Source: Fictibacillus macauensis ZFHKF-1 (GTDB lineage: Bacteria; Bacillota; Bacilli; Bacillales; Fictibacillaceae). From it: a stretch of 64,000 bases of DNA. The position numbers and the translations under genes are program-made. Positions 1 to 64,000 of this stretch are shown one piece after another; the stretch's first letter is position 1, and each line of letters starts with the position of its first letter. The stretch lies in assembly GCF_000269865.1 (NCBI RefSeq), contig NZ_AKKV01000025.1, positions 124,001-188,000 on the forward strand. The letters run 5' to 3'. A model generated the notes under the pieces. That model saw nothing but the letters and a program-made list of their open reading frames with translations, was not told where the DNA came from and searched no databases.

Positions 1-404
1 ATACCCTTTCGTTATATCCAAAGGCATTGTCAGGTGGAATGAGGCAACGGGTTGCACTCGTGCGCACACTAGCAACCAATCCGAAATTACTGCTACTAGA
101 TGAACCTTTTTCTGCTTTAGACTATCAAACGAAGTTAAAGCTTGAAGATTTAGTTTCGTCTACCCTTAAGGAACATGGAAAAACAGCGATTCTCGTTACG
201 CATGATATTGGCGAAGCAATCGCTATGAGTGATCGTATTATTTTATTTTCAACGAAACCCGGTCGTTTATTTCGATCGTTTTCCGTCACGGAGACGTTGC
301 GGCGCAGGCTACCTTTTGAAGCACGTCAGCATGAAGATTATAGTATGATGTTTCAAGAAATATGGGAGGAGTTGGAGCAAATTGAACAAAATGACGCCGA
401 CTGA
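1..404 (+). CDS. ytlC: ABC transporter ATP-binding protein, NitT/TauT family (5' end cut off by window)
   Basis: Only the C-terminal part is present; the reading frame is open from base 3 to the stop at 404. The visible part has the ABC signature (LSGGMRQR), a Walker B segment ([12 protein letters not shown]) and the switch histidine (VTHDIGEA), so it is the ATPase of an importer of the nitrate/sulfonate/taurine type. It acts on the inner membrane face with the permease encoded by the next gene, whose start lies inside its end. The symbol rests on gene order: in B. subtilis ytlC-ytlD-ytkD follow each other as here. The substrate is not known from the sequence. Confidence 0.88.
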
Positions 405-1188
405 CCCTCTCGCCTCGTATGTGCAACAACTTCGAAAAAAAACAATTTATGTACGCATAACACAAGTGATTATCTTTCTTCTGTTTTTCGGGTTATGGCA
501 GCTTAGTTCAACTGAACGCTGGATCGATCCGTTGTTATTTAGCTCCCCAGCGAAAATCGTAACGCTTCTCTATGACAAAATGATCGATGGTTCGTTATTT
601 TCCCACATTGGTATGACATTAAGTGAAACAGCCATTGGATTTGTTCTAGGCACCCTATTCGGTACATTGCTAGCCACGCTTATTTGGTGGTTTCCATTTC
701 TCGCACGCGTTCTTGATCCTTATTTAGTCATTCTCAATGCGATGCCAAAAGTAGCGGTAGGACCCATCTTAATTGTCGCACTAGGTCCGAACATTACATC
801 CATTATTGCGATGGGGATTCTAATCTCCATTATCATTACGACACTCGTTATTCACACCGCATTTCAAGGCGTGGATGAAAATTATGTAAAGGTCATTCGT
901 TCGTTTGGTGGTTCAAAGTATCAATGTTTTAAAGAAGTGATTTTACCTGCTTGTTTTCCAGCGATCATTTCATCGCTGAAAGTCAATGTTGGATTATCCT
1001 GGGTCGGGGTCATCGTCGGAGAGTTTCTCGTATCCAAAGAGGGGCTTGGCTATTTAATTATTTATGGCTTTCAAGTATTTAACTTTACTCTCGTTTTAAT
1101 GAGTCTACTCGTCATCGCCATCTTAGCGACGATCATGTATAAGATCGTAGAGGTACTTGAGAAGAAACTCATTCGTCATCACCACTAA
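382..1188 (+). CDS. ytlD: ABC transporter permease, NitT/TauT (SsuC/TauC) family
   Basis: Integral membrane permease of about 268 residues with six or so hydrophobic segments and the BPD_transp_1 loop near residues 165-190 ([20 protein letters not shown], the EAA-type contact with the ATPase). A TTG at 382 follows GGGAGGAG by about ten bases; the ATG at 391 is an alternative start. The start overlaps the upstream ATPase gene by 23 bases, so the two are translationally coupled. With YtlC it should import a small organic anion; the matching binding protein (YtlA in B. subtilis) would lie upstream of the window. Confidence 0.88.
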
Positions 1189-1190
1189 CG

Positions 1191-1224
1191 AAAAAAAGGC
1201 AACAGCGCTTCACTGTTGCCTTAC
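1191..1224. terminator. Bidirectional intrinsic terminator
   Basis: GGCAACAG and CTGTTGCC form an 8-bp stem with a short loop, preceded by an A-run that becomes a U-run on the minus strand. It sits between the convergent ytlD and ytkD genes and can serve ytkD strongly. Confidence 0.75.
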
Positions 1225-1230
1225 ATAGAC

Positions 1231-1713
1231 TTACAAAAAGGTAGCTTTTGCTTTTTCTAGGCTTCGAATAAGCACTTGATCTTTCATCATAAAGCTAAAT
1301 TTCTTATCGCGATCAAAATGATCAGGAAACGTTTGAAAAAAAACCGGGCCATTCGTCTCATAGTAGCGTTCTTTAAGAAGAATTCGATCAACAGTAGCAT
1401 AATAAATATTTTTGATGATAAGTCCGCCTTTACCATCTACTTTATACTGCCCGAGATAATGAAGCGTGGCGACATGTCCACCTGTTTCTTCAAATACTTC
1501 ACGAACGGCTGCTTCATCCGCTGTTTCTCCGGGTTCTACCTTGCCACCAGGAAATTCAATACCTCGGCGAGGATGATCGGTAAGTAACCACTGATCTCGA
1601 AACCGACATAACACCCAGACATGCTTCGGCTCGTGTGAAAAAGGATGGTCCGTAAATGACAGATTGACTGTGTTATCATAATAATCTTTAAAAGTTATCA
1701 TATCCATATTCAT
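1231..1713 (-). CDS. ytkD: Nudix hydrolase YtkD (nucleoside triphosphate sanitizing)
   Basis: A 160-residue Nudix protein. The Nudix box GX5EX7REUXEEXGU is complete ([20 protein letters not shown] then TGG) around residues 57-79. In B. subtilis YtkD hydrolyses 8-oxo-dGTP and other (d)NTPs and contributes to oxidative-damage protection and RNA 5'-end turnover; that role is inferred here from family and from the conserved ytlCD neighbourhood. GGAG lies only two bases before the first ATG, so the ATG six bases downstream could be the true start. It converges with ytlD across a shared terminator. Confidence 0.9.
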
Positions 1714-1889
1714 AGCTCCAAATCGCTCTAGTTACGTCTATTGTAAAGAAGGTAACATGCTTTTGTCCAATTCCTTAAAAGCCTTTCCGAATATCGCTAA
1801 AAAATACCTAAAAAAATCGAACGAGATGACAACGTGTGAACAATCCCGTTGTACTCGTCCGATTAAGAGCGAAAATCAAGCCTTCTGAA

Positions 1890-2402
1890 TTAGGAAACGT
1901 GAACAGAAGTAATGACCCAATGACTATTCACTTTTGCAAAAGAAAGCGTTATACTATATTTTCCATATAATTCATTTTTGTTATGTTGTATCACTTTATA
2001 CCGCTGTTTAGAGGCTTTCTCTACAGAATAATGATGTCCTTTTTGAAACCACGGTGGAAGATCTTGTGGAACCACATACAACTTCCCATGCTTTTCTGTA
2101 AACAATGCATTCACATAACGTGACGCTACGCTCTTCGTAGCCACTCGGTTCATATGATGAACGACGGCTCGCTTCGTCGTATAATGCAACACCTTGTTAT
2201 GAGAATCACTTTTCGGCTGTAAGTCTTTTAAAAAAGTCGCAGCAAGCTTTTCGACATTCGGAGACTTACTTTCCACTCGTTTCTGCGTTTTATGTGAAGG
2301 TTGCGCAGCTTTCTCAGTTGAAGCATTTGCGATCCCTCCACTCATTGAAACCATTCCAACGGTAACTAGGGCTACTAGACATCTGTTCACTACATTCTTC
2401 AC
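1890..2402 (-). CDS. Secreted hypothetical protein
   Basis: Unrecognised 170-residue protein. I place the start at a GTG because AGGTGGTG precedes it by seven bases; an upstream ATG would add 14 residues with no ribosome site. Residues 1-28 form a signal peptide (short basic start, hydrophobic core, then an Ala-Ser-type cleavage region around IANAS). The mature part is basic and His/Lys-rich with a C-terminal half of alternating strands (GKYSITLSF, SHWVITSVHV), which looks like a small NTF2- or Ig-like fold, but this is a guess. Likely exported to the cell surface. Confidence 0.7.
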   Translation of the reverse strand: MKNVVNRCLVALVTVGMVSMSGGIANASTEKAAQPSHKTQKRVESKSPNVEKLAATFLKDLQPKSDSHNKVLHYTTKRAVVHHMNRVATKSVASRYVNALFTEKHGKLYVVPQDLPPWFQKGHHYSVEKASKQRYKVIQHNKNELYGKYSITLSFAKVNSHWVITSVHVS

Positions 2403-2476
2403 GGTAAAACACCACCTATAGTTTGATTGTCTTAGTAGTAGCATTCCTGTTAATCACCGCTGGAAAACCTCTTTTT

Positions 2477-2770
2477 TTATTTTTCGACAGAAGCTTTCTC
2501 TTTACTTGTCCTCGCCGCCTTATTTGTAAAGCTATGTTTTCCAGCCTCATATAGACCTGTAGCCGCAAGCCCCGCAAGGCCGCCTGACCATATTCGAACC
2601 GTTAGCTCTAATTCTGTTAAAGGAAAAGACAACACACCAATAAGAATTCCTACGAAAAAACTAAAAAGAGGAATGAATTTTTTACGAAACGGGAATGTAC
2701 GTTTAATAAGTTGTACGAACCCCGTTACAATTGGCGCTAATACTGACGCAAACGCTAGCATTTGTTCCAT
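2477..2770 (-). CDS. Holin-like small membrane protein (A118-type holin family)
   Basis: A 97-residue protein with three hydrophobic segments (about residues 4-22, 34-51 and 61-78) and a Lys-rich cytoplasmic tail, the pattern of A118-like phage holins (Phage_holin_5 type). The start is the ATG seven bases after GAGGAGGG. No endolysin, phage structural or integrase gene is near, so this is a stand-alone chromosomal holin-like gene, perhaps helping release of wall enzymes or being a domesticated remnant. The upstream neighbour on the same strand encodes a secreted protein 75 bases downstream of its stop. Confidence 0.7.
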   Translation of the reverse strand: MEQMLAFASVLAPIVTGFVQLIKRTFPFRKKFIPLFSFFVGILIGVLSFPLTELELTVRIWSGGLAGLAATGLYEAGKHSFTNKAARTSKEKASVEK

Positions 2771-2946
2771 GCTTTTCCCTCCTCGCATTCATAGTTATTG
2801 TTCATCCTATGGACCATTTAAAAAAGAGACAGCCCGTACCCTTTTATAACTTCCACATATATTAAATTCGTTAGTATGAAATATTTTCATATTAATGGTG
2901 CATACTAGAAGAAAATAACTCACATGTTCAACAGGAGTGACGTTTG

Positions 2947-3159
2947 ATGAAAAGAGAAGATGACCTATATTTGATCATGCTCGAGTCGAATGACCTTACT
3001 TGGTGGGAATATGCCAGAAAAGTCTCCCCTAGCATGCGGCCGAAACAATATAAAACATACTGGTCTTTTTTAAGAAATAAAGGCAAGCTACCAAAGCGCA
3101 TCGTAAAAGAAGCAGAATGGCGCATGGAAGCAAGACGTAAAGGTTTGCTTGATACGTAA
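2947..3159 (+). CDS. Small basic hypothetical protein
   Basis: A 70-residue, Lys/Arg-rich protein starting at the ATG nine bases after ACAGGAG. It has no membrane segment or export signal and is rich in aromatic residues in the middle (LTWWEYARKVSP, YKTYWSFLR), suggesting a small helical, possibly nucleic-acid-binding protein. I do not recognise the family. It is followed by an inverted repeat that can act as terminator. Confidence 0.65.
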   Translation: MKREDDLYLIMLESNDLTWWEYARKVSPSMRPKQYKTYWSFLRNKGKLPKRIVKEAEWRMEARRKGLLDT

Positions 3160-3182
3160 ACAACGATTTCGTTTGGAATGTG

Positions 3183-3230
3183 ACAAGCTGTCTCTTCTTT
3201 ATATAAGGAGAGACAGCTTGTTGTTTGCTT
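3183..3230 (+). terminator. Probable intrinsic terminator
   Basis: ACAAGCTGTCTCT and AGAGACAGCTTGT form a 13-bp perfect stem with a 13-base loop just after the 70-residue gene. The following U-tract is short (TGTTTGCTTTC), so efficiency is uncertain. Confidence 0.6.
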
Positions 3231-3268
3231 TCATCATAAAGCTACGTTATATTGTTAAACAACTTCAA

Positions 3269-3433
3269 TTATTGACTAACCGAATTGCTCCATTCCTCCA
3301 TCACTGCTTGAGGTGCATTCCAACAAAGCCAGGATACCATAAGCTTCATACCAGTATTGCTCACATACCAATATTCATAGCGTCGTTTTGAGAGATTTTC
3401 ATAGATGCCTGTTTTTTTCACTTTATCATCCAC
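3269..3433 (-). CDS. Small hypothetical protein, 54 residues
   Basis: An open frame of 54 codons starting at GTG, with GGGGG about nine bases upstream. The predicted product is aromatic-rich (RRYEYWYVSNTGMKLMVSW, then LCWNAPQAVMEEW) and has a balanced composition unlike random AT-rich sequence, which argues for a real gene. It resembles small Bacillus proteins in which a short strand pair is followed by a helix, but I cannot name the family. It lies divergent from aag, about 106 bases apart. Confidence 0.55.
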   Translation of the reverse strand: MDDKVKKTGIYENLSKRRYEYWYVSNTGMKLMVSWLCWNAPQAVMEEWSNSVSQ

Positions 3434-3539
3434 CTGAATCGCCCCCTGTCTTTACATACTAGTATTCTGTTAAATACTTCAATTTCCTTCTGTTATCATA
3501 CTAAAAATTCTGACAATTATCGCAAGAAAGGAGTTATCC

Positions 3540-4139
3540 ATGAAATCATCTTTGTTTGGTTTACCTACCCTCACCTTAGCGCAACAGCTTCTTGGCAAAG
3601 AGCTTATTCACGAAACAAAGGAAGGAACGACGTCCGGATATATTGTTGAAACAGAAGCTTACATCGGACCTGGAGACCGCGCTGCTCACTCTTTCGCAGG
3701 ACGGCGAACACCGCGAACAGAAGTGATGTTCGGACCCCCTGGCTACGTCTATGTATACTTTATTTATGGCATGCATACATGCTTTAATATCGTCTCTGGA
3801 GACGAGGGAAAGCCGGAAGCAATCTTAATTCGCGCGCTTCAGCCGAACAAAGGTCTTCATCTCATGTGTCAGCGTCGGAACATCGTTCATCCTCCTCCAA
3901 CAACGACTCTCAAGAAAAAACTGACAAACGGCCCCGGCAAGCTTTGTCAGGCACTTGGCATTACAATGAATGACTATGGTGCCAAAATGAACGATTCAGC
4001 GTTTCACCTTGAAGAAGGCCTTTCCATTTGTAACAACAACATTGCCACTGGCAAACGAATTAATATTTCTTATGCACAAGAAGCCATTCACTATCCGTAT
4101 CGCTTTTGGCTTAAAAATAATCCATTTGTATCTAAATAA
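3540..4139 (+). CDS. aag: DNA-3-methyladenine glycosylase (AAG/MPG family)
   Basis: A 199-residue glycosylase that removes alkylated purines and hypoxanthine in base excision repair. Family marks are visible: the N-terminal LAQQLLGKEL, the catalytic-region EAYIGPGDRAAHSF near residues 38-52, the DNA-intercalation segment VYFIYGMHTCFNIV near 72-85, and NGPGKLCQALGI near 130. AAGGAG precedes the ATG by seven bases. The length matches the bacterial family (about 195-205). It is a single-gene unit ending in a terminator. Confidence 0.93.
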   Translation: MKSSLFGLPTLTLAQQLLGKELIHETKEGTTSGYIVETEAYIGPGDRAAHSFAGRRTPRTEVMFGPPGYVYVYFIYGMHTCFNIVSGDEGKPEAILIRALQPNKGLHLMCQRRNIVHPPPTTTLKKKLTNGPGKLCQALGITMNDYGAKMNDSAFHLEEGLSICNNNIATGKRINISYAQEAIHYPYRFWLKNNPFVSK

Positions 4140-4172
4140 AAAAAGCGCCTTATTGAAGGAGCTTTTTTTATA
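4139..4172 (+). terminator. Intrinsic terminator of aag
   Basis: AAAAGCGCCTT and AAGGAGCTTTT pair with one mismatch around a four-base loop and run into seven Ts. The A-run on the left makes it usable by the convergent gene also. Confidence 0.7.
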
Positions 4173-4178
4173 CGATGC

Positions 4179-4865
4179 TTACGTACTTGTTTCGTAAACA
4201 ATTTCTTGTAACGGTTTTTGATTAGGTTCAAAAGGATCGTCCTTTTTTTCTTGTAAGCAAGTTTCCACCATTCCATGCAGTTGAATGAGTTGACTTAGCT
4301 TCTTTTGCATCGTTATCGAGACGAGCATAAGCCAGATTAAGATCAGAACAACTGTTTTGATAGCGCTCGTTTGCGTAAAGGTTATATTTTGTACCGAGAC
4401 GATGCCAAGTGCCATACTCGTTAGTAAACCAAGAAGTACAGCACCTGCATAGACTAGGAGCTTGCGATATTTAACAGCAGCAATACTTCCTTTAAAGTAC
4501 GTTCCGAGGAGCTGAAGTTCAGCTGGACGTAAATGCATCAAGTATTTGCGAACTTCTAATAAATTGTTCATTAAGCCACCCGAACGTTGTTTACGAAGAA
4601 GCGGCTGTAAAAAGACGGCAAGATCACGCTGACTGCCAATACTGCTTTTTAACGAACGATGAATGTAATTATAATCATAATAATAGCTTGTAACTTTATG
4701 AATGAGCTTTAACACCACTAGCCCCACTACAATGGCATACAGAGCTTGCACGAAAAAATATGCAGAAATAGATGTAAAAAACGCATCAATAGCAAAGAAA
4801 CTAGCACTTGTCTTACTCCATATAATTTTACCGATTAGTACAAACAGCTCCCATAGTTGCGACAC
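4179..4865 (-). CDS. Multi-spanning membrane protein of unknown function
   Basis: A 228-residue protein. The start is the GTG seven bases after AGGAGG; upstream in-frame codons lack a ribosome site. Hydrophobic segments lie at roughly residues 25-55, 130-150 and 160-180, with a long basic cytosolic loop between (around residues 60-125, containing SLKSSIGSQRDLAVFLQPLL). The C-terminus is acidic and soluble. No catalytic motif is visible and I do not recognise the family. It stands alone, converging on aag. Confidence 0.65.
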   Translation of the reverse strand: MSQLWELFVLIGKIIWSKTSASFFAIDAFFTSISAYFFVQALYAIVVGLVVLKLIHKVTSYYYDYNYIHRSLKSSIGSQRDLAVFLQPLLRKQRSGGLMNNLLEVRKYLMHLRPAELQLLGTYFKGSIAAVKYRKLLVYAGAVLLGLLTSMALGIVSVQNITFTQTSAIKTVVLILIWLMLVSITMQKKLSQLIQLHGMVETCLQEKKDDPFEPNQKPLQEIVYETST

Positions 4866-5055
4866 ATGATTTCCTCCTGTACAAAGAATTCCCAACATTA
4901 CTATACCACTTTTTGGACAAAGAAAGCATGATTTATTGGAAAACAAACCGTAGAAAACCATTCGCTCATGGAGTAATATCTTCCATTCCCCCAAAGACAT
5001 TTACCATGAACCGAAAAATATAAAGAACGCTGAACGACAACTAGGAGGAGACAGT

Positions 5056-5250
5056 ATGAGAATTGTATTTTTTGAAAAAGGTGAGCTCAGTATCATCGTG
5101 GGTGCTTCTCGTTTAAAGGGAGATTTAACGATCGAGCAAATTAAAAATGAAAGCGACAAAAAAGCAAAAGAGCTTAGCGGATTACTTGGCCGTGAAATTG
5201 GCTTTATGATAGATATGAATGGTCAGCTTGAGCATGAAATTAAACGCTAA
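5056..5250 (+). CDS. Small hypothetical protein, 64 residues
   Basis: A small soluble protein with a strong site (AGGAGGAG six to seven bases before ATG). The N-terminus is hydrophobic with strand character (MRIVFFEKGELSIIVGASR), followed by an amphipathic Lys/Glu-rich helix and a short C-terminal strand. Function unknown. The repeat element begins 13 bases after its stop codon and supplies the only hairpin that could end its transcript. Confidence 0.6.
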   Translation: MRIVFFEKGELSIIVGASRLKGDLTIEQIKNESDKKAKELSGLLGREIGFMIDMNGQLEHEIKR

Positions 5251-5290
5251 AAAACTACTAAAAGGCTGGGACATAAATAGCCCTATCTTT

Positions 5291-5339
5291 CATAAAAATG
5301 GCTTCAGCATCGGTTTTCGATGCTGAAGCCATTTTTATG
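5291..5339. repeat. Perfect 22-bp inverted repeat (hairpin) inside copy A
   Basis: Two 22-base arms starting CATAAAAATGGCTTC and ending GAAGCCATTTTTATG pair perfectly around a five-base loop. It can act as a terminator in either direction. The copy near 30.2 kb keeps the stem while changing inner bases on both arms. Confidence 0.85.
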
Positions 5340-5381
5340 ATGTCGCTTGTTATTTTATTTTAGATTGTCTTGCGTTCAAGT

Positions 5382-5664
5382 TTCGCGCGCAGGACCATCC
5401 GGTTCGCGCGCAGGACCACTCGATTCGCGCGCAGGACCACTCGGTTCGCGCGCAAGACCACTCGATTCGCGCGCAGGACCACTCGATTCGCGCGCAGGAC
5501 CACTCGATTCGCGCGCAGGACCACTCGATTCGCGCGCAAGACCACTCGATTCGCGCGCAAGACCACCTGATTCGCGCGCAGGACCACCTGATTCGCGCGC
5601 AGGACCATCCGGTTCGCGCGCAGGACCACTCGATTCGCGCGCAGGACCACTCGATTCGCGCGCA
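5382..5664 (+). repeat. Tandem array of a 21-bp repeat (13 full units plus a partial)
   Basis: The unit TTCGCGCGCAGGACCACTCGA recurs with an exact 21-base period thirteen times, then a partial unit. Variation is confined to a few positions (AGG/AAG; ACTCGA, ACTCGG, ACCTGA, ATCCGG). Each unit carries GCGCGC, a strong GC contrast with the AT-rich surroundings. Because 21 is a multiple of three, several frames stay open and give Arg/Ala/Pro-rich shadow frames on both strands; none has a ribosome site. Direct contiguous repeats without spacers rule out CRISPR. Confidence 0.95.
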
Positions 5665-5798
5665 AACAAGCGGAATCCACCTCAGAGCACGAGCAGGAGA
5701 TCAAAAAGAGAGCAAATTAAGCGCAAAGCTCGGCAAATGTGCTACAAAATAGAGGAAATATTGTGTCCAAAGTTCTAATATCTATTTGTATTGCTTGA

Positions 5799-6551
5799 TT
5801 ATGATTGTTTCATATCTAACTGCGACATGACGCGCTTAGCAATCAGACGATAGCCTTTTGGATTCGGATGAATTGCATCAAAGAAATACTCCTTTTTTGA
5901 AACATTAACAAACAAATCATACGTTGGAATGTACGAAGCATTCGGTGTTGCATCCGCAATGCTTTTAATCGATACGTTCCATTGTTTAATAATATCAGCA
6001 GAAAGCACATCATCCACACTCGTCGTGTACGGGTTATACAATCCGAGCACATAAATGTGTGCTTTTTTATTGTGCTGTCGCAGCGTTTCCATAATTTTCG
6101 TAACGTTACGAGCCATTGTTTTTTGCCCTTCTTGCATCGTCTCTGGCTGAAGTTGTTTAAAATTCCATTGCGCCGTTTTTCTAAAGTCATTCGTTCCAAT
6201 GAACAAAAAGATAGAATGTGAGCGGCTAATGGCCTTCGCAATCGATGGCTTCGACAACGCTGCTAACGTTTGATCGGATCGTTGCTTTGGCACGCCAAAA
6301 TTATGAAGTGTTATGGGCTTATGCATTTCTTTTTCCAGCCCATCTTTGACGCGTCCAATGTAGCCTTTGCGCGTTGGATCGCCTCTTCCATACGTTAACG
6401 AATCACCCAATGAAACGATTTGTAGTTGATGAATAGGCTGATGCTCCGGTAGTGGCGTATCGATTTTCTCCTCTTCATTACTGCTGCATCCTCCGATAAC
6501 GAGAGACATTACGCCTACTACACACCATGCCATCATTTTTTTTCTTAACAA
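5799..6551 (-). CDS. SGNH/GDSL-family hydrolase, lipoprotein
   Basis: A 250-residue exported hydrolase. The start is a TTG seven bases after AAGGAGG. Residues 1-22 are a lipoprotein signal with lipobox VIGGC, so it should be anchored to the outer membrane face. SGNH blocks are present: GDSLTYG (nucleophile Ser, near residue 51), the Gly-containing block LHNFGVPKQRS, GTNDF near 119, and DAIHPNPKGY near 225 with the catalytic Asp and His. Family members are esterases or lipases; B. subtilis YpmR is a comparable protein. The natural substrate is unknown. Confidence 0.88.
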   Translation of the reverse strand: MLRKKMMAWCVVGVMSLVIGGCSSNEEEKIDTPLPEHQPIHQLQIVSLGDSLTYGRGDPTRKGYIGRVKDGLEKEMHKPITLHNFGVPKQRSDQTLAALSKPSIAKAISRSHSIFLFIGTNDFRKTAQWNFKQLQPETMQEGQKTMARNVTKIMETLRQHNKKAHIYVLGLYNPYTTSVDDVLSADIIKQWNVSIKSIADATPNASYIPTYDLFVNVSKKEYFFDAIHPNPKGYRLIAKRVMSQLDMKQS

Positions 6552-6621
6552 AAAGAAACCTCCTTACGCCATTCTTGCCGAAATCATCCAATTACTGCTT
6601 AAAATGAAAAGAGAGAGGGCA

Positions 6622-6972
6622 TTAGCCCTCTTCTTTAAACGTAATCCAATCATTCACTTCAAGAATTTCAATAAATTTGGCTAAACGCGGTAATGTTGGC
6701 TTAGCAGCTTCATGAAACTCATTTTCGATGTGTGTAGCAATCTCCGCTACTGTCTCGTTGCCTGTTAAATGATCCACAACAAAACCGCCAAGGTCATCTA
6801 ATTTTACGGGATAATAACGAGGTTGCTTCAAAAGTCTAATAGAAAGTTTCTCTAACCAATTGTTTCGTGGCACCATTAAATAGGGAGCACCATCCTGTCT
6901 TACTTCTTTGTAGTACCCCTTTTTTAACGTTGGTTTTAACGTAAGCAAGTTTTTCTTTTGCCGCTTACTCAT
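6622..6972 (-). CDS. PqqD-like protein coupled to an OPT transporter
   Basis: A 116-residue protein whose central part (about residues 45-112: VPRNNWLEKLSIRLLKQP, DDLGGFVVDHLTGNETVAEI, LEVNDWITF) matches the PqqD/RiPP-recognition winged-helix fold, which in other systems binds the leader of a peptide and presents it to a modifying enzyme. Its ATG overlaps the stop of the OPT transporter gene by four bases, so they are translationally coupled. No radical SAM enzyme or precursor peptide is visible nearby. A role in binding a peptide handled by the transporter is inference only. Confidence 0.72.
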   Translation of the reverse strand: MSKRQKKNLLTLKPTLKKGYYKEVRQDGAPYLMVPRNNWLEKLSIRLLKQPRYYPVKLDDLGGFVVDHLTGNETVAEIATHIENEFHEAAKPTLPRLAKFIEILEVNDWITFKEEG

Positions 6973-8852
6973 TTCTTATGACCTTTCGCCGAAACAGATG
7001 ACCAATATAATAAGCCACATACAAGTAAGAACACGACAAATGGAATCCAACGTAAATCCGTATAGGGTACATCAGGAATATGAACATTGAAGAAAATGAG
7101 TACGGCAATGAAAACGCCAAGCAGGGACTCACCCGCAATTAATCCAGACGCAAAGAGAACACCTTTATCAATGCGCGCTTCACGTTGTTCACGTGATTTT
7201 ACCCCACGTTCCACAAGCCAGCGTACAGCGCCCCCAAACATAACAGGAGCTGAAATGTGAACAGGTAAATATAAACCTACCGCCACAACTAATGAATTAA
7301 GACCGAGAAACTCAATGACTACTGCAATGGCGGCCCCGATAAACAGTAAATTCCACGGTAAGTTACCGCCAAATATGCCTTCTACTAACACTTTCATAAT
7401 GGCCGCTTTTGGAGCAGGCAAGTCTTTTGATCCAAGACCATATGAATGATCCAGTACGATTAAGATGACGCCGATAACAAGCCCTGAAGCTACAACACCA
7501 ATTAACATGGCTACTTGCTGCTTCCATGGCGTTCCACCAATCAAATGACCGGTTTTTAAATCTTGAGAGATATCGCCAGCAACCGCAAGCGCCGTACAGA
7601 CGATGGCAGCTACCGTGAGCGATGCTTTTGCTCCTTCTAAGCCTGTCATTCCGCTAAGCTTATATAGCAGTGTAACGATTAATAACGTAGCAATCGTCAT
7701 TCCTGAAACGGGAGAAGAGGAGCTACCTACTACGCCGACAATCCGCGAAGCTACTGCTACGAATAAGAAGCCAAAAATAACAATCGCAATCGCCCCAATA
7801 ATACCAACATTCGTCACTGGTGATGCTGCGATAATAATAATTAACGCAATAACTCCTAATAAAACAAAGCGAGTAGGAATATCTCGATCCGTTCGTTCAA
7901 TTGTTCCCTGACCAGCACCAGAAAAGTTTTTTACCATTTGGCGAGCTGTGCCAAATAAGGTTGGCATTGATTTCAAAAGTGTAATTAAGCCAGCAACTGC
8001 CACTGCGCCAGCGCCAATGTACTTAATATAATTATTCCAAATGCCCCATGCATCCAATTTGCTAATCGGAGCTTCTGCTGGGAAAATAACCGCGGAACTG
8101 TCGCCTCCAAAAAAGGCAATAGCCGGAATAAGCACAACCCATGCCAGTAACCCCCCAGCAATCATTTGCCCAGCAATTCTCGGACCAATGATGTATCCTA
8201 CCCCGAGAAGCGCTGGATAAATATCCATGCCAACGACGGCTCCTTTAACTTTTCCAACACCTGTTTCAATTTCTGTTTTAAACCACTTAAAGCCATCACC
8301 AAACACTTTAACGAGTGCGCCGATGACAAAACCATAAATAACGGTCTTTGCACTTGCGCCACCTTTTTCCCCTGACTTTAGCACTTCCGCACAGGCTGTT
8401 CCTTCAGGGTAAGGTAAGGTCGCATGTTCTTTAACAATGAGCATTTGGCGCAATGGCACCATCATAAATACGCCTAACAATCCACCCGTTAGGACGATAA
8501 AAATAATAACAGTTTGCGAAATACTAATGTCCATTAAGAAAAATGCAGGCAATGTAAACACGGCCCCAGCACCAATCGCTTCCCCTGCCGTTGTCATCGT
8601 TTGAACGATATTATTTTCTAAAATGGAATCTCTTCGAAATAAACCGCGCAATACGCCCATTGAAATGACTGCCGCTGGAATCGAAGCAGATACAGTTAGT
8701 CCTACTTTCAATCCTAAGTAAGCATTGGCGGCCCCAAATACGACCGCTAAAATAATCCCAAAAATAATAGCTACTGCCGTTAGTTCCGGTAATGAACGTG
8801 AAGAAGGTACGTACGGAACAAAGGGCTCTCTTCCTTCCTTGTTTTCTTTCAT
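6969..8852 (-). CDS. OPT-family oligopeptide/metallophore transporter
   Basis: A 627-residue polytopic membrane protein with about fifteen hydrophobic segments. N-terminal family marks are SLPELTAVAIIFGIILAVVF and ANAYLGLKVGLTVSASIPAA (residues about 20-65), and the GTACAEVLKSGEKG region near 150. OPT/YSL proteins are proton-coupled importers of oligopeptides or metal chelates. GGCGGTGAG precedes the ATG. It forms a two-gene operon with the PqqD-like gene. Substrate cannot be told from the sequence. Confidence 0.9.
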   Translation of the reverse strand: MKENKEGREPFVPYVPSSRSLPELTAVAIIFGIILAVVFGAANAYLGLKVGLTVSASIPAAVISMGVLRGLFRRDSILENNIVQTMTTAGEAIGAGAVFTLPAFFLMDISISQTVIIFIVLTGGLLGVFMMVPLRQMLIVKEHATLPYPEGTACAEVLKSGEKGGASAKTVIYGFVIGALVKVFGDGFKWFKTEIETGVGKVKGAVVGMDIYPALLGVGYIIGPRIAGQMIAGGLLAWVVLIPAIAFFGGDSSAVIFPAEAPISKLDAWGIWNNYIKYIGAGAVAVAGLITLLKSMPTLFGTARQMVKNFSGAGQGTIERTDRDIPTRFVLLGVIALIIIIAASPVTNVGIIGAIAIVIFGFLFVAVASRIVGVVGSSSSPVSGMTIATLLIVTLLYKLSGMTGLEGAKASLTVAAIVCTALAVAGDISQDLKTGHLIGGTPWKQQVAMLIGVVASGLVIGVILIVLDHSYGLGSKDLPAPKAAIMKVLVEGIFGGNLPWNLLFIGAAIAVVIEFLGLNSLVVAVGLYLPVHISAPVMFGGAVRWLVERGVKSREQREARIDKGVLFASGLIAGESLLGVFIAVLIFFNVHIPDVPYTDLRWIPFVVFLLVCGLLYWSSVSAKGHKK

Positions 8853-9096
8853 TTACTCACCGCCTAAAATATTATTATTGTAATATCATTTACTAATCCA
8901 ACAATATACCACAGCACAACACGTTTTGCACCTATATAAGGCGATATCGTCTCTTTTCATCTTCCCTACTTTTCTCTTTTTTATCCCTCTATTTCTACAT
9001 TTTTTGCAGAAAGGATGTTTACATTACGAAAAGAAAAGGAATGCTATTGCTAAGCATAACTTTATGGAACTCAATAGAAAGTGAGGTAGTCTATCA

Positions 9097-9231
9097 ATGG
9101 AAAACAATAAAAAAGGAAACGAAGAAACAAAAGAAGACATACAAGATTTATTTCAACAAGGAACAATCGAGGAACGTAACGACACGAAGAAAGATCAAAA
9201 GAAAGAATCGGATCAGAAAAAAGATAAATAA
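9097..9231 (+). CDS. Small hydrophilic protein, 44 residues
   Basis: A 44-codon frame beginning ATG with GTGAGGTAG ten bases upstream. The product is highly charged and lacks hydrophobic residues (MENNKKGNEETKEDIQDLF, ending in KKDQKKESDQKKDK), typical of small stress- or spore-associated hydrophilic proteins in Bacillus. A longer overlapping frame (from 9041) has no ribosome site and an unnatural Lys/Arg composition. It is followed by a good terminator, which supports transcription of this unit. Confidence 0.55.
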   Translation: MENNKKGNEETKEDIQDLFQQGTIEERNDTKKDQKKESDQKKDK

Positions 9232-9238
9232 ATAAACA

Positions 9239-9271
9239 AAAGAGAACCGTGACTGCACGGTTCTCTTTTTA
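9239..9271. terminator. Bidirectional intrinsic terminator
   Basis: AGAGAACCGT and ACGGTTCTCT form a 10-bp stem with a six-base loop, with Ts on the right and As on the left. It separates the 44-residue gene from the convergent 75-residue gene. Confidence 0.8.
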
Positions 9272-9496
9272 ACTTACATTTTTTATGTACGATGGAACGA
9301 ATTTTAATAACACAGAAATAATACAGTTGTATTGTTCGGGTGTTACATGAATGCCGTCCAAAGCAATCAATTCTTCTTTCAGCTTCACGATGCAATCCTG
9401 CTCTTCCTGAGTAACCTCATCCGTTACATAATCTATCGTATTGATCAGTTGCAAAAGTTGGTTGTCTTTATTGGTAATAAAATAAGTATAATCCAA
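9269..9496 (-). CDS. Small hypothetical protein, 75 residues
   Basis: A soluble, acidic, mainly helical protein (Asp/Glu and Gln-rich; EVTQEEQDCIVKLKEELIA in the middle), starting at TTG nine bases after GGGGGTGA. Two cysteines (about positions 34 and 58) are present. No known motif. It is a single-gene unit ending at the shared terminator. Confidence 0.55.
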   Translation of the reverse strand: MDYTYFITNKDNQLLQLINTIDYVTDEVTQEEQDCIVKLKEELIALDGIHVTPEQYNCIISVLLKFVPSYIKNVS

Positions 9497-9705
9497 CTTT
9501 AATCACCCCCTACACCCTATTATTGTAGAAATAAGGTCATTTTCCTAGAAAAACAATTCGTCAAATGCCGACATAACTTACTTAATTTGGTTAACCCCCG
9601 CTATTTTCCTAGCCCTTATGTCGTAACTTGTCGCAACTCCCAATCATTTGTCCTATCATTCTTCCTTTATTATCCTCCTTACAATGCCCTATTTTTTTAT
9701 AGGAG

Positions 9706-10359
9706 CTAGCCAAATAAATTAGAAAGTGAGGCAAATGGGGATACATTGTCGCCTGCCTCTTCATCCTTTGACTGATAGACGAGCTTTTCTGGTTCAAATA
9801 TTTTTGATTCTCGGTACGAGTGTGGATTTTTTTCTAAAGTAACTTGCTGAAAAATGGTAGCAAATATTTTTGCTGTATTGCGGGCATCATCAAGTGCACG
9901 ATGGAGCGAGCCTTCCGGAGTCATCTCTAACTTGCTTAGAGCACGAGCTAATCCGTAGCGAAATCCTTTTTCACTATCATGTAACATGCTAAATAAAAAC
10001 TGTAAGTCATTATGATTGATAATCCAATCAATCGGTGTGTGATGAAACGTGGCATCCGTGATTAGAGCCCATTTATCTTCGGGTCCCCATGAACATAAAT
10101 AATACTCTTCTTCGCCGATCCATTGCCGAAATAGCTCGATGACAGCTGAAAAGGGCTGTGCGTTCATAACATCTTTTTTTGTAATGCCTGTTAAATTCAT
10201 AATCCGTGTATTTAACGTATCCATTTTCGGTTGAATAAATGATTGAAATTGATCAATTACTTGCAATTTCCCCTCTGTATCCCGTAACTTCACAGCACCA
10301 ATTTCTATAATTTCCGATAAACGATTCGTCATTTCTAAATCGTAAACAATATAATCCAT
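9706..10359 (-). CDS. DEDDh-family 3'-5' exonuclease
   Basis: A 217-residue protein with the DnaQ-like exonuclease core. Exo I is YDLEMT (Asp7, Glu9) with EIIEIGAVKL; Exo II is seen around LCSWGPEDKWAL (Asp near 97); Exo III is HRALDDARNTA (His and Asp near 157-162). This set removes nucleotides from 3' ends using two metal ions. KapD of Bacillus, an inhibitor of the KinA sporulation path, is of this type, but the identity here is not certain. The C-terminal 40 residues are outside the nuclease fold. Confidence 0.82.
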   Translation of the reverse strand: MDYIVYDLEMTNRLSEIIEIGAVKLRDTEGKLQVIDQFQSFIQPKMDTLNTRIMNLTGITKKDVMNAQPFSAVIELFRQWIGEEEYYLCSWGPEDKWALITDATFHHTPIDWIINHNDLQFLFSMLHDSEKGFRYGLARALSKLEMTPEGSLHRALDDARNTAKIFATIFQQVTLEKNPHSYRESKIFEPEKLVYQSKDEEAGDNVSPFASLSNLFG

Positions 10360-10689
10360 CCTTTTTCACTCCATCCCATTCTTTTTTCCATAATTGGTTT
10401 CTTTTTCATTTTAAACAATCGGAGAATGTATGGGAATGACTAGCACACACTTTACAGTTCAAGATTCACAACAGAGCACCGCTATCTTTTTATTGTATGA
10501 CCTTACCTGTAATTATTGCCTATACACTATGATCCTTTTTAAAAAAAGTTAACCGTTTATTGTTCGCTTTAAGATAGGCGCTCCTTCTCTTTAAAATTCC
10601 GCTTTTGCCCCGTATCCGCTTTGCTGACTTTTCATAGTATAAAAGGGAAGAGAGCAGACTCTTAGACACAATTATTAGGAGTGATCCTC
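10360..10689. other. Intergenic region with no supported gene
   Basis: About 330 AT-rich bases between the divergent exonuclease and YjcZ genes. A CATA-N3-TA match (CATAGTATA) lies about 44 bases before the YjcZ start and fits the -10 of late mother-cell sigma K promoters, but the matching AC of the -35 is not at the expected distance. Nothing else is convincing. Confidence 0.4.
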
Positions 10690-10809
10690 ATGTCATGTGG
10701 TAATGGTTTTGGATTAGGAAATAGCTTTGCATTACTAGTCGTTTTATTCATTCTGTTGATCATCATCGGCTGCGCGTGTGGCGGCGGCTGGGGCGGTTGT
10801 GGCTGGTAA
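10690..10809 (+). CDS. YjcZ-family sporulation-type membrane peptide
   Basis: A 39-residue peptide with the family layout: short polar start ending in GNSFALLVVLFILLIIIG (a single membrane helix, residues 9-27) and a Gly/Cys-rich tail (CACGGGWGGCGW). TTAGGAGTG lies about seven bases before the ATG. YjcZ-type peptides are made during sporulation and are known from Bacillus spores; the exact role is unknown. Three cysteines in the tail may allow crosslinking. Confidence 0.85.
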   Translation: MSCGNGFGLGNSFALLVVLFILLIIIGCACGGGWGGCGW

Positions 10810-10811
10810 TG

Positions 10812-10853
10812 AAAAGAGCGGTCGGAGTGTATTCACTCCAACCGCTTTTTTTT
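10812..10853. terminator. Bidirectional intrinsic terminator
   Basis: AGCGGTCGGAGTG and CACTCCAACCGCT form a 13-bp stem with one mismatch, a four-base loop and eight Ts. It ends the YjcZ transcript and lies at the end of the nag/mur operon on the other strand. Confidence 0.85.
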
Positions 10854-12216
10854 ACGTTAAATGCCGTTGCATTGCTTGTGCAACAGCTTCCACGTTCGTG
10901 CCGACCACGACTTGCAGCTCTTGATTATTTAATTTAATGACGCCTTTAGAACCTGCTTTTTTCAAAACATCCTCTTGGACAAGACTCATGTCTTTGACCT
11001 TCATGCGAAGACGGGTAACACAATGATCTAAAATCAGGATATTCTCCACTCCTCCAAGACCTTCAATATACTGAAGCGCAGCTGTCTCATACTTTTGATC
11101 ACCTGTTTGTTTTACCACGTCTTTAGGACCTTCCTCTTCGTCTTCACGACCCGGTGTTTTAATGTTTCGTCTTGTAATTAAATAGTAGAAAACTACGTAA
11201 TAAATGACACCATACACGAGACCAATGAGCAGCAGAAGCCACGGTTTCTGTGCTATGTTAACGTTTAAGAAGAAGTCAATCGCTCCCGCAGAAAACGTAA
11301 AGCCTTGGTGAATATCTAAGAAGGCCGCTAACGCTAGTGACGAGGCGGTTAAGAGAGCATGAACAACAAAAAGCAATGGCGATAAAAATAGAAATGAAAA
11401 TTCAATCGGCTCCGTTATACCTGTTAAAAAGGACGTAAAGGCTAATCCGCCAAGCATCCCTGCCATTACTTTACGCTTTTCTTTCTTACTGGCCATAATC
11501 ATAGCTAAACACGCTGCCGGTAACCCAAACATCATGATTGGGAAAAAGCCTGCCATAAAGATTCCTGCTGATGGATCGCCTGCAAAGAAGCGATTTAAAT
11601 CACCCGTTGCACCATGATAGTCTCCAAAAAGAAACCAGATAAAGTTATTCAAAATATGATGCAGCCCAAAAGGAATCAACAAGCGATTGAGGAAGCCAAA
11701 CACACCAGCTCCAACAGCTCCAGAATTAACAATCCAATGACCAATATCATTAATCACATGTTGAACGGGTGGCCACACATAGCCGAACACCCACGCTAAT
11801 AAAATCATGGCAGCAGCAGTTACAATTGGTACGAACCGCTTTCCACCAAAAAACCCTAAATAGTCTGGTAGTTTAATGGCGTGAAACCGATTGTAAAGCA
11901 GACCTGCCACAATCCCGCTTAGAATTCCGCCGATAATTCCCATGTTAATACTTTTATCGATGGCTTGCGTTCCGTTCACAAGAATATAATAACCGATCGC
12001 TCCCGCTAAGCCAGCAACTCCATCGCCACCCTTGGCAAATCCGATGGCTACACCAATTGCGAAAATCATCGCTAAATTATCGAGAATAGATTTACCCGCA
12101 CTTGCCATAAAGGTAATATGCCATAAATCTCCTAAACGAAGCAATAACCCTGCTGCTGGTAAAACAGCAATCGGAAGCATTAAAGATTTACCAATTCGTT
12201 GCAAAGAACCTAACAT
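10852..12216 (-). CDS. nagP: PTS transporter IICB, N-acetylglucosamine type
   Basis: A 454-residue PTS permease that imports and phosphorylates GlcNAc. IIC domain about residues 1-355 (start MLGSLQRIGKSLMLPIAVLP, GGITEPIEF-like block LTGITEPIEFSFLF near 270), then a linker and a IIB domain (about 380-454) with the phosphorylated Cys in LDHCVTRLRM. No IIA domain is attached, so a IIA(Glc) from elsewhere must serve it. AAAGGGGG precedes the ATG. Last gene of the amino-sugar operon, 17 bases after murQ. Confidence 0.9.
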   Translation of the reverse strand: MLGSLQRIGKSLMLPIAVLPAAGLLLRLGDLWHITFMASAGKSILDNLAMIFAIGVAIGFAKGGDGVAGLAGAIGYYILVNGTQAIDKSINMGIIGGILSGIVAGLLYNRFHAIKLPDYLGFFGGKRFVPIVTAAAMILLAWVFGYVWPPVQHVINDIGHWIVNSGAVGAGVFGFLNRLLIPFGLHHILNNFIWFLFGDYHGATGDLNRFFAGDPSAGIFMAGFFPIMMFGLPAACLAMIMASKKEKRKVMAGMLGGLAFTSFLTGITEPIEFSFLFLSPLLFVVHALLTASSLALAAFLDIHQGFTFSAGAIDFFLNVNIAQKPWLLLLIGLVYGVIYYVVFYYLITRRNIKTPGREDEEEGPKDVVKQTGDQKYETAALQYIEGLGGVENILILDHCVTRLRMKVKDMSLVQEDVLKKAGSKGVIKLNNQELQVVVGTNVEAVAQAMQRHLT

Positions 12217-12233
12217 ACCGTTTCCCCCTTTTA

Positions 12234-13136
12234 TTAACGTGCAGTATGTTGTAAAGCTTGCTTTAATTTACCGTCATGCTGTTGCAATTGAAGACGTGCT
12301 TCTTCTGGTGATAAGCCCGATAAATATTGAAAAATGGCCGTTTTCGCATGACCGCTTTGATCGCGTAGAACCGCTTGTGCCTCAGCAGCCGTACAACCAG
12401 TTGCTTCCATAACAATCTGTTGAGATCGCTTCACTAACTTTTCATTGGAAGGCTGCACGTCTACCATTAAATTACTATATACTTTGCCAATCCCAATCAT
12501 GCTCGTTGTACTAATCATATTTAAGATGAGTTTCTGTGCGGTGCCTGCTTTCATTCGTGTAGAGCCCGTAATCACTTCAGGTCCTGTGACCGCTTCAATT
12601 GTATGCATGGCCATTTTACTCATTGGCGACTTTTCCGTACAAACGAGTGCCACGGTAACCGCACCGGCTATGTTTCCAGAGCGTAACGCACCGAGCGCAT
12701 ACGGCGTGCGGCCACTCGCTGCAATCGCTACAATTACATCATTTCTCCCAACGGCAAGCCTGGCAACATCGTCAGCTCCTGCTTGTTCATCATCCTCAAT
12801 GCCTTCTTCAGCCGACGTAAGCGCTCGCTCGCCACCTGCAATAATACCTACTACCATCGTTGCTGGTGTACCATACGTCGGTGGACATTCTGAAGCATCT
12901 AACACGCCAAGACGACCACTTGTACCCGCTCCTACATAAATTAATCGACCTCCTTTTTGAAAAGCCGCCACTACATGATCAACGACAGTCGCTATGGACG
13001 GAAGTGTCTGCCGAACGATGCCCGCGACTACTGCGTCTTCATTCGCTATTTTCTCTAAGCACTCGATCGTTGAACATTCATCAATTTCAAGTGTATTGGG
13101 GTTTCTTTGTTCTGTATTTAAATGCTGTATGTTCAT
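12234..13136 (-). CDS. murQ: N-acetylmuramic acid 6-phosphate etherase
   Basis: A 300-residue SIS-domain lyase that cleaves the lactyl ether of MurNAc-6-P to give GlcNAc-6-P and D-lactate in the cytoplasm. The family block YVGAGTSGRLGVLDASECPP (residues about 63-82) and the PEVITGSTRMKAGTAQKLIL block near 187-206 are intact. Its start overlaps the murP stop by four bases. The product GlcNAc-6-P feeds NagA and NagB encoded upstream in the same operon. Confidence 0.95.
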   Translation of the reverse strand: MNIQHLNTEQRNPNTLEIDECSTIECLEKIANEDAVVAGIVRQTLPSIATVVDHVVAAFQKGGRLIYVGAGTSGRLGVLDASECPPTYGTPATMVVGIIAGGERALTSAEEGIEDDEQAGADDVARLAVGRNDVIVAIAASGRTPYALGALRSGNIAGAVTVALVCTEKSPMSKMAMHTIEAVTGPEVITGSTRMKAGTAQKLILNMISTTSMIGIGKVYSNLMVDVQPSNEKLVKRSQQIVMEATGCTAAEAQAVLRDQSGHAKTAIFQYLSGLSPEEARLQLQQHDGKLKQALQHTAR

Positions 13137-14530
13137 AGCATGCTAATTCCTTTCTTGTTGCTCTCTGCCGGTTGTGTAAAGGCTTTGGCTTGATTTTCTT
13201 TAAAGCCAAATAACCATGTGAGAATAAAGCCACTGACATAGGCCAGTAATAATCCACAAAGATAATAGACAATTTGCCCCGCTGTGCCATGAATTAAAAA
13301 GGCAAGCGGCAAACCTGAGACGCCGATTGATACCGTTGCTACTTTAAAGACAGCTTGAAAGGCACCACCAATTGCCGCCCCTAAGCAAGCGGTAAAGAAC
13401 GGACGCCCTAACGGCAACGTCACTCCGAAAATAAGCGGTTCTCCAATACCTAGCAAGCCTACCGGAAGAGCCCCTTTAATGAGTTTCTTTAGTCGTTTAT
13501 TTTTTGTTTTAAAATAGATTGCAAAGGCTGCTCCTACTTGACCAGCACCGCCCATTGCTAAAATCGGCAACAATGGGTCACTTTTAATGGCATTTAACAG
13601 CTCCATATGAATCGGCGTTAACCCTTGATGCAATCCTGTAACGACAAGCGGTAAAAATGTGCCGCCGAGAACAAGACCCGCTGCAATCCCGCCAACGTCT
13701 AGCATGTGAAGCAAACCTTTTGTAATGAAATCAGACAGTAAGCCGCCAACAGGTTGCAAAATGAATAACGTTACGAAACCAGTTACTAACAGAGAAAGTG
13801 TCGGCGTTATAATAATATCGAGTGAAGCGGGTACGAAGCGCCGGATGCGTTTTTCACAAAAAGCGATGAAACAAGCAGCAAAGATGACGCCAATTAAGCC
13901 GCCGCGCCCCGGTAATAGCTTTTCGCCAAACAGTGTAATACTAGCGAGCGCCGGATTCATGATTAGAATCCCAGCCGCTCCACCTAAAGCCGGTGTGCCA
14001 TCAAATTCTTTAGCAGTATTAATTCCAACGAAAATCGCCAAATATCCGAATAAACCCATCCCAATCATTTCAAGCATTTGCATAATGGGTAACGTTTTAG
14101 AAACACCCGCATTTACAAGGGCGTTCGTAATGCCAGCAATTAATCCTGAGCCAACGATTGCTGGAATGAGGGGAATGAAAATAGCTGCAAGCTTTTTCAG
14201 AAAACGCTTTATAGCAGAATTCGTATCTTGTGCTTGCTTTAAATTCTTTTCCTTGGAAGCAGATGCGCTTGAGCTCTTGCTTTCTTTCATTAAGTCTTTC
14301 ACTTCATTCGTTACGACGGCTACTACTCCAGGTCCGAGTACAATTTGCAACGTATCATCTTCTATGACGCCAAGAACACCGTCTACGTTGCGCAATGAAT
14401 CTAGTGATACGGAATCGTCATTTATAATCGAAAGACGCAGTCGGGTCATGCAATGCATTACACTGGTTATATTTTCTGGTCCTCCAACGTGTTGTAAAAT
14501 GGTGCGAGCCAGTTCGCGCTCTTTCCCCAT
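13133..14530 (-). CDS. murP: PTS transporter IIBC, N-acetylmuramic acid type
   Basis: A 465-residue PTS permease in IIB-IIC order. The IIB domain at the N-terminus (about 1-85) carries the phospho-Cys in SVMHCMTRLRLS; the IIC domain spans about 110-455 with PALGGAAGILIMNP and GIGEPLIFGVTLPLG. No IIA is present. The ATG follows GGGAGGGAG by five bases; an upstream in-frame codon overlaps that site. Substrate assignment rests on coupling with murQ. B. subtilis MurP is comparable. Confidence 0.92.
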   Translation of the reverse strand: MGKERELARTILQHVGGPENITSVMHCMTRLRLSIINDDSVSLDSLRNVDGVLGVIEDDTLQIVLGPGVVAVVTNEVKDLMKESKSSSASASKEKNLKQAQDTNSAIKRFLKKLAAIFIPLIPAIVGSGLIAGITNALVNAGVSKTLPIMQMLEMIGMGLFGYLAIFVGINTAKEFDGTPALGGAAGILIMNPALASITLFGEKLLPGRGGLIGVIFAACFIAFCEKRIRRFVPASLDIIITPTLSLLVTGFVTLFILQPVGGLLSDFITKGLLHMLDVGGIAAGLVLGGTFLPLVVTGLHQGLTPIHMELLNAIKSDPLLPILAMGGAGQVGAAFAIYFKTKNKRLKKLIKGALPVGLLGIGEPLIFGVTLPLGRPFFTACLGAAIGGAFQAVFKVATVSIGVSGLPLAFLIHGTAGQIVYYLCGLLLAYVSGFILTWLFGFKENQAKAFTQPAESNKKGISML

Positions 14531-14551
14531 GTTACTCCCTCCCACAAAAAG

Positions 14552-15280
14552 TCATCCCTCTCTGTTCATTTCCATCACAAACGCGTAGCGATCGCCACGA
14601 TAAACAGATTTAACGCTTTCAAATACTTGCCCATCTTTAAGCTTTGTTTCTCGAGTCATGAGCAGGACAGGTGATCCTTTTGTAATCTGTAATAAAGCAC
14701 TTTCATGTTGGCGAGCAACAGAGGCCTCCAATTTTTGAACAGCTGCTCCTACCTTTAAGTTCAACGTATGTTCTATATAATCGTATAAAGAATGCTGAAT
14801 CACTTTTTCTGTAATTCCTTGAAGAAGACGAAGATTTAATTTGCTCGTTTCTAGTGCCATCGGTAAACCGTCTGCCAAACGCATTCGTTGAACTTCCGCA
14901 ATCTCTTCCCCTTCATTCATTTGAAACAATGCTGCCGTTAATGAATCCGCTTTCATCAATGTAAAAGAAAGAACTTTCGTTGTCGCGATCATATTTCGTT
15001 GTTTCATATCTTCAGTAAAACTCGTAAGTCGTACCATTTTTTGCTGGATTTTTTTTGAGGCAACAAACGTACCTTTTCCTCTTTGTCGTCTTAGGAAGCC
15101 ATCATTAACAAGATTCGTTATCGCCTGTCTAACGGTCATGCGACTAACGTTATAATGTTCGGCATATTCTCGCTCTGATGGAATCATATGTCCCTCTTGC
15201 CATTCTCCCCGCTCGATACGGTCTTTTAAGTCTTTTTCAATTTGATAATAAATGGGTAAAGGAGATTGCTTATCGATCAT
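14552..15280 (-). CDS. nagR: GntR/HutC-family repressor of amino-sugar genes
   Basis: A 242-residue regulator with a winged helix-turn-helix (about 10-72; PSEREYAEHYNVSRMTVRQA) and a UTRA effector domain (about 95-235). It matches NagR (YvoA) of B. subtilis, which is released from DNA by GlcN-6-P or GlcNAc-6-P. The position after nagB, overlapping it by 11 bases, is the same as in B. subtilis. It should bind the operator found upstream of nagA and so also control the murP, murQ and nagP genes downstream. Confidence 0.92.
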   Translation of the reverse strand: MIDKQSPLPIYYQIEKDLKDRIERGEWQEGHMIPSEREYAEHYNVSRMTVRQAITNLVNDGFLRRQRGKGTFVASKKIQQKMVRLTSFTEDMKQRNMIATTKVLSFTLMKADSLTAALFQMNEGEEIAEVQRMRLADGLPMALETSKLNLRLLQGITEKVIQHSLYDYIEHTLNLKVGAAVQKLEASVARQHESALLQITKGSPVLLMTRETKLKDGQVFESVKSVYRGDRYAFVMEMNREG

Positions 15281-16025
15281 CGTAATCCTCCCGCTGCGCT
15301 AAAGCGAGTTGTAGCGCTTTCCGATCGGCAACAATGGTTACAGCGCCATGCATTCTTAAGGCTGTTGCAGGCACTGATTCGCTCATGTGACCGTTCAGCA
15401 GCTGATTCATCGCTTGTTGTTTTTTTTCACCCGAAGCAAGCAAGATTATTTCCTTGCTTTGAAGAATGGTTGCAATGCCCATCGTGAGAGCGTGTGTCGG
15501 TTGCTTTTTTGAAGGAGGAAAATAGCGGGCATTGGCCGCAAGCGTTGATGGTGTTAACTTAACAACATGCGTTCTTGAAGCAAATGATGTTCCTGGTTCA
15601 TTAAAACCGATATGGCCATTTTGCCCTATTCCTAATAGTTGTAAATCAACACCTCCCCGTTCTTGTAAATGGTTTTCATAGCGTACGCATTCTTCTTCTA
15701 AATTCACTGCCATCCCATTTGGAACATGAGTTTGCTCAGGTGGTATGTTAATTGCCTGAAACAGATGATGATTCATATAAGCGTGATAGCTCTCATCATC
15801 TTGAGGCGATAAGCCCACATATTCATCAAGATTAAACGTCTGTACGTGTGCATACGAAGTTTGCTGTGTTTGGTAATTCTTAATCAGTTGTTGATAAACA
15901 CCGAGTGGCGTTCCCCCTGTTGCTAACCCTAAGGAAAATGAGGAAGAAGAGCGAATGGTACTAACAATATACGCTGCGGCAACTTTGCTCATCTCTTCAT
16001 AATCAGCGACTGCTACAATTTTCAT
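15270..16025 (-). CDS. nagB: Glucosamine-6-phosphate deaminase
   Basis: A 251-residue isomerase/deaminase giving fructose-6-P and ammonia from GlcN-6-P. Conserved blocks: GLATGGTPLGVYQQL (about 34-48), NLDEYVGL (about 68-75, catalytic Asp), GIGQNGHIGFNEPG (about 132-145, His and Glu). AGGAGGGAA places the start at the second of two adjacent ATGs. It overlaps nagA by 23 bases and nagR by 11. Confidence 0.96.
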   Translation of the reverse strand: MKIVAVADYEEMSKVAAAYIVSTIRSSSSFSLGLATGGTPLGVYQQLIKNYQTQQTSYAHVQTFNLDEYVGLSPQDDESYHAYMNHHLFQAINIPPEQTHVPNGMAVNLEEECVRYENHLQERGGVDLQLLGIGQNGHIGFNEPGTSFASRTHVVKLTPSTLAANARYFPPSKKQPTHALTMGIATILQSKEIILLASGEKKQQAMNQLLNGHMSESVPATALRMHGAVTIVADRKALQLALAQREDYDDR

Positions 16026-17211
16026 CATTTCCCTCCTCTATCCTATAGGCAAGCTTTCCTCGACAAAACGTGTAGAGCACTTGAGATGCTTCGTTCATCA
16101 CGACAACGTCGGCATCTTTTCCTGCTGTCAAACTCCCTTTTTTGTGATAAATGCCAAGCTCTTTTGCTTGATTGCTTGCCGTCATTTGAATGATTGCTTC
16201 TGTTGAACAACGGGTAAACTGTTGCATGTTTTTCGCAGCTTCGTTCATTTTGAGGATGGATCCTGCGAGTGCTCCGTCTGAAGCTAACGTTGCCTTCTTA
16301 CCTTTTACAATGACATCTTGCCCACCGAGAATATATGTGCCATCTCCCATGCATTTAGCGCGCATCGCATCGGTAATGAGTACTAGTCGCTCACTTCCTT
16401 TATTTTGATAAGCAAGCTTTACCATTTCTGGCGTAGCATGAATACCATCAGCGATGATTTCAGCCGTTATTTCTTCATGTAAAAAAACCGCACCTACAAC
16501 ACCTGGCTCACGATGATGCAAGCCTCTCATGCCATTGTATACGTGTGTCGCATGGGTAACACCCGCTTTAATCGCTCTCTTCACTTCTTCATACGTCGCA
16601 TCTGAATGTCCAATTGACGCTATTACTTGTTGTTGTTGAAGATAGTGTGCAAAAAGAAGACCATCCCGTTCTTCAGGAGCGAATGTGACAAGCTTAATAC
16701 TATTTCCACTTAACTGTTGCCACTGCGAAAACAATGCGATTTGTGGGGGTGTAATGTATTCAGTTGGTTGTGCGCCCGCCCGCTTAGGAGAAAGAAACGG
16801 ACCTTCTAAGTGAACACCTAGTACTTCTGCTTTGCCTGGCTTATTTTGTTTTTTTCGATAGCGTTCAATAGTAGTTAAGGCTGCTTCAATCGCAACAGGA
16901 CGCTGTGTCATCGTCGTTGCCAAAAAGCTTGTTGTTCCTTCTTTTGGAAGCAGCGTGGCCATTGTCGTTAAAGCATCTTCTGTAGCATCCATCACATCCG
17001 AGCCACCAGCCCCATGAATGTGCAGATCAATCATTCCTGGTAAGATTTTCGCCTCAGTTGGAAGTTCAATGACGGTCATAGCAGCTATCGGTTCAGGGCT
17101 ATCTCCTTCACCGATGCTAACTATTTTCTCTCCCTCCATGAGCAGATAACCATTTGTAATCGCTTTCTTTTCAGTGTAAATGGTTCCGCCTTTTAGTAGG
17201 ATTGGCTTCAT
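16003..17211 (-). CDS. nagA: N-acetylglucosamine-6-phosphate deacetylase
   Basis: A 402-residue amidohydrolase that turns GlcNAc-6-P into GlcN-6-P. Metal and substrate residues are visible in DLHIHGAGGSDVMD (about 62-75), GVHLEGPFLSPKRAGAQ (about 133-149), IGHSDATYEEV (about 205), THVYNGMRGLHHREPG (about 226-241) and LITDAMRAK (about 283). First gene of the operon; GGGGGG lies upstream of the ATG and the operator lies about 55 bases upstream. Confidence 0.96.
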   Translation of the reverse strand: MKPILLKGGTIYTEKKAITNGYLLMEGEKIVSIGEGDSPEPIAAMTVIELPTEAKILPGMIDLHIHGAGGSDVMDATEDALTTMATLLPKEGTTSFLATTMTQRPVAIEAALTTIERYRKKQNKPGKAEVLGVHLEGPFLSPKRAGAQPTEYITPPQIALFSQWQQLSGNSIKLVTFAPEERDGLLFAHYLQQQQVIASIGHSDATYEEVKRAIKAGVTHATHVYNGMRGLHHREPGVVGAVFLHEEITAEIIADGIHATPEMVKLAYQNKGSERLVLITDAMRAKCMGDGTYILGGQDVIVKGKKATLASDGALAGSILKMNEAAKNMQQFTRCSTEAIIQMTASNQAKELGIYHKKGSLTAGKDADVVVMNEASQVLYTFCRGKLAYRIEEGNDENCSSR

Positions 17212-17265
17212 GTTTTATTCGTCCCCCCTTTACTAATGTATCGTTCCTATACGTGTAATATAACT

Positions 17266-17281
17266 AGTTGTCTAGACCAGT
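17266..17281 (-). promoter_or_regulatory. NagR-type operator (dre site) before nagA
   Basis: On the minus strand the sequence reads ACTGGTCTAGACAACT, very close to the B. subtilis NagR site (TTGGTATAGACAACT type) and containing the near-palindrome TGGTCTAGACAA. It is 55 bases upstream of the nagA start, where a repressor would block transcription of the whole nag-mur operon. Confidence 0.8.
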
Positions 17282-17323
17282 TTATTTTTTTGTAGAATAA
17301 CATTGATTTGTGCTTTTGAAAAG

Positions 17324-17370
17324 AAAAAAACGCTCGACGTCACTTCACAGTCACATCGAGCGTTTTTTTC
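17324..17370. terminator. Bidirectional intrinsic terminator
   Basis: AAAAAAACGCTCGA pairs with TCGAGCGTTTTTTT, with further pairing of GT..ACT in the middle. It ends the CotF-type pair on the minus strand and insulates the nag operon promoter. Confidence 0.8.
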
Positions 17371-17709
17371 TTACTGCATTGGCGGTTGGTGGGGAAATTG
17401 TGACATGTACCCGGTAAATTGTTGGTTAGCCTGTTGTAGTGTTTCAGGTTGTTCAGGCGTTAGCGCATACCAGCCCTTTTGAAACATAAGTTCATAAAGT
17501 GTGCGTTGCATCGTTTTCGTTTCATCAAAAATATGATGAATTTCTTCGTATAATGCGGTATGACTCGCTTCATTCATGGCAGTAGAATAAGAAGCTGTCA
17601 TATATTTCTCATACGCTAGTAGATCATTTAAATGATCTCGATCATTCATCTCCGGCGTTTTTGAAATCGGAGTTTCAGGATTTTGAATTTTCGTAGGTTG
17701 CCGCTTCAT
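17371..17709 (-). CDS. CotF-family spore coat protein
   Basis: A 112-residue helical protein. After a Pro-rich start the core (about residues 21-82; NDRDHLNDLLAYEKYMTASY, ALYEEIHHIFDETKTMQRTL) follows the four-helix pattern of CotF-type coat proteins, with conserved spacing of the KYMTASYS and QRTLYELMFQKGWY segments. The tail is Gln/Pro-rich. Likely built into the spore coat in the mother cell. Sixteen bases follow the upstream gene of the same family. Confidence 0.8.
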   Translation of the reverse strand: MKRQPTKIQNPETPISKTPEMNDRDHLNDLLAYEKYMTASYSTAMNEASHTALYEEIHHIFDETKTMQRTLYELMFQKGWYALTPEQPETLQQANQQFTGYMSQFPHQPPMQ

Positions 17710-17725
17710 TCGTTATCGTCGCTCC

Positions 17726-17992
17726 TTATTGGTTACAATACTCTTGACTTGGTGGCACTAATCTATTTAATAACAGTTGATAATGTTTTTCATGCAAATG
17801 ACATGCTTCTTCTAACACCTTTTTCACATCAGGATCGGTACATTGATTTGCTGCAAAATGCGCTTTCTTAAAGCCAAGCAAGTTCCAAGACAGCATATCC
17901 GTTAGATAGCTATAGTCTTTTGTTGTAATGACTGCAGGGGGTTGTGTAAATGAAGGGGTTTTCGTTCCCTCTTGTTCATGTTGAAATTGCAT
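17726..17992 (-). CDS. CotF-family spore coat protein (short paralogue)
   Basis: An 88-residue helical protein with a strong site (AAAGGAGGT nine bases before ATG). The core TTKDYSYLTDMLSWNLLGFK and VKKVLEEACHLHEKHYQLLL follows the ferritin-like/CotF two-helix half. In CotF-type pairs one protein supplies each half of the fold or they act as heteromers; this pairing is inference. Co-transcribed with the gene downstream. Confidence 0.78.
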   Translation of the reverse strand: MQFQHEQEGTKTPSFTQPPAVITTKDYSYLTDMLSWNLLGFKKAHFAANQCTDPDVKKVLEEACHLHEKHYQLLLNRLVPPSQEYCNQ

Positions 17993-18075
17993 TTTTCCTA
18001 CCTCCTTTTCATTTTTCGTTCATCAGAAATAGCTTTCCTAGGGCAATAAAGAACTATACATTTTTTTATATAGTC

Positions 18076-18104
18076 TTGCATTTAAACGGAGGTCGTTGTA
18101 TAAT
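18076..18104 (+). promoter_or_regulatory. Sigma A promoter of tRNA-Ala
   Basis: TTGCAT and TATAAT with a 17-base spacer, 19 bases upstream of the tRNA 5' end. Confidence 0.85.
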
Positions 18105-18123
18105 TTTTCTTGTCAGAGATTGT

Positions 18124-18199
18124 GGGGCATTAGCTCAGCTGGGAGAGCGCTACGCTGGCAGCGTAGAGGTCAGCGGTTCGATCCCGCTATGCTCCACCA
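18124..18199 (+). tRNA. tRNA-Ala (anticodon GGC)
   Basis: A 76-base cloverleaf with the CCA end encoded. The acceptor GGGGCAT pairs with ATGCTCC; D arm GCTCAGCTGGGAGAGC; anticodon stem CTACG/CGTAG with loop CTGGCAG, so the anticodon is GGC (reads GCC/GCU); T arm with GGTTCGATCC. A single gene, not part of an rRNA operon. Confidence 0.98.
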
Positions 18200-18226
18200 C
18201 TTTTATTGACTATAAAGAAATTCGAT

Positions 18227-18266
18227 TCCTTCCACTGTCTGCATACAGATGATGGGGGTTTTTTTA
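18227..18266 (+). terminator. Possible terminator after tRNA-Ala
   Basis: A weak imperfect hairpin (CCACTGTCTG cata CAGATGATGG) is followed by GGG and seven Ts, at the right place to end the tRNA transcript. Confidence 0.5.
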
Positions 18267-18310
18267 TTTGTCTAACCATATAAAATAAATCCTCTAGCCC
18301 TTTCCCCCAT

Positions 18311-18356
18311 AAAAAAAAACGAAGTAAAATGCGTCGCCACACTTCACTTCATTCGT
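18311..18356 (-). terminator. Intrinsic terminator of the NlpC/P60 gene
   Basis: On the minus strand a long stem with several G-U pairs (ACGAA...CGCATTTTACTTCGT) runs into nine Ts, eleven bases after the stop codon of the wall hydrolase gene. Confidence 0.65.
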
Positions 18357-18366
18357 TTGTCATCGT

Positions 18367-19035
18367 TTACATTTTTTTAGCGCCGAGATATCTTGGGCCC
18401 CAGTACGTATTTTTCAACGAGCTAACCGTTACGCCTGTCGAAGAGCCGCTATGGATAAACTCATTGTTACCAATGTAAATGCCAGCGTGAGATGCGCCTG
18501 GTTGGTACGTTTCAAAAAAGACGAGATCCCCAACTGCTGGTGAAGATACTTTTACGCCCTTTTCATACATTTGCGCTACTGTTCTCGGTAAGGCTACCGA
18601 TGTTTTTTCATCGAACACATACTTTATAAAGCCACTGCAGTCAAAGCCTTTTGGCGACATCCCCCCCCATACGTAAGGAACACCTATGTATTTTTTAGCA
18701 GCTTTAATTAATTCCTGTGGATTCGTTTGGCTTGGTTTTGGACTATTTTTAACTCCAAGTGCTTGGAAGGTCTTTGGTCCTACAATGCCATCCGCTGATA
18801 ACTTCTTTTCTTTTTGGAATTTTACGACAGCTGAAGCGGTTACAGTTCCAAAATAAGTTGTTACGTTCTTTTCTGAAAAATAGCCTTTTGCTTTTAACGC
18901 CTTTTGTAACTCTTGAACGTCAGGATGAGTCATCCCTTTTTTTAACGTTTGATCACCTAAAGCAGCATGACCTACTCCTGAAGTTGTTGCAAATAAACTA
19001 CAAGCAAGTACTGCTGTTACTAAACTTTTTTTCAA
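18367..19035 (-). CDS. Secreted NlpC/P60 cell-wall endopeptidase with PG-binding domain
   Basis: A 222-residue exported enzyme starting at TTG, eight bases after GGAGGG. Signal peptide residues 1-25 (cleavage after GHAA). A PG_binding_1 domain (about 29-95; HPDVQELQKALKAKGYF, DGIVGPKTFQAL) is followed by NlpC/P60 (about 107-220) with catalytic Cys in FDCSGFIKYV, His in HAGIYIG and the third polar residue near HSGSS. It should cut D-Glu-meso-DAP bonds in peptidoglycan, in turnover or spore-related remodelling. Confidence 0.92.
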   Translation of the reverse strand: MKKSLVTAVLACSLFATTSGVGHAALGDQTLKKGMTHPDVQELQKALKAKGYFSEKNVTTYFGTVTASAVVKFQKEKKLSADGIVGPKTFQALGVKNSPKPSQTNPQELIKAAKKYIGVPYVWGGMSPKGFDCSGFIKYVFDEKTSVALPRTVAQMYEKGVKVSSPAVGDLVFFETYQPGASHAGIYIGNNEFIHSGSSTGVTVSSLKNTYWGPRYLGAKKM

Positions 19036-19183
19036 TGTATGTTCCCTCCACTACGATCTCTATCATTTGTACCATCATTCTACTATTTATTTGTAACAGT
19101 TCCTTTTTAGGCAGATTACAACTAGGTTACATTTTTTTCACAAATTCATCAGTATTCTTCTTTTTTCGACAAAATTAGACAGA

Positions 19184-19209
19184 AAAAAAGCTGTCAACTT
19201 GACAGCTTT
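19184..19209. terminator. Bidirectional intrinsic terminator or hairpin
   Basis: AAAGCTGTCA and TGACAGCTTT pair around a short loop with an A-run to the left, giving a U-run for the DUF4396 gene on the minus strand. Confidence 0.75.
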
Positions 19210-19228
19210 CGACTAATCTTCTCCCATT

Positions 19229-20086
19229 CTATAACAAAAGTAACGGGGTCATTCCTCCTATAAAAAGAAGGATAAGGGTAAAGAGCACCATTGCCACCCG
19301 TTGTGTAGTCGTCACGTTAAAGACTTGATCTTCTTTAGCTTCCGCAGCATGGTGATGTTCATGATGCTCGTGATGTTCGTGATGTTCGTGAATCATTTCT
19401 TGCTTCCGTTCTGTCATAAGACCGTGCTTCATGTTTTTTTGTACCATCCAGACGTTAAACGGATACGCAACAATAAAGCCAATCGTTACGCCTAAAGACA
19501 TGATGAGCCAAAAAAGAGGTTGTGCTGGATCCATTGCCGCCTCTCCGCTTTTCATCATGCTAATTGTCATAACCGGTGCCATCGCCGCCATCATCGCATT
19601 CATTGATATAAATTCAGGCGTAAACGAATGTTTTACATTTTGCCAATACGAACCACCCATCATTTTTTTCATAAACAATGCTTGAAAAATGAATAAGCCA
19701 AATAGAAAACCAGCGCCATATTCCACTAATAGATCAACCCACATTGGGAGTTGAAAGGTGCTAGTAATAAGAGCGGCAGCAATAATCCCTGTGGCATCAC
19801 CTGCAATACAGTGAACAGTCGAGCCGACCCCTTGCTTCCATAAAGGCTTTATAAACCTTTCATGCGTTCCTCGATATGGCTCTTGATCAGCGAGCACATA
19901 CAATAAAAAAGCAAGTGGTCCCATATATAAAGTAATGAGGAGAAAACCCCATTTCATAACAAGCGGTTCGGGATTATAGCGAAATTGATGAAGAGCAACG
20001 TATAGCGTTGATAATCCACACAGAACTAGCCAACTAATGCCTATAAGATTTACTTTTGATAACCATGACCACGTTTCGAGTAACAT
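19229..20086 (-). CDS. DUF4396 membrane protein with His-rich loop
   Basis: A 285-residue membrane protein with about seven hydrophobic segments. The core (VHCIAGDATGIIAAALI near 91-107; EYGAGFLFGLFIFQALFM near 122-139; SFTPEFISMNAMMAAMAPVM near 152-171) fits DUF4396. A cytosolic loop near residues 233-248 is nearly all His and Glu (HEHHEHHEHHEHHH), and Met-rich segments lie in the membrane part, suggesting binding or movement of a transition metal such as copper, zinc or nickel. That function is inference. Single-gene unit. Confidence 0.82.
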   Translation of the reverse strand: MLLETWSWLSKVNLIGISWLVLCGLSTLYVALHQFRYNPEPLVMKWGFLLITLYMGPLAFLLYVLADQEPYRGTHERFIKPLWKQGVGSTVHCIAGDATGIIAAALITSTFQLPMWVDLLVEYGAGFLFGLFIFQALFMKKMMGGSYWQNVKHSFTPEFISMNAMMAAMAPVMTISMMKSGEAAMDPAQPLFWLIMSLGVTIGFIVAYPFNVWMVQKNMKHGLMTERKQEMIHEHHEHHEHHEHHHAAEAKEDQVFNVTTTQRVAMVLFTLILLFIGGMTPLLLL

Positions 20087-20305
20087 TCGTATCCTACTTC
20101 CTTTCTCTGCTATTTCTTTTTCTATTCCCTACCCTCACTAGGGCAAATCACATTTATTCATAGTATAAAATACCCCTTTCTTCATAAAAAATCCCGCTAC
20201 ACCGCCCTTCTAAATAAATGAGTAGTTTGGAATAATGAGTAATTACAAATTTTAACTTACACTTTAGAGTGTGTACGATTACATAAAAAAGGGGACCTTT
20301 TTGCG

Positions 20306-21034
20306 ATGAATAAAAAAATGTGGGTTAGCTTTGCGGTTACAGGAAGCATCGTTCTAAGTGGTTGTTCTATGAACGAAAAGACTATTGTTTCAAAACAAAA
20401 AACAAATGACACGGCGAAACATGAGCTAAAAAGTAACGAAAAAACAGAAGCAGCGCCTGCGCAAGAGAAAAAAACATTCCCTGAAGAGGTCAATTATGAA
20501 AAGCTACCAGAAATCTATGATACGTTAGCTCCAGAAGCTCAGCTTGGAACAGTAAATGCCTTGCTCTATAAAGTGACCGTGACCTTTGACATGTCGATTG
20601 GTAATGCTGAAGTTTTAATTCAAAATGGCATTAATCAGAACATCGTTGACTCTGTAAAATATTCATTAAAGAAAAGTGAAGGACAGTATGATCAAAAGTT
20701 ACGCAAACAAGTAGCACTTGCTTATCAACTATTAAATCAATCAGACCTCTCTGATCAAAAGGGAATTAAAAAATTAATTGACACGCACAAAGATTATATG
20801 AAGATTGTTGACCAGATGATTGGTATTATCCACAAGCTTTCTGTGAAGAATGCAGGCGCATCTCGCAAAAAAATGAATCACCTCAAACTAGAGTACCTAG
20901 AGCAAGCCAAAAAAAATGCCATTCAATTTAATTTGCTTGTACAGCACTCATCTTTAGATCAGAAGAAATATCAAGACTTTACTTTAAAAGAGTTAAAAAA
21001 AATCAATAAAGAAATGGCATCAGACATGGAATAA
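20306..21034 (+). CDS. Lipoprotein of unknown function
   Basis: A 242-residue lipoprotein: signal residues 1-19 with lipobox VLSGC. A charged linker (to about residue 55) precedes a mainly helical domain with a repeated Lys/Gln-rich pattern. AAAAAGGGG lies ten bases before ATG. It is flanked by its own terminator and not linked to its neighbours. No family recognised; helical character hints at a surface scaffold or a binding protein. Confidence 0.7.
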   Translation: MNKKMWVSFAVTGSIVLSGCSMNEKTIVSKQKTNDTAKHELKSNEKTEAAPAQEKKTFPEEVNYEKLPEIYDTLAPEAQLGTVNALLYKVTVTFDMSIGNAEVLIQNGINQNIVDSVKYSLKKSEGQYDQKLRKQVALAYQLLNQSDLSDQKGIKKLIDTHKDYMKIVDQMIGIIHKLSVKNAGASRKKMNHLKLEYLEQAKKNAIQFNLLVQHSSLDQKKYQDFTLKELKKINKEMASDME

Positions 21035-21044
21035 TTCATAACAC

Positions 21045-21083
21045 AAAAGAGCGGAAAAAGGTTAGTACCTTCCGCTCTTTTTC
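21045..21083 (+). terminator. Intrinsic terminator
   Basis: AAAGAGCGGAA and TTCCGCTCTTT form an 11-bp stem, running into TTTCTTCTTT. Confidence 0.85.
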
Positions 21084-21311
21084 TTCTTTACCTCTCTCTT
21101 AACATTTCTCCCGCAACTTTCATGTAAGCGCTATTTTAACCGCCTTGCTAAAAAACTTTTTTTCTTTCTTCCTCCTTTGCTTTCATTTTTGTAAGAAGAA
21201 GAAAATGAACGTATTTCAATGAATTTCAAAGCATTTCAAGAGTTAAACAAAGGTAGATTACGGAATTTCCAAACTTTTTCTTTAGAAAATCACGCCATTT
21301 ATAAGTTTTTC

Positions 21312-21341
21312 GTTAAATATTAAGAAGTTTTCATGTATAAT
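21312..21341 (+). promoter_or_regulatory. Probable promoter of potABCD
   Basis: TATAAT at 21336-21341 with GTTAAA 18 bases upstream (or TTAAAT at 17). The rest of the 383-base gap before potA is AT-rich; no regulator gene (a PuuR-like protein is common before potA) is present there. Confidence 0.55.
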
Positions 21342-21417
21342 TGTTCCGAATCATTTCGTTGGAAAATGTCGATGTTTTATTGAAGAAAATAGATCGAACG
21401 ATAGATGAGGAGTGGCT

Positions 21418-22524
21418 ATGACGAATACAATTATTGAATTTAAAAATGTAACAAAGCAGTATGATAATGATTCTCCCGTTCTTGACCATGTCAGCTTTGA
21501 AATTGAACGCGGTAAATTTTATACATTGCTTGGGCCTTCTGGTTGTGGAAAAACAACCATCCTACGTTTAATTGCCGGCTTTACTGAGGCTTCCGTAGGA
21601 GATATTTATTTTGATGGCAAGAAAATGAACGATGTGCCAGCTAACAAGCGGCAAGTAAACACGGTCTTTCAAGATTATGCACTTTTTCCTCACCTGAATG
21701 TGTTTGAAAATGTAGCCTTTGGCTTACGCATTAAAAAGTTAAAAGAGAGCGTTATTAAGCAAAAAGTGCAAGAAGCGTTAACGTTTGTAAACTTGGCTGG
21801 CTATGAAAATCGTGAAATTCGCGAAATGTCAGGTGGACAACGGCAGCGTGTGGCCATTGCACGAGCAATCGTCAATGAACCAGAAGTAATTCTTTTAGAT
21901 GAACCATTGTCTGCCCTCGATTTAAAGCTTCGTACCGAAATGCAGTACGAGCTTCGTGAACTGCAACGTCGTCTGGGCATTACGTTTATCTTTGTTACAC
22001 ATGACCAAGAAGAAGCGCTTGCGATGAGCGATGAGATCTTCGTACTCAATCGCGGTAAAATTCAACAAAGTGGAACACCTATTGATATTTATGATGAGCC
22101 GATTAATCGCTTTGTCGCTGACTTTATTGGTGAATCAAACATTGTAGAAGGCCGAATGATTGAAGATTACCTTGTTGAATTTGTTGGGGGTCGCTTTGAG
22201 TGTGTAGACCAAGGGCTTAATCCAAATGAAGCAGTCGAAATCGTTATTCGTCCAGAAGATTTAGAAATTACGACAAAAGAACGTGGAAAGCTTAAAGTAA
22301 AAGTTGATTCACAGCTCTTTAGAGGTGTGCATTATGAAATTAGTTGCTATGATGAGGATCAAAACGAATGGCTTGTTCATTCCACGAAAAAAGCCAATGT
22401 TGGAGACGAGATCGGCTTGTACTTTGATCCTGAAGCCATTCATGTTATGCGTTTTGGGGAATCAGAGGCTGATTTTGATCGCCGTTTAGAAGCGTATGAT
22501 CACGGAGATGCCCATGAACAATAA
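21418..22524 (+). CDS. potA: Spermidine/putrescine ABC importer, ATP-binding protein
   Basis: A 368-residue ATPase. Walker [10 protein letters not shown] (about 38-46), Q-loop [12 protein letters not shown] (about 79), signature [14 protein letters not shown] (about 136), Walker [13 protein letters not shown] (about 157), switch FVTHDQEEA (about 190), then a TOBE regulatory domain (about 240-355). It drives polyamine uptake with PotB, PotC and PotD. AGGAG places the start at the ATG six bases later rather than the GTG overlapping it. The stop lies inside potB. Confidence 0.96.
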
Positions 22525-23317
22525 AGTAACACGTAATCTGTATTTACTTCCTTATGTCCTATGGATTGTGCTTTTTGTTATTGCACCAATCATACTCGTT
22601 CTTTATTATTCATTTTTTGATGTTGATGGAAACTTTTCTTTTATTAATTACAAAACCTTCTTTACGCCTGTTTATTTACAAATGACGTTTAGTTCGTTTT
22701 GGTACGCTTTTTTAATTACAGTCATGTCTTTGCTTGTTGCTTATCCTACCGCTTACTTACTAACAAAAACGAAGCATAAGCAACTTTGGCTATTGTTAAT
22801 TATCGTCCCCTCGTGGATTAATCTGTTGTTAAAAGCGTATGCGTTTATCGGGATCTTCGGACAACAAGGGTTTGCAAATGCTTTTCTTGAAGCCGTTGGA
22901 ATTGGTAAGCAAGAAATTTTATTTACTGATTTTAGCTTTATTTTTGTGTCTGTTTATATTTTTATACCATTTATGATATTACCTATTTTTAATAGCTTAA
23001 ATGAGCTAAATCCAACACTCCTTGATGCAGCCAATGATTTAGGTGCTTCAAAGTGGACATCGTTTCGCCGTGTCATTTTCCCGTTAACGATTGATGGAGT
23101 AAAGGCTGGCTGTCAAGTTGTATTTATTCCATCCCTCTCGCTCTTTATGCTCACACGCCTTATTGCCGGTAACCGTGTCATTACGCTCGGTACAGCGATT
23201 GAGCAGCACTTTCTTGTGACAAGAGACTGGGGCATGGGCGCTACAATTGCTGTCTTTTTAATTATCATTATGGTGTTAATTATGACCATTACGGGCAGCA
23301 GAAAGAAAGGGGTGTAA
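22514..23317 (+). CDS. potB: Spermidine/putrescine ABC importer, permease PotB
   Basis: A 267-residue permease with six membrane segments; the EAA loop ([20 protein letters not shown], about 170-190) contacts PotA. The first transmembrane helix is in [17 protein letters not shown]. The start is the ATG after GGAG (22504-22507); an earlier in-frame ATG has no site. It overlaps potA by 11 bases. Confidence 0.94.
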
Positions 23318-23321
23318 TGTG

Positions 23322-24125
23322 ATGGATAAAAAGAACACACCATTATCTAAATTATTTTTACTCATCATCTTCTTGATTTTATATGCACCCATATTCTTTT
23401 TAATTTTTTATTCCTTTAATAGCGGTGGCAATATGAACCATTTTAAAGGATTTACACTTGATTGGTATAAAGAGCTATTTCACGATTCTCGGTTGTTAAT
23501 TATCGTTCTCAATACCGTTCTCGTTGCTTTGCTTTCATCATTAATTGCTTGTATTGTAGGGACATTTGGTGCGCTGGGCATTCATTCTATTCGAAAGAAG
23601 CGTCCAAAAAATGCGTTACTTGCTTTAAATAACGTATTAATTGTTAGCTCAGACGTCGTTGTTGGTGCTTCTTTTTTAATTCTTTTTACACTCGCTGGAA
23701 TTAAGCTTGGTATGGGCTCTGTTCTGTTGTCACACATTGCCTTTAGTATCCCGATTGTCGTCCTTATGGTACTACCAAAGCTACAAGAGATGAGCCCATC
23801 GCTTATTGATGCGGCACGAGATCTTGGGGCAAGTCGCTGGAACGTAGTCACAAAAGTTATTTTCCCTTATATAACACCAGGTGTCTTTGCCGGATTTTTT
23901 ATGGCACTCACGTATTCACTTGATGATTTTGCGGTGACTTTTTTCGTTACAGGGAACGGCTTCTCTACGTTATCCGTAGAAATCTATTCACTTGCACGAC
24001 GTGGTATTTCCTTAAACATTAATGCGTTGTCTGCTTTAATGTTTCTCGTTACAATGCTGTTAGTCGTTGTGTATTATTTTATCTCCCAACGAAACAAGTC
24101 AAGTAGATTGGGGGTTAAGAAATGA
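23322..24125 (+). CDS. potC: Spermidine/putrescine ABC importer, permease PotC
   Basis: A 267-residue permease with six membrane segments and an EAA loop (LIDAARDLGASRWNVVTKVI near 160-180). AAGGGGTG precedes two adjacent starts (GTG, ATG); the ATG is preferred. The block SLDDFAVTFFVTG near 202 is typical of PotC. It overlaps potD by four bases (ATGA). Confidence 0.94.
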   Translation: MDKKNTPLSKLFLLIIFLILYAPIFFLIFYSFNSGGNMNHFKGFTLDWYKELFHDSRLLIIVLNTVLVALLSSLIACIVGTFGALGIHSIRKKRPKNALLALNNVLIVSSDVVVGASFLILFTLAGIKLGMGSVLLSHIAFSIPIVVLMVLPKLQEMSPSLIDAARDLGASRWNVVTKVIFPYITPGVFAGFFMALTYSLDDFAVTFFVTGNGFSTLSVEIYSLARRGISLNINALSALMFLVTMLLVVVYYFISQRNKSSRLGVKK

Positions 24126-25195
24126 GTAAACTGCTTCGTTTCTTTATTACGATCATCGTTTTATCTGGGATTTTATTTTACATTGTTTCACAAGTAAACA
24201 CGTCTCAAGGCTATACGAGTAAAAACACGTTAACGATTTATAACTGGGGCGACTATATTGATCCTGATTTGATTAAAAAGTTCGAGAAAAAGACGGGCGT
24301 TAAAGTTATATACGAAACATTTGATTCCAATGAAGCGATGTTAACGAAAATTGAACAAGGTGGTACAACGTATGATGTTGCGATCCCTTCTGAGTACACG
24401 ATTGAAAAAATGAAGCAAGAACATTTATTGCTTCCGATTGATTTATCAAAAGTTCCAAATATAAAAAACATCGATAAACGGTTTCTTGACCTGCCTTTCG
24501 ATCGAGGCAATACGTATTCTGTTCCGTACTTTTGGGGAACGGTAGGTATTGTGTATAACAAAAAATTGCTCGGTAATAAAAACATTACAAGTTGGCAAGA
24601 TTTATGGGATAAAGATTTACGCAATAAAATTTTCCTCGTTGATGGGGTACGCGAAATTATGGGAATCGGTTTAACGACAACCGGCTATTCCTTAAATGAT
24701 ACGAATCATCAGCATCTCCAAAAAGCGAAGCGTAAGCTCGACACGTTAATTCCTAACGTTCGCGCCATAGTAGGGGATGAAACGAAGCTATTATTAGCAA
24801 ATGGTGATGCCTCTATTGGCATTGGCTGGTCAGGAAATGCCGCTGAAATTATTGACGAGAATCCTGATTTAGATTATGTTATTCCAAAAGAAGGCTCTAA
24901 CCTATGGTTTGATAACATGGTTATTCCAAAAACAGCCAAAAATAAAAAAGCAGCGCTACAGTTTATGAATTTTATGCTTGATCCAAAAGTAGCCGCTCAA
25001 AATACGGAATATGTTCACTACTCTTCACCTAATAAAGCAGCATTGAAGTATTTGCCTAAAGAAATTTCAACGGACAAACGTTTCTATCCTCCAAAAAAAA
25101 TAACAGATCAACTTGAAGTCTATCGAAACTTAAGTCAAAAGGACATTTCTTATTTTAATGAGCTGTTTCTTGAATTTAAAATGCATCGAAAATAA
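24122..25195 (+). CDS. potD: Polyamine-binding protein PotD, apparently membrane-anchored
   Basis: A 357-residue extracellular solute-binding protein. The mature part starts LTIYNWGDYIDPDLIKKF (about 39-56), the hallmark of polyamine binders, with YFWGTVGIVYN (about 138) and GWSGNAAEI (about 238). The N-terminus has one hydrophobic helix (about 5-26) but no lipobox Cys, unlike the lipoprotein anchors common in Gram-positives, so it is probably held by an uncleaved signal anchor. Last gene of potABCD. Confidence 0.94.
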   Translation: MSKLLRFFITIIVLSGILFYIVSQVNTSQGYTSKNTLTIYNWGDYIDPDLIKKFEKKTGVKVIYETFDSNEAMLTKIEQGGTTYDVAIPSEYTIEKMKQEHLLLPIDLSKVPNIKNIDKRFLDLPFDRGNTYSVPYFWGTVGIVYNKKLLGNKNITSWQDLWDKDLRNKIFLVDGVREIMGIGLTTTGYSLNDTNHQHLQKAKRKLDTLIPNVRAIVGDETKLLLANGDASIGIGWSGNAAEIIDENPDLDYVIPKEGSNLWFDNMVIPKTAKNKKAALQFMNFMLDPKVAAQNTEYVHYSSPNKAALKYLPKEISTDKRFYPPKKITDQLEVYRNLSQKDISYFNELFLEFKMHRK

Positions 25196-25206
25196 AGACT
25201 AATAAA

Positions 25207-25243
25207 AGAAGTTCTGATCACTGTTGTTGATCAGAACTTTTTT
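25207..25243 (+). terminator. Intrinsic terminator of potABCD
   Basis: AAGTTCTGATCA and TGATCAGAACTT form a 12-bp perfect stem, followed by a T-run. Confidence 0.9.
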
Positions 25244-25374
25244 ATATGAACGGGTAAACCCCTAATTTCTAGCAATTTTTACTCATTTTTATCTTTCTAT
25301 GCATTTTCCCTAAATGAGAACTTAAAATATGCTATCATTTATGAGAACTACTTTTGAAGTTGGAGGCTTTATCT

Positions 25375-26685
25375 ATGAAACGACTAACAAAACGTTTAAT
25401 CGTAATATCCTTTGATTGCTTATCGTCGCTCGATTTACCTATGCTTAAAGAGCTTCCGCATTTTAAAGAACTCTTACAACAAGGTTCCTATTGTAAGAGT
25501 GTGGAACCGATTTACCCTTCTGTTACGTATCCATCGCATGCGTCTATTGTTACTGGTAACTTTCCAAACAAACATGGCATTGTTAATAATACGTACATTC
25601 AGCCTGGTGCACTGTCCCCGGATTGGCATTGGCATCGCAAAGATATTAATGGGACGACCTTATACGATGAAGCCAAAAAAGCGGGCATGAAAACAGCCGC
25701 CTTACTTTGGCCTGTTACGGCACGTGCCAAAATAGATTACAATATGCCGGAGATCTTCGCTAATCGACCATGGCAATTCCAAATTCCTGTTTCGTTATGG
25801 AATGGTAGCATGGGCTTTCAGCTAGATATGCATCGCCGCTTCCGACACATTCGTAATGGCATTCATCAACCTGCACTTGATGACTTTGTACTCGAAGCTA
25901 CAGTACATACACTGGTAACGAAACAACCCGATTTAATGCTTATTCATTTCACAGATCTTGATACGCAACGTCATTATCACGGCTTTTCATCAGAAGAAGC
26001 ACTAGCGTCTCTTCGTCGGCACGATGTGCGGTTAGGACGTATAATGCAAGCTTTAAAGGAAAACGATTTGTATGAATCTTCAACACTCGTTGCCTTAGGT
26101 GATCATAGTGCACTTGATGAATCAATCGCCATTCAAGTGAATACACTCTTTTTAGAAAAAGGACTAATCACCATGAATGAAGCAAATAAAGTAACGAAAT
26201 GGCAAGCATTTTGTCATTCCTGCGATGGTTCTGCCTATATTTATCTTCACAAACAAGCAGATTCAGCGCTTAAAGAGCAGGTAAAACAGTTGTTAGAAGA
26301 GAAAATGAAAGATGAAGCCAATGGTATAGAAGCGATGATTTCAGGTGAAGAAGCGAACAAACGTGGAGCGGATGGTCAGTGTACGTTTATGCTTGAGGCA
26401 AAAAAAGGCTTTTATTTTAGCGAAGCGCTGCATGGTGGCTTTCTCCATGAAGTAACACAAGAAGAAGCTGATCGCCACGAATATACATTAGCAACACATG
26501 GCTATTCGCCGTCAAAGGAGAACTATGATACAATCTTTATCGCGGCCGGTGCAGGCATTACACCACATCAAGAGATTTCATCTATGCGTCTGGTCGATGA
26601 AGGACCGACGTTCGCTCGTCTCCTCGGACTCTCCCTCGGTGACACAGATGGAAATGTTATTGAAGAATTATTACACTACGACTAA
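25375..26685 (+). CDS. Alkaline-phosphatase-superfamily phosphodiesterase (nucleotide pyrophosphatase type)
   Basis: A 436-residue cytosolic-looking enzyme (no signal peptide) of the type I phosphodiesterase/nucleotide pyrophosphatase family. Metal and nucleophile residues: SFDCLSS (Asp near 12), SVTYPSHASIVTGNFPNKHG with the Thr/Ser nucleophile near 50, HFTDLDTQRHYHG (about 193-205), GDHSALDES (about 243) and the C-terminal THGYSPS. TTGGAGGC sets the start at this ATG. Forms an operon with the UMF1 transporter 39 bases downstream. Substrate unknown. Confidence 0.87.
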   Translation: MKRLTKRLIVISFDCLSSLDLPMLKELPHFKELLQQGSYCKSVEPIYPSVTYPSHASIVTGNFPNKHGIVNNTYIQPGALSPDWHWHRKDINGTTLYDEAKKAGMKTAALLWPVTARAKIDYNMPEIFANRPWQFQIPVSLWNGSMGFQLDMHRRFRHIRNGIHQPALDDFVLEATVHTLVTKQPDLMLIHFTDLDTQRHYHGFSSEEALASLRRHDVRLGRIMQALKENDLYESSTLVALGDHSALDESIAIQVNTLFLEKGLITMNEANKVTKWQAFCHSCDGSAYIYLHKQADSALKEQVKQLLEEKMKDEANGIEAMISGEEANKRGADGQCTFMLEAKKGFYFSEALHGGFLHEVTQEEADRHEYTLATHGYSPSKENYDTIFIAAGAGITPHQEISSMRLVDEGPTFARLLGLSLGDTDGNVIEELLHYD

Positions 26686-26724
26686 ACAATTTATGTATCG
26701 AAATGAAAAAAAGGGGATCAGAAA

Positions 26725-28020
26725 ATGAAACCTTACTCTAAGGAAGAACGAAGTTGGATGTATTACGATTGGGCAAACTCTGCTTATTCGATCATCATTA
26801 CAACCGCTGTTTTTCCACTCTTTTATAAAGCGGCCGCGACAAATGCTGGCATCCGTCCTGCGGATTCAACAGCTTATCTTGGCTATACGCTTGCAATTAC
26901 AACCTTTATATTAGCCTTGCTTGGACCTATTTTAGGAACAATCGCTGACTACAAAGGCTTAAAGAAACGTTTTTTCACCTTCTTTTTTAGTATGGGGATC
27001 CTATCAACCGCCGCGCTCGTATTTATACCGAGCGATGATTGGATGTTGTTGCTCATCTTCTATACGTTAACAGCTCTCGGTTTTAACGGCTCCATTGTGT
27101 TTTATGATGCATTTATCGTTGATGTTACGACAGAAGCGCGTATGAATAACGTTTCTGCACGTGGCTTTGCCCTAGGCTATGTCGGGGGGACCATTCCCTT
27201 TTTACTTGCAATTGCCATTATTGTTCTTGCCCAAAATGAATGGATTCCACTTTCGGTCGTAGCAGCAAGTCGCATTGCCTTTTTACTTACAGCTGTATGG
27301 TGGGGACTCTTTGCGATTCCGCTCTTTCGTAACGTTAAACAATTATACTACGTAGAGAGAGAACCGCGGTTGATTCGCGCAAGCTTTAAGCGACTTGGAA
27401 ATACGTTTAAGCAAATACGCGCATACAAATCATTATTTCTCTTTTTATTTGCGTACTTTTTCTTTATTGATGGTGTAGGTACGATTATCTCACTAGCTAC
27501 TGCTTATGGAACGGATTTAGGGATTAGCTCCACGAGCTTGTTAATAATCCTTTTCATTAACCAAGTTGTCGCCGCTCCGTGTGCCATTCTCTACGGAAAA
27601 TTAGCAGAGAAATACACCGGTAAAGTGATGCTTTACGTTGGAATCATTATTTATATTTTTGTTTGCATTTATGCCTACTTCTTACGAACAACGTTAGATT
27701 TCTGGATTATTGCGATGCTCGTTTCCTCTTCACAAGGTGGCATTCAAGCAATTAGTCGTGCATACTTTGCCAAACTCGTTCCCAAGCACAATGCAAATGA
27801 GTTTTTTGGCTTTTATAGTATTTTTGGAAAATTTGCTTCGGTGCTTGGTCCCTTGCTCGTCGGTATCACGGCACAAGTTACTGGAAACACGAGCAGCGGT
27901 GTCTTTAGCTTAATTTTCTTGTTCTTAATTGGTATGATTCTCCTTGCCTACGTACCAAGTGATAAAAAGCTCGGTGCAACGTCGATGAGCGATGAAAAAA
28001 AAGTAGAACCACTCACATAA
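26725..28020 (+). CDS. UMF1/Atg22-family MFS transporter
   Basis: A 431-residue, twelve-segment membrane protein. The N-terminus ERSWMYYDWANSAYSIII and the block NGSIVFYDAFIVDVTT (about 122) plus SSSQGGIQAISRAYFAKLVP (about 331) are hallmarks of the UMF1 group (YxiO in B. subtilis; Atg22 vacuolar exporters in yeast). Atg22 exports amino acids; whether this one does is unknown. AAAGGGGATC precedes the ATG. Coupled by position to the upstream phosphodiesterase. Confidence 0.9.
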   Translation: MKPYSKEERSWMYYDWANSAYSIIITTAVFPLFYKAAATNAGIRPADSTAYLGYTLAITTFILALLGPILGTIADYKGLKKRFFTFFFSMGILSTAALVFIPSDDWMLLLIFYTLTALGFNGSIVFYDAFIVDVTTEARMNNVSARGFALGYVGGTIPFLLAIAIIVLAQNEWIPLSVVAASRIAFLLTAVWWGLFAIPLFRNVKQLYYVEREPRLIRASFKRLGNTFKQIRAYKSLFLFLFAYFFFIDGVGTIISLATAYGTDLGISSTSLLIILFINQVVAAPCAILYGKLAEKYTGKVMLYVGIIIYIFVCIYAYFLRTTLDFWIIAMLVSSSQGGIQAISRAYFAKLVPKHNANEFFGFYSIFGKFASVLGPLLVGITAQVTGNTSSGVFSLIFLFLIGMILLAYVPSDKKLGATSMSDEKKVEPLT

Positions 28021-28044
28021 ATAACAGGCTAACAACAAACGATA

Positions 28045-28080
28045 AGGGATGATGTTGCAATGCAAACATCATCCCTGTTT
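28045..28080 (+). terminator. Intrinsic terminator after the UMF1 gene
   Basis: AGGGATGATGTTTG-type stem (AGGGATGATGTTG and CAAACATCATCCCT) followed by GTTTCTT. Confidence 0.65.
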
Positions 28081-28115
28081 CTTATGTCCTATTCTTACGA
28101 ATGAGGTGAAAAAGC

Positions 28116-28268
28116 ATGAGCTATAAAGATCATTTAGATCCACACTCAAGTAAGTTTCACCATAATTGGACACGCCCCAAGCGTGGGAAATCCCAAGTAA
28201 ATGGCCATACGGAAATGTCTCAACAGAACATCATCCTAAAAGCCAACGCCAAGGCCCATCACTGGTAA
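28116..28268 (+). CDS. YpzG-like small protein
   Basis: A 50-residue hydrophilic protein (MSYKDHLDPHSSKFHHNW, TRPKRGKSQVNGHTEMSQ, NIILKANAKAHHW) that matches the YpzG family of small Bacillus proteins. ATGAGGTGAA lies eight bases before the ATG, and a strong terminator follows. Function unknown; several such proteins are spore-associated. Confidence 0.82.
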   Translation: MSYKDHLDPHSSKFHHNWTRPKRGKSQVNGHTEMSQQNIILKANAKAHHW

Positions 28269-28288
28269 GATAGAAAAAAGAAACAATG

Positions 28289-28325
28289 GAAGCTGTTCGA
28301 AAGCAACCTTTCGAACAGCTTTTCT
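28289..28325 (+). terminator. Intrinsic terminator of the YpzG-like gene
   Basis: GAAGCTGTTCGAAAG and CTTTCGAACAGCTTTTC form a 15-bp stem with a four-base loop. Confidence 0.88.
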
Positions 28326-28415
28326 ACATTTTTTTACAAAATTTAAATGAATTCTTCATACCGTTCTTACTTAGCTTTGCTATACTTTTCTTATACATGA
28401 AAAGGAGGCGTTCTT

Positions 28416-30173
28416 TTGAAAAAATTACTCTCATTACTGCTTTTACTTTTTTCTTTTTCTTCGTTTAGTCCTGCTGTTTATGCAGCCGAACGCACGACTC
28501 ATCCTGATGCGTCTATTGGTGGGTTAAAAGCACCACACATTGCAACGAGAAACCCAGAAGCTAGCCCTTTTTCCGGAAGTGTAACCATTGATAAAATAAT
28601 CTATCCACTGCTTTCAACACCCGCCATTAAAAAAAGTGGCAGCACCCTAACTCTTCAGGTGGATACAAAAGGTGACGTCCCGTCAAATTGGAACGTTATC
28701 GTAAAAGACAAAGAAGATTCACCAACGAAACAGCAAGTATCACTTCCTGTTCAAAACGTCTCAAAAGGAACTTCTTATTGGCACAAAAGCGAATCCATAT
28801 ACGATGTGACGGTTTCGTTGCCAACTACCTTACGCGATCAGCTCTATAATGTTTTGGTTACATATGATACGAAAGGAAAAACAATTACCGATGAACAACC
28901 GAATGCTCTTCAGATTGTAACCGCCTTCAAAAAAGATTTCCGTTTTATACACCTTTCCGATATTCACGTTGGTTCACCGCGAAATCTAAGTGACCTACGC
29001 AATGCTAAAGAAGCTGGTTTTTGGCACCCACAAGAAAACAAACGATGGCTATACTTGCAAAAAACCATCCAAGAAGTGAACTTACTGAAGCCCGATTTTG
29101 TAGTATTAACGGGTGACCTTGTCTATGGTCAACTTAATCCTTTAGAGTATACGTATGAATATAAAGAAGCCTTTCGTATGCTAAAAAAATTCAATGTGCC
29201 TGTCTACGTTGTTCCTGGTAACCATGACTTGTATGCACAAGATGCCATGCTGACTGATGGCGCGAAATATTGGAGTCAATACTTTGGGCCGAGCTATTAT
29301 TCTTTTGATTACGGTCCCTATGCACACATGGTCGGTTACAACTCTTATGACTGGAATACATTTGATCGCCAAGGTCATAGTGGACTTTTTGTTCCAACAT
29401 GGGGAGGTCAAGTGCGCCAAGACCAATTAAATTGGCTAAAAGAAGATTGGCAAAAAACAAAGAAATCACCTGATCAAGTGCGCGCCATGTTTTCTCATCA
29501 TAATCCTTTATGGAAAGACCGTGACATTTGGCCCGCATCCGATGCAAAAGTCGCTTCGTTTTGGAAAGAGTATGATCAACAACATAATCCACAGCGTCTA
29601 TCCACGCTAATTAAAGGACAGTTTCTTGGCTTAAAATACGATCAGCAATGGCACGGTGAAGGCGCTGATGATCTTATCAAATTAATGCATGACAACGATG
29701 TTACACTTGCACTTCACGGTCATACACATGCTGATCATATTACGGAAAAAGATGGCATCCTCTACGCAACGACTGCATCAATCGAACTTGATGGCAAGCC
29801 GTGGGTTGGCTATCGTATTTTTCAAAAGAAAACAAATCAACCTTCCTTTACATCGTACGTTTATGAAGGTACGCACGCTTCTCAGCCGGTGTATGCGAAT
29901 GGCATTTCCTATGAGGGGACGATGTCATTGGAAGCAATTTATGCCCAAGCAAATGATGGAACACAAAAGCAACAAACCGTCACCCTTACAAATCGCTTTC
30001 ACGAAGATATGACGGTTACCGTTCCTCTTTATTTAGCGCAAGGAACGTATCGCGTATCCGATGGCACAATTAAAACAAACGAGGCTGTTGGCACCATACA
30101 AAAACTAGAAGTTGTCATCACCATTCCTAAAAACAGTTCAAAAACAATACAAGTAACGCCGGCTGGGACATAA
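28416..30173 (+). CDS. Secreted metallophosphoesterase, C-terminus supplied by repeat element
   Basis: A 585-residue exported enzyme starting at TTG seven bases after AAGGAGG. Signal peptide residues 1-24 (ends VYAAE). An all-beta N-terminal domain (about 60-165) precedes a calcineurin-like phosphoesterase core (about 172-455) with the metal motifs SDIHVG, TGDLVYG, PGNHDLY, FSHHNPLW and LHGHTHADH. A beta domain (about 480-580) closes the protein. The last few codons and the stop lie inside the repeat element, so the native end may have been changed. Likely a phosphate scavenging or surface polymer enzyme. Confidence 0.88.
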   Translation: MKKLLSLLLLLFSFSSFSPAVYAAERTTHPDASIGGLKAPHIATRNPEASPFSGSVTIDKIIYPLLSTPAIKKSGSTLTLQVDTKGDVPSNWNVIVKDKEDSPTKQQVSLPVQNVSKGTSYWHKSESIYDVTVSLPTTLRDQLYNVLVTYDTKGKTITDEQPNALQIVTAFKKDFRFIHLSDIHVGSPRNLSDLRNAKEAGFWHPQENKRWLYLQKTIQEVNLLKPDFVVLTGDLVYGQLNPLEYTYEYKEAFRMLKKFNVPVYVVPGNHDLYAQDAMLTDGAKYWSQYFGPSYYSFDYGPYAHMVGYNSYDWNTFDRQGHSGLFVPTWGGQVRQDQLNWLKEDWQKTKKSPDQVRAMFSHHNPLWKDRDIWPASDAKVASFWKEYDQQHNPQRLSTLIKGQFLGLKYDQQWHGEGADDLIKLMHDNDVTLALHGHTHADHITEKDGILYATTASIELDGKPWVGYRIFQKKTNQPSFTSYVYEGTHASQPVYANGISYEGTMSLEAIYAQANDGTQKQQTVTLTNRFHEDMTVTVPLYLAQGTYRVSDGTIKTNEAVGTIQKLEVVITIPKNSSKTIQVTPAGT

Positions 30174-30540
30174 ACAGCCTAAGCACATAAAAAATGGCTT
30201 CATCATCCGTTTCGGTGATCAAGCCATTTTTTTCATGTCGCTCGTTCGTTTGTTTTAGATTGTCTTGCGTATGTATGCAGCCAGCGAATGCACCAAAAAT
30301 TGGAGTCTTCTGTAAACACGCGCAGACCAGGTAAATGGCTTCTACCAACGTAGGTAAGGGATGAAAGTTAGAGCAAATGAAGAGATCCTCTCGTAAATGC
30401 GCTCAAAAAATGAGAAGAAATAGCGTAAAGCTCTTCAATGCGTTTAACCATTCCGAAAGAGTGCAGCGCACGGACAGGTTCATTCGTGTACAATCAAGTC
30501 AATTCCCCACATGCCACGAAACAGAGGGAGTATTGTGTCC
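30161..30540 (+). repeat. Dispersed repeat element, copy B (about 380 bp)
   Basis: Shares with copy A, in order: GGCTGGGACATAAA, a hairpin built on AAAATGGCTT/AAGCCATTTTTT, ATGTCGCT, TTTTAGATTGTCTTGCGT and the right end GAGG..TATTGTGTCCAA. The tandem array is absent; only one remnant-like ACGCGCAGACCA is seen near 30319. The element starts within the last codons of the metallophosphoesterase. The 430 bases between that gene and the next hold nothing else. Confidence 0.75.
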
Positions 30541-30615
30541 AAGTCTTTTTTCGTAAGAACGTATAGGTCCTCTCGTTCTAGGTGATGCTGATGGTAAAAA
30601 AGGATGACTATAAAG

Positions 30616-30996
30616 ATGACCCAGCGATCCATTACCTTAGCATTATTACTCACTCTTCTTCTCCTCTTTAGTGTAATGTTTTATATGCAACATGAGCTGT
30701 TTTTTCAGAAATCATCTTCCTTTATAGTGCGCCTACGGACAACCGAACGCTACATAGAAGCTGAGAAATGGAACGAAGCACTTCACGAAGCAGAGCTTGT
30801 TGAAAAACAATGGAATAAAGGCGAAGTGCTTATTTCGATAAAATATGCTGGCAGTAGTTTCACCTTACTTAATATCGCTTTAGGTGAACTAAAAGCTGCC
30901 ATTCGCACACGTGATCCTCATACAGCAGCGAAAAGTGTGAAAACGACGCTTTATTTATTTGAAAACATAACTTCTATTTCACCGCGTAGTTCATAG
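30616..30996 (+). CDS. DUF4363-family membrane-anchored protein
   Basis: About 126 residues: a single N-terminal helix (SITLALLLTLLLLFSVMFYM) and a helical external domain with EKWNEALHEAELVEKQWNKG, which is the DUF4363 pattern. The start is uncertain: the ATG here follows AAAAAAGG by 12 bases, while an in-frame ATG at 30604 would add four residues. It is 12 bases from the DUF421 gene, a pairing seen repeatedly in Bacillus. Confidence 0.8.
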   Translation: MTQRSITLALLLTLLLLFSVMFYMQHELFFQKSSSFIVRLRTTERYIEAEKWNEALHEAELVEKQWNKGEVLISIKYAGSSFTLLNIALGELKAAIRTRDPHTAAKSVKTTLYLFENITSISPRSS

Positions 30997-31008
30997 GGGG
31001 ACAAGGAA

Positions 31009-31698
31009 ATGACGGATTTATTCGTATTTATCATTCGCTGCCTCATTATTATTCTTGCTACATGGCTCATAACTAATTTTATCGGAAAAAAATCTATTGC
31101 CCAAATTACGCCTTATGATTTAGCCATCTTATTTATTATTTCAAATGTAGCTGCTCAGCCACTTGTAAGCCATGATTCATTTAAAACTGCTTTTGGCATG
31201 ATTCTTCTCGGCTTAAGCATCGTCTTAATTGCACGCCTTTCCTTGCTAAAAGTCTTTTACAAATTAGATTCCTCACCTAGTGTTATTATTGAAAATGGGC
31301 GTATAAACGAAGCTGAATTAAAAAAAAATCGCATGAGCATTTACATGTTGCGTTCTTTACTGCGCGTGCAAGGTTATTTTAAGCTCGCCGACATCCGCTA
31401 CGCTGTTCTTGAAACAACAGGAGACATTGCCATTATTCCAAAAGCAAGCGCTCGACCTGTGACGACCTCAGACTTAACGCTTTCTCCTGCGGAAGAGGTG
31501 TTAACGTATGCAGTAATTATTGATGGACAACTCTCAGAGCAAGCGCTATGCGCCGTCCACTTAACGAAACAATGGCTTGTTCATGAATTGCAGGTTCAGT
31601 ATCAAGCTCACATTTCTGATGTGTTATATGCCGAAGTAGATGACAATCATGTCCTTTTCGTAGACTTATACAAAAAAAACAAGGAAGCATCTCTATAA
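31009..31698 (+). CDS. DUF421 (YetF-family) membrane protein
   Basis: A 229-residue protein with three N-terminal membrane segments and a cytosolic C-terminal domain. Family blocks: TWLITNFIGKKSIAQITPYDLAI-type start (GKKSIAQITPYDLAILF), SSPSVIIENGRINEAELKKN-type block near 100, and RSLLRVQGYFKLADIRYAVLE near 122. Several Bacillus paralogues exist (YetF, YdfR, YkjA and others); function unknown, sometimes linked to spore germination. AGGGGGACAAGG precedes the ATG. Confidence 0.88.
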   Translation: MTDLFVFIIRCLIIILATWLITNFIGKKSIAQITPYDLAILFIISNVAAQPLVSHDSFKTAFGMILLGLSIVLIARLSLLKVFYKLDSSPSVIIENGRINEAELKKNRMSIYMLRSLLRVQGYFKLADIRYAVLETTGDIAIIPKASARPVTTSDLTLSPAEEVLTYAVIIDGQLSEQALCAVHLTKQWLVHELQVQYQAHISDVLYAEVDDNHVLFVDLYKKNKEASL

Positions 31699-31717
31699 TT
31701 GCGATGCCTCCTTGTTG
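31672..31717 (-). terminator. Intrinsic terminator of the DsbA-like gene
   Basis: On the minus strand AACAAGG(A)GGCATC pairs with GATGC(T)TCCTTGTT and runs into eight Ts. The stem overlaps the end of the convergent DUF421 gene. Confidence 0.8.
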
Positions 31718-31719
31718 CG

Positions 31720-32412
31720 TTAACAGTGATCCTCACGACACGCTTCTGTTGTGCTAGCTTCTTTTCCTTCAGCAGAAAGAGAATCTTCCGATGCTTTTTG
31801 TAGCACATCGCTAAAAATAGCAGCAGGCTGTGCACCAGATACACCATATGTATCATTAAAAACGAAAAACGGAACCGCTTGAATTTGAAGCTGTTGTGCG
31901 AACGCTTCATCTCTTCGAACGTCGTCTGCAAATCGGTCACCTTGCAATAAAGCCGTTAGTTCTTCACGGTCCAGCCCACATGACTCCCCTATTTGTAGCA
32001 ACGTCTGATGATCATCAAGATCCTTCGCCTCGATAAAATGAGCTCGTAACAGCTTTTCTGTTACTTCATTCGCTGCTTGAACTGTTTTTGCGTAGTGAGA
32101 TAAGCGATGGGCATCAAACGTGTTCGCTGGCACCATCTCCTCAAAGTTATACGCTAAATCCACTTCTTGCGCTCGTGCAGCTACTTGTCCCATCATCTCT
32201 TTTGCTTGTTGCTCTGACATGCCAAATTTTTGTGCTAAGAGTTGAACAGCACTTGCTTGCGCTTCATTTGAAAAATGTGGATCCAATTCAAAGCTACGAT
32301 ATGTCACTTCTACGTTTTCTTTGCCAGCAAACTGTTGCAACGCTTTTTCAAATTCACGCTTCCCAATATAACAAAATGGACACGCATAATCTGACCAAAT
32401 ATCAACTTTCAT
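31720..32412 (-). CDS. DsbA-family thiol oxidoreductase (FrnE type)
   Basis: A 230-residue thioredoxin-fold protein with inserted helical domain and redox motif CPFC at residues 11-14 (SDYACPFCYIGK), cis-Pro region IQAVPFFVFND near 165, and GAQPAAIF near 185. It has no signal peptide, so it acts in the cytoplasm, as FrnE proteins do. The C-terminus ends in a Cys-containing tail (CREDHC) that could bind metal. Its place next to perR and katA suits a role in oxidative stress; that link is inference. Confidence 0.9.
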   Translation of the reverse strand: MKVDIWSDYACPFCYIGKREFEKALQQFAGKENVEVTYRSFELDPHFSNEAQASAVQLLAQKFGMSEQQAKEMMGQVAARAQEVDLAYNFEEMVPANTFDAHRLSHYAKTVQAANEVTEKLLRAHFIEAKDLDDHQTLLQIGESCGLDREELTALLQGDRFADDVRRDEAFAQQLQIQAVPFFVFNDTYGVSGAQPAAIFSDVLQKASEDSLSAEGKEASTTEACREDHC

Positions 32413-32464
32413 ATCGTTCTCCTCCCTTTCTCTCTATTGTATCCGTATCGGTCACCAAAAGCAC

Positions 32465-32501
32465 AAAAAAAGCATAAATCACTACTGAGGTGACTTATGC
32501 T
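32465..32501 (-). terminator. Intrinsic terminator of perR
   Basis: AGCATAA.TCA and TGA.TTATGCT on the minus strand run into six Ts. It overlaps the last codons of perR. Confidence 0.75.
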
Positions 32502-32920
32502 CTTTGTTGCTTTGCTTGACACGCTGTACATGTACCATAAAATTCTAAATGATGACCACGAATATCAAAATCGGCCCATTTAGCAGCCACAGACTCAACT
32601 TCATCTAATACCGGATAATGAAAATCAACGATCATCCCGCATTGCTCACAAATAACATGATAATGGGGCGAACGGTTTACTTCATATAGGCTACTTCCTT
32701 CCCCAAAAGAAAGCTCATTAATAATCTCATGTTGAATAAACGTTTTTAAATTATTATATACGGTGGCAAGAGTCATATAAGGCGGCATTTGGCGATGGAT
32801 ATCTTCTGCTGAAAGATGAACCTCCGCCGAAAAAATCGCCTGCAGAATGGCCACTCGCTGTGGTGTAATTCGTAAGTCATGTTCTTTTAACGTACGTTTA
32901 ACCTTTTCCTCCACGTTCAC
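32495..32920 (-). CDS. perR: Fur-family peroxide-response repressor, PerR type
   Basis: A 141-residue regulator: winged helix (about 1-80; LRITPQRVAILQAI, YMTLATVYNNLKTF) and dimer domain with the structural zinc Cys pairs CEQC and CTAC. PerR regulatory-metal ligands are kept at His (EVH, near 35), HYH (near 87-89) and Asp of IVDFHYP, but the position of Asp85 in B. subtilis PerR is Glu (LYEVN). The GTG start has a weak site. It lies behind katA, which carries an exact PerR box. Confidence 0.87.
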   Translation of the reverse strand: MNVEEKVKRTLKEHDLRITPQRVAILQAIFSAEVHLSAEDIHRQMPPYMTLATVYNNLKTFIQHEIINELSFGEGSSLYEVNRSPHYHVICEQCGMIVDFHYPVLDEVESVAAKWADFDIRGHHLEFYGTCTACQAKQQRA

Positions 32921-32940
32921 CTGCTTCTAACCCCTTTCCT

Positions 32941-32980
32941 AAAAGAAAACAGGTATTCTTTCGGAAAAGAATACCTGTTA
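32941..32980 (-). terminator. Intrinsic terminator of katA
   Basis: AACAGGTATTCTTT and AAAGAATACCTGTT form a 14-bp perfect stem; the minus strand continues TTTTCTTTT. Confidence 0.88.
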
Positions 32981-33009
32981 GTTGAGAAAATGAAAGCTAA
33001 TTGAGAATA

Positions 33010-34464
33010 TTATACTTCTTGTGGAACGCTTAATCCTAAGCCTTCCGCTACACGCGTTCCATATTCTGGATCAGCTTTGTAGAAGTGTTGAATTTGGCGA
33101 AGTTTAATTTTTTCCAACGCTACAGGCTTCATTGCTTCGACAACGTTATGAACTAAACGTGTACGTTCGTCTTTTGTTAATAAGCGATACAAATCTCCCG
33201 CTTGCGTGTAGTGGTCATGATGATCGTAGCCAACGGCATCCGCATTTCCTTCCACCGGATACGGTGTTTGCTTGTTTTCTGGTGATTCTTGTGGTCCATC
33301 AAAGCTATTTGGCTCATAATATACACTGCGACCACCATTGCTATCAAAGCGCATTTGACCATCACGTTGATAGTTATGAACACCGTTTTTAGGTGCGTTT
33401 ATCGGTAATGCTTGATGATTTGCTCCCACGCGATAACGATGTGCATCTGCGTATGCAAACAAGCGACCTTGTAACATCTTATCTGGAGATACTTCTACAC
33501 CTGGTACAAGCGTTCCTGGTGAAAAGGTTGCTTGCTCTACTTCAGCAAAGTAGTTTTCAGGGTTTTTATTTAACACCATGCGACCTACTTCAATTAGCGG
33601 GTAGTCTTTTTGTGACCATACTTTTGTCACATCAAATGGATCAAAACGATACGTATTTGCATCTTCAAGCGGCATAATTTGCACGCATAGACGCCACGAT
33701 GGATGCTCCCCTTTTTCAATCGCATTAAACAAGTCTTCTGTATGATAGTCTGGGTTTTCGCCCGCAAGTTTCGCAGCTAAATCAGGTGATAAGTTTTTCA
33801 CACCTTGCTCTGTTTTAAAGTGATACTTCACCCAGAAGCCTTCACCTGCTTTATTTACCCATTTAAACGTATGGCTACCAAATCCGTGCATATGACGGAA
33901 TGTTGCTGGAATCCCACGATCGCTCATTAAGATGGACACTTGGTGAAGTGATTCTGGCGAAAGAGACCAGAAATCCCATACAGCTGTTGGGTTTTTTAAA
34001 TGTGTTTGCGGATCTCTTTTTTGTGTATGAATGAAATCAGGAAACTTAATCGCATCGCGAATAAAAAAGACTGGTGTATTGTTTCCTACGATGTCATAGT
34101 TGCCTTCTTCTGTATAAAATTTCACGGCAAAACCACGGGGATCACGAACCGTGTCCGCTGAACCATTTTCGCCCGCTACCGTTGAAAAACGAATGAAAAG
34201 TGGCGTTTGCTTGCCAAGTCCATTAAACAAATCTGCTTTTGTATAGTTAGAAACATCATTTGTCACTTCAAAGTATCCGTGTGCACCTGCACCTTTTGCA
34301 TGCACAACGCGTTCAGGCACACGTTCGCGATTAAAATGCGCTAACTTTTCTAATAAATGAACATCTTGAATGAGGGTTGGCCCTCGAGAACCTGCCGTCA
34401 TGGAATTTTGGTTATCACCAACTGGTGCACCCCAGCTTGTTGTTAAATGTTTATTGTTAGCCAT
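33010..34464 (-). CDS. katA: Vegetative heme catalase
   Basis: A 484-residue clade-3 type small-subunit catalase that breaks down hydrogen peroxide in the cytoplasm. Catalytic His in [15 protein letters not shown] (about 49-63), Asn in [14 protein letters not shown] (about 124-137), heme-ligand Tyr in [14 protein letters not shown] (about 330-343). CCGAGGTGAT sets the ATG; an in-frame ATG three codons upstream overlaps the site. Controlled by the PerR boxes upstream. Confidence 0.97.
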
Positions 34465-34486
34465 GAAAATCACCTCGGAAAGTTAT

Positions 34487-34501
34487 TTAGAATCACTATA
34501 A
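34487..34501. promoter_or_regulatory. Second PerR-like box
   Basis: TTAGAATCACTATAA matches the PerR consensus at 12 of the 14 defined positions and lies just downstream of the katA -10. Confidence 0.6.
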
Positions 34502-34505
34502 TCTA

Positions 34506-34533
34506 ATACTATCACTTCTTAAAATAAAATCAA
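34506..34533 (-). promoter_or_regulatory. katA promoter
   Basis: On the minus strand TTGATT and TAGTAT with a 16-base spacer, about 40 bases before the katA start and lying between the two PerR boxes. Confidence 0.65.
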
Positions 34534-34540
34534 TACTTTT

Positions 34541-34555
34541 TTATAATGATTATAA
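34541..34555. promoter_or_regulatory. PerR box (exact consensus)
   Basis: TTATAATGATTATAA matches the PerR consensus TTATAATNATTATAA at every position. It lies just upstream of the katA -35. Confidence 0.92.
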
Positions 34556-34659
34556 AAAAATAACCACTTTAATTTTTACCAACTTTTTACCTTTCTCATC
34601 CATCATTTTATCTCATTCCCCGCATAAACTGACTTTAAACAAGAAATCAGGAGGTTCTC

Positions 34660-35109
34660 ATGAGCAAGAAAAAGGTCCATTTCGACTGGGCATCGCTTCA
34701 AGACAAAGTGGATTCAGTTCTTGGAAGTGAATTTTGGCACGAGTTAAATCGTGTCGTCCCGAAACGAACTGCCTGCACAGACTTATACGAAAATGATACG
34801 GAAGGTGTAGTTATAATAGAACTTCCAGGTTTATCATCGACGGAGGATTTGTCCATTTCCTTAGAATCAAACAAACTTATAGTCCAAGGAAATATTCCGT
34901 ACCGCTATCCTGTGAGTCAAGATGAGCTTACCATGCAAGAACGATTAACGGGTCCTTTTACGAAAGAAATACACATTCCTTTTTTGTATCACCCAGATCA
35001 AGTTTCAGCAGCCTACAAACAAGGATTGTTAGAAATTCGTTTAGTTAAAATAAAAAAAACGAAACCGATTTCAGTCTCGTTTACTAAGGATGGCGCTGAT
35101 CCATCGTAA
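34660..35109 (+). CDS. Small heat-shock protein (Hsp20/alpha-crystallin)
   Basis: A 149-residue chaperone with alpha-crystallin domain about residues 40-140 (VVIIELPGLSSTEDLSISLE, LTGPFTKEIHIPF, YKQGLLEIRLVK). The A-x-x-x-N-G-V-L-motif position reads AAYKQGLLEIRL. AGGAGG precedes the ATG by five bases. Its last 26 bases overlap the 3' end of the convergent GerT-like gene. It may be a spore sHsp, given its neighbours. Confidence 0.85.
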   Translation: MSKKKVHFDWASLQDKVDSVLGSEFWHELNRVVPKRTACTDLYENDTEGVVIIELPGLSSTEDLSISLESNKLIVQGNIPYRYPVSQDELTMQERLTGPFTKEIHIPFLYHPDQVSAAYKQGLLEIRLVKIKKTKPISVSFTKDGADPS

Positions 35110-35590
35110 TATGAATTTCTCGAAGTTGATCGCTACGTCTTTTTTTAGGTAACGTAACTTCTACGACAGGTGCATGAAAATGTGCCGTTACATGCTGACT
35201 GCTGACAACTGCTGGAAGTGGAATTCTTGTTTCTCGTCCCGTTGCTCTGTTGGCAACTACGAGCTCAATGTTACTTTGGTACAGTGAAATCATTGAGAGA
35301 TCGTTCTCATGGGATAGCGTCATGCGAACAACAATATACTCATTCAAATCATGAATTTCATAATTATACTCTTGCTCGTTACTGCGTTCATGATAACCTG
35401 TGTTTACTAGCGATTGCGTCATTGATTGCTGCACGTGGTTTCGCACATCAAACGATGCTTGATCGTGAGTGGGAGTGAGGTGATTTTCTAGCCATTTAAA
35501 AGGATCAAAAGCTTGTTGATTGTGATTGTACGCTTCACTTTGACTTTGTACCCATTTGAATGGATCAAAAGATTTAAAAAATGATGTCAT
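35084..35590 (-). CDS. GerT-like spore protein with alpha-crystallin-type domain
   Basis: A 168-residue protein with two N-terminal FDPFKW motifs (residues 8-13 and 28-33), a linker, and a degenerate sHsp beta-sandwich (about 77-165; YNYEIHDLNEYIVVRMTLSH, VTAHFHAPVVEVTLP). GerT of Bacillus, a coat-located protein needed for efficient germination, has this layout. GGAGGGAC precedes the ATG. It is divergent from a GerP-type gene and convergent with an Hsp20 gene. Confidence 0.65.
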   Translation of the reverse strand: MTSFFKSFDPFKWVQSQSEAYNHNQQAFDPFKWLENHLTPTHDQASFDVRNHVQQSMTQSLVNTGYHERSNEQEYNYEIHDLNEYIVVRMTLSHENDLSMISLYQSNIELVVANRATGRETRIPLPAVVSSQHVTAHFHAPVVEVTLPKKRRSDQLREIHITMDQRHP

Positions 35591-35631
35591 TAAAGAAGTC
35601 CCTCCAATCTAACATAAAGGATGATGACAAA

Positions 35632-35859
35632 ATGCGTATTGTATTTAATGACCTTATTATTGATCAGTTATCGCAATCATCTGGTGTTTTTTCTGGCGAA
35701 AACATTCACATCGGTACATCGGCCATCGGCAAACATAACGAAGGAACAGGACGAATCTCAGGTTCTCGAACCATAAGTGTGAATAATCGTTCCCTCGTCA
35801 TTGATAGCGATGAATATGACTTTTATCAACATGAAACAGAGCAACAGTCAAAAAGCTAG
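35632..35859 (+). CDS. GerPA/GerPF-family spore germination protein
   Basis: A 75-residue protein with the GerPA/PF pattern: hydrophobic start (MRIVFNDLIIDQLSQSSGVF), GENIHIGTSAIGKHNEG, GSRTISVNN and DSDEYD. In Bacillus such proteins sit in the coat and help germinants pass. The start after AAAGGATGATG is chosen because family members begin here; codons upstream in frame overlap the divergent gene. First of three genes on this strand. Confidence 0.8.
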   Translation: MRIVFNDLIIDQLSQSSGVFSGENIHIGTSAIGKHNEGTGRISGSRTISVNNRSLVIDSDEYDFYQHETEQQSKS

Positions 35860-35888
35860 AAAAAACGGTTAAGAACTGAGTGATTGCA

Positions 35889-36260
35889 ATGGCTAATTGG
35901 TTTCCTCGTAACGAAATGAATAAAGAATATACACAATCGTTAGAAAACCGTATTCAACAATTAGAAACGATGATAGAGAAATTAACAGCTTCTACACACC
36001 ATCATTATCATATTGAAAAGATTGAGCTACAACAGCCGATGATTGAAAACCTTTCCTTCAATTTAGAGTCCATTGATATAGAAGAACTGAGTGGCGCCTT
36101 AAATCTTGGCAATAATTTCGGCGTGTCTGTTGACAATCAAACCACTTCAACGAAAGAGAGGGAACAACGAGAAAATCAATCTCTGTTCTCACAGGGCACA
36201 ATGACCAAAAATGAATCTGGCTACTCCTTTAGTTTTGCACGCAACCAGAAAGGAGAGTAA
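35889..36260 (+). CDS. GerPC-like spore germination protein, short
   Basis: A 123-residue protein: an N-terminal coiled coil (SLENRIQQLETMIEKLTA, about 15-32) followed by YHIEKIELQQPMIENLSFN and ELSGALNLGNNFG, which resembles GerPC. GerPC of B. subtilis is about 200 residues, so this one is short or a related family. The ATG follows GAGTGATT; a GTG nine bases earlier is possible. It ends one base before the next gene's start. Confidence 0.7.
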   Translation: MANWFPRNEMNKEYTQSLENRIQQLETMIEKLTASTHHHYHIEKIELQQPMIENLSFNLESIDIEELSGALNLGNNFGVSVDNQTTSTKEREQRENQSLFSQGTMTKNESGYSFSFARNQKGE

Positions 36261-36261
36261 T

Positions 36262-36573
36262 ATGTCCTCACTCAATCCTAATTTCTTCATCGGCACCTTT
36301 CGAATTGGTTCTGTCGAAGGTGCCTCGTGCATTAATATGGGAAATAACTTTCCTGTTAATTTCAAAAGTCATAAAAAACAAAATCAAGGTCTTGGAACTA
36401 TTAGTGGTGACAATAATCAATTTGATGGATTGCGCACACTGTTAGATGATGCTGACGTCATTGATATGCTAACACAAGGAGGCGATTCATCCATTCCTCC
36501 CTGGATTCAATCACTGATTCAAGAAAAACTCACCGAAGAAAAAGAGGAATCACCCACAGCAAGCAATGCTTAA
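36262..36573 (+). CDS. GerPA/GerPF-family spore germination protein
   Basis: A 103-residue member with FRIGSVEGASCINMGNNFPV and GLGTISGDNNQF in the GerPA/PF core and an acidic extended C-terminus (about residues 65-103), longer than usual. AAAGGAGAG sets the ATG. Its end overlaps the end of the convergent gene by four bases. Confidence 0.75.
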   Translation: MSSLNPNFFIGTFRIGSVEGASCINMGNNFPVNFKSHKKQNQGLGTISGDNNQFDGLRTLLDDADVIDMLTQGGDSSIPPWIQSLIQEKLTEEKEESPTASNA

Positions 36574-36899
36574 GAAGAGGAATCTTCCTCCTCTAGTGGC
36601 GGAGCCGTCTCCGTAAAGGATGGGGGTTCATTTTGCTCACTGGATTCACTGGGAAAACTATCATCATCATTGTATTGATTTTGCCTATAGTACGTATCCA
36701 CTACATCGTTATCGTATAAAACGTTTTTATTATAGAGAGAAAAATTTCTGGAGCCTACAACATTGCCGGCTCCTGTATTCATTTTTACGATTGAATTCCA
36801 ATTAAGTTGCGTATTGGTTCCCACAAATACCCCAGCATTTTGGGCGATGACATTCACATTAATACAATGAAAAAGGACGTTCATCTTGTCTTTCTTCAT
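36570..36899 (-). CDS. GerPA/GerPF-family spore germination protein
   Basis: A 109-residue member: NVNVIAQNAGVFVGTNTQL, TGAGNVVGSRNFSLYN and YDNDVVDTYY fit the family core (about 12-70), followed by an acidic Ser/Glu tail (about 75-109). The ATG follows AGGAGG by six bases. Ten bases downstream of the next small gene on this strand. Confidence 0.75.
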   Translation of the reverse strand: MKKDKMNVLFHCINVNVIAQNAGVFVGTNTQLNWNSIVKMNTGAGNVVGSRNFSLYNKNVLYDNDVVDTYYRQNQYNDDDSFPSESSEQNEPPSFTETAPPLEEEDSSS

Positions 36900-36909
36900 G
36901 CGCGTCCTC

Positions 36910-37155
36910 CTAAATTTGCGAAGTCGGTTGCGGATTACCGAACTCAGGCTGAGCAACCGGTGTATCGGTAACATCATTATCAAACACTGTATTTATATTA
37001 CCGGAAGTAAACGAAATTCCAACTTGAGATCCATTGCCATGGTTAATCTTTACGATTGCTGTCCAATCGGGCATATTGTTTTGACCTGCCGATACAGCAG
37101 CGTTGCCTTCTTGGTTATTTATATTAATCTGATTAAATACGACTGAAACCGGCAC
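36910..37155 (-). CDS. GerPA/GerPF-family spore germination protein
   Basis: An 81-residue member with VVFNQININNQEGNAAVSAG, HGNGSQVGISFTSGN and VFDNDVTDTPV. GGAGGG directly abuts a TTG, so the GTG six bases further is taken as the start. First gene of a two-gene minus-strand unit. Confidence 0.75.
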   Translation of the reverse strand: MPVSVVFNQININNQEGNAAVSAGQNNMPDWTAIVKINHGNGSQVGISFTSGNINTVFDNDVTDTPVAQPEFGNPQPTSQI

Positions 37156-37240
37156 GGGCAACCCTCCACTTTCCCTATTTTACGGGCTGTGATTATTCAT
37201 TAGCTTATTCATTTACACTTTTTTTGTGAAAAGTTATTTA

Positions 37241-37254
37241 CGAACGTACGTTCT
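37241..37254. promoter_or_regulatory. LexA-like or TetR-like palindrome
   Basis: CGAACGTACGTTCT fits the Bacillus LexA (DinR) pattern CGAAC-N4-GTTCG except for the last base. It lies 86 bases upstream of the minus-strand GerP-type genes. No SOS gene is adjacent, so the regulator is unclear. Confidence 0.4.
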
Positions 37255-37274
37255 ATATGTATAATAAAAATATA

Positions 37275-37296
37275 GAAGGTGCGGCATAATGCCGCC
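37275..37296 (-). terminator. Hairpin after kdpD, possible terminator
   Basis: GCGGCATAATGCCGC is a perfect palindrome seven bases after the kdpD stop; the following U-tract on the minus strand is poor (ACCTTCTATATTTTT). Confidence 0.5.
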
Positions 37297-37302
37297 CTCC
37301 CC

Positions 37303-38454
37303 TCAACCTCGTTTCGTTTGATCAGAGACTATGTGAATATCAATGCCCGTTGCTTCTCTCATAATGTTATTCACGATCGAGCCCTTTTTTATTTCTTCCC
37401 AGCGGGTGCGCGCAGACTGTCCTAGTATAATTTGAGTGATTTTTTCTGAAACAGCTACGTCTGTAATAACTTGCGATATTTTCCGTTTATTCATTTGCTC
37501 CACAATAAAACTGGCATTAAATTGAGTCGCTAACTTTTTCCAATCTTGAATTTTTTTCCGTTCTTCCTGTGAACGATTCATCGATGCTTCATTTGATACG
37601 TGCAAAATGGTTAAGCTCGTTTTTAAACGGCTCGCAATTCGCCAGCCGCGACGAATTAAGCGCTCTGCATTACCTCCATGTTGAACACAAACCATGATTT
37701 TTTCATGTGTACCAATCGGACCTGTTTGCCCATCACGAAGCTTTGCTTTTTCACTGCGTTCATCTACATCATCTGCCACTTCACGCAAGGAAAGCTCTCG
37801 TAACGAGCTTAAGTTTCCTTTTGTAAAAAAATTCGCTAATGATTGTTCGATTTTACTCTGATGATAGATCTTTCCTTCTTTTAGGCGTTTTCTTAAGATT
37901 TCTGGCGTCACATCAATTAAGATAACTTCATCAGCAGTATGCAAAAAGCTATCCGGAATACGCTCTCTCACTTTTACACCTGTAATTTTCTCAACGATAT
38001 CATGTAAGCTTTCAAGATGCTGAATATTAACCGCTGATAGCACATTAATGCCCGCCTGCAATATTTTTTCAACATCCATGTAGCGTTTCTCACGCGCTGA
38101 AGTTGGAACATTCGTATGTGCAAGCTCATCCACAAGAACGACATCTGGTGCCCGTTTAATGATCGCCTCGGTATCTAATTCTTCAAGGATATGTCCTTTG
38201 TATTGAATTTGTTGCTTTGGAATGATTTCTAACGATGAAACGAGATCAGCCGTTTCTTTACGATTATGTGTTTCTATAATGCCAATAACAACATCGACAC
38301 CTTCTGCCACAAGTTCATGCGCTTCTTGTAGCATCCGATACGTTTTCCCTACCCCTGGGGCAGAGCCAATATACACTTTTAACTTGCCATACTTCAATTG
38401 CTCAATTTCTTGTAATATTTCCTCCGGTGTTTTTCGTTTGTATCCCGGAACCAA
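37303..38454 (-). CDS. kdpD: KdpD N-terminal sensor protein without histidine kinase
   Basis: About 383 residues: KdpD domain (about 10-220) with Walker A-type GSAPGVGKTY, IGIIETHNRKET, VLVDELAHTN and LSAVNIQHLES, then a universal-stress (USP) domain (about 235-380; MVCVQHGGNAERLIRRGWRI, ILGQSARTRW). The four-helix membrane part and kinase of full KdpD (about 890 residues) are absent, and no kdpE follows. In S. aureus the KdpD USP domain binds c-di-AMP. A TTG after AGAGGTGAG is taken as start; an ATG 45 bases upstream abuts its own GGGAGG too closely. Confidence 0.85.
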   Translation of the reverse strand: MVPGYKRKTPEEILQEIEQLKYGKLKVYIGSAPGVGKTYRMLQEAHELVAEGVDVVIGIIETHNRKETADLVSSLEIIPKQQIQYKGHILEELDTEAIIKRAPDVVLVDELAHTNVPTSAREKRYMDVEKILQAGINVLSAVNIQHLESLHDIVEKITGVKVRERIPDSFLHTADEVILIDVTPEILRKRLKEGKIYHQSKIEQSLANFFTKGNLSSLRELSLREVADDVDERSEKAKLRDGQTGPIGTHEKIMVCVQHGGNAERLIRRGWRIASRLKTSLTILHVSNEASMNRSQEERKKIQDWKKLATQFNASFIVEQMNKRKISQVITDVAVSEKITQIILGQSARTRWEEIKKGSIVNNIMREATGIDIHIVSDQTKRG

Positions 38455-38509
38455 TTCTCTCACCTCTACAGGGCAATAGAGGATGACTATAATAGCCATC
38501 CTCCCATGC

Positions 38510-39073
38510 TCATTTCTTTTGTAGTTCTTGCACCTTTAAATTCAATAGCAAAACATTTACACGCGGTTCTCCGAATACACCAAGGCTTCGTTTTTCCGTC
38601 GTATCTTTAATGAGTTCATCGAGTTTTTCGATACTGATTCCAGCTTCTTTACTCACACGCGGAACCTGAAACTTAGCCGCTTCAACAGAAATGTGCGGAT
38701 CTAATCCCGAACCCGAATTTGTTAAGAGATCAACCGGTATATCTTTCGTTTCTACATTTCCATTTTCCTTCTTTAGAGCAACAATCGATTTTTCGACGCG
38801 CTTAATTAAATCTTTATTTGAAGGAGCATAGTTGTTTGATCCAGATGCCGCTGCATTATTTTCAATAGAAGAAATACGGCCATGGAAGAACTGTTTACCT
38901 TTAAAATCTTGACCAATGAGTTCAGAACCGATGACTTTTCCTTCCTTATTCTTAGTCAAGCTGGCATTTGCTTGATCTGGAAATACAAGCTGAGAAACTC
39001 CCGTCATTGCTAGCGGATAAATAACCCCACATATTACAATCATAATTAATGATAACCTTACTATTTTAAACAA
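38510..39073 (-). CDS. kdpC: Potassium-transporting ATPase KdpC subunit
   Basis: A 187-residue subunit with one N-terminal membrane helix (about 7-28) and an external domain containing GSELIGQDFKGKQFFHGR and ASGSNNYAPSNKDL and NSGSGLDPHIS, all diagnostic of KdpC. Starts at TTG six bases after GGGGGG. It assists potassium binding by KdpA in the KdpFABC pump. Confidence 0.95.
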   Translation of the reverse strand: MFKIVRLSLIMIVICGVIYPLAMTGVSQLVFPDQANASLTKNKEGKVIGSELIGQDFKGKQFFHGRISSIENNAAASGSNNYAPSNKDLIKRVEKSIVALKKENGNVETKDIPVDLLTNSGSGLDPHISVEAAKFQVPRVSKEAGISIEKLDELIKDTTEKRSLGVFGEPRVNVLLLNLKVQELQKK

Positions 39074-39090
39074 GGTGAACCCCCCATATT

Positions 39091-41127
39091 TTAGCTTACT
39101 GTAAATAACGTAACGAGTAAGTCGATGATTTTAATACCGACAAACGGTACAATCACACCGCCTAAACCATAGATTAAAATATTGCGTGATAACAGTTTAT
39201 TTGCGCTCATCGGTACGTATTTAACACCTTTCATCGCTAATGGAATGAGCAATGGAATAATAATCGCATTAAAAATTAACGCCGATAAAATAGCTGTTGT
39301 CGGGGAATGAAGTCCCATAATGTTTAATACTTGCATTTGTGGAATGGCTACCATGAACATCGCTGGAATGATGGCAAAGTACTTCGCAATATCATTGGCG
39401 ATACTAAAGGTTGTTAACGATCCACGCGTCATGAGAAGCTGTTTACCAATGGCAACGACTTCAATAATTTTCGTTGGATCGGAGTCTAAGTCCACCATAT
39501 TAGCAGCTTCTTTTGCCGCAATTGTGCCAGAGTTCATCGCTAATCCAACATCTGCTTGCGCTAGTGCTGGGGCATCGTTCGTCCCATCGCCTGTCATCGC
39601 AACAAGCTTTCCTTTTTCTTGTTCTTCTCGAATCACCCGGATTTTATCCTCAGGCTTCGATTCAGCAATAAATTCATCGACTCCTGCTTCTTTTGCAATT
39701 GTTGCTGCTGTTAATGGATTATCACCGGTACACATGATCGTTTTAATTCCCATCTTACGCAATTCATCAAAGCGTTCACGCATACCAGGTTTTACTGTAT
39801 CTTTTAAATAAATTAAGCCAACAATACGGTCATCAATTGCTACTGCCAGCGGTGTGCCGCCTTTTTTAGAAATCTCATCGCTTTTCTCTTGTAAATCATG
39901 GGGCACTTTACCACCAAGCTTCGTTACATATTGACGAATGGAATCAACCGCCCCTTTACGCCAACTTACTCCATTTAAATCAAGACCACTCATGCGCTCT
40001 TCCGCAGTAAAAGGAATGATTTCACAGCCTTCGTAATGCGTAGCATCCCATTGTCCGCCTTGCTTTTTCGCAAGTTCTAACACCGATCTTCCCTCTGGTG
40101 TTTCGTCATATAGGGACGTAATGACTGCCATTTCTCGAACGTCATTTTCTGAAGCATCACCGGCTGGTACAAATTGTGCCGCCAAACGATTACCAAACGT
40201 AATCGTTCCTGTTTTATCCAAAATAATTGTGTTAATATCGCCGGCTGCTTCCACTGCTTTACCTGACATAGCTAACACATTAAAGCGCGTGACGCGGTCC
40301 ATACCAGCGATACCGATTGCTGATAATAAGGCACCTATTGTCGTTGGTATTAAACAAACGAGCAACGCTACGAGTGTTGATATTTCAAGATTTACACCGA
40401 CGTATTTTGCAATCGGTACGAGCGTTACGACGACGAGTAAAAAGATAATCGTTAAAGTAACTAATAAAATATTTAGCGCAATTTCATTTGGTGTTTTTTG
40501 GCGTTTAGCACCTTCAACTAGAGAAATCATCTTATCTAAAAACGATTCTCCCGGATCAGCTGTAATTCTCACTTTAATAGAATCACTGACTACTTTTGTT
40601 CCCCCGGTTACCGAGCTAAAGTCACCACCTGCTTCTTTAATTACAGGAGCGGATTCCCCTGTAATGGCAGATTCATCAATGGATGCTAATCCTTCGATAA
40701 TTTCTCCGTCTCCAGGAATTAGGTCGCCGATTTCTACGAGGACAATATCGCCTTTTCGCAGCGTTTCTGACGAAACAACTTTAATCGTTCCATTTTTTTG
40801 TAGCTTTTTAGCTTCTGTATCTTTTTTAGCTTGTTTTAGGCTATCCGCTTGTGCCTTTCCTCGTCCTTCTGCCAATGCTTCAGCAAAGTTGGCAAACAAG
40901 ATCGTAAAGAACAGAATACAAAATACTGCTAAGTTATAACCAAAGCGACCTTCTGCGTTAAAATAAGACGGTAAAATCATCATTAAGAACACGAGAATCG
41001 TTCCTACTTCAACGACGAACATCACAGGGTTTTTCATCATAACAAGTGGATTTAATTTCCGAAAGCTATCCACTATTGCTGTTTTTATTAATGTAGCGTT
41101 TAAGCTCCCTTTATTCGATTGATTCAT
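39091..41127 (-). CDS. kdpB: Potassium-transporting P-type ATPase KdpB subunit
   Basis: A 678-residue P-type ATPase. TGES loop ([13 protein letters not shown] near 153), phosphorylation site [12 protein letters not shown] (Asp near 303), nucleotide domain, and hinge [18 protein letters not shown] (near 515). It energises potassium uptake through KdpA. 17 bases after kdpA. Confidence 0.97.
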
Positions 41128-41143
41128 TCCTCACACCTCTTTA

Positions 41144-42823
41144 TTAGCGAATGGACAGGTATTCTGCGATCGGGCCGAGTGCGATAACAGGTAAGAATGT
41201 TAACGCTCCAATGATTAAAACCACTCCGATGAGAATCCCGGTAAATAGTGTATTATCTGTTCTGAATGTACCGATTGTTTCTGGAACAGGTTGCTTCTTC
41301 ACAAGCGATCCAGCGACCGCTAATAGTGCTACGATGGAAATATATCGTCCAAAGAGCATGACAAGACCCGTTGTTACGTTCCAGAAGGTTGTACCGTCCG
41401 CTAATCCTTCAAATCCCGACCCGTTATTCGCCGCAGAAGAAGTGTACTCATAAAGAATTTGCGAGATTCCATGAAAACCAGGGTTACTAATCGCTCCTTT
41501 TCCTAAATCTGTTAAGAATGCAATAGCTGTAGGTCCTAAAATAATTAAAGGATGTGCTAGCAAGGCTACTGTAATTAGCTTCATTTCTTTAGGCTCAATT
41601 TTCCTGCCTAGAAATTCTGGTGTACGCCCTACCATAAGGCCACAAATGAACACACCGATAATCGCATACATAAGCATGTTTACAAGACCTACCCCATCGC
41701 CCCCAAAAACAACGTTTAACATCATTTGAGCGAGTGGTGTAATACCACCAAGCGGCGTAAGTGTATCATGCATATTGTTGACGGTACCTGTTGTTGCTGC
41801 CGTCGTCACAGTCGTGAAAAGAGCTGATTGGGCAATCCCAAAACGCATTTCTTTTCCTTCCATGCTTCCTTGCTCTGTGTTCAAGCCAAGTTTTGTTAAC
41901 GCAGGATTCCCATTGCTTTCTGAAACGTAAGCTAGCGATAAGAACAGTAAGAACAATACGCTCATCGCTCCAAAAATGACCCAGCCTTGCTTACGATTTC
42001 TCGCAAATTTTCCATACGTATACGTCAGTGAAGCTGGAATACACCACATGGAAAGCATTTCAATAACGTTTGTTAAAGGCGTTGGATTTTCAAAAGGATG
42101 TGAAGAGTTTACACCGAAAAATCCACCACCATTTGTGCCCAAATGCTTGATTGACACGAGGGATGCAACCGGTCCTGTAGCAATCGTTTGTTTAACGCCT
42201 TCTACAGTTGTTACCGTAATGTTAGCATCTAGTGTTTGCGGCACTTTCAAGCCGACGAGCACGAGTGTCACGACAACAGCCATCGGAAGTAGTAAGCGTG
42301 TGTGGCCTTTTACAAAATCTTCGAAAAAGTTACCGAGTGTTTTTCCTTTAGACGTAATCCCACGAATAAAGGCAATGGCAACAACGATTCCCGTCACAGC
42401 TGATGTAAACATCATCATAATAATGACAGCCATCTGACCAAAATACGATAAGCCCGTTTCCCCACTATAGTGCTGTAGGTTTGTATTCGTCATAAAGCTT
42501 ATAATCGTATTAAATGCCGTTGTCGGTTCCATATTATCAATACCATTTGGATTAAACGGCAAATAGTTTTGTAAACGTAAGATTAAATAGCCTACAGCTA
42601 CTAAAACAACGTTTGTTAAAATTAATGAAATCGTATATTTCTTCCAAGTCATTGCTTTTCTTTCCGTTAAACCGCTGATCTTATAAATGAGTTTTTCAAA
42701 TCCACCAAACACTTTATCTGTTTTATTCGGTTGATTGGAAAACACATGATACATATACGTTCCTAGCGGTTTTACGATGAGAAGCAGCAGAAGTATCACT
42801 ACTGCTATTTGTAAAACACCCAT
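41144..42823 (-). CDS. kdpA: Potassium-transporting ATPase KdpA subunit
   Basis: A 559-residue channel-like subunit with about ten membrane segments and four pore-type loops (e.g. SFMTNTNLQHYSGE near 110, LGTNGGGFFGVNSSHPFENP near 230, TTAATTGTVNNMHDTLTP near 342, SSAANNGSGFEGL near 462). It selects potassium at high affinity. AGGGGG precedes the ATG. Confidence 0.97.
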   Translation of the reverse strand: MGVLQIAVVILLLLLIVKPLGTYMYHVFSNQPNKTDKVFGGFEKLIYKISGLTERKAMTWKKYTISLILTNVVLVAVGYLILRLQNYLPFNPNGIDNMEPTTAFNTIISFMTNTNLQHYSGETGLSYFGQMAVIIMMMFTSAVTGIVVAIAFIRGITSKGKTLGNFFEDFVKGHTRLLLPMAVVVTLVLVGLKVPQTLDANITVTTVEGVKQTIATGPVASLVSIKHLGTNGGGFFGVNSSHPFENPTPLTNVIEMLSMWCIPASLTYTYGKFARNRKQGWVIFGAMSVLFLLFLSLAYVSESNGNPALTKLGLNTEQGSMEGKEMRFGIAQSALFTTVTTAATTGTVNNMHDTLTPLGGITPLAQMMLNVVFGGDGVGLVNMLMYAIIGVFICGLMVGRTPEFLGRKIEPKEMKLITVALLAHPLIILGPTAIAFLTDLGKGAISNPGFHGISQILYEYTSSAANNGSGFEGLADGTTFWNVTTGLVMLFGRYISIVALLAVAGSLVKKQPVPETIGTFRTDNTLFTGILIGVVLIIGALTFLPVIALGPIAEYLSIR

Positions 42824-42856
42824 GTTGTTAGTTCCCCCTATTTATAGTGCTTCATA

Positions 42857-42934
42857 TTAAAATTTTTCAGGATGAATGAGCGCATACCCTAAATAGATTA
42901 GGAGGAGCGCCGACACGATCAGTGTAAAAATCAT
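42857..42934 (-). CDS. kdpF: KdpF small membrane subunit
   Basis: A 25-residue peptide (MIFTLIVSALLLIYLGYALI, then HPEKF) with one membrane helix and the L-x-Y-L-x-Y-A-L-x-x-P-E-x-F signature of KdpF. It stabilises the KdpABC complex. GGAGGTGAC lies 13 bases upstream, inside the previous small gene, which it overlaps by four bases. Confidence 0.9.
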   Translation of the reverse strand: MIFTLIVSALLLIYLGYALIHPEKF

Positions 42935-43038
42935 GACTCATTGTCACCTCCGACAATGCCATTGCTCCATTTCACGAATCCTAAATACAAACTATAACAA
43001 GCTGCTAGGAGCACAATCATATACACATCGAGCAACAT
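42931..43038 (-). CDS. Small membrane peptide before kdpF, 35 residues
   Basis: A peptide with one membrane helix (VYMIVLLAACYSLYLGFVKW) and a soluble tail, with GGAGGTGAAG directly upstream. It overlaps kdpF by four bases (ATGA). Similar short peptides accompany kdpF in some operons; it could be an extra Kdp subunit. Assignment from position and size only. Confidence 0.75.
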   Translation of the reverse strand: MLLDVYMIVLLAACYSLYLGFVKWSNGIVGGDNES

Positions 43039-43051
43039 CTTCACCTCCGCC

Positions 43052-43336
43052 TTAGTTCAAGTAACTTTTCACTAAATTTGATAAATATTCTGAAGCGGCC
43101 ATTGCATCGCGGCCATCAATTTTTAATGTAATGGTACGAAAAGCTTCATTTGAATTATGTGATAAAAAGAATAAGTTCATTCCTAACAACCCTTTACCGT
43201 TGATGCGCACCTCCTGATCACAGATAAAGACATTGCTTTCAAAACTTCCGGCAGCTGTAACAAATTCGAGCATTTGTTCTCTAGACAACCGATTCGGAAA
43301 GGCAATCATCATTTGAACGGAATTTGGAATCCCCAT
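43052..43336 (-). CDS. HPr-fold protein lacking both phosphorylation sites
   Basis: A 94-residue protein that aligns along its length with PTS HPr: FVTAAGSFESNVFI, then VRINGKGLLGMNLFFL (HPr: VNGKSIMGVMSL) and IDGRDAMAASEYLSNLV (HPr: G-x-D-x-x-x-A-x-x-x-L). The active-site HPr block G-L-H-A-R-P-A is R-L-S-R-E-Q-M here, so the catalytic His is Ser18 and the Arg is Glu; the Ser46 position is Gly49. It cannot be a phosphocarrier. CAGGAGGAT precedes the ATG. It lies in the kdp operon; a regulatory role there is inference. Confidence 0.8.
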   Translation of the reverse strand: MGIPNSVQMMIAFPNRLSREQMLEFVTAAGSFESNVFICDQEVRINGKGLLGMNLFFLSHNSNEAFRTITLKIDGRDAMAASEYLSNLVKSYLN

Positions 43337-43385
43337 TTTTTATCCTCCTGTTAAAGCATGAAGGGGGGCTCCCCCCTCATACCTT

Positions 43386-43523
43386 TTATTTGTCTTTACG
43401 TATTTCTCCTGGGACAAACGGTCTCGTCACACGCGCAGTTACTAGACGTGCAATCGACGCAGATTGTTGATCTCGAATCGCTTTACTCACTAACGTATCA
43501 ATTTCACTAGGACTCATTTTCAT
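43386..43523 (-). CDS. Small hypothetical protein in the kdp operon, 45 residues
   Basis: A 45-codon frame with AAAGGAGAC eight bases before ATG. The product is basic and helical (SPSEIDTLVSKAIRDQQSAS, IARLVTARVTRPFVPGEIR). Spacing to both neighbours is short, so it is part of the kdp transcript. No family recognised. Confidence 0.65.
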   Translation of the reverse strand: MKMSPSEIDTLVSKAIRDQQSASIARLVTARVTRPFVPGEIRKDK

Positions 43524-43548
43524 TTTCCAAGTCTCCTTTTCATTCTTT

Positions 43549-52142: not shown

Positions 52143-52180
52143 AAAAAGCTCCTTCGTTCATCATCAACGAAGGAGCTTTC
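52143..52180. terminator. Bidirectional intrinsic terminator
   Basis: AAAGCTCCTTCGTT and AACGAAGGAGCTTT form a 14-bp perfect stem with a seven-base loop, A-run left and T-rich right. Confidence 0.88.
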
Positions 52181-52183
52181 CTC

Positions 52184-53053
52184 TTAGTGCACTTTAAATT
52201 TATAAGGTTTCATATTCATTTCTAAACGCTTCATCTTATACCCTTGTGATTGAATGTAAGCTAAAAGTCTAGGCAGGCTGTCTAATGTTGTTTTCTTCTC
52301 ATGCATGAGAATAATGAGTGGCTCATGCGTATTTTTTAACGCATTGAACTGATTAATCGTATAAGGTACATACGCTGGACTTCTAAATGCCCAATCTCGG
52401 CTGTCGATGGTCCAATCCCACAAATGATAGCCGTGGTCTTTTACAGCTTTTTGATACGGTGGCTTCATATAAGGTGCACTACCATACGGTGTACGAATCA
52501 TGTTTGTTTTCTTGCCTGTCACTTTATATAACGTATCATTATCTTGATCCATCTCTTTTACAACTGTGTCCTTTGTACGATAAATCAACTTCGCATCATG
52601 ACTAACACCATGCAAACCATAATTGAATCCTTCTTTATCCATACGTTTAACAGCCTCTTTATGACTGAGGATGTTAGGTGAAAGCATAAAGAATGTCGCA
52701 CTCGCATTGTATTTCTTGAGCGTATCCATAATTTGATTTGAATATGGCGAAGGACCGTCATCAAAAGATAAATACACTACTTTTTTCGTAGCCGGAAGTG
52801 GTTTTTTACTTGCTTTAATGCGATGATCAACATTTGCGGGCTTTTTGTCGTGATCATGCGCTTTTTTCTCTTTTTTGGCTACAGAATCTGACGAAGAATC
52901 GTTTTTACTTTCGGATTTTTCTTTTTTCTTTTCAATTGCAGTGATTTTATTGACATGCCACGAGCCGTAAATAATGGCAATCCCTACAATTGACAACAAC
53001 AAGACAATGATCGCTTCGCGTTTTCCCGCTTTTTTTCTTCTTTGCCCTCTCAT
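52184..53053 (-). CDS. Polysaccharide deacetylase, membrane-anchored
   Basis: A 289-residue NodB-family enzyme. A membrane helix near residues 15-33 (IIVLLLSIVGIAIIYGSW) is followed by a charged Lys/Ser linker and the deacetylase domain (about 92-280): SFDDGPSPYSN (catalytic and metal Asp), HGVSHDAKL (metal His pair), RTPYGSAPY and LHEKKTTL-type C-terminal His (ILMHEKK). It should remove N-acetyl groups from a wall or surface polysaccharide. B. subtilis YheN is similar. Confidence 0.9.
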   Translation of the reverse strand: MRGQRRKKAGKREAIIVLLLSIVGIAIIYGSWHVNKITAIEKKKEKSESKNDSSSDSVAKKEKKAHDHDKKPANVDHRIKASKKPLPATKKVVYLSFDDGPSPYSNQIMDTLKKYNASATFFMLSPNILSHKEAVKRMDKEGFNYGLHGVSHDAKLIYRTKDTVVKEMDQDNDTLYKVTGKKTNMIRTPYGSAPYMKPPYQKAVKDHGYHLWDWTIDSRDWAFRSPAYVPYTINQFNALKNTHEPLIILMHEKKTTLDSLPRLLAYIQSQGYKMKRLEMNMKPYKFKVH

Positions 53054-53195
53054 AACTATCCAACACCTTATCTTAACATTTCTAGTACGTTACCTATTAT
53101 ACGGCTTTTTTGTCGGAAATGGTAAGAAGAAAGCTAAAAAATTATGAAAATAGTACGAACTTCCCCGATTTGAACTGGAAATTTTATTTCCTTAA

Positions 53196-53444
53196 TTAGG
53201 TTTTATCTTCATTTTTTGTTAATGTAAGCACTTCTCTAATAATTGCATTAATTTTCCGATTAATGAAATCGCTTCCATGAAGTTCTTTTGCGTTTACAAT
53301 TTTCTCTTCTACATCTTCATCGAATTGAATGAGCATGCGATCTTCCTCTGCTTCATTATATAAGTCAATCATCGCTTCAAGACCTTCTTGCATGGAATCA
53401 ATAGCTTTACTATAAAGTTGTTTGCTCTGTTTATTCAGTTTCAT
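53196..53444 (-). CDS. Small helical hypothetical protein
   Basis: An 82-residue soluble protein with a long amphipathic, acidic helix (QLYSKAIDSMQEGLEAMIDL, EDVEEKIVNAKELHG). AGGTGATGAAG leads to this ATG; two in-frame starts upstream overlap the site. No known motif. Confidence 0.6.
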   Translation of the reverse strand: MKLNKQSKQLYSKAIDSMQEGLEAMIDLYNEAEEDRMLIQFDEDVEEKIVNAKELHGSDFINRKINAIIREVLTLTKNEDKT

Positions 53445-53580
53445 CTTCATCACCTATACTCATTCTTTCCTATTTTCCGTGCCTAAATTCGAAAAGTTAG
53501 ACATGTACCCTGTCCGTTTTAGTTTGTCTAACATACGTTGTGTAGTGAAGTATATGAAAATTAAAAAGGAGCGATTCTTT

Positions 53581-53808
53581 ATGTATTATGGTTGTGGCTG
53601 TAACCAACCTCAAGTTATTGTTCACCCTACGCAATGCTGTGTTAAGCATTACTATCAAACGCAGGAAGTTGTCCACGTTCATCCTGTGCAATATCAACAC
53701 GTAAATCATATGGTGTACAAACATGTTCATGAATACCCAGTTTGCCATTCCTCCACTGGTCAAGTGTACCATCAATCTGTTGATTGTGGTCCACCACCTT
53801 GCTGCTAA
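53581..53808 (+). CDS. cotD: Spore coat protein CotD
   Basis: A 75-residue His/Cys/Tyr-rich protein. The CotD pattern is clear: VIVHPTQCCVKHYYQTQEVV, HVHPVQYQHVNHMVYKHVHE and a Cys-rich end (DCGPPPCC). CotD is an inner coat protein made late in the mother cell. AAAAAGGAGCG precedes the ATG. Codons upstream in frame have no site. Confidence 0.92.
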   Translation: MYYGCGCNQPQVIVHPTQCCVKHYYQTQEVVHVHPVQYQHVNHMVYKHVHEYPVCHSSTGQVYHQSVDCGPPPCC

Positions 53809-53825
53809 CCGTAAATTGTTACCGC

Positions 53826-53854
53826 TTGAAACACCGTTCATACCATGCTATAGT
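53826..53854 (+). promoter_or_regulatory. Promoter of yitT leader
   Basis: TTGAAA and TATAGT with a 17-base spacer. Transcription should begin near 53861 and yield a leader of about 115 bases before the coding start. Confidence 0.85.
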
Positions 53855-53900
53855 GAAATCTTAAATGACGTATAATCATGGAGCGCGTGTGTTCATGCAT

Positions 53901-53931
53901 GAGACCAGCTATGGTGCTGGTTTCTTTTTTT
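53901..53931 (+). terminator. Intrinsic terminator inside the yitT leader (possible attenuator)
   Basis: GAGACCAGC and GCTGGTTTC form a 9-bp stem with a six-base loop, followed by seven Ts, lying between the promoter and the coding start. An enclosing pair (GAGCGCGTG near 53881 and CACGCTC near 53947) could compete or add to it. A 26-codon frame (53878-53958) runs through the terminator and ends just before the ribosome site. Confidence 0.75.
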
Positions 53932-53975
53932 GTTACCTTGAAAGCCACGCTCTCGTAAGAAAGGAGCGATTATAC

Positions 53976-54821
53976 TTGAAAACGATTTGGAAAGAACTAT
54001 TACTTGTTATAATAGGATCACTAATCTTTGCCTTAGGTGTAAATGTCTTTGCTCTTCCTAATCAATTAGGAGAAGGCGGCGTTACCGGAATTTCCATGCT
54101 CTTATATTATGTTTTTCATTGGTCGCCTAGCTATACCAACTTTGCTATGAATGCCGTGCTTCTTCTAATCGGCTATAAACTACTTCACAAAAGAGTCACT
54201 CTTTATACAACAATTTGCATTGTATGTACATCGCTCTTTCTCCACATAACAGAAGGAATGTCCGTACCCGTCACCGATCCTTTATTAGGAGCCATCTTCG
54301 CTGGTATTTTCATCGGTATTGGTCTCGGGCTTGTGTTGCGTTCCGGGGGAACAACGGGAGGTTCAACCATTCTAGCACGCATGGCAAATCAATATTTTGG
54401 CTTTGGCATTAGTTCAACGATGCTCATTATCGATTTAATTGTTGTGTTAAGTTCCTACTTTGTCATTGGCGCACAAAATACGATGTACACTGTTATTTCT
54501 TTGTACATTAGTTCCAAAGTGCTTGACTATATTATTGATGGCTTTGATGCTAGAAAAGCCGTCACGATCATTTCGATGGAACCACAAGCAATTGCCAAGA
54601 GGGTCAATGCTGAAATGGATCGTGGTGTAACTGTCTTTTCCGCTCAAGGAAACTATAGTAAGGAAACGAAAGAAATACTCTATGTTGTTATTAATAAACA
54701 AGAACTGTTTCAGTTAAAGAAGATTGTACACAAACAAGATGACCAAGCCTTCGTTGTCATTCATGATGTTCGCGATGTTTTTGGTGAAGGCTTTACCTTT
54801 CCTAAAAAAGAAATCGTCTAA
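53976..54821 (+). CDS. YitT-family membrane protein (DUF161/DUF2179)
   Basis: A 281-residue protein: five or six membrane segments (about 10-195; FALGVNVFALPNQLGEGGVT, GTTGGSTILARMANQYFG) followed by a cytosolic DUF2179 domain (about 205-275; ITRGVTVF-type MDRGVTVFSAQGNYSKE). Several paralogues exist in Bacillus; function unclear, possibly transport. Starts at TTG after AAAGGAGCG; codons upstream in frame run through the leader terminator and are not coding. Confidence 0.88.
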   Translation: MKTIWKELLLVIIGSLIFALGVNVFALPNQLGEGGVTGISMLLYYVFHWSPSYTNFAMNAVLLLIGYKLLHKRVTLYTTICIVCTSLFLHITEGMSVPVTDPLLGAIFAGIFIGIGLGLVLRSGGTTGGSTILARMANQYFGFGISSTMLIIDLIVVLSSYFVIGAQNTMYTVISLYISSKVLDYIIDGFDARKAVTIISMEPQAIAKRVNAEMDRGVTVFSAQGNYSKETKEILYVVINKQELFQLKKIVHKQDDQAFVVIHDVRDVFGEGFTFPKKEIV

Positions 54822-54832
54822 CGAGTTCATTC

Positions 54833-54890
54833 AAAAAAGAAGCTTACCGTAACGCCTTTTCGCAAAGTCACGCCGGTAAGCTTCTTTTTT
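54833..54890. terminator. Bidirectional intrinsic terminator
   Basis: AAGAAGCTTACCG and CGGTAAGCTTCTT form a 13-bp stem with a 23-base loop, A-run left and T-run right, between convergent genes. Confidence 0.82.
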
Positions 54891-55752
54891 ACATTGCCTG
54901 CTTTAAAATAACTGTACGAATAGCATGAGCAACACCGTGCATATCGTGTGGCAATGTCGTAAAGTCACAATACGCTTTAATTTCATTCAGTGCATTTCCC
55001 ATGGCGATACTTGTGCCAGCAACTTTCATCATTGGTAAATCATTTAAATTGTCACCAATGGCAACCGTATGCTCATACGGAATACTAAGATGATCGGCCA
55101 TCGCCTGCAGTCCATTTCCTTTGTTGGCTTCCTTATGATTAATTTCTAAGTTATTGGTTGATGAACTTGTTACGAAAATAGAAGCAAACTGTCGAGCTTT
55201 TTGTTCAATTCTCGCCAATTTATCTAGCGAATACGAAAAAGGTAGTAGCTTATAAACAATCAGCTCTTCGTTCCATATCGACGTAAAAGAAGCAATGTGT
55301 TGCTGTCCATATTGCTGTAAATACCCTTGTGCTCGTTGCCATAGTTGCTCAGAATCAATCGTTTCATCCATCTTTTGCAATCCTTGAATTTCCGCCATAA
55401 TACCTTGTTCTCCATACGTTGGGGTGTATATGCCTTGATTGGTATGAAGATGATAGAACACGTGCTCTTTTTCCATTTCTTGAAGAACACTGTATGCCTC
55501 CTCTTTAAGAAGGGGGAACGCACACACCGTGTTATTGCCTTCTACAATAACCGCTCCATTTGCTCCAATAACGGGACACGTAAGACCGGCTTCTTCTAAT
55601 AAATGCAGTACATCACTCACAGCGCGCCCTGTACAAATGGAAACGGTTATTCCGTGGGATTGTGCCTCACGAATCGCCCGTGCATTTTCCTCACTAATCT
55701 TTTTATCTTTATGTAATAGCGTGCCATCTAAATCAATTGCAACTAACTTCAT
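54889..55752 (-). CDS. ywpJ: Cof-type HAD phosphatase (YwpJ-like)
   Basis: A 287-residue HAD hydrolase with cap C2. Motif I AIDLDGTLLHKD (Asp7, Asp9), motif II CTGRAV (near 41), motif IV GDNLNDLPMM (near 233). It should dephosphorylate sugar phosphates or similar small metabolites. The start overlaps the glcR stop by four bases, and in B. subtilis ywpJ (phoC) follows glcR in the same way, which supports the symbol. Confidence 0.9.
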   Translation of the reverse strand: MKLVAIDLDGTLLHKDKKISEENARAIREAQSHGITVSICTGRAVSDVLHLLEEAGLTCPVIGANGAVIVEGNNTVCAFPLLKEEAYSVLQEMEKEHVFYHLHTNQGIYTPTYGEQGIMAEIQGLQKMDETIDSEQLWQRAQGYLQQYGQQHIASFTSIWNEELIVYKLLPFSYSLDKLARIEQKARQFASIFVTSSSTNNLEINHKEANKGNGLQAMADHLSIPYEHTVAIGDNLNDLPMMKVAGTSIAMGNALNEIKAYCDFTTLPHDMHGVAHAIRTVILKQAM

Positions 55753-56519
55753 AATAACCCTCTTTTTAGTATAATTGTTTCCACTCCGTGATCTTGAAGC
55801 TGTCCAGCTAATGACTCCGGAATTTCTTGATCGGTAATAACAATATCAAACTCATCTAAACCACATACTTTATAAAAATATTCTTTATCAAATTTCGATA
55901 CATCTGCAAGCACAATCACTTGATTGGAGCGTGAAATCATCTCTTTGAGTAAAAACCCCTCCTCTTCAAACGGTAGCGTTAACCCAGAAGAGGAAATACC
56001 ACATGCGCCTAAAAAAAGCTTATTCACTTTCAAATCAGCCAGCTGCGCAATCGTTCTTGCACCATAAATAGAGCGATGCTTATTATTTAATCGACCACCT
56101 AATAAATGGACATCCACATCGTCTTTTTTACTTAAAATGCTCGCAATATCTATCGAATTCGTTACCGCTACATTTTGCTTTGTATGCATGCTTTCTGCCA
56201 AGCATTGAACGGTCGTCGAAGCATCGAGCAACACATAATCGCCGTCTTTAATTAACGAAGCAGCGTACGATCCGATCTTACGTTTTGCGTCCGATCCTTT
56301 TTGTAGCCGTTCTTCATAATTATAAACTTCATGAAAAAAAGTCGACAGTTTAGCCCCGCCACGCGTGCGAATCACTTTGCCTTCTTCCTCTAATTTAACA
56401 AGATCTCTTCGGGCCGTATCTTTAGAAACATGATACATGTTACATATGGCATCCATATCAATGCGTTCATGTTGCTTTAAATAGGCTACAATGGCCTCCA
56501 TCCGCTCATCTTGATACAT
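55749..56519 (-). CDS. glcR: DeoR-family transcriptional repressor GlcR
   Basis: A 256-residue regulator: N-terminal helix-turn-helix (about 18-58; CNMYHVSKDTARRDLVKLEE) and a sugar-phosphate sensing domain (about 75-245; GDYVLLDASTTVQ, LLGGRLNNKHRSIYG, FLGACGIS). In B. subtilis GlcR is linked to glucose repression and controls the glcR-ywpJ pair. AGAGGTGATG leads to this ATG; three codons upstream in frame overlap the site. Confidence 0.9.
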   Translation of the reverse strand: MYQDERMEAIVAYLKQHERIDMDAICNMYHVSKDTARRDLVKLEEEGKVIRTRGGAKLSTFFHEVYNYEERLQKGSDAKRKIGSYAASLIKDGDYVLLDASTTVQCLAESMHTKQNVAVTNSIDIASILSKKDDVDVHLLGGRLNNKHRSIYGARTIAQLADLKVNKLFLGACGISSSGLTLPFEEEGFLLKEMISRSNQVIVLADVSKFDKEYFYKVCGLDEFDIVITDQEIPESLAGQLQDHGVETIILKRGLL

Positions 56520-56594
56520 AAAGCACACATCACCTCTTTCTGTAAGTATATGCTAATATAAGTTTTCTTGCAACTTTATAAGTTTTTTAAGTTT

Positions 56595-56629
56595 TATAAA
56601 AAAAGATGAAAGCTTTAACACTCTCATCT
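56595..56629 (-). terminator. Intrinsic terminator of the MerR gene
   Basis: GATGAGAG and CTTTCATC pair (one G-U) around an eight-base loop on the minus strand, followed by seven Ts. Confidence 0.75.
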
Positions 56630-56630
56630 C

Positions 56631-57044
56631 TTACGTTTTATCTGTTTTTAAACGTTGCACTTTACTTAACAAGTCTGCTATTTCATCTTGGAACCGTTTC
56701 ATTTTTTCCATTTTTTCTTGTAGCATCTGTTGTTGTTCTGTTAATCCTTGCTCAATTTCATTTAATTCTTGTTTTTTTAAGACTTCACTTGAAGAAGACG
56801 TATACTGTTCTTTATGCTCTAGGATCCGTTCTTTTAGCGTAAGAAAATGTTGTAGCTCTTGCAAGGAAAAGCCTAGTACTTCTTTTGCATCTACAACGCG
56901 TTGCAATTGCTTCACATCTTGCTCTGTATAACGGCGCATTTGGCCATCGCTTCGATCAGGTGGTGCCGTCAATCCAATTTCTTCATAATAGCGAATGGCA
57001 CGTTTTGTGATGCCTGTTAGCTTTGCCACTTCGTCAATTTTCAT
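56631..57044 (-). CDS. MerR-family transcriptional regulator
   Basis: A 137-residue regulator: winged helix (about 1-70; IDEVAKLTGITKRAIRYYEE, MRRYTEQDVKQL) and a long dimer coiled coil (about 75-130). The region after the helix lacks the Cys set of metal sensors, so a small-molecule or multidrug-type signal is more likely. GGTGA leads to this ATG; a GTG three codons upstream overlaps it. No obvious target gene is adjacent. Confidence 0.88.
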   Translation of the reverse strand: MKIDEVAKLTGITKRAIRYYEEIGLTAPPDRSDGQMRRYTEQDVKQLQRVVDAKEVLGFSLQELQHFLTLKERILEHKEQYTSSSSEVLKKQELNEIEQGLTEQQQMLQEKMEKMKRFQDEIADLLSKVQRLKTDKT

Positions 57045-57550
57045 CCAGTTCACCGTTTATTTATTGCTACCCAAAATACGGATAACGATCGTGTTATCGA
57101 GCAGCTCTCCTTTCCTTTTTAGTTCTGTCATTTTCTGCGCATCGTATTTCCTCGAAACGCACTACCTACCTTTTTAATACTTTCATTTTGAAATGAATTC
57201 TATATAAGAAAGATATCATCTTGAACGATATCGCTTTGTAGGATAGACTTTTACTATGTAATCATTGAAAATGAAGCGGAATTTCTTCTATTAAAAAAGT
57301 AAGTTCCTTCTTCCAAAGAGTATACTCCTTCTCTTTTATACACGTCAATGTACTAAAAATGTCATAGAAAAAACGCTCAATATGCTACTTATTAAAGCAA
57401 GGATGAAACAAAATTCCCTTCACAACGCCAGAAAGCATGACTATTGTACCTGTTTTTTTGAATATTTACATACTATAATCTGATAGTTAATATTTTCTAA
57501 TCACATTACATATTAGATGGCTGTTGTTGCTGGAATGGAGGATATAATAA
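57045..57550. other. Intergenic region upstream of the sigI-like gene
   Basis: About 500 AT-rich bases between divergent genes. TATAAT at 57473-57478 is a possible -10 but the -35 region is poor. No ACCCCC..CGAA-type sigma I promoter is seen. All three forward frames are broken by stops, and two in-frame TAA codons directly precede the sigI-like start, so no lost sigma region 2 can be read here. Confidence 0.6.
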
Positions 57551-57988
57551 ATGATCAGCTGGCTTAGACGAAAAAAAACATTAACCGGTGCTCAAATCCC
57601 AGCTGCGGAAGAAGACCCTTACACCTCTCCTGCCGCGGTAGTGATGGAGCTAAAAAGTAAAGCCATCCCACCCGATAAAGAAATAGAGCACTTTAAACAT
57701 AAATTATTACAATATGGCATTGAACTGCAAGACATGCCAAAACAAACGCCTTCAAGGTATAAAGCAAGATCTTCTGCCTTACAAACAGCATACTTTATTG
57801 CGGATCATGAGGAGTTACGCGATGTGTTTTTGAAAAACCGTCAACTACCAATGCTCTCATTAATGCCCGCTCATCATAAAAAGAGTATTAAACGGCATGC
57901 GTCCTACATTATTGCTGCAGCTCTTATTATTATAGAAGATTATCATTATCTTAAAGGCTATTTGCCAGAACAGGAGGCCCTTTCATGA
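57551..57988 (+). CDS. SigI-like protein lacking sigma region 2 (C-terminal DNA-binding domain only)
   Basis: A 145-residue protein. Residues about 44-138 (EIEHFKHKLLQYGIELQDMP, RYKARSSALQTAYFIADHEEL, RQLPMLSLMPAHHKKSIKR, YIIAAALIIIEDYHYLKGYL) match the C-terminal half of sigma I (about 250 residues in B. subtilis), including the helix-turn-helix that reads the -35. The N-terminal region 2 that binds core RNAP and the -10 is missing; the first 43 residues are unrelated. TGGAGGA lies eight bases before the ATG. It overlaps rsgI by four bases, so the pair is coupled as in true sigI-rsgI operons. Confidence 0.8.
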   Translation: MISWLRRKKTLTGAQIPAAEEDPYTSPAAVVMELKSKAIPPDKEIEHFKHKLLQYGIELQDMPKQTPSRYKARSSALQTAYFIADHEELRDVFLKNRQLPMLSLMPAHHKKSIKRHASYIIAAALIIIEDYHYLKGYLPEQEALS

Positions 57989-59763
57989 CAAGGGGAATTG
58001 TGGTAGAGGTAAAGCGTCGACATATGATCGTTTTATCCGACGGTGTATTTCATAAAGTAAAAATTTCTGGCCAACCTTATACTGTGGGCAGTGACATCGT
58101 ACTGCAAGAAGAACGAAAAAGACGCGAAAGAGCCAATGAAGGCTCGTTCTTTAAAAGAAAAGTAGTATTTGCTTTTACACTTGCCATCTTATTAGTTTTG
58201 TTTCAATTTCATAGCTTTGCTGGTCAAGGAGCCTACGCTTATGTTGGCATTGATATGGATGCTAATATTGAAATGGAAATTGATGAACATCTTCTCGTTC
58301 ATGATATTAGTACGTATAATGCCCGAGGCAAAAAACTTCTATCTCAACTAAACAATTGGCGCAATCAACCCATTGAAAAAGTGACCGATATGATTTTTAG
58401 CATCTGTCGTAAACAAGGCTATATTAAGCCTAACCAAGAAATTCTAGTTACAACGACGCTCAATAAAGACGTGAGTCAACAAATAAAAAAACAAATTGAG
58501 CAAAAAATTAACGATTTAATGCAACAAAAAGCAAAAGAAAATATGCTGATTATGACAAGCTTACTTATGTCTAATGAAGATCGCAAACGTGCCCTAGAAA
58601 TTGGCGTATCACCTGCTAAATATGCCATTTTCATAGCAGCTAAGAAAAGTGGTATTCCGTTAACAGAAGCAGATATAAAAAATAAAAGTATTGATGAACT
58701 GTCTGATAAAGTCGGTCGACCCATTAGCACACTTCTCTATGATTCAAAAATCGGCGCACATTTGAGCTATCAGCCGAAGGAAACCGATGATGAAGTGAAC
58801 GTTAATTTGTCTTCTGGTGCGCCGATTGAACATCCCGAGTCGGCCCTACATTTAACGAATTCAATCGGTACGAATGGACCAACAGCGACGACTGAACAAC
58901 AACCGAAATCACAACAACCTACAGGTGATTCCAGCTCTTCTAAACCGTTAACTGTTGATCCATTAGATACACCGACACCGACACCAACGCCAACACAGAC
59001 TACTCCACCACCTACTACAGTAAAGGTGGAGGTTCTACCAAAAGACACTAAACCGGTTACTACAGGTTCAGAAATACCGTACAAACAACCCGAGCTAAAG
59101 CTTCCGCCGCCGCTGAAGGAAAATAAACCAGATATACCAACGATTGAGTTACCTAAACAAGAGCCTGTGTTGCCGAAACCAAAAGAAGAGAAGCCAGTCA
59201 CACCTATTCCTGATCCAGGGTCTCGTAAAGACGACAAAGTCACGCCACCCCTTGAGGAACCAAAACGTTCCGAAACCAAGGAGCCTACGCATAACAAGGA
59301 AACTGGTCCCACTCATCAAGAAAACCCAACTCCGGCTTCTGATGAGAAAAAGCAACCGACTACAGAGACAAATCCTCCTGAGCAAAAAGAGCGCATCACT
59401 CCACCTGTAGCGGATGAGACAAAAAAAGAAGAACAAGTACGACCATCAACTACAGAAAATACACCGACTCTTCCAGCGACGGAAACGGCTCCGATTGAGA
59501 AGAGTCAGCCTCCTGTAACACAGGATCAAAATGAAGCACCGTCTCTACCAGCAACAGCACAGGATCAACCGGCAGAAGAACAAACGATTGCTCATACTAG
59601 TAATCATGAGAACACGGTCGTTCTTCCGGATCAATCACTAGCAGAGGACAAGCAGGCAGCACAGCAAAAAGAAGCAGTACCTCCACCGTCGACAGAGGAA
59701 GGAACGGCTCTTGAAACACCGCCAAGTGAGCTTACTTCACCAAAAGAAGAACCAGCTGCGTAA
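57985..59763 (+). CDS. rsgI: RsgI-type membrane anti-sigma factor with long Pro/Thr/Glu-rich tail
   Basis: A 592-residue protein: cytosolic anti-sigma domain (about 1-50; MTRGIVVEVKRRHMIVLSDG), membrane helix (about 59-79), an external domain (about 82-275) and a disordered Pro/Thr/Lys/Glu-rich tail (about 290-592). In many RsgI proteins the external domain starts SIDINPS, where an Asn-Pro bond is cleaved; here it reads GIDMDAN, so Asn-Pro is Asp-Ala. No carbohydrate-binding module is seen; the tail may span the cell wall. It should hold the upstream SigI-like protein at the membrane. Confidence 0.88.
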   Translation: MTRGIVVEVKRRHMIVLSDGVFHKVKISGQPYTVGSDIVLQEERKRRERANEGSFFKRKVVFAFTLAILLVLFQFHSFAGQGAYAYVGIDMDANIEMEIDEHLLVHDISTYNARGKKLLSQLNNWRNQPIEKVTDMIFSICRKQGYIKPNQEILVTTTLNKDVSQQIKKQIEQKINDLMQQKAKENMLIMTSLLMSNEDRKRALEIGVSPAKYAIFIAAKKSGIPLTEADIKNKSIDELSDKVGRPISTLLYDSKIGAHLSYQPKETDDEVNVNLSSGAPIEHPESALHLTNSIGTNGPTATTEQQPKSQQPTGDSSSSKPLTVDPLDTPTPTPTPTQTTPPPTTVKVEVLPKDTKPVTTGSEIPYKQPELKLPPPLKENKPDIPTIELPKQEPVLPKPKEEKPVTPIPDPGSRKDDKVTPPLEEPKRSETKEPTHNKETGPTHQENPTPASDEKKQPTTETNPPEQKERITPPVADETKKEEQVRPSTTENTPTLPATETAPIEKSQPPVTQDQNEAPSLPATAQDQPAEEQTIAHTSNHENTVVLPDQSLAEDKQAAQQKEAVPPPSTEEGTALETPPSELTSPKEEPAA

Positions 59764-59804
59764 TAAAAAAGCGATGACTTTTAAAAAAAGTCATCGCTTT
59801 TTTC
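59763..59804 (+). terminator. Intrinsic terminator of sigI-rsgI
   Basis: AAAAAAGCGATGACTTT and AAAGTCATCGCTTTTTT form a long perfect stem followed by CG TTTTCC. Confidence 0.9.
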
Positions 59805-59861
59805 GTTTTCCTTGAAAGGATTAGGACATACTTGTACTAGTCTAGAAAAGGAGATTATCTC

Positions 59862-60647
59862 ATGCGCTTCAAAGATTATTTCTTTTCATACTTACGTCTA
59901 CCTTTATTATTGCGGATCTTTTCTATCATAGGCCCGCTTATTATTTTATTTGGCATTATCATTCATTTCATTGAACCTACTAATTTCCCAACCATTTTTG
60001 AAGGTATTTATTGGGCTGTTATTACGGGTGCTACCGTAGGGTTTGGTGATTTCGTTCCAAAAACAGCTTATGGGCGTATGATGTCCATTTTACTTGTATT
60101 CATGGGGAGTGCCTTTATTGGCTTTTTTACAGTGAATGTGGCTGCTGCCATTATTCAAAAACAAAACAAATACAAGGAAGGAAATTTTATGTTTAAAGGA
60201 CGAGAACATTTAATTATTGTTGGTTGGAACGAACGCAGCAAACAAACCATTTCTGAATTGCTTCATCAGCCACAGCCACCATACAAACATATCGTACTCA
60301 TTGATGAGACATTAAAAGAAAATCCCATGTATCAACAAGAACTTCTTTTTATTAACGGAAGCCCTGTACAGGACGATACGTGGGCTCAAGCAAATGTTAA
60401 GACGGCTTCTACGGTTCTGATTACCGCTGATCAAAATTTAAAAGAAAGTGCAGCAGATATGCAAACCATTCTGGCTGTCTTAACCGTAAGAGGTGTACAT
60501 CCGGACGTAGTGATACTAGCAGAAATATTAACAGCTGAACAAAAACAGAATGGTTACCGTGCCGGAGCAGATGACTTAATTACAACAACCGTCATTGCAA
60601 GCAATGTTATGGTGAACCGTCTTCATGACCTTCAAAAAAGAAACTAA
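59862..60647 (+). CDS. yugO: Two-helix potassium channel with RCK/TrkA-N domain (YugO-like)
   Basis: A 261-residue ion channel subunit. Membrane helices about 14-40 and 73-96 flank the pore helix and selectivity filter ATVGFGDFVP (about 62-71; TVGFGD rather than TVGYGD). A cytosolic TrkA-N/RCK domain (about 112-240) has LIIVGWNERSK in place of a full GxGxxG. It is shorter than B. subtilis YugO (about 328 residues), lacking most of the C-terminal part. In B. subtilis biofilms YugO passes potassium signals. Symbol by synteny with yugN-pgi-yugJ. Confidence 0.85.
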   Translation: MRFKDYFFSYLRLPLLLRIFSIIGPLIILFGIIIHFIEPTNFPTIFEGIYWAVITGATVGFGDFVPKTAYGRMMSILLVFMGSAFIGFFTVNVAAAIIQKQNKYKEGNFMFKGREHLIIVGWNERSKQTISELLHQPQPPYKHIVLIDETLKENPMYQQELLFINGSPVQDDTWAQANVKTASTVLITADQNLKESAADMQTILAVLTVRGVHPDVVILAEILTAEQKQNGYRAGADDLITTTVIASNVMVNRLHDLQKRN

Positions 60648-60670
60648 AAAAAGAGGCATCATCGCCTCTA
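60645..60670 (-). terminator. Terminator of yugN
   Basis: AGAGGC and GCCTCT pair around a six-base loop on the minus strand, followed by seven Ts; overlaps the yugN stop. Confidence 0.7.
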
Positions 60671-61075
60671 GTTGTTTAGCAATTTTTGTTCAATTTTTGT
60701 AAGTAAAGCCTGCCCAATGTCGAGCCATTTAGGATCAATGGAAGCATCAGGATCTTGTGGTTCAGAAAACTGATTAAAGCTTCCCATAACGCTTCCTACG
60801 TTCGCATGATCATCTAACCCGATTTGATATTTATGAGCTAACAGAAAAGGCTCTCCTAATTTTACGATAGCTCCATTTTCTCCTACTTCTTTTTCATGTG
60901 CTGTAAACGGTAAGCGAACAAATGTATAGCCGACTTCATCATCTAATTTATAATCAAAATAGCCATGATCATAATCCCAGTTGCCGCCAATGACAAACCC
61001 TTCTTCTGTTAACAACGCTTCTAACTCACCTAATGGATAGCATTCTCCTTGCAGTGCGCTTTTTAATTGGATCAC
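60668..61075 (-). CDS. yugN: YugN-like family protein
   Basis: A 135-residue soluble protein with GGNWDYDHGYFDYKLDDEVG (about 30-49), YTFVRLPFTA and LGEPFLLAHKYQ, which is the YugN pattern. Function unknown. GAGGTG leads to this second GTG; the first GTG, three codons earlier, overlaps the site. Between pgi and yugO as in B. subtilis. Confidence 0.88.
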   Translation of the reverse strand: MIQLKSALQGECYPLGELEALLTEEGFVIGGNWDYDHGYFDYKLDDEVGYTFVRLPFTAHEKEVGENGAIVKLGEPFLLAHKYQIGLDDHANVGSVMGSFNQFSEPQDPDASIDPKWLDIGQALLTKIEQKLLNN

Positions 61076-61150
61076 TTTCGTCACCTCGTATCATTCAGTT
61101 CTTTTTTTAGCATTTCCGTTTTCAGTGCACATTATAGCTAAGAACCACAC

Positions 61151-61199
61151 AAAAAAAGTACTGCTCATCACACCTGTGGATGAACAGTACTTTTTTTGT
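61151..61199 (-). terminator. Intrinsic terminator of pgi
   Basis: AAAGTACTG.TCATC and GATGA.CAGTACTTT pair around an eight-base loop; the minus strand continues with Ts. Confidence 0.88.
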
Positions 61200-61203
61200 T
61201 ATA

Positions 61204-62553
61204 TTATAGACGTTTTTCAAGTTCTTCTTTTTCTTTTTCAAATCCTGGTTTACCAAGAAGAGCAAACATGTTCTTCTTGTATGCTTCTACTCCTGGTTGG
61301 TCAAATGGATTAACACCAAGAAGATAGCCGCTCACCGCACATGCTTTTTCAAAGAAATAAACAAGATAACCGAAATGGTAAGGCGTCATTTCTGGAATGT
61401 TAACGATTAAGTTTGGTACACCGCCGTCAGTATGCGCAAGCAATGTTCCTTGGAACGCTTTTTTGTTTACAAAATCCATTGTTTCGCCCGCAAGGAAGTT
61501 AAGCTTATCAAGGTTTTGTGCGTCTTCTTCAATCGTCACTTCTTTACGTGCATTTTCAACGTTAAGAACCGTTTCAAAAAGATCACGACGACCTTCTTGA
61601 ACGTATTGTCCCATAGAGTGAAGATCGGTTGAGAAGTCTACGGATGCAGGATAAAGACCTTTATTATCTTTCCCTTCACTTTCACCATACAACTGTTTCC
61701 ACCACTCAGATACGTAGTGCATGCCTGGCTCATAGTTCACCATAAGCTCAATTGTTTTGCCTTTGTTGTAAAGGGCATTACGTGCCGCTGCATATTGATA
61801 GGCTTCATTTTCTTCAAGGTTCGGGTTGCTGTATGCATCTTGTGCGTCTTTCGCACCTTGCATCATTTCTTCGATGTTTACACCGCTAACCGCAATAGGA
61901 AGCAAGCCAACTGCAGTTAGTACAGAATAACGGCCACCTACATCATCAGGGATGATAAAGGACTCATAGCCTTCTTCGTCTGCTAATGTTTTCAATGCAC
62001 CTTGTGCTTTATCTGTTGTTGCATAAATACGTTTGCGCGCTTCATCTTTACCATATTTTTCTTCCAATAATTTACGGAAAATACGGAAAGCAATGGCAGG
62101 CTCCGTTGTTGTTCCTGATTTAGAAATAACATTGACAGAAACGTCTTTGCCATCGATTAATTGAAGCAAGTCTTGCATGTACGTAGAAGAAATGTTTTGA
62201 CCAGCGAAAATAACTTGTGGTGTTTTACGATCTTCTTTTGAAAGCATGTTGTAGAATGAATGATTTAACATTTCAATGGCTGCTCGTGCGCCAAGGTATG
62301 ATCCACCAATTCCAATCACAATCAGAACATCAGAATCACTTTTAATTTTTTCTGCACTTTTTTGAATGCGTGCAAATTCTTCTTGATCATACGCAGTAGG
62401 AAGATCTACCCATCCTAAGAAATCACTTCCTGCGCCTGTTTTATTGTGCACTTGCTCATGTGCTGCTTTTACGAGCGCTGCCATGTTTGATACTTCATGT
62501 TCACCTAAGAAAGCTTGAGCTTTACTATAGTCAAAATGGAGTTTATTTCCCAT
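61204..62553 (-). CDS. pgi: Glucose-6-phosphate isomerase
   Basis: A 449-residue SIS-fold enzyme that interconverts G6P and F6P in the cytoplasm. [17 protein letters not shown] (about 79), [16 protein letters not shown] (about 141), [16 protein letters not shown] (about 202) and the catalytic Glu region ([14 protein letters not shown], about 290) are intact, and the C-terminal [16 protein letters not shown] is typical. It links the amino-sugar products of the nag-mur operon to glycolysis only in a general way; it is not co-transcribed. Confidence 0.97.
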
Positions 62554-62681
62554 TATGAATCGCCTCCGAAATATTTATTACGTTCCTACTGTAACGAAAC
62601 CAATTGGCTAATTCAAGAAATCAGTCTGGTGAAAGCGTTACCTTGTAACAATCGTAATTTTCTAACTTTTTTTACACATGC

Positions 62682-62708
62682 GAAAAGAAGGGCAAGGCCC
62701 TTCTTTTG
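62682..62708 (-). terminator. Intrinsic terminator of the alcohol dehydrogenase gene
   Basis: AAAAGAAGGGC and GCCCTTCTTTT form an 11-bp stem with a three-base loop. The U-run is inside the stem. Confidence 0.7.
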
Positions 62709-62709
62709 C

Positions 62710-63873
62710 TTATAATGACATACGTAAAATAGTGAGTACGTCTTCTTTATTTAACGTTTTAAAGTTACCGAATTCGCCGCGTTTCATAGCACGGTCCGCA
62801 ATAAGATCTAGTTTTGAATCATCAATATCATAATGTGCTAATTGATTCGGTGCGCCAAGCGATGTCCAGAAAGCAGAGAGTTTATCAATTCCTTCTAAAG
62901 CTACTTCACGATCTGTTTTGCCTTCAGAATCAACACCGAATACACGAACAGCTAATTGTGCTAAACGCGCTGGGTTTTCATCTACTACGTGACGCATTAA
63001 GTTCGGGAAAAGAATAGCTAACCCACCGGCATGTGGAATATCGTAAACAGCAGAAACAGCATGTTCAATATTATGCGTAGCCCAGTCCCCAACTACACCC
63101 ATAGAGATTGTACCATTTAATGCCATTGTACCATTATATAAAATCGTTTCGCGTAGGTCGTAATTTTCAAGATCATTAACGAGTTTTGGCGCAGCTTCCA
63201 TTACCGTTAATAAAATTGATTCAGCAAAACGATCTTGTAGATCAGAGTTGCCCGTGTGATTTAAATAGGTTTCTAACACGTGAGACATCATATCAACCAT
63301 TCCATAAATTGTATGATCTTTTGGCACAGTAAATGTGTTTACAGGATCAAGAATGGAGAATTTAGGGAATACGAGTGGGCTTCCCCAACCATATTTTTCG
63401 CTTGTTTCCCAATTTGTAATAACAGAACCTGAGTTCATTTCAGAACCAGTTGCCGCAAGTGTTAGTACTGTTCCAAATGGAATAGCTGCTTCTGGCATTG
63501 CATGACGTGTAACGAGATCCCAAACATCGCCATCATATTTTGCACCAGCTGCGATCGCTTTTGTGCAGTCAATTACACTTCCGCCTCCAACAGCAAGAAT
63601 AAATTCAATACCTTCTGTTTTACAGATTTCCACACCTTTTTTAACGGTTGTTAAACGTGGATTTGGTTCAACGCCTGCTAATTCATGCACAGTCGCGCCC
63701 ATTTTTTCTAGCTCTGTCATTACATTATCATAAAGGCCGCTACGTTTAATACTTCCGCCACCGTAAACAACCAATACTTTTTTTCCATACGGTTTCATTT
63801 CTTCAGCAAGTTGGCTTAATTGACCTTTACCGAAAACGAGACGTGTTGGATTATAATACGTAAATGAATTCAT
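62710..63873 (-). CDS. yugJ: Iron-containing alcohol dehydrogenase (YugJ/butanol dehydrogenase type)
   Basis: A 387-residue group III dehydrogenase. NAD(P)-binding [16 protein letters not shown] (about 94-109), and metal ligands in [12 protein letters not shown] (Asp/His, about 194-205) and [21 protein letters not shown]-type block ([14 protein letters not shown], about 264-277). It should reduce aldehydes with NAD(P)H. GGAGGTCATT precedes the ATG. Position next to pgi matches the B. subtilis yug region, where yugJ and yugK are near twins, so the symbol could be either. Confidence 0.9.
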
Positions 63874-64000
63874 TTGATAATGACCTCCTACAAGTTTTAT
63901 CTTCGTTAGTATTATCTATCATGATGATTTTAATTGTAAAGAAATGAGCTTGCGTTTTTTTTTTCTTAAGAAGGTTGTACAAAATATTTAAAAAACTTAG

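Follow-up and report, generated by a model that had tools for sequence, protein, structure and literature searches.

Organization of the locus

A sigma factor and its anti-sigma factor are usually viewed as a promoter-reading factor joined to a sensor. In the window, a stretch of 64,000 nucleotides from Fictibacillus macauensis ZFHKF-1 (contig NZ_AKKV01000025.1, positions 124,001 to 188,000 of the forward strand), a gene that encodes only the C-terminal half of SigI stands directly before an rsgI gene. What does such a half-factor do beside an anti-sigma factor of its own? The initial annotation described a strong ribosome site, two in-frame stops upstream of the short gene and an ATGA coupling to rsgI. 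Its coordinates and anatomy are correct (Table 1), with the stop of the short gene and the start of rsgI overlapping at 57985-57988, and the one amendment concerns RsgI, which has Asp-Ala where Asn-Pro is usual.

Table 1. Features of the short gene-rsgI locus (positions in the window)
Feature	Position	Strand	Remark or basis
Upstream block	57437..57500	+	Common to both genera; alignment of upstream regions, 21 of 25 genomes
Element TACTATAAT	57471-57479	+	Inside the conserved upstream block
Ribosome-binding site GGAGG	57537-57541	+	9 nt before ATG; sequence
In-frame TAA TAA	57545-57550	+	Directly 5′ of ATG 57551; sequence
Short gene, 145 aa, stand-alone SigI C-domain without region 2	57551-57988	+	NCBIfam and PDB matches; conserved
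SigI-C part of the short protein, residues about 41-140	57671-57970	+	NCBIfam and PDB matches
Codon Arg69, place of SigI6 His171 (A-tract minor-groove reader)	57755..57757	+	SigI6 alignment
rsgI, 592 aa	57985-59763	+	Pfam; sequence
rsgI codons Asp92-Ala93, place of the usual Asn-Pro pair	58258..58263	+	Alignment of 71 RsgI
Intrinsic-terminator-like hairpin, 18 pairs	59765..59803	+	3′ of rsgI
K+ channel gene	59862-60647		Downstream of rsgI; channel domains by Pfam

The conserved upstream block is the probable promoter or operator of the operon. It contains a TATAAT element with no obvious -35 element at the usual distance, a combination that may indicate activator-dependent expression, and a consensus scan of the block gave only weak sigma-70-like sites. 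A promoter of the SigI type (A-tract plus CGWA) was not evident by eye in the upstream alignment. Because of the hairpin 3′ of rsgI, the K+ channel gene probably lies outside the operon.

Gene order was compared in the 12 regions with enough flanking sequence (11 fetched regions and the window). The window and six regions of a second genus (g2) share the order short gene, rsgI, K+ channel gene and two further genes, which we take to be a YugN-like gene and pgi. In the five other regions from the genus group of the window (g1), about 3 kb is inserted before the K+ channel gene. This insert (L151-L155) carries Ser/Arg-rich and other genes and is absent in the window.

Identity of the short protein

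The NCBIfam SigI models match the short protein with their C-terminal half only (best E 7.8e-21, profile positions 145-242 of 248). Its score of 75 bits lies below the whole-protein cut-off of 318, as does that of the genome's own full SigI (280.5); under TIGR02895 (cut-off 185), the full SigI scores 248.7 and the short protein 71.1. No Pfam family exceeded its cut-off. In the PDB, the SigI1 and SigI6 chains each gave one significant stretch, over their C-domains. Three ubiquitin chains ranked above them in the first PDB search through summed weak repeats, and the SigI chains alone were matched in a PDB profile search. Searches of three proteins against phage families gave nothing convincing.

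When the window was searched with the full SigI by tblastn, the C-terminal half was the sole significant match (E 5.7e-13; the next was 0.28). The first 125 residues of full SigI found no match at E<=0.05 within 1.5-3 kb upstream of any of the 25 short genes described below, and all six control loci were recovered at E 6e-54 or lower. A frameshift or a missed region 2 is thus rejected by the upstream stops, the tblastn search of the window and the upstream search with the N-terminal half. The start of the short protein, MISWLRRKK, aligns loosely with full SigI where its region 2 ends, which places the cut near the domain border. The profile searches and the lack of any match to the N-terminal half within the frame or 5′ of it thus bear out two earlier statements, that this is the C-terminal half of SigI without region 2 and that it cannot be a normal sigma factor.

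A separate protein could in principle supply the missing region, making the short protein one half of a split sigma factor, as the initial annotation proposed. Sigma function is divided between two proteins in SigO-RsoA of B. subtilis (PMC10141391), and T4 gp55/gp33 is described as a split sigma (PMC2988020). However, the partner was sought in the genome and not found: all 15 region-2 matches lie in open frames of at least 180 aa, and the SigI N-half has no lone relative there, although a very divergent region-2 protein could escape such a search. The present case also differs from SigO-RsoA in the loss of the A-tract histidine discussed below, and we regard a split sigma factor as very improbable.

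Occurrence and selection

The short gene is present in 25 of 34 genomes of the family, namely all seven of g1 and all 18 of g2, and rsgI lies directly 3′ of it in every case. These 25 genomes represent a few lineages rather than 25 independent events. A short form confined to one strain is rejected by its presence in two genera. All 25 carriers have a SigI match elsewhere in the genome (in two pieces in one, G015), and the full SigI of the window's genome has 249 aa (G000:C19). Both checks called for earlier, for the short form in related genomes and for a full SigI elsewhere, were therefore positive.

The single genome of a third genus (G025) retains the same gene order, with an RsgI_N remnant in a 59-aa frame (L157 = G025:C2, about 1860-2090). 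Directly before the remnant is a SigI-C-like scrap of 16 residues (E 0.008), and the short gene and rsgI were probably lost there as a pair. The eight genomes of a fourth group have a single RsgI_N each.

The short gene is under purifying selection. In g1, 16 of 21 pairs were usable and gave a median dN/dS of 0.27; in g2, with G007 excluded, 134 of 136 pairs gave 0.15. The corresponding value for the canonical SigI C-domain in g1 is 0.025 (19 of 21 pairs). A pseudogene is rejected by the values for the short gene. They exceed that of the canonical C-domain in g1 by a factor of about 6 to 11, which would suit a decaying duplicate or an assembly error, but the frame is open in 25 genomes, dN/dS is well below 1, and the ribosome site and the position before rsgI are conserved; we give this explanation practically no credence.

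Constraint is distributed unevenly along the protein (6 g1 genomes without the window and 17 g2 genomes, with segment boundaries drawn by eye). Helix alpha-8 is the most constrained segment in g1 (0.07; 0.08 in g2) and the C-terminal helix is the most constrained in g2 (0.06; 0.23 in g1). The values for g1 and g2 are 0.33 and 0.20 in the A-tract loop, 0.45 and 0.18 in the helix-turn-helix (HTH), and 0.37 and 0.36 in the N-terminal tail; in canonical SigI, the HTH has 0.012 and the loop 0.026. For the N-domain of the RsgI encoded beside the short gene (hereafter RsgI2), the same genome sets gave 0.19 (g1) and 0.12 (g2).

Residues contacting promoter DNA

In SigI6, His171 is described as the reader of the promoter A-tract in the minor groove; its replacement by Tyr, Phe, Asn, Ser or Ala abolishes activity in vivo, and Lys or Arg leaves a little (PMC10575876). 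This place is occupied by His in all 47 full SigI, defined as open frames of at least 237 aa at the fetched loci only (311 genomes had a match) and including many close relatives, but in none of the 25 short proteins (9 Glu, 8 Asp, 3 Thr, 3 Ser and 2 Arg). The window protein has Ser-Arg in place of the Lys-His pair K170-H171.

The loss extends to other contacts. An alignment was prepared in which five broken or cut loci (L015, L111, L131, L132 and L133) were dropped and identical ORFs were merged. Among the positions conserved in at least 80% of full SigI, none of the 8 that contact DNA is kept in 80% of the short proteins, versus 13 of the 23 others (Fisher p 0.0096, with neither rows nor positions independent). 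Single positions persist. Of the neighbors of His171, Pro169 is kept in 25 of 25 and Arg175 in 24 of 25. Within one genus, some contacts to DNA are retained: 17 of the 25 short proteins have Arg at the place of R219, 17 have it at that of R221, and 13 have Lys at that of K170. The label "DNA-binding half" given earlier is not supported in the SigI sense. The same losses weaken the proposed competition for SigI promoters, in which the short protein would act as a decoy occupying the -35 sites of full SigI. It does share its domain family with the part of SigI that reads the -35 site, but with the A-tract histidine and most conserved contacts gone, we consider promoter occupancy of this kind extremely improbable.

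Another kind of DNA binding is possible, given that the loop and recognition helix of the g1 short proteins are still basic. The mean C-domain charge is +6.6 in g1, +1.9 in g2 and +3.5 in full SigI; SigI6 itself has +9. On this basis, the short protein could be a membrane-released regulator whose remaining HTH binds a different DNA site after its release from RsgI2. The basic g1 domain, the basic recognition helix in g2 (KLTMKRQREY), the presence of Arg or Lys at the R219 place in 25 of 25 short proteins and an HTH dN/dS below 1 in both genera are consistent with this. It is countered by the residue at the A-tract place, which is acidic in 17 of the 25, by the conserved contacts given above, and by the HTH itself, whose turn is 2 residues shorter in g1 and whose scaffold helix is hydrophilic in g2. 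We therefore hold DNA binding at other sites to be rather unlikely.

The partner RsgI

Pfam identified both expected domains in RsgI of the window, RsgI_N (5.4e-7, 29.8 bits against a cut-off of 25) and RsgI_M (2.8e-26, 93.1 bits against 25.3). By eye, a transmembrane stretch covers about residues 58-78, followed by a long Pro/Thr/Glu-rich tail. RsgI_M was assessed by Pfam in the window protein, and the other proteins were recognized through RsgI_N, frame length and alignment.

The self-cleavage of RsgI falls at an Asn-Pro pair in its central domain. In our alignment of 71 RsgI, from which rows under 250 aa and the orphans described below were left out, the pair is present in 42 of the 45 proteins encoded beside a full SigI but in only 6 of the 25 RsgI2. 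The g1 proteins retain it in six of seven cases, the exception being Asp-Ala in the window, and the g2 proteins have Asp-Pro in 17 of 18 and Glu-Pro in G007. The release step may therefore differ in most pairs, and judging from this alignment regulated release from RsgI2 may be altered or lost. In C. thermocellum, self-cleavage of the RsgI periplasmic domain is reported to be followed by intramembrane cleavage and ClpXP (PMC12203970), and the two cleaved parts of B. subtilis RsgI are reported to remain joined while the wall is intact (PMC10202637).

The missing Asn-Pro pair in 19 of 25 RsgI2 raises the question of whether release is needed at all. The short protein could serve solely as a partner of the anti-sigma factor, stabilizing RsgI2 or locking it in a state in which RsgI2 is itself the working sensor. 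Each of the 25 genomes has both genes, and in G025 the two apparently decayed together, which is in line with this reading. However, SigI-C proteins without a detected rsgI-like gene 3′ exist in other families, and Asn-Pro is kept in most g1 RsgI2, which leaves a purely stabilizing role distinctly unlikely in our judgement.

The alignment also left out the cut rsgI beside the full sigI of the window's genome (L002, G000:C19, 2008-2331), which encodes 107 aa comprising the N-domain and the transmembrane part. At the same place in six other g1 genomes, the open frames have 439-464 aa.

Possible mode of action

We propose, with a probability of about 0.5, that the short protein is a sigma-derived ligand that does not read SigI promoters, is held by RsgI2 and acts by protein contact. 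This reading is based on the retention of the C-domain beside its own RsgI together with the loss of region 2 and of the A-tract reader. RsgI is reported to bind the SigI C-domain on the same surface that the RNA polymerase beta flap uses (PMC10575876).

The short protein lacks both the core clamp and -10 contacts of region 2 and the residue that reads the -35 A-tract, but keeps the domain, and it is co-produced with a membrane anti-sigma factor of its own. In the proposed scheme, the N-domain of RsgI2 would most likely bind and sequester it as RsgI does SigI. A wall signal sensed by RsgI2 would then release the short protein, which would act through the surface used in SigI for RsgI and the beta flap. 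Two effector steps are conceivable. The freed protein could bind the polymerase flap as a mimic of sigma domain 4, similar to T4 gp33, or, as a decoy, it could occupy RsgI1, the RsgI that belongs to the full SigI, and thereby free that sigma factor.

Some observations run counter to this contact-based reading. The positions kept outside the DNA interface may reflect the fold alone. As for blindness to DNA, the His place is taken in the window protein by Arg, a replacement (H171R) described as leaving SigI6 some activity (PMC10575876); selection still constrains the HTH of g2 (dN/dS 0.18); and one rsgI-linked short form from another family (G105) keeps the histidine.

Comparison with known systems

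The short protein resembles SigI in its C-domain homology and in having an rsgI, with RsgI_N and RsgI_M, directly 3′ of its gene and in translational coupling with it. It differs from the SigI/RsgI system in the absence of region 2 and of the A-tract histidine, in the retention of a canonical SigI elsewhere in the genome, and in the absence of Asn-Pro from most RsgI2. What is new is the state in which one half of a known pair is retained.

T4 gp33 is a small protein of similar size (112 residues) that is described as binding the beta flap at the site of sigma domain 4 (PMC2988020). It serves as the model for the inferred action, flap binding by the short protein being presumed. Unlike the short protein, gp33 has no stated sequence similarity to sigma proteins, and it connects to a sliding clamp instead of a membrane-bound anti-sigma factor. 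The orphan RsgI9 of Clostridium thermocellum is another RsgI that is not part of a normal sigma/anti-sigma pair (PMC12203970); it is described there as having no identified sigma partner, whereas here half a sigma factor is kept beside rsgI. Among the titles and abstract openings surveyed (subscription papers lay outside the scope), SigI without region 2 was not found as a subject.

The pair persists across two genera after its factor lost the features that define a sigma factor, and similar orphan half-factors exist elsewhere. If the contact-based reading is true, the output of anti-sigma sensors could be rewired, with a released protein acting by contact on the polymerase or on another anti-sigma factor.

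Stand-alone SigI C-domains in other families

Among the matches listed in an order-wide sample of 397 genomes, we found at least 19 further stand-alone SigI-C forms outside the family; all 28 non-family genomes with two or more listed matches were followed up. One of these forms, in G105 (L143, G105:C23), is a different short SigI-C gene linked to rsgI. Its RsgI has 577 aa, with Asn-Phe at the usual Asn-Pro place.

The remaining 18 (L188-L205) are orphans of 111-124 aa from three other families among the matches listed, and come from 14 genomes of one genus (all of g24 among the matches listed), three g85 genomes and G336. No rsgI-like gene was found 3′ of them in the ORF lists for six and a crude motif scan for all 18. 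None of the 18 has the A-tract histidine (11 Glu, 4 Asn and 3 Asp), and the six that were scored have a C-domain charge of about +10. Purifying selection also acts on the g24 orphans (median dN/dS 0.16, 57 of 91 pairs). A class-wide search of 398 genomes gave 218 aa as the smallest open frame among the matches listed.

In a tree built from few columns and containing some long branches, the 25 short proteins group in a single clade (99/96), and the stand-alone forms fall into separate clades. A single origin of the stand-alone forms was tested on a thinned set of 21 stand-alone rows that included neither G007 nor G105. It is not rejected (AU p 0.156), and convergent origin is not claimed.

Tentatively, and with less confidence than a firm proposal would require, we suggest a family of stand-alone, DNA-blind SigI-C proteins in several families of the order. 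With the A-tract histidine replaced, mostly by Glu or Asp, they would have abandoned promoter reading and would regulate RNA polymerase or SigI/RsgI purely by contact. The Fictibacillus factor would be the member with its own wall-sensing RsgI, its output being a flap-binding or anti-anti-sigma protein.

In one genome, a small sigma-like ORF was recognized by eye near an orphan SigI-C gene (L137, reversed locus 4709-5194).
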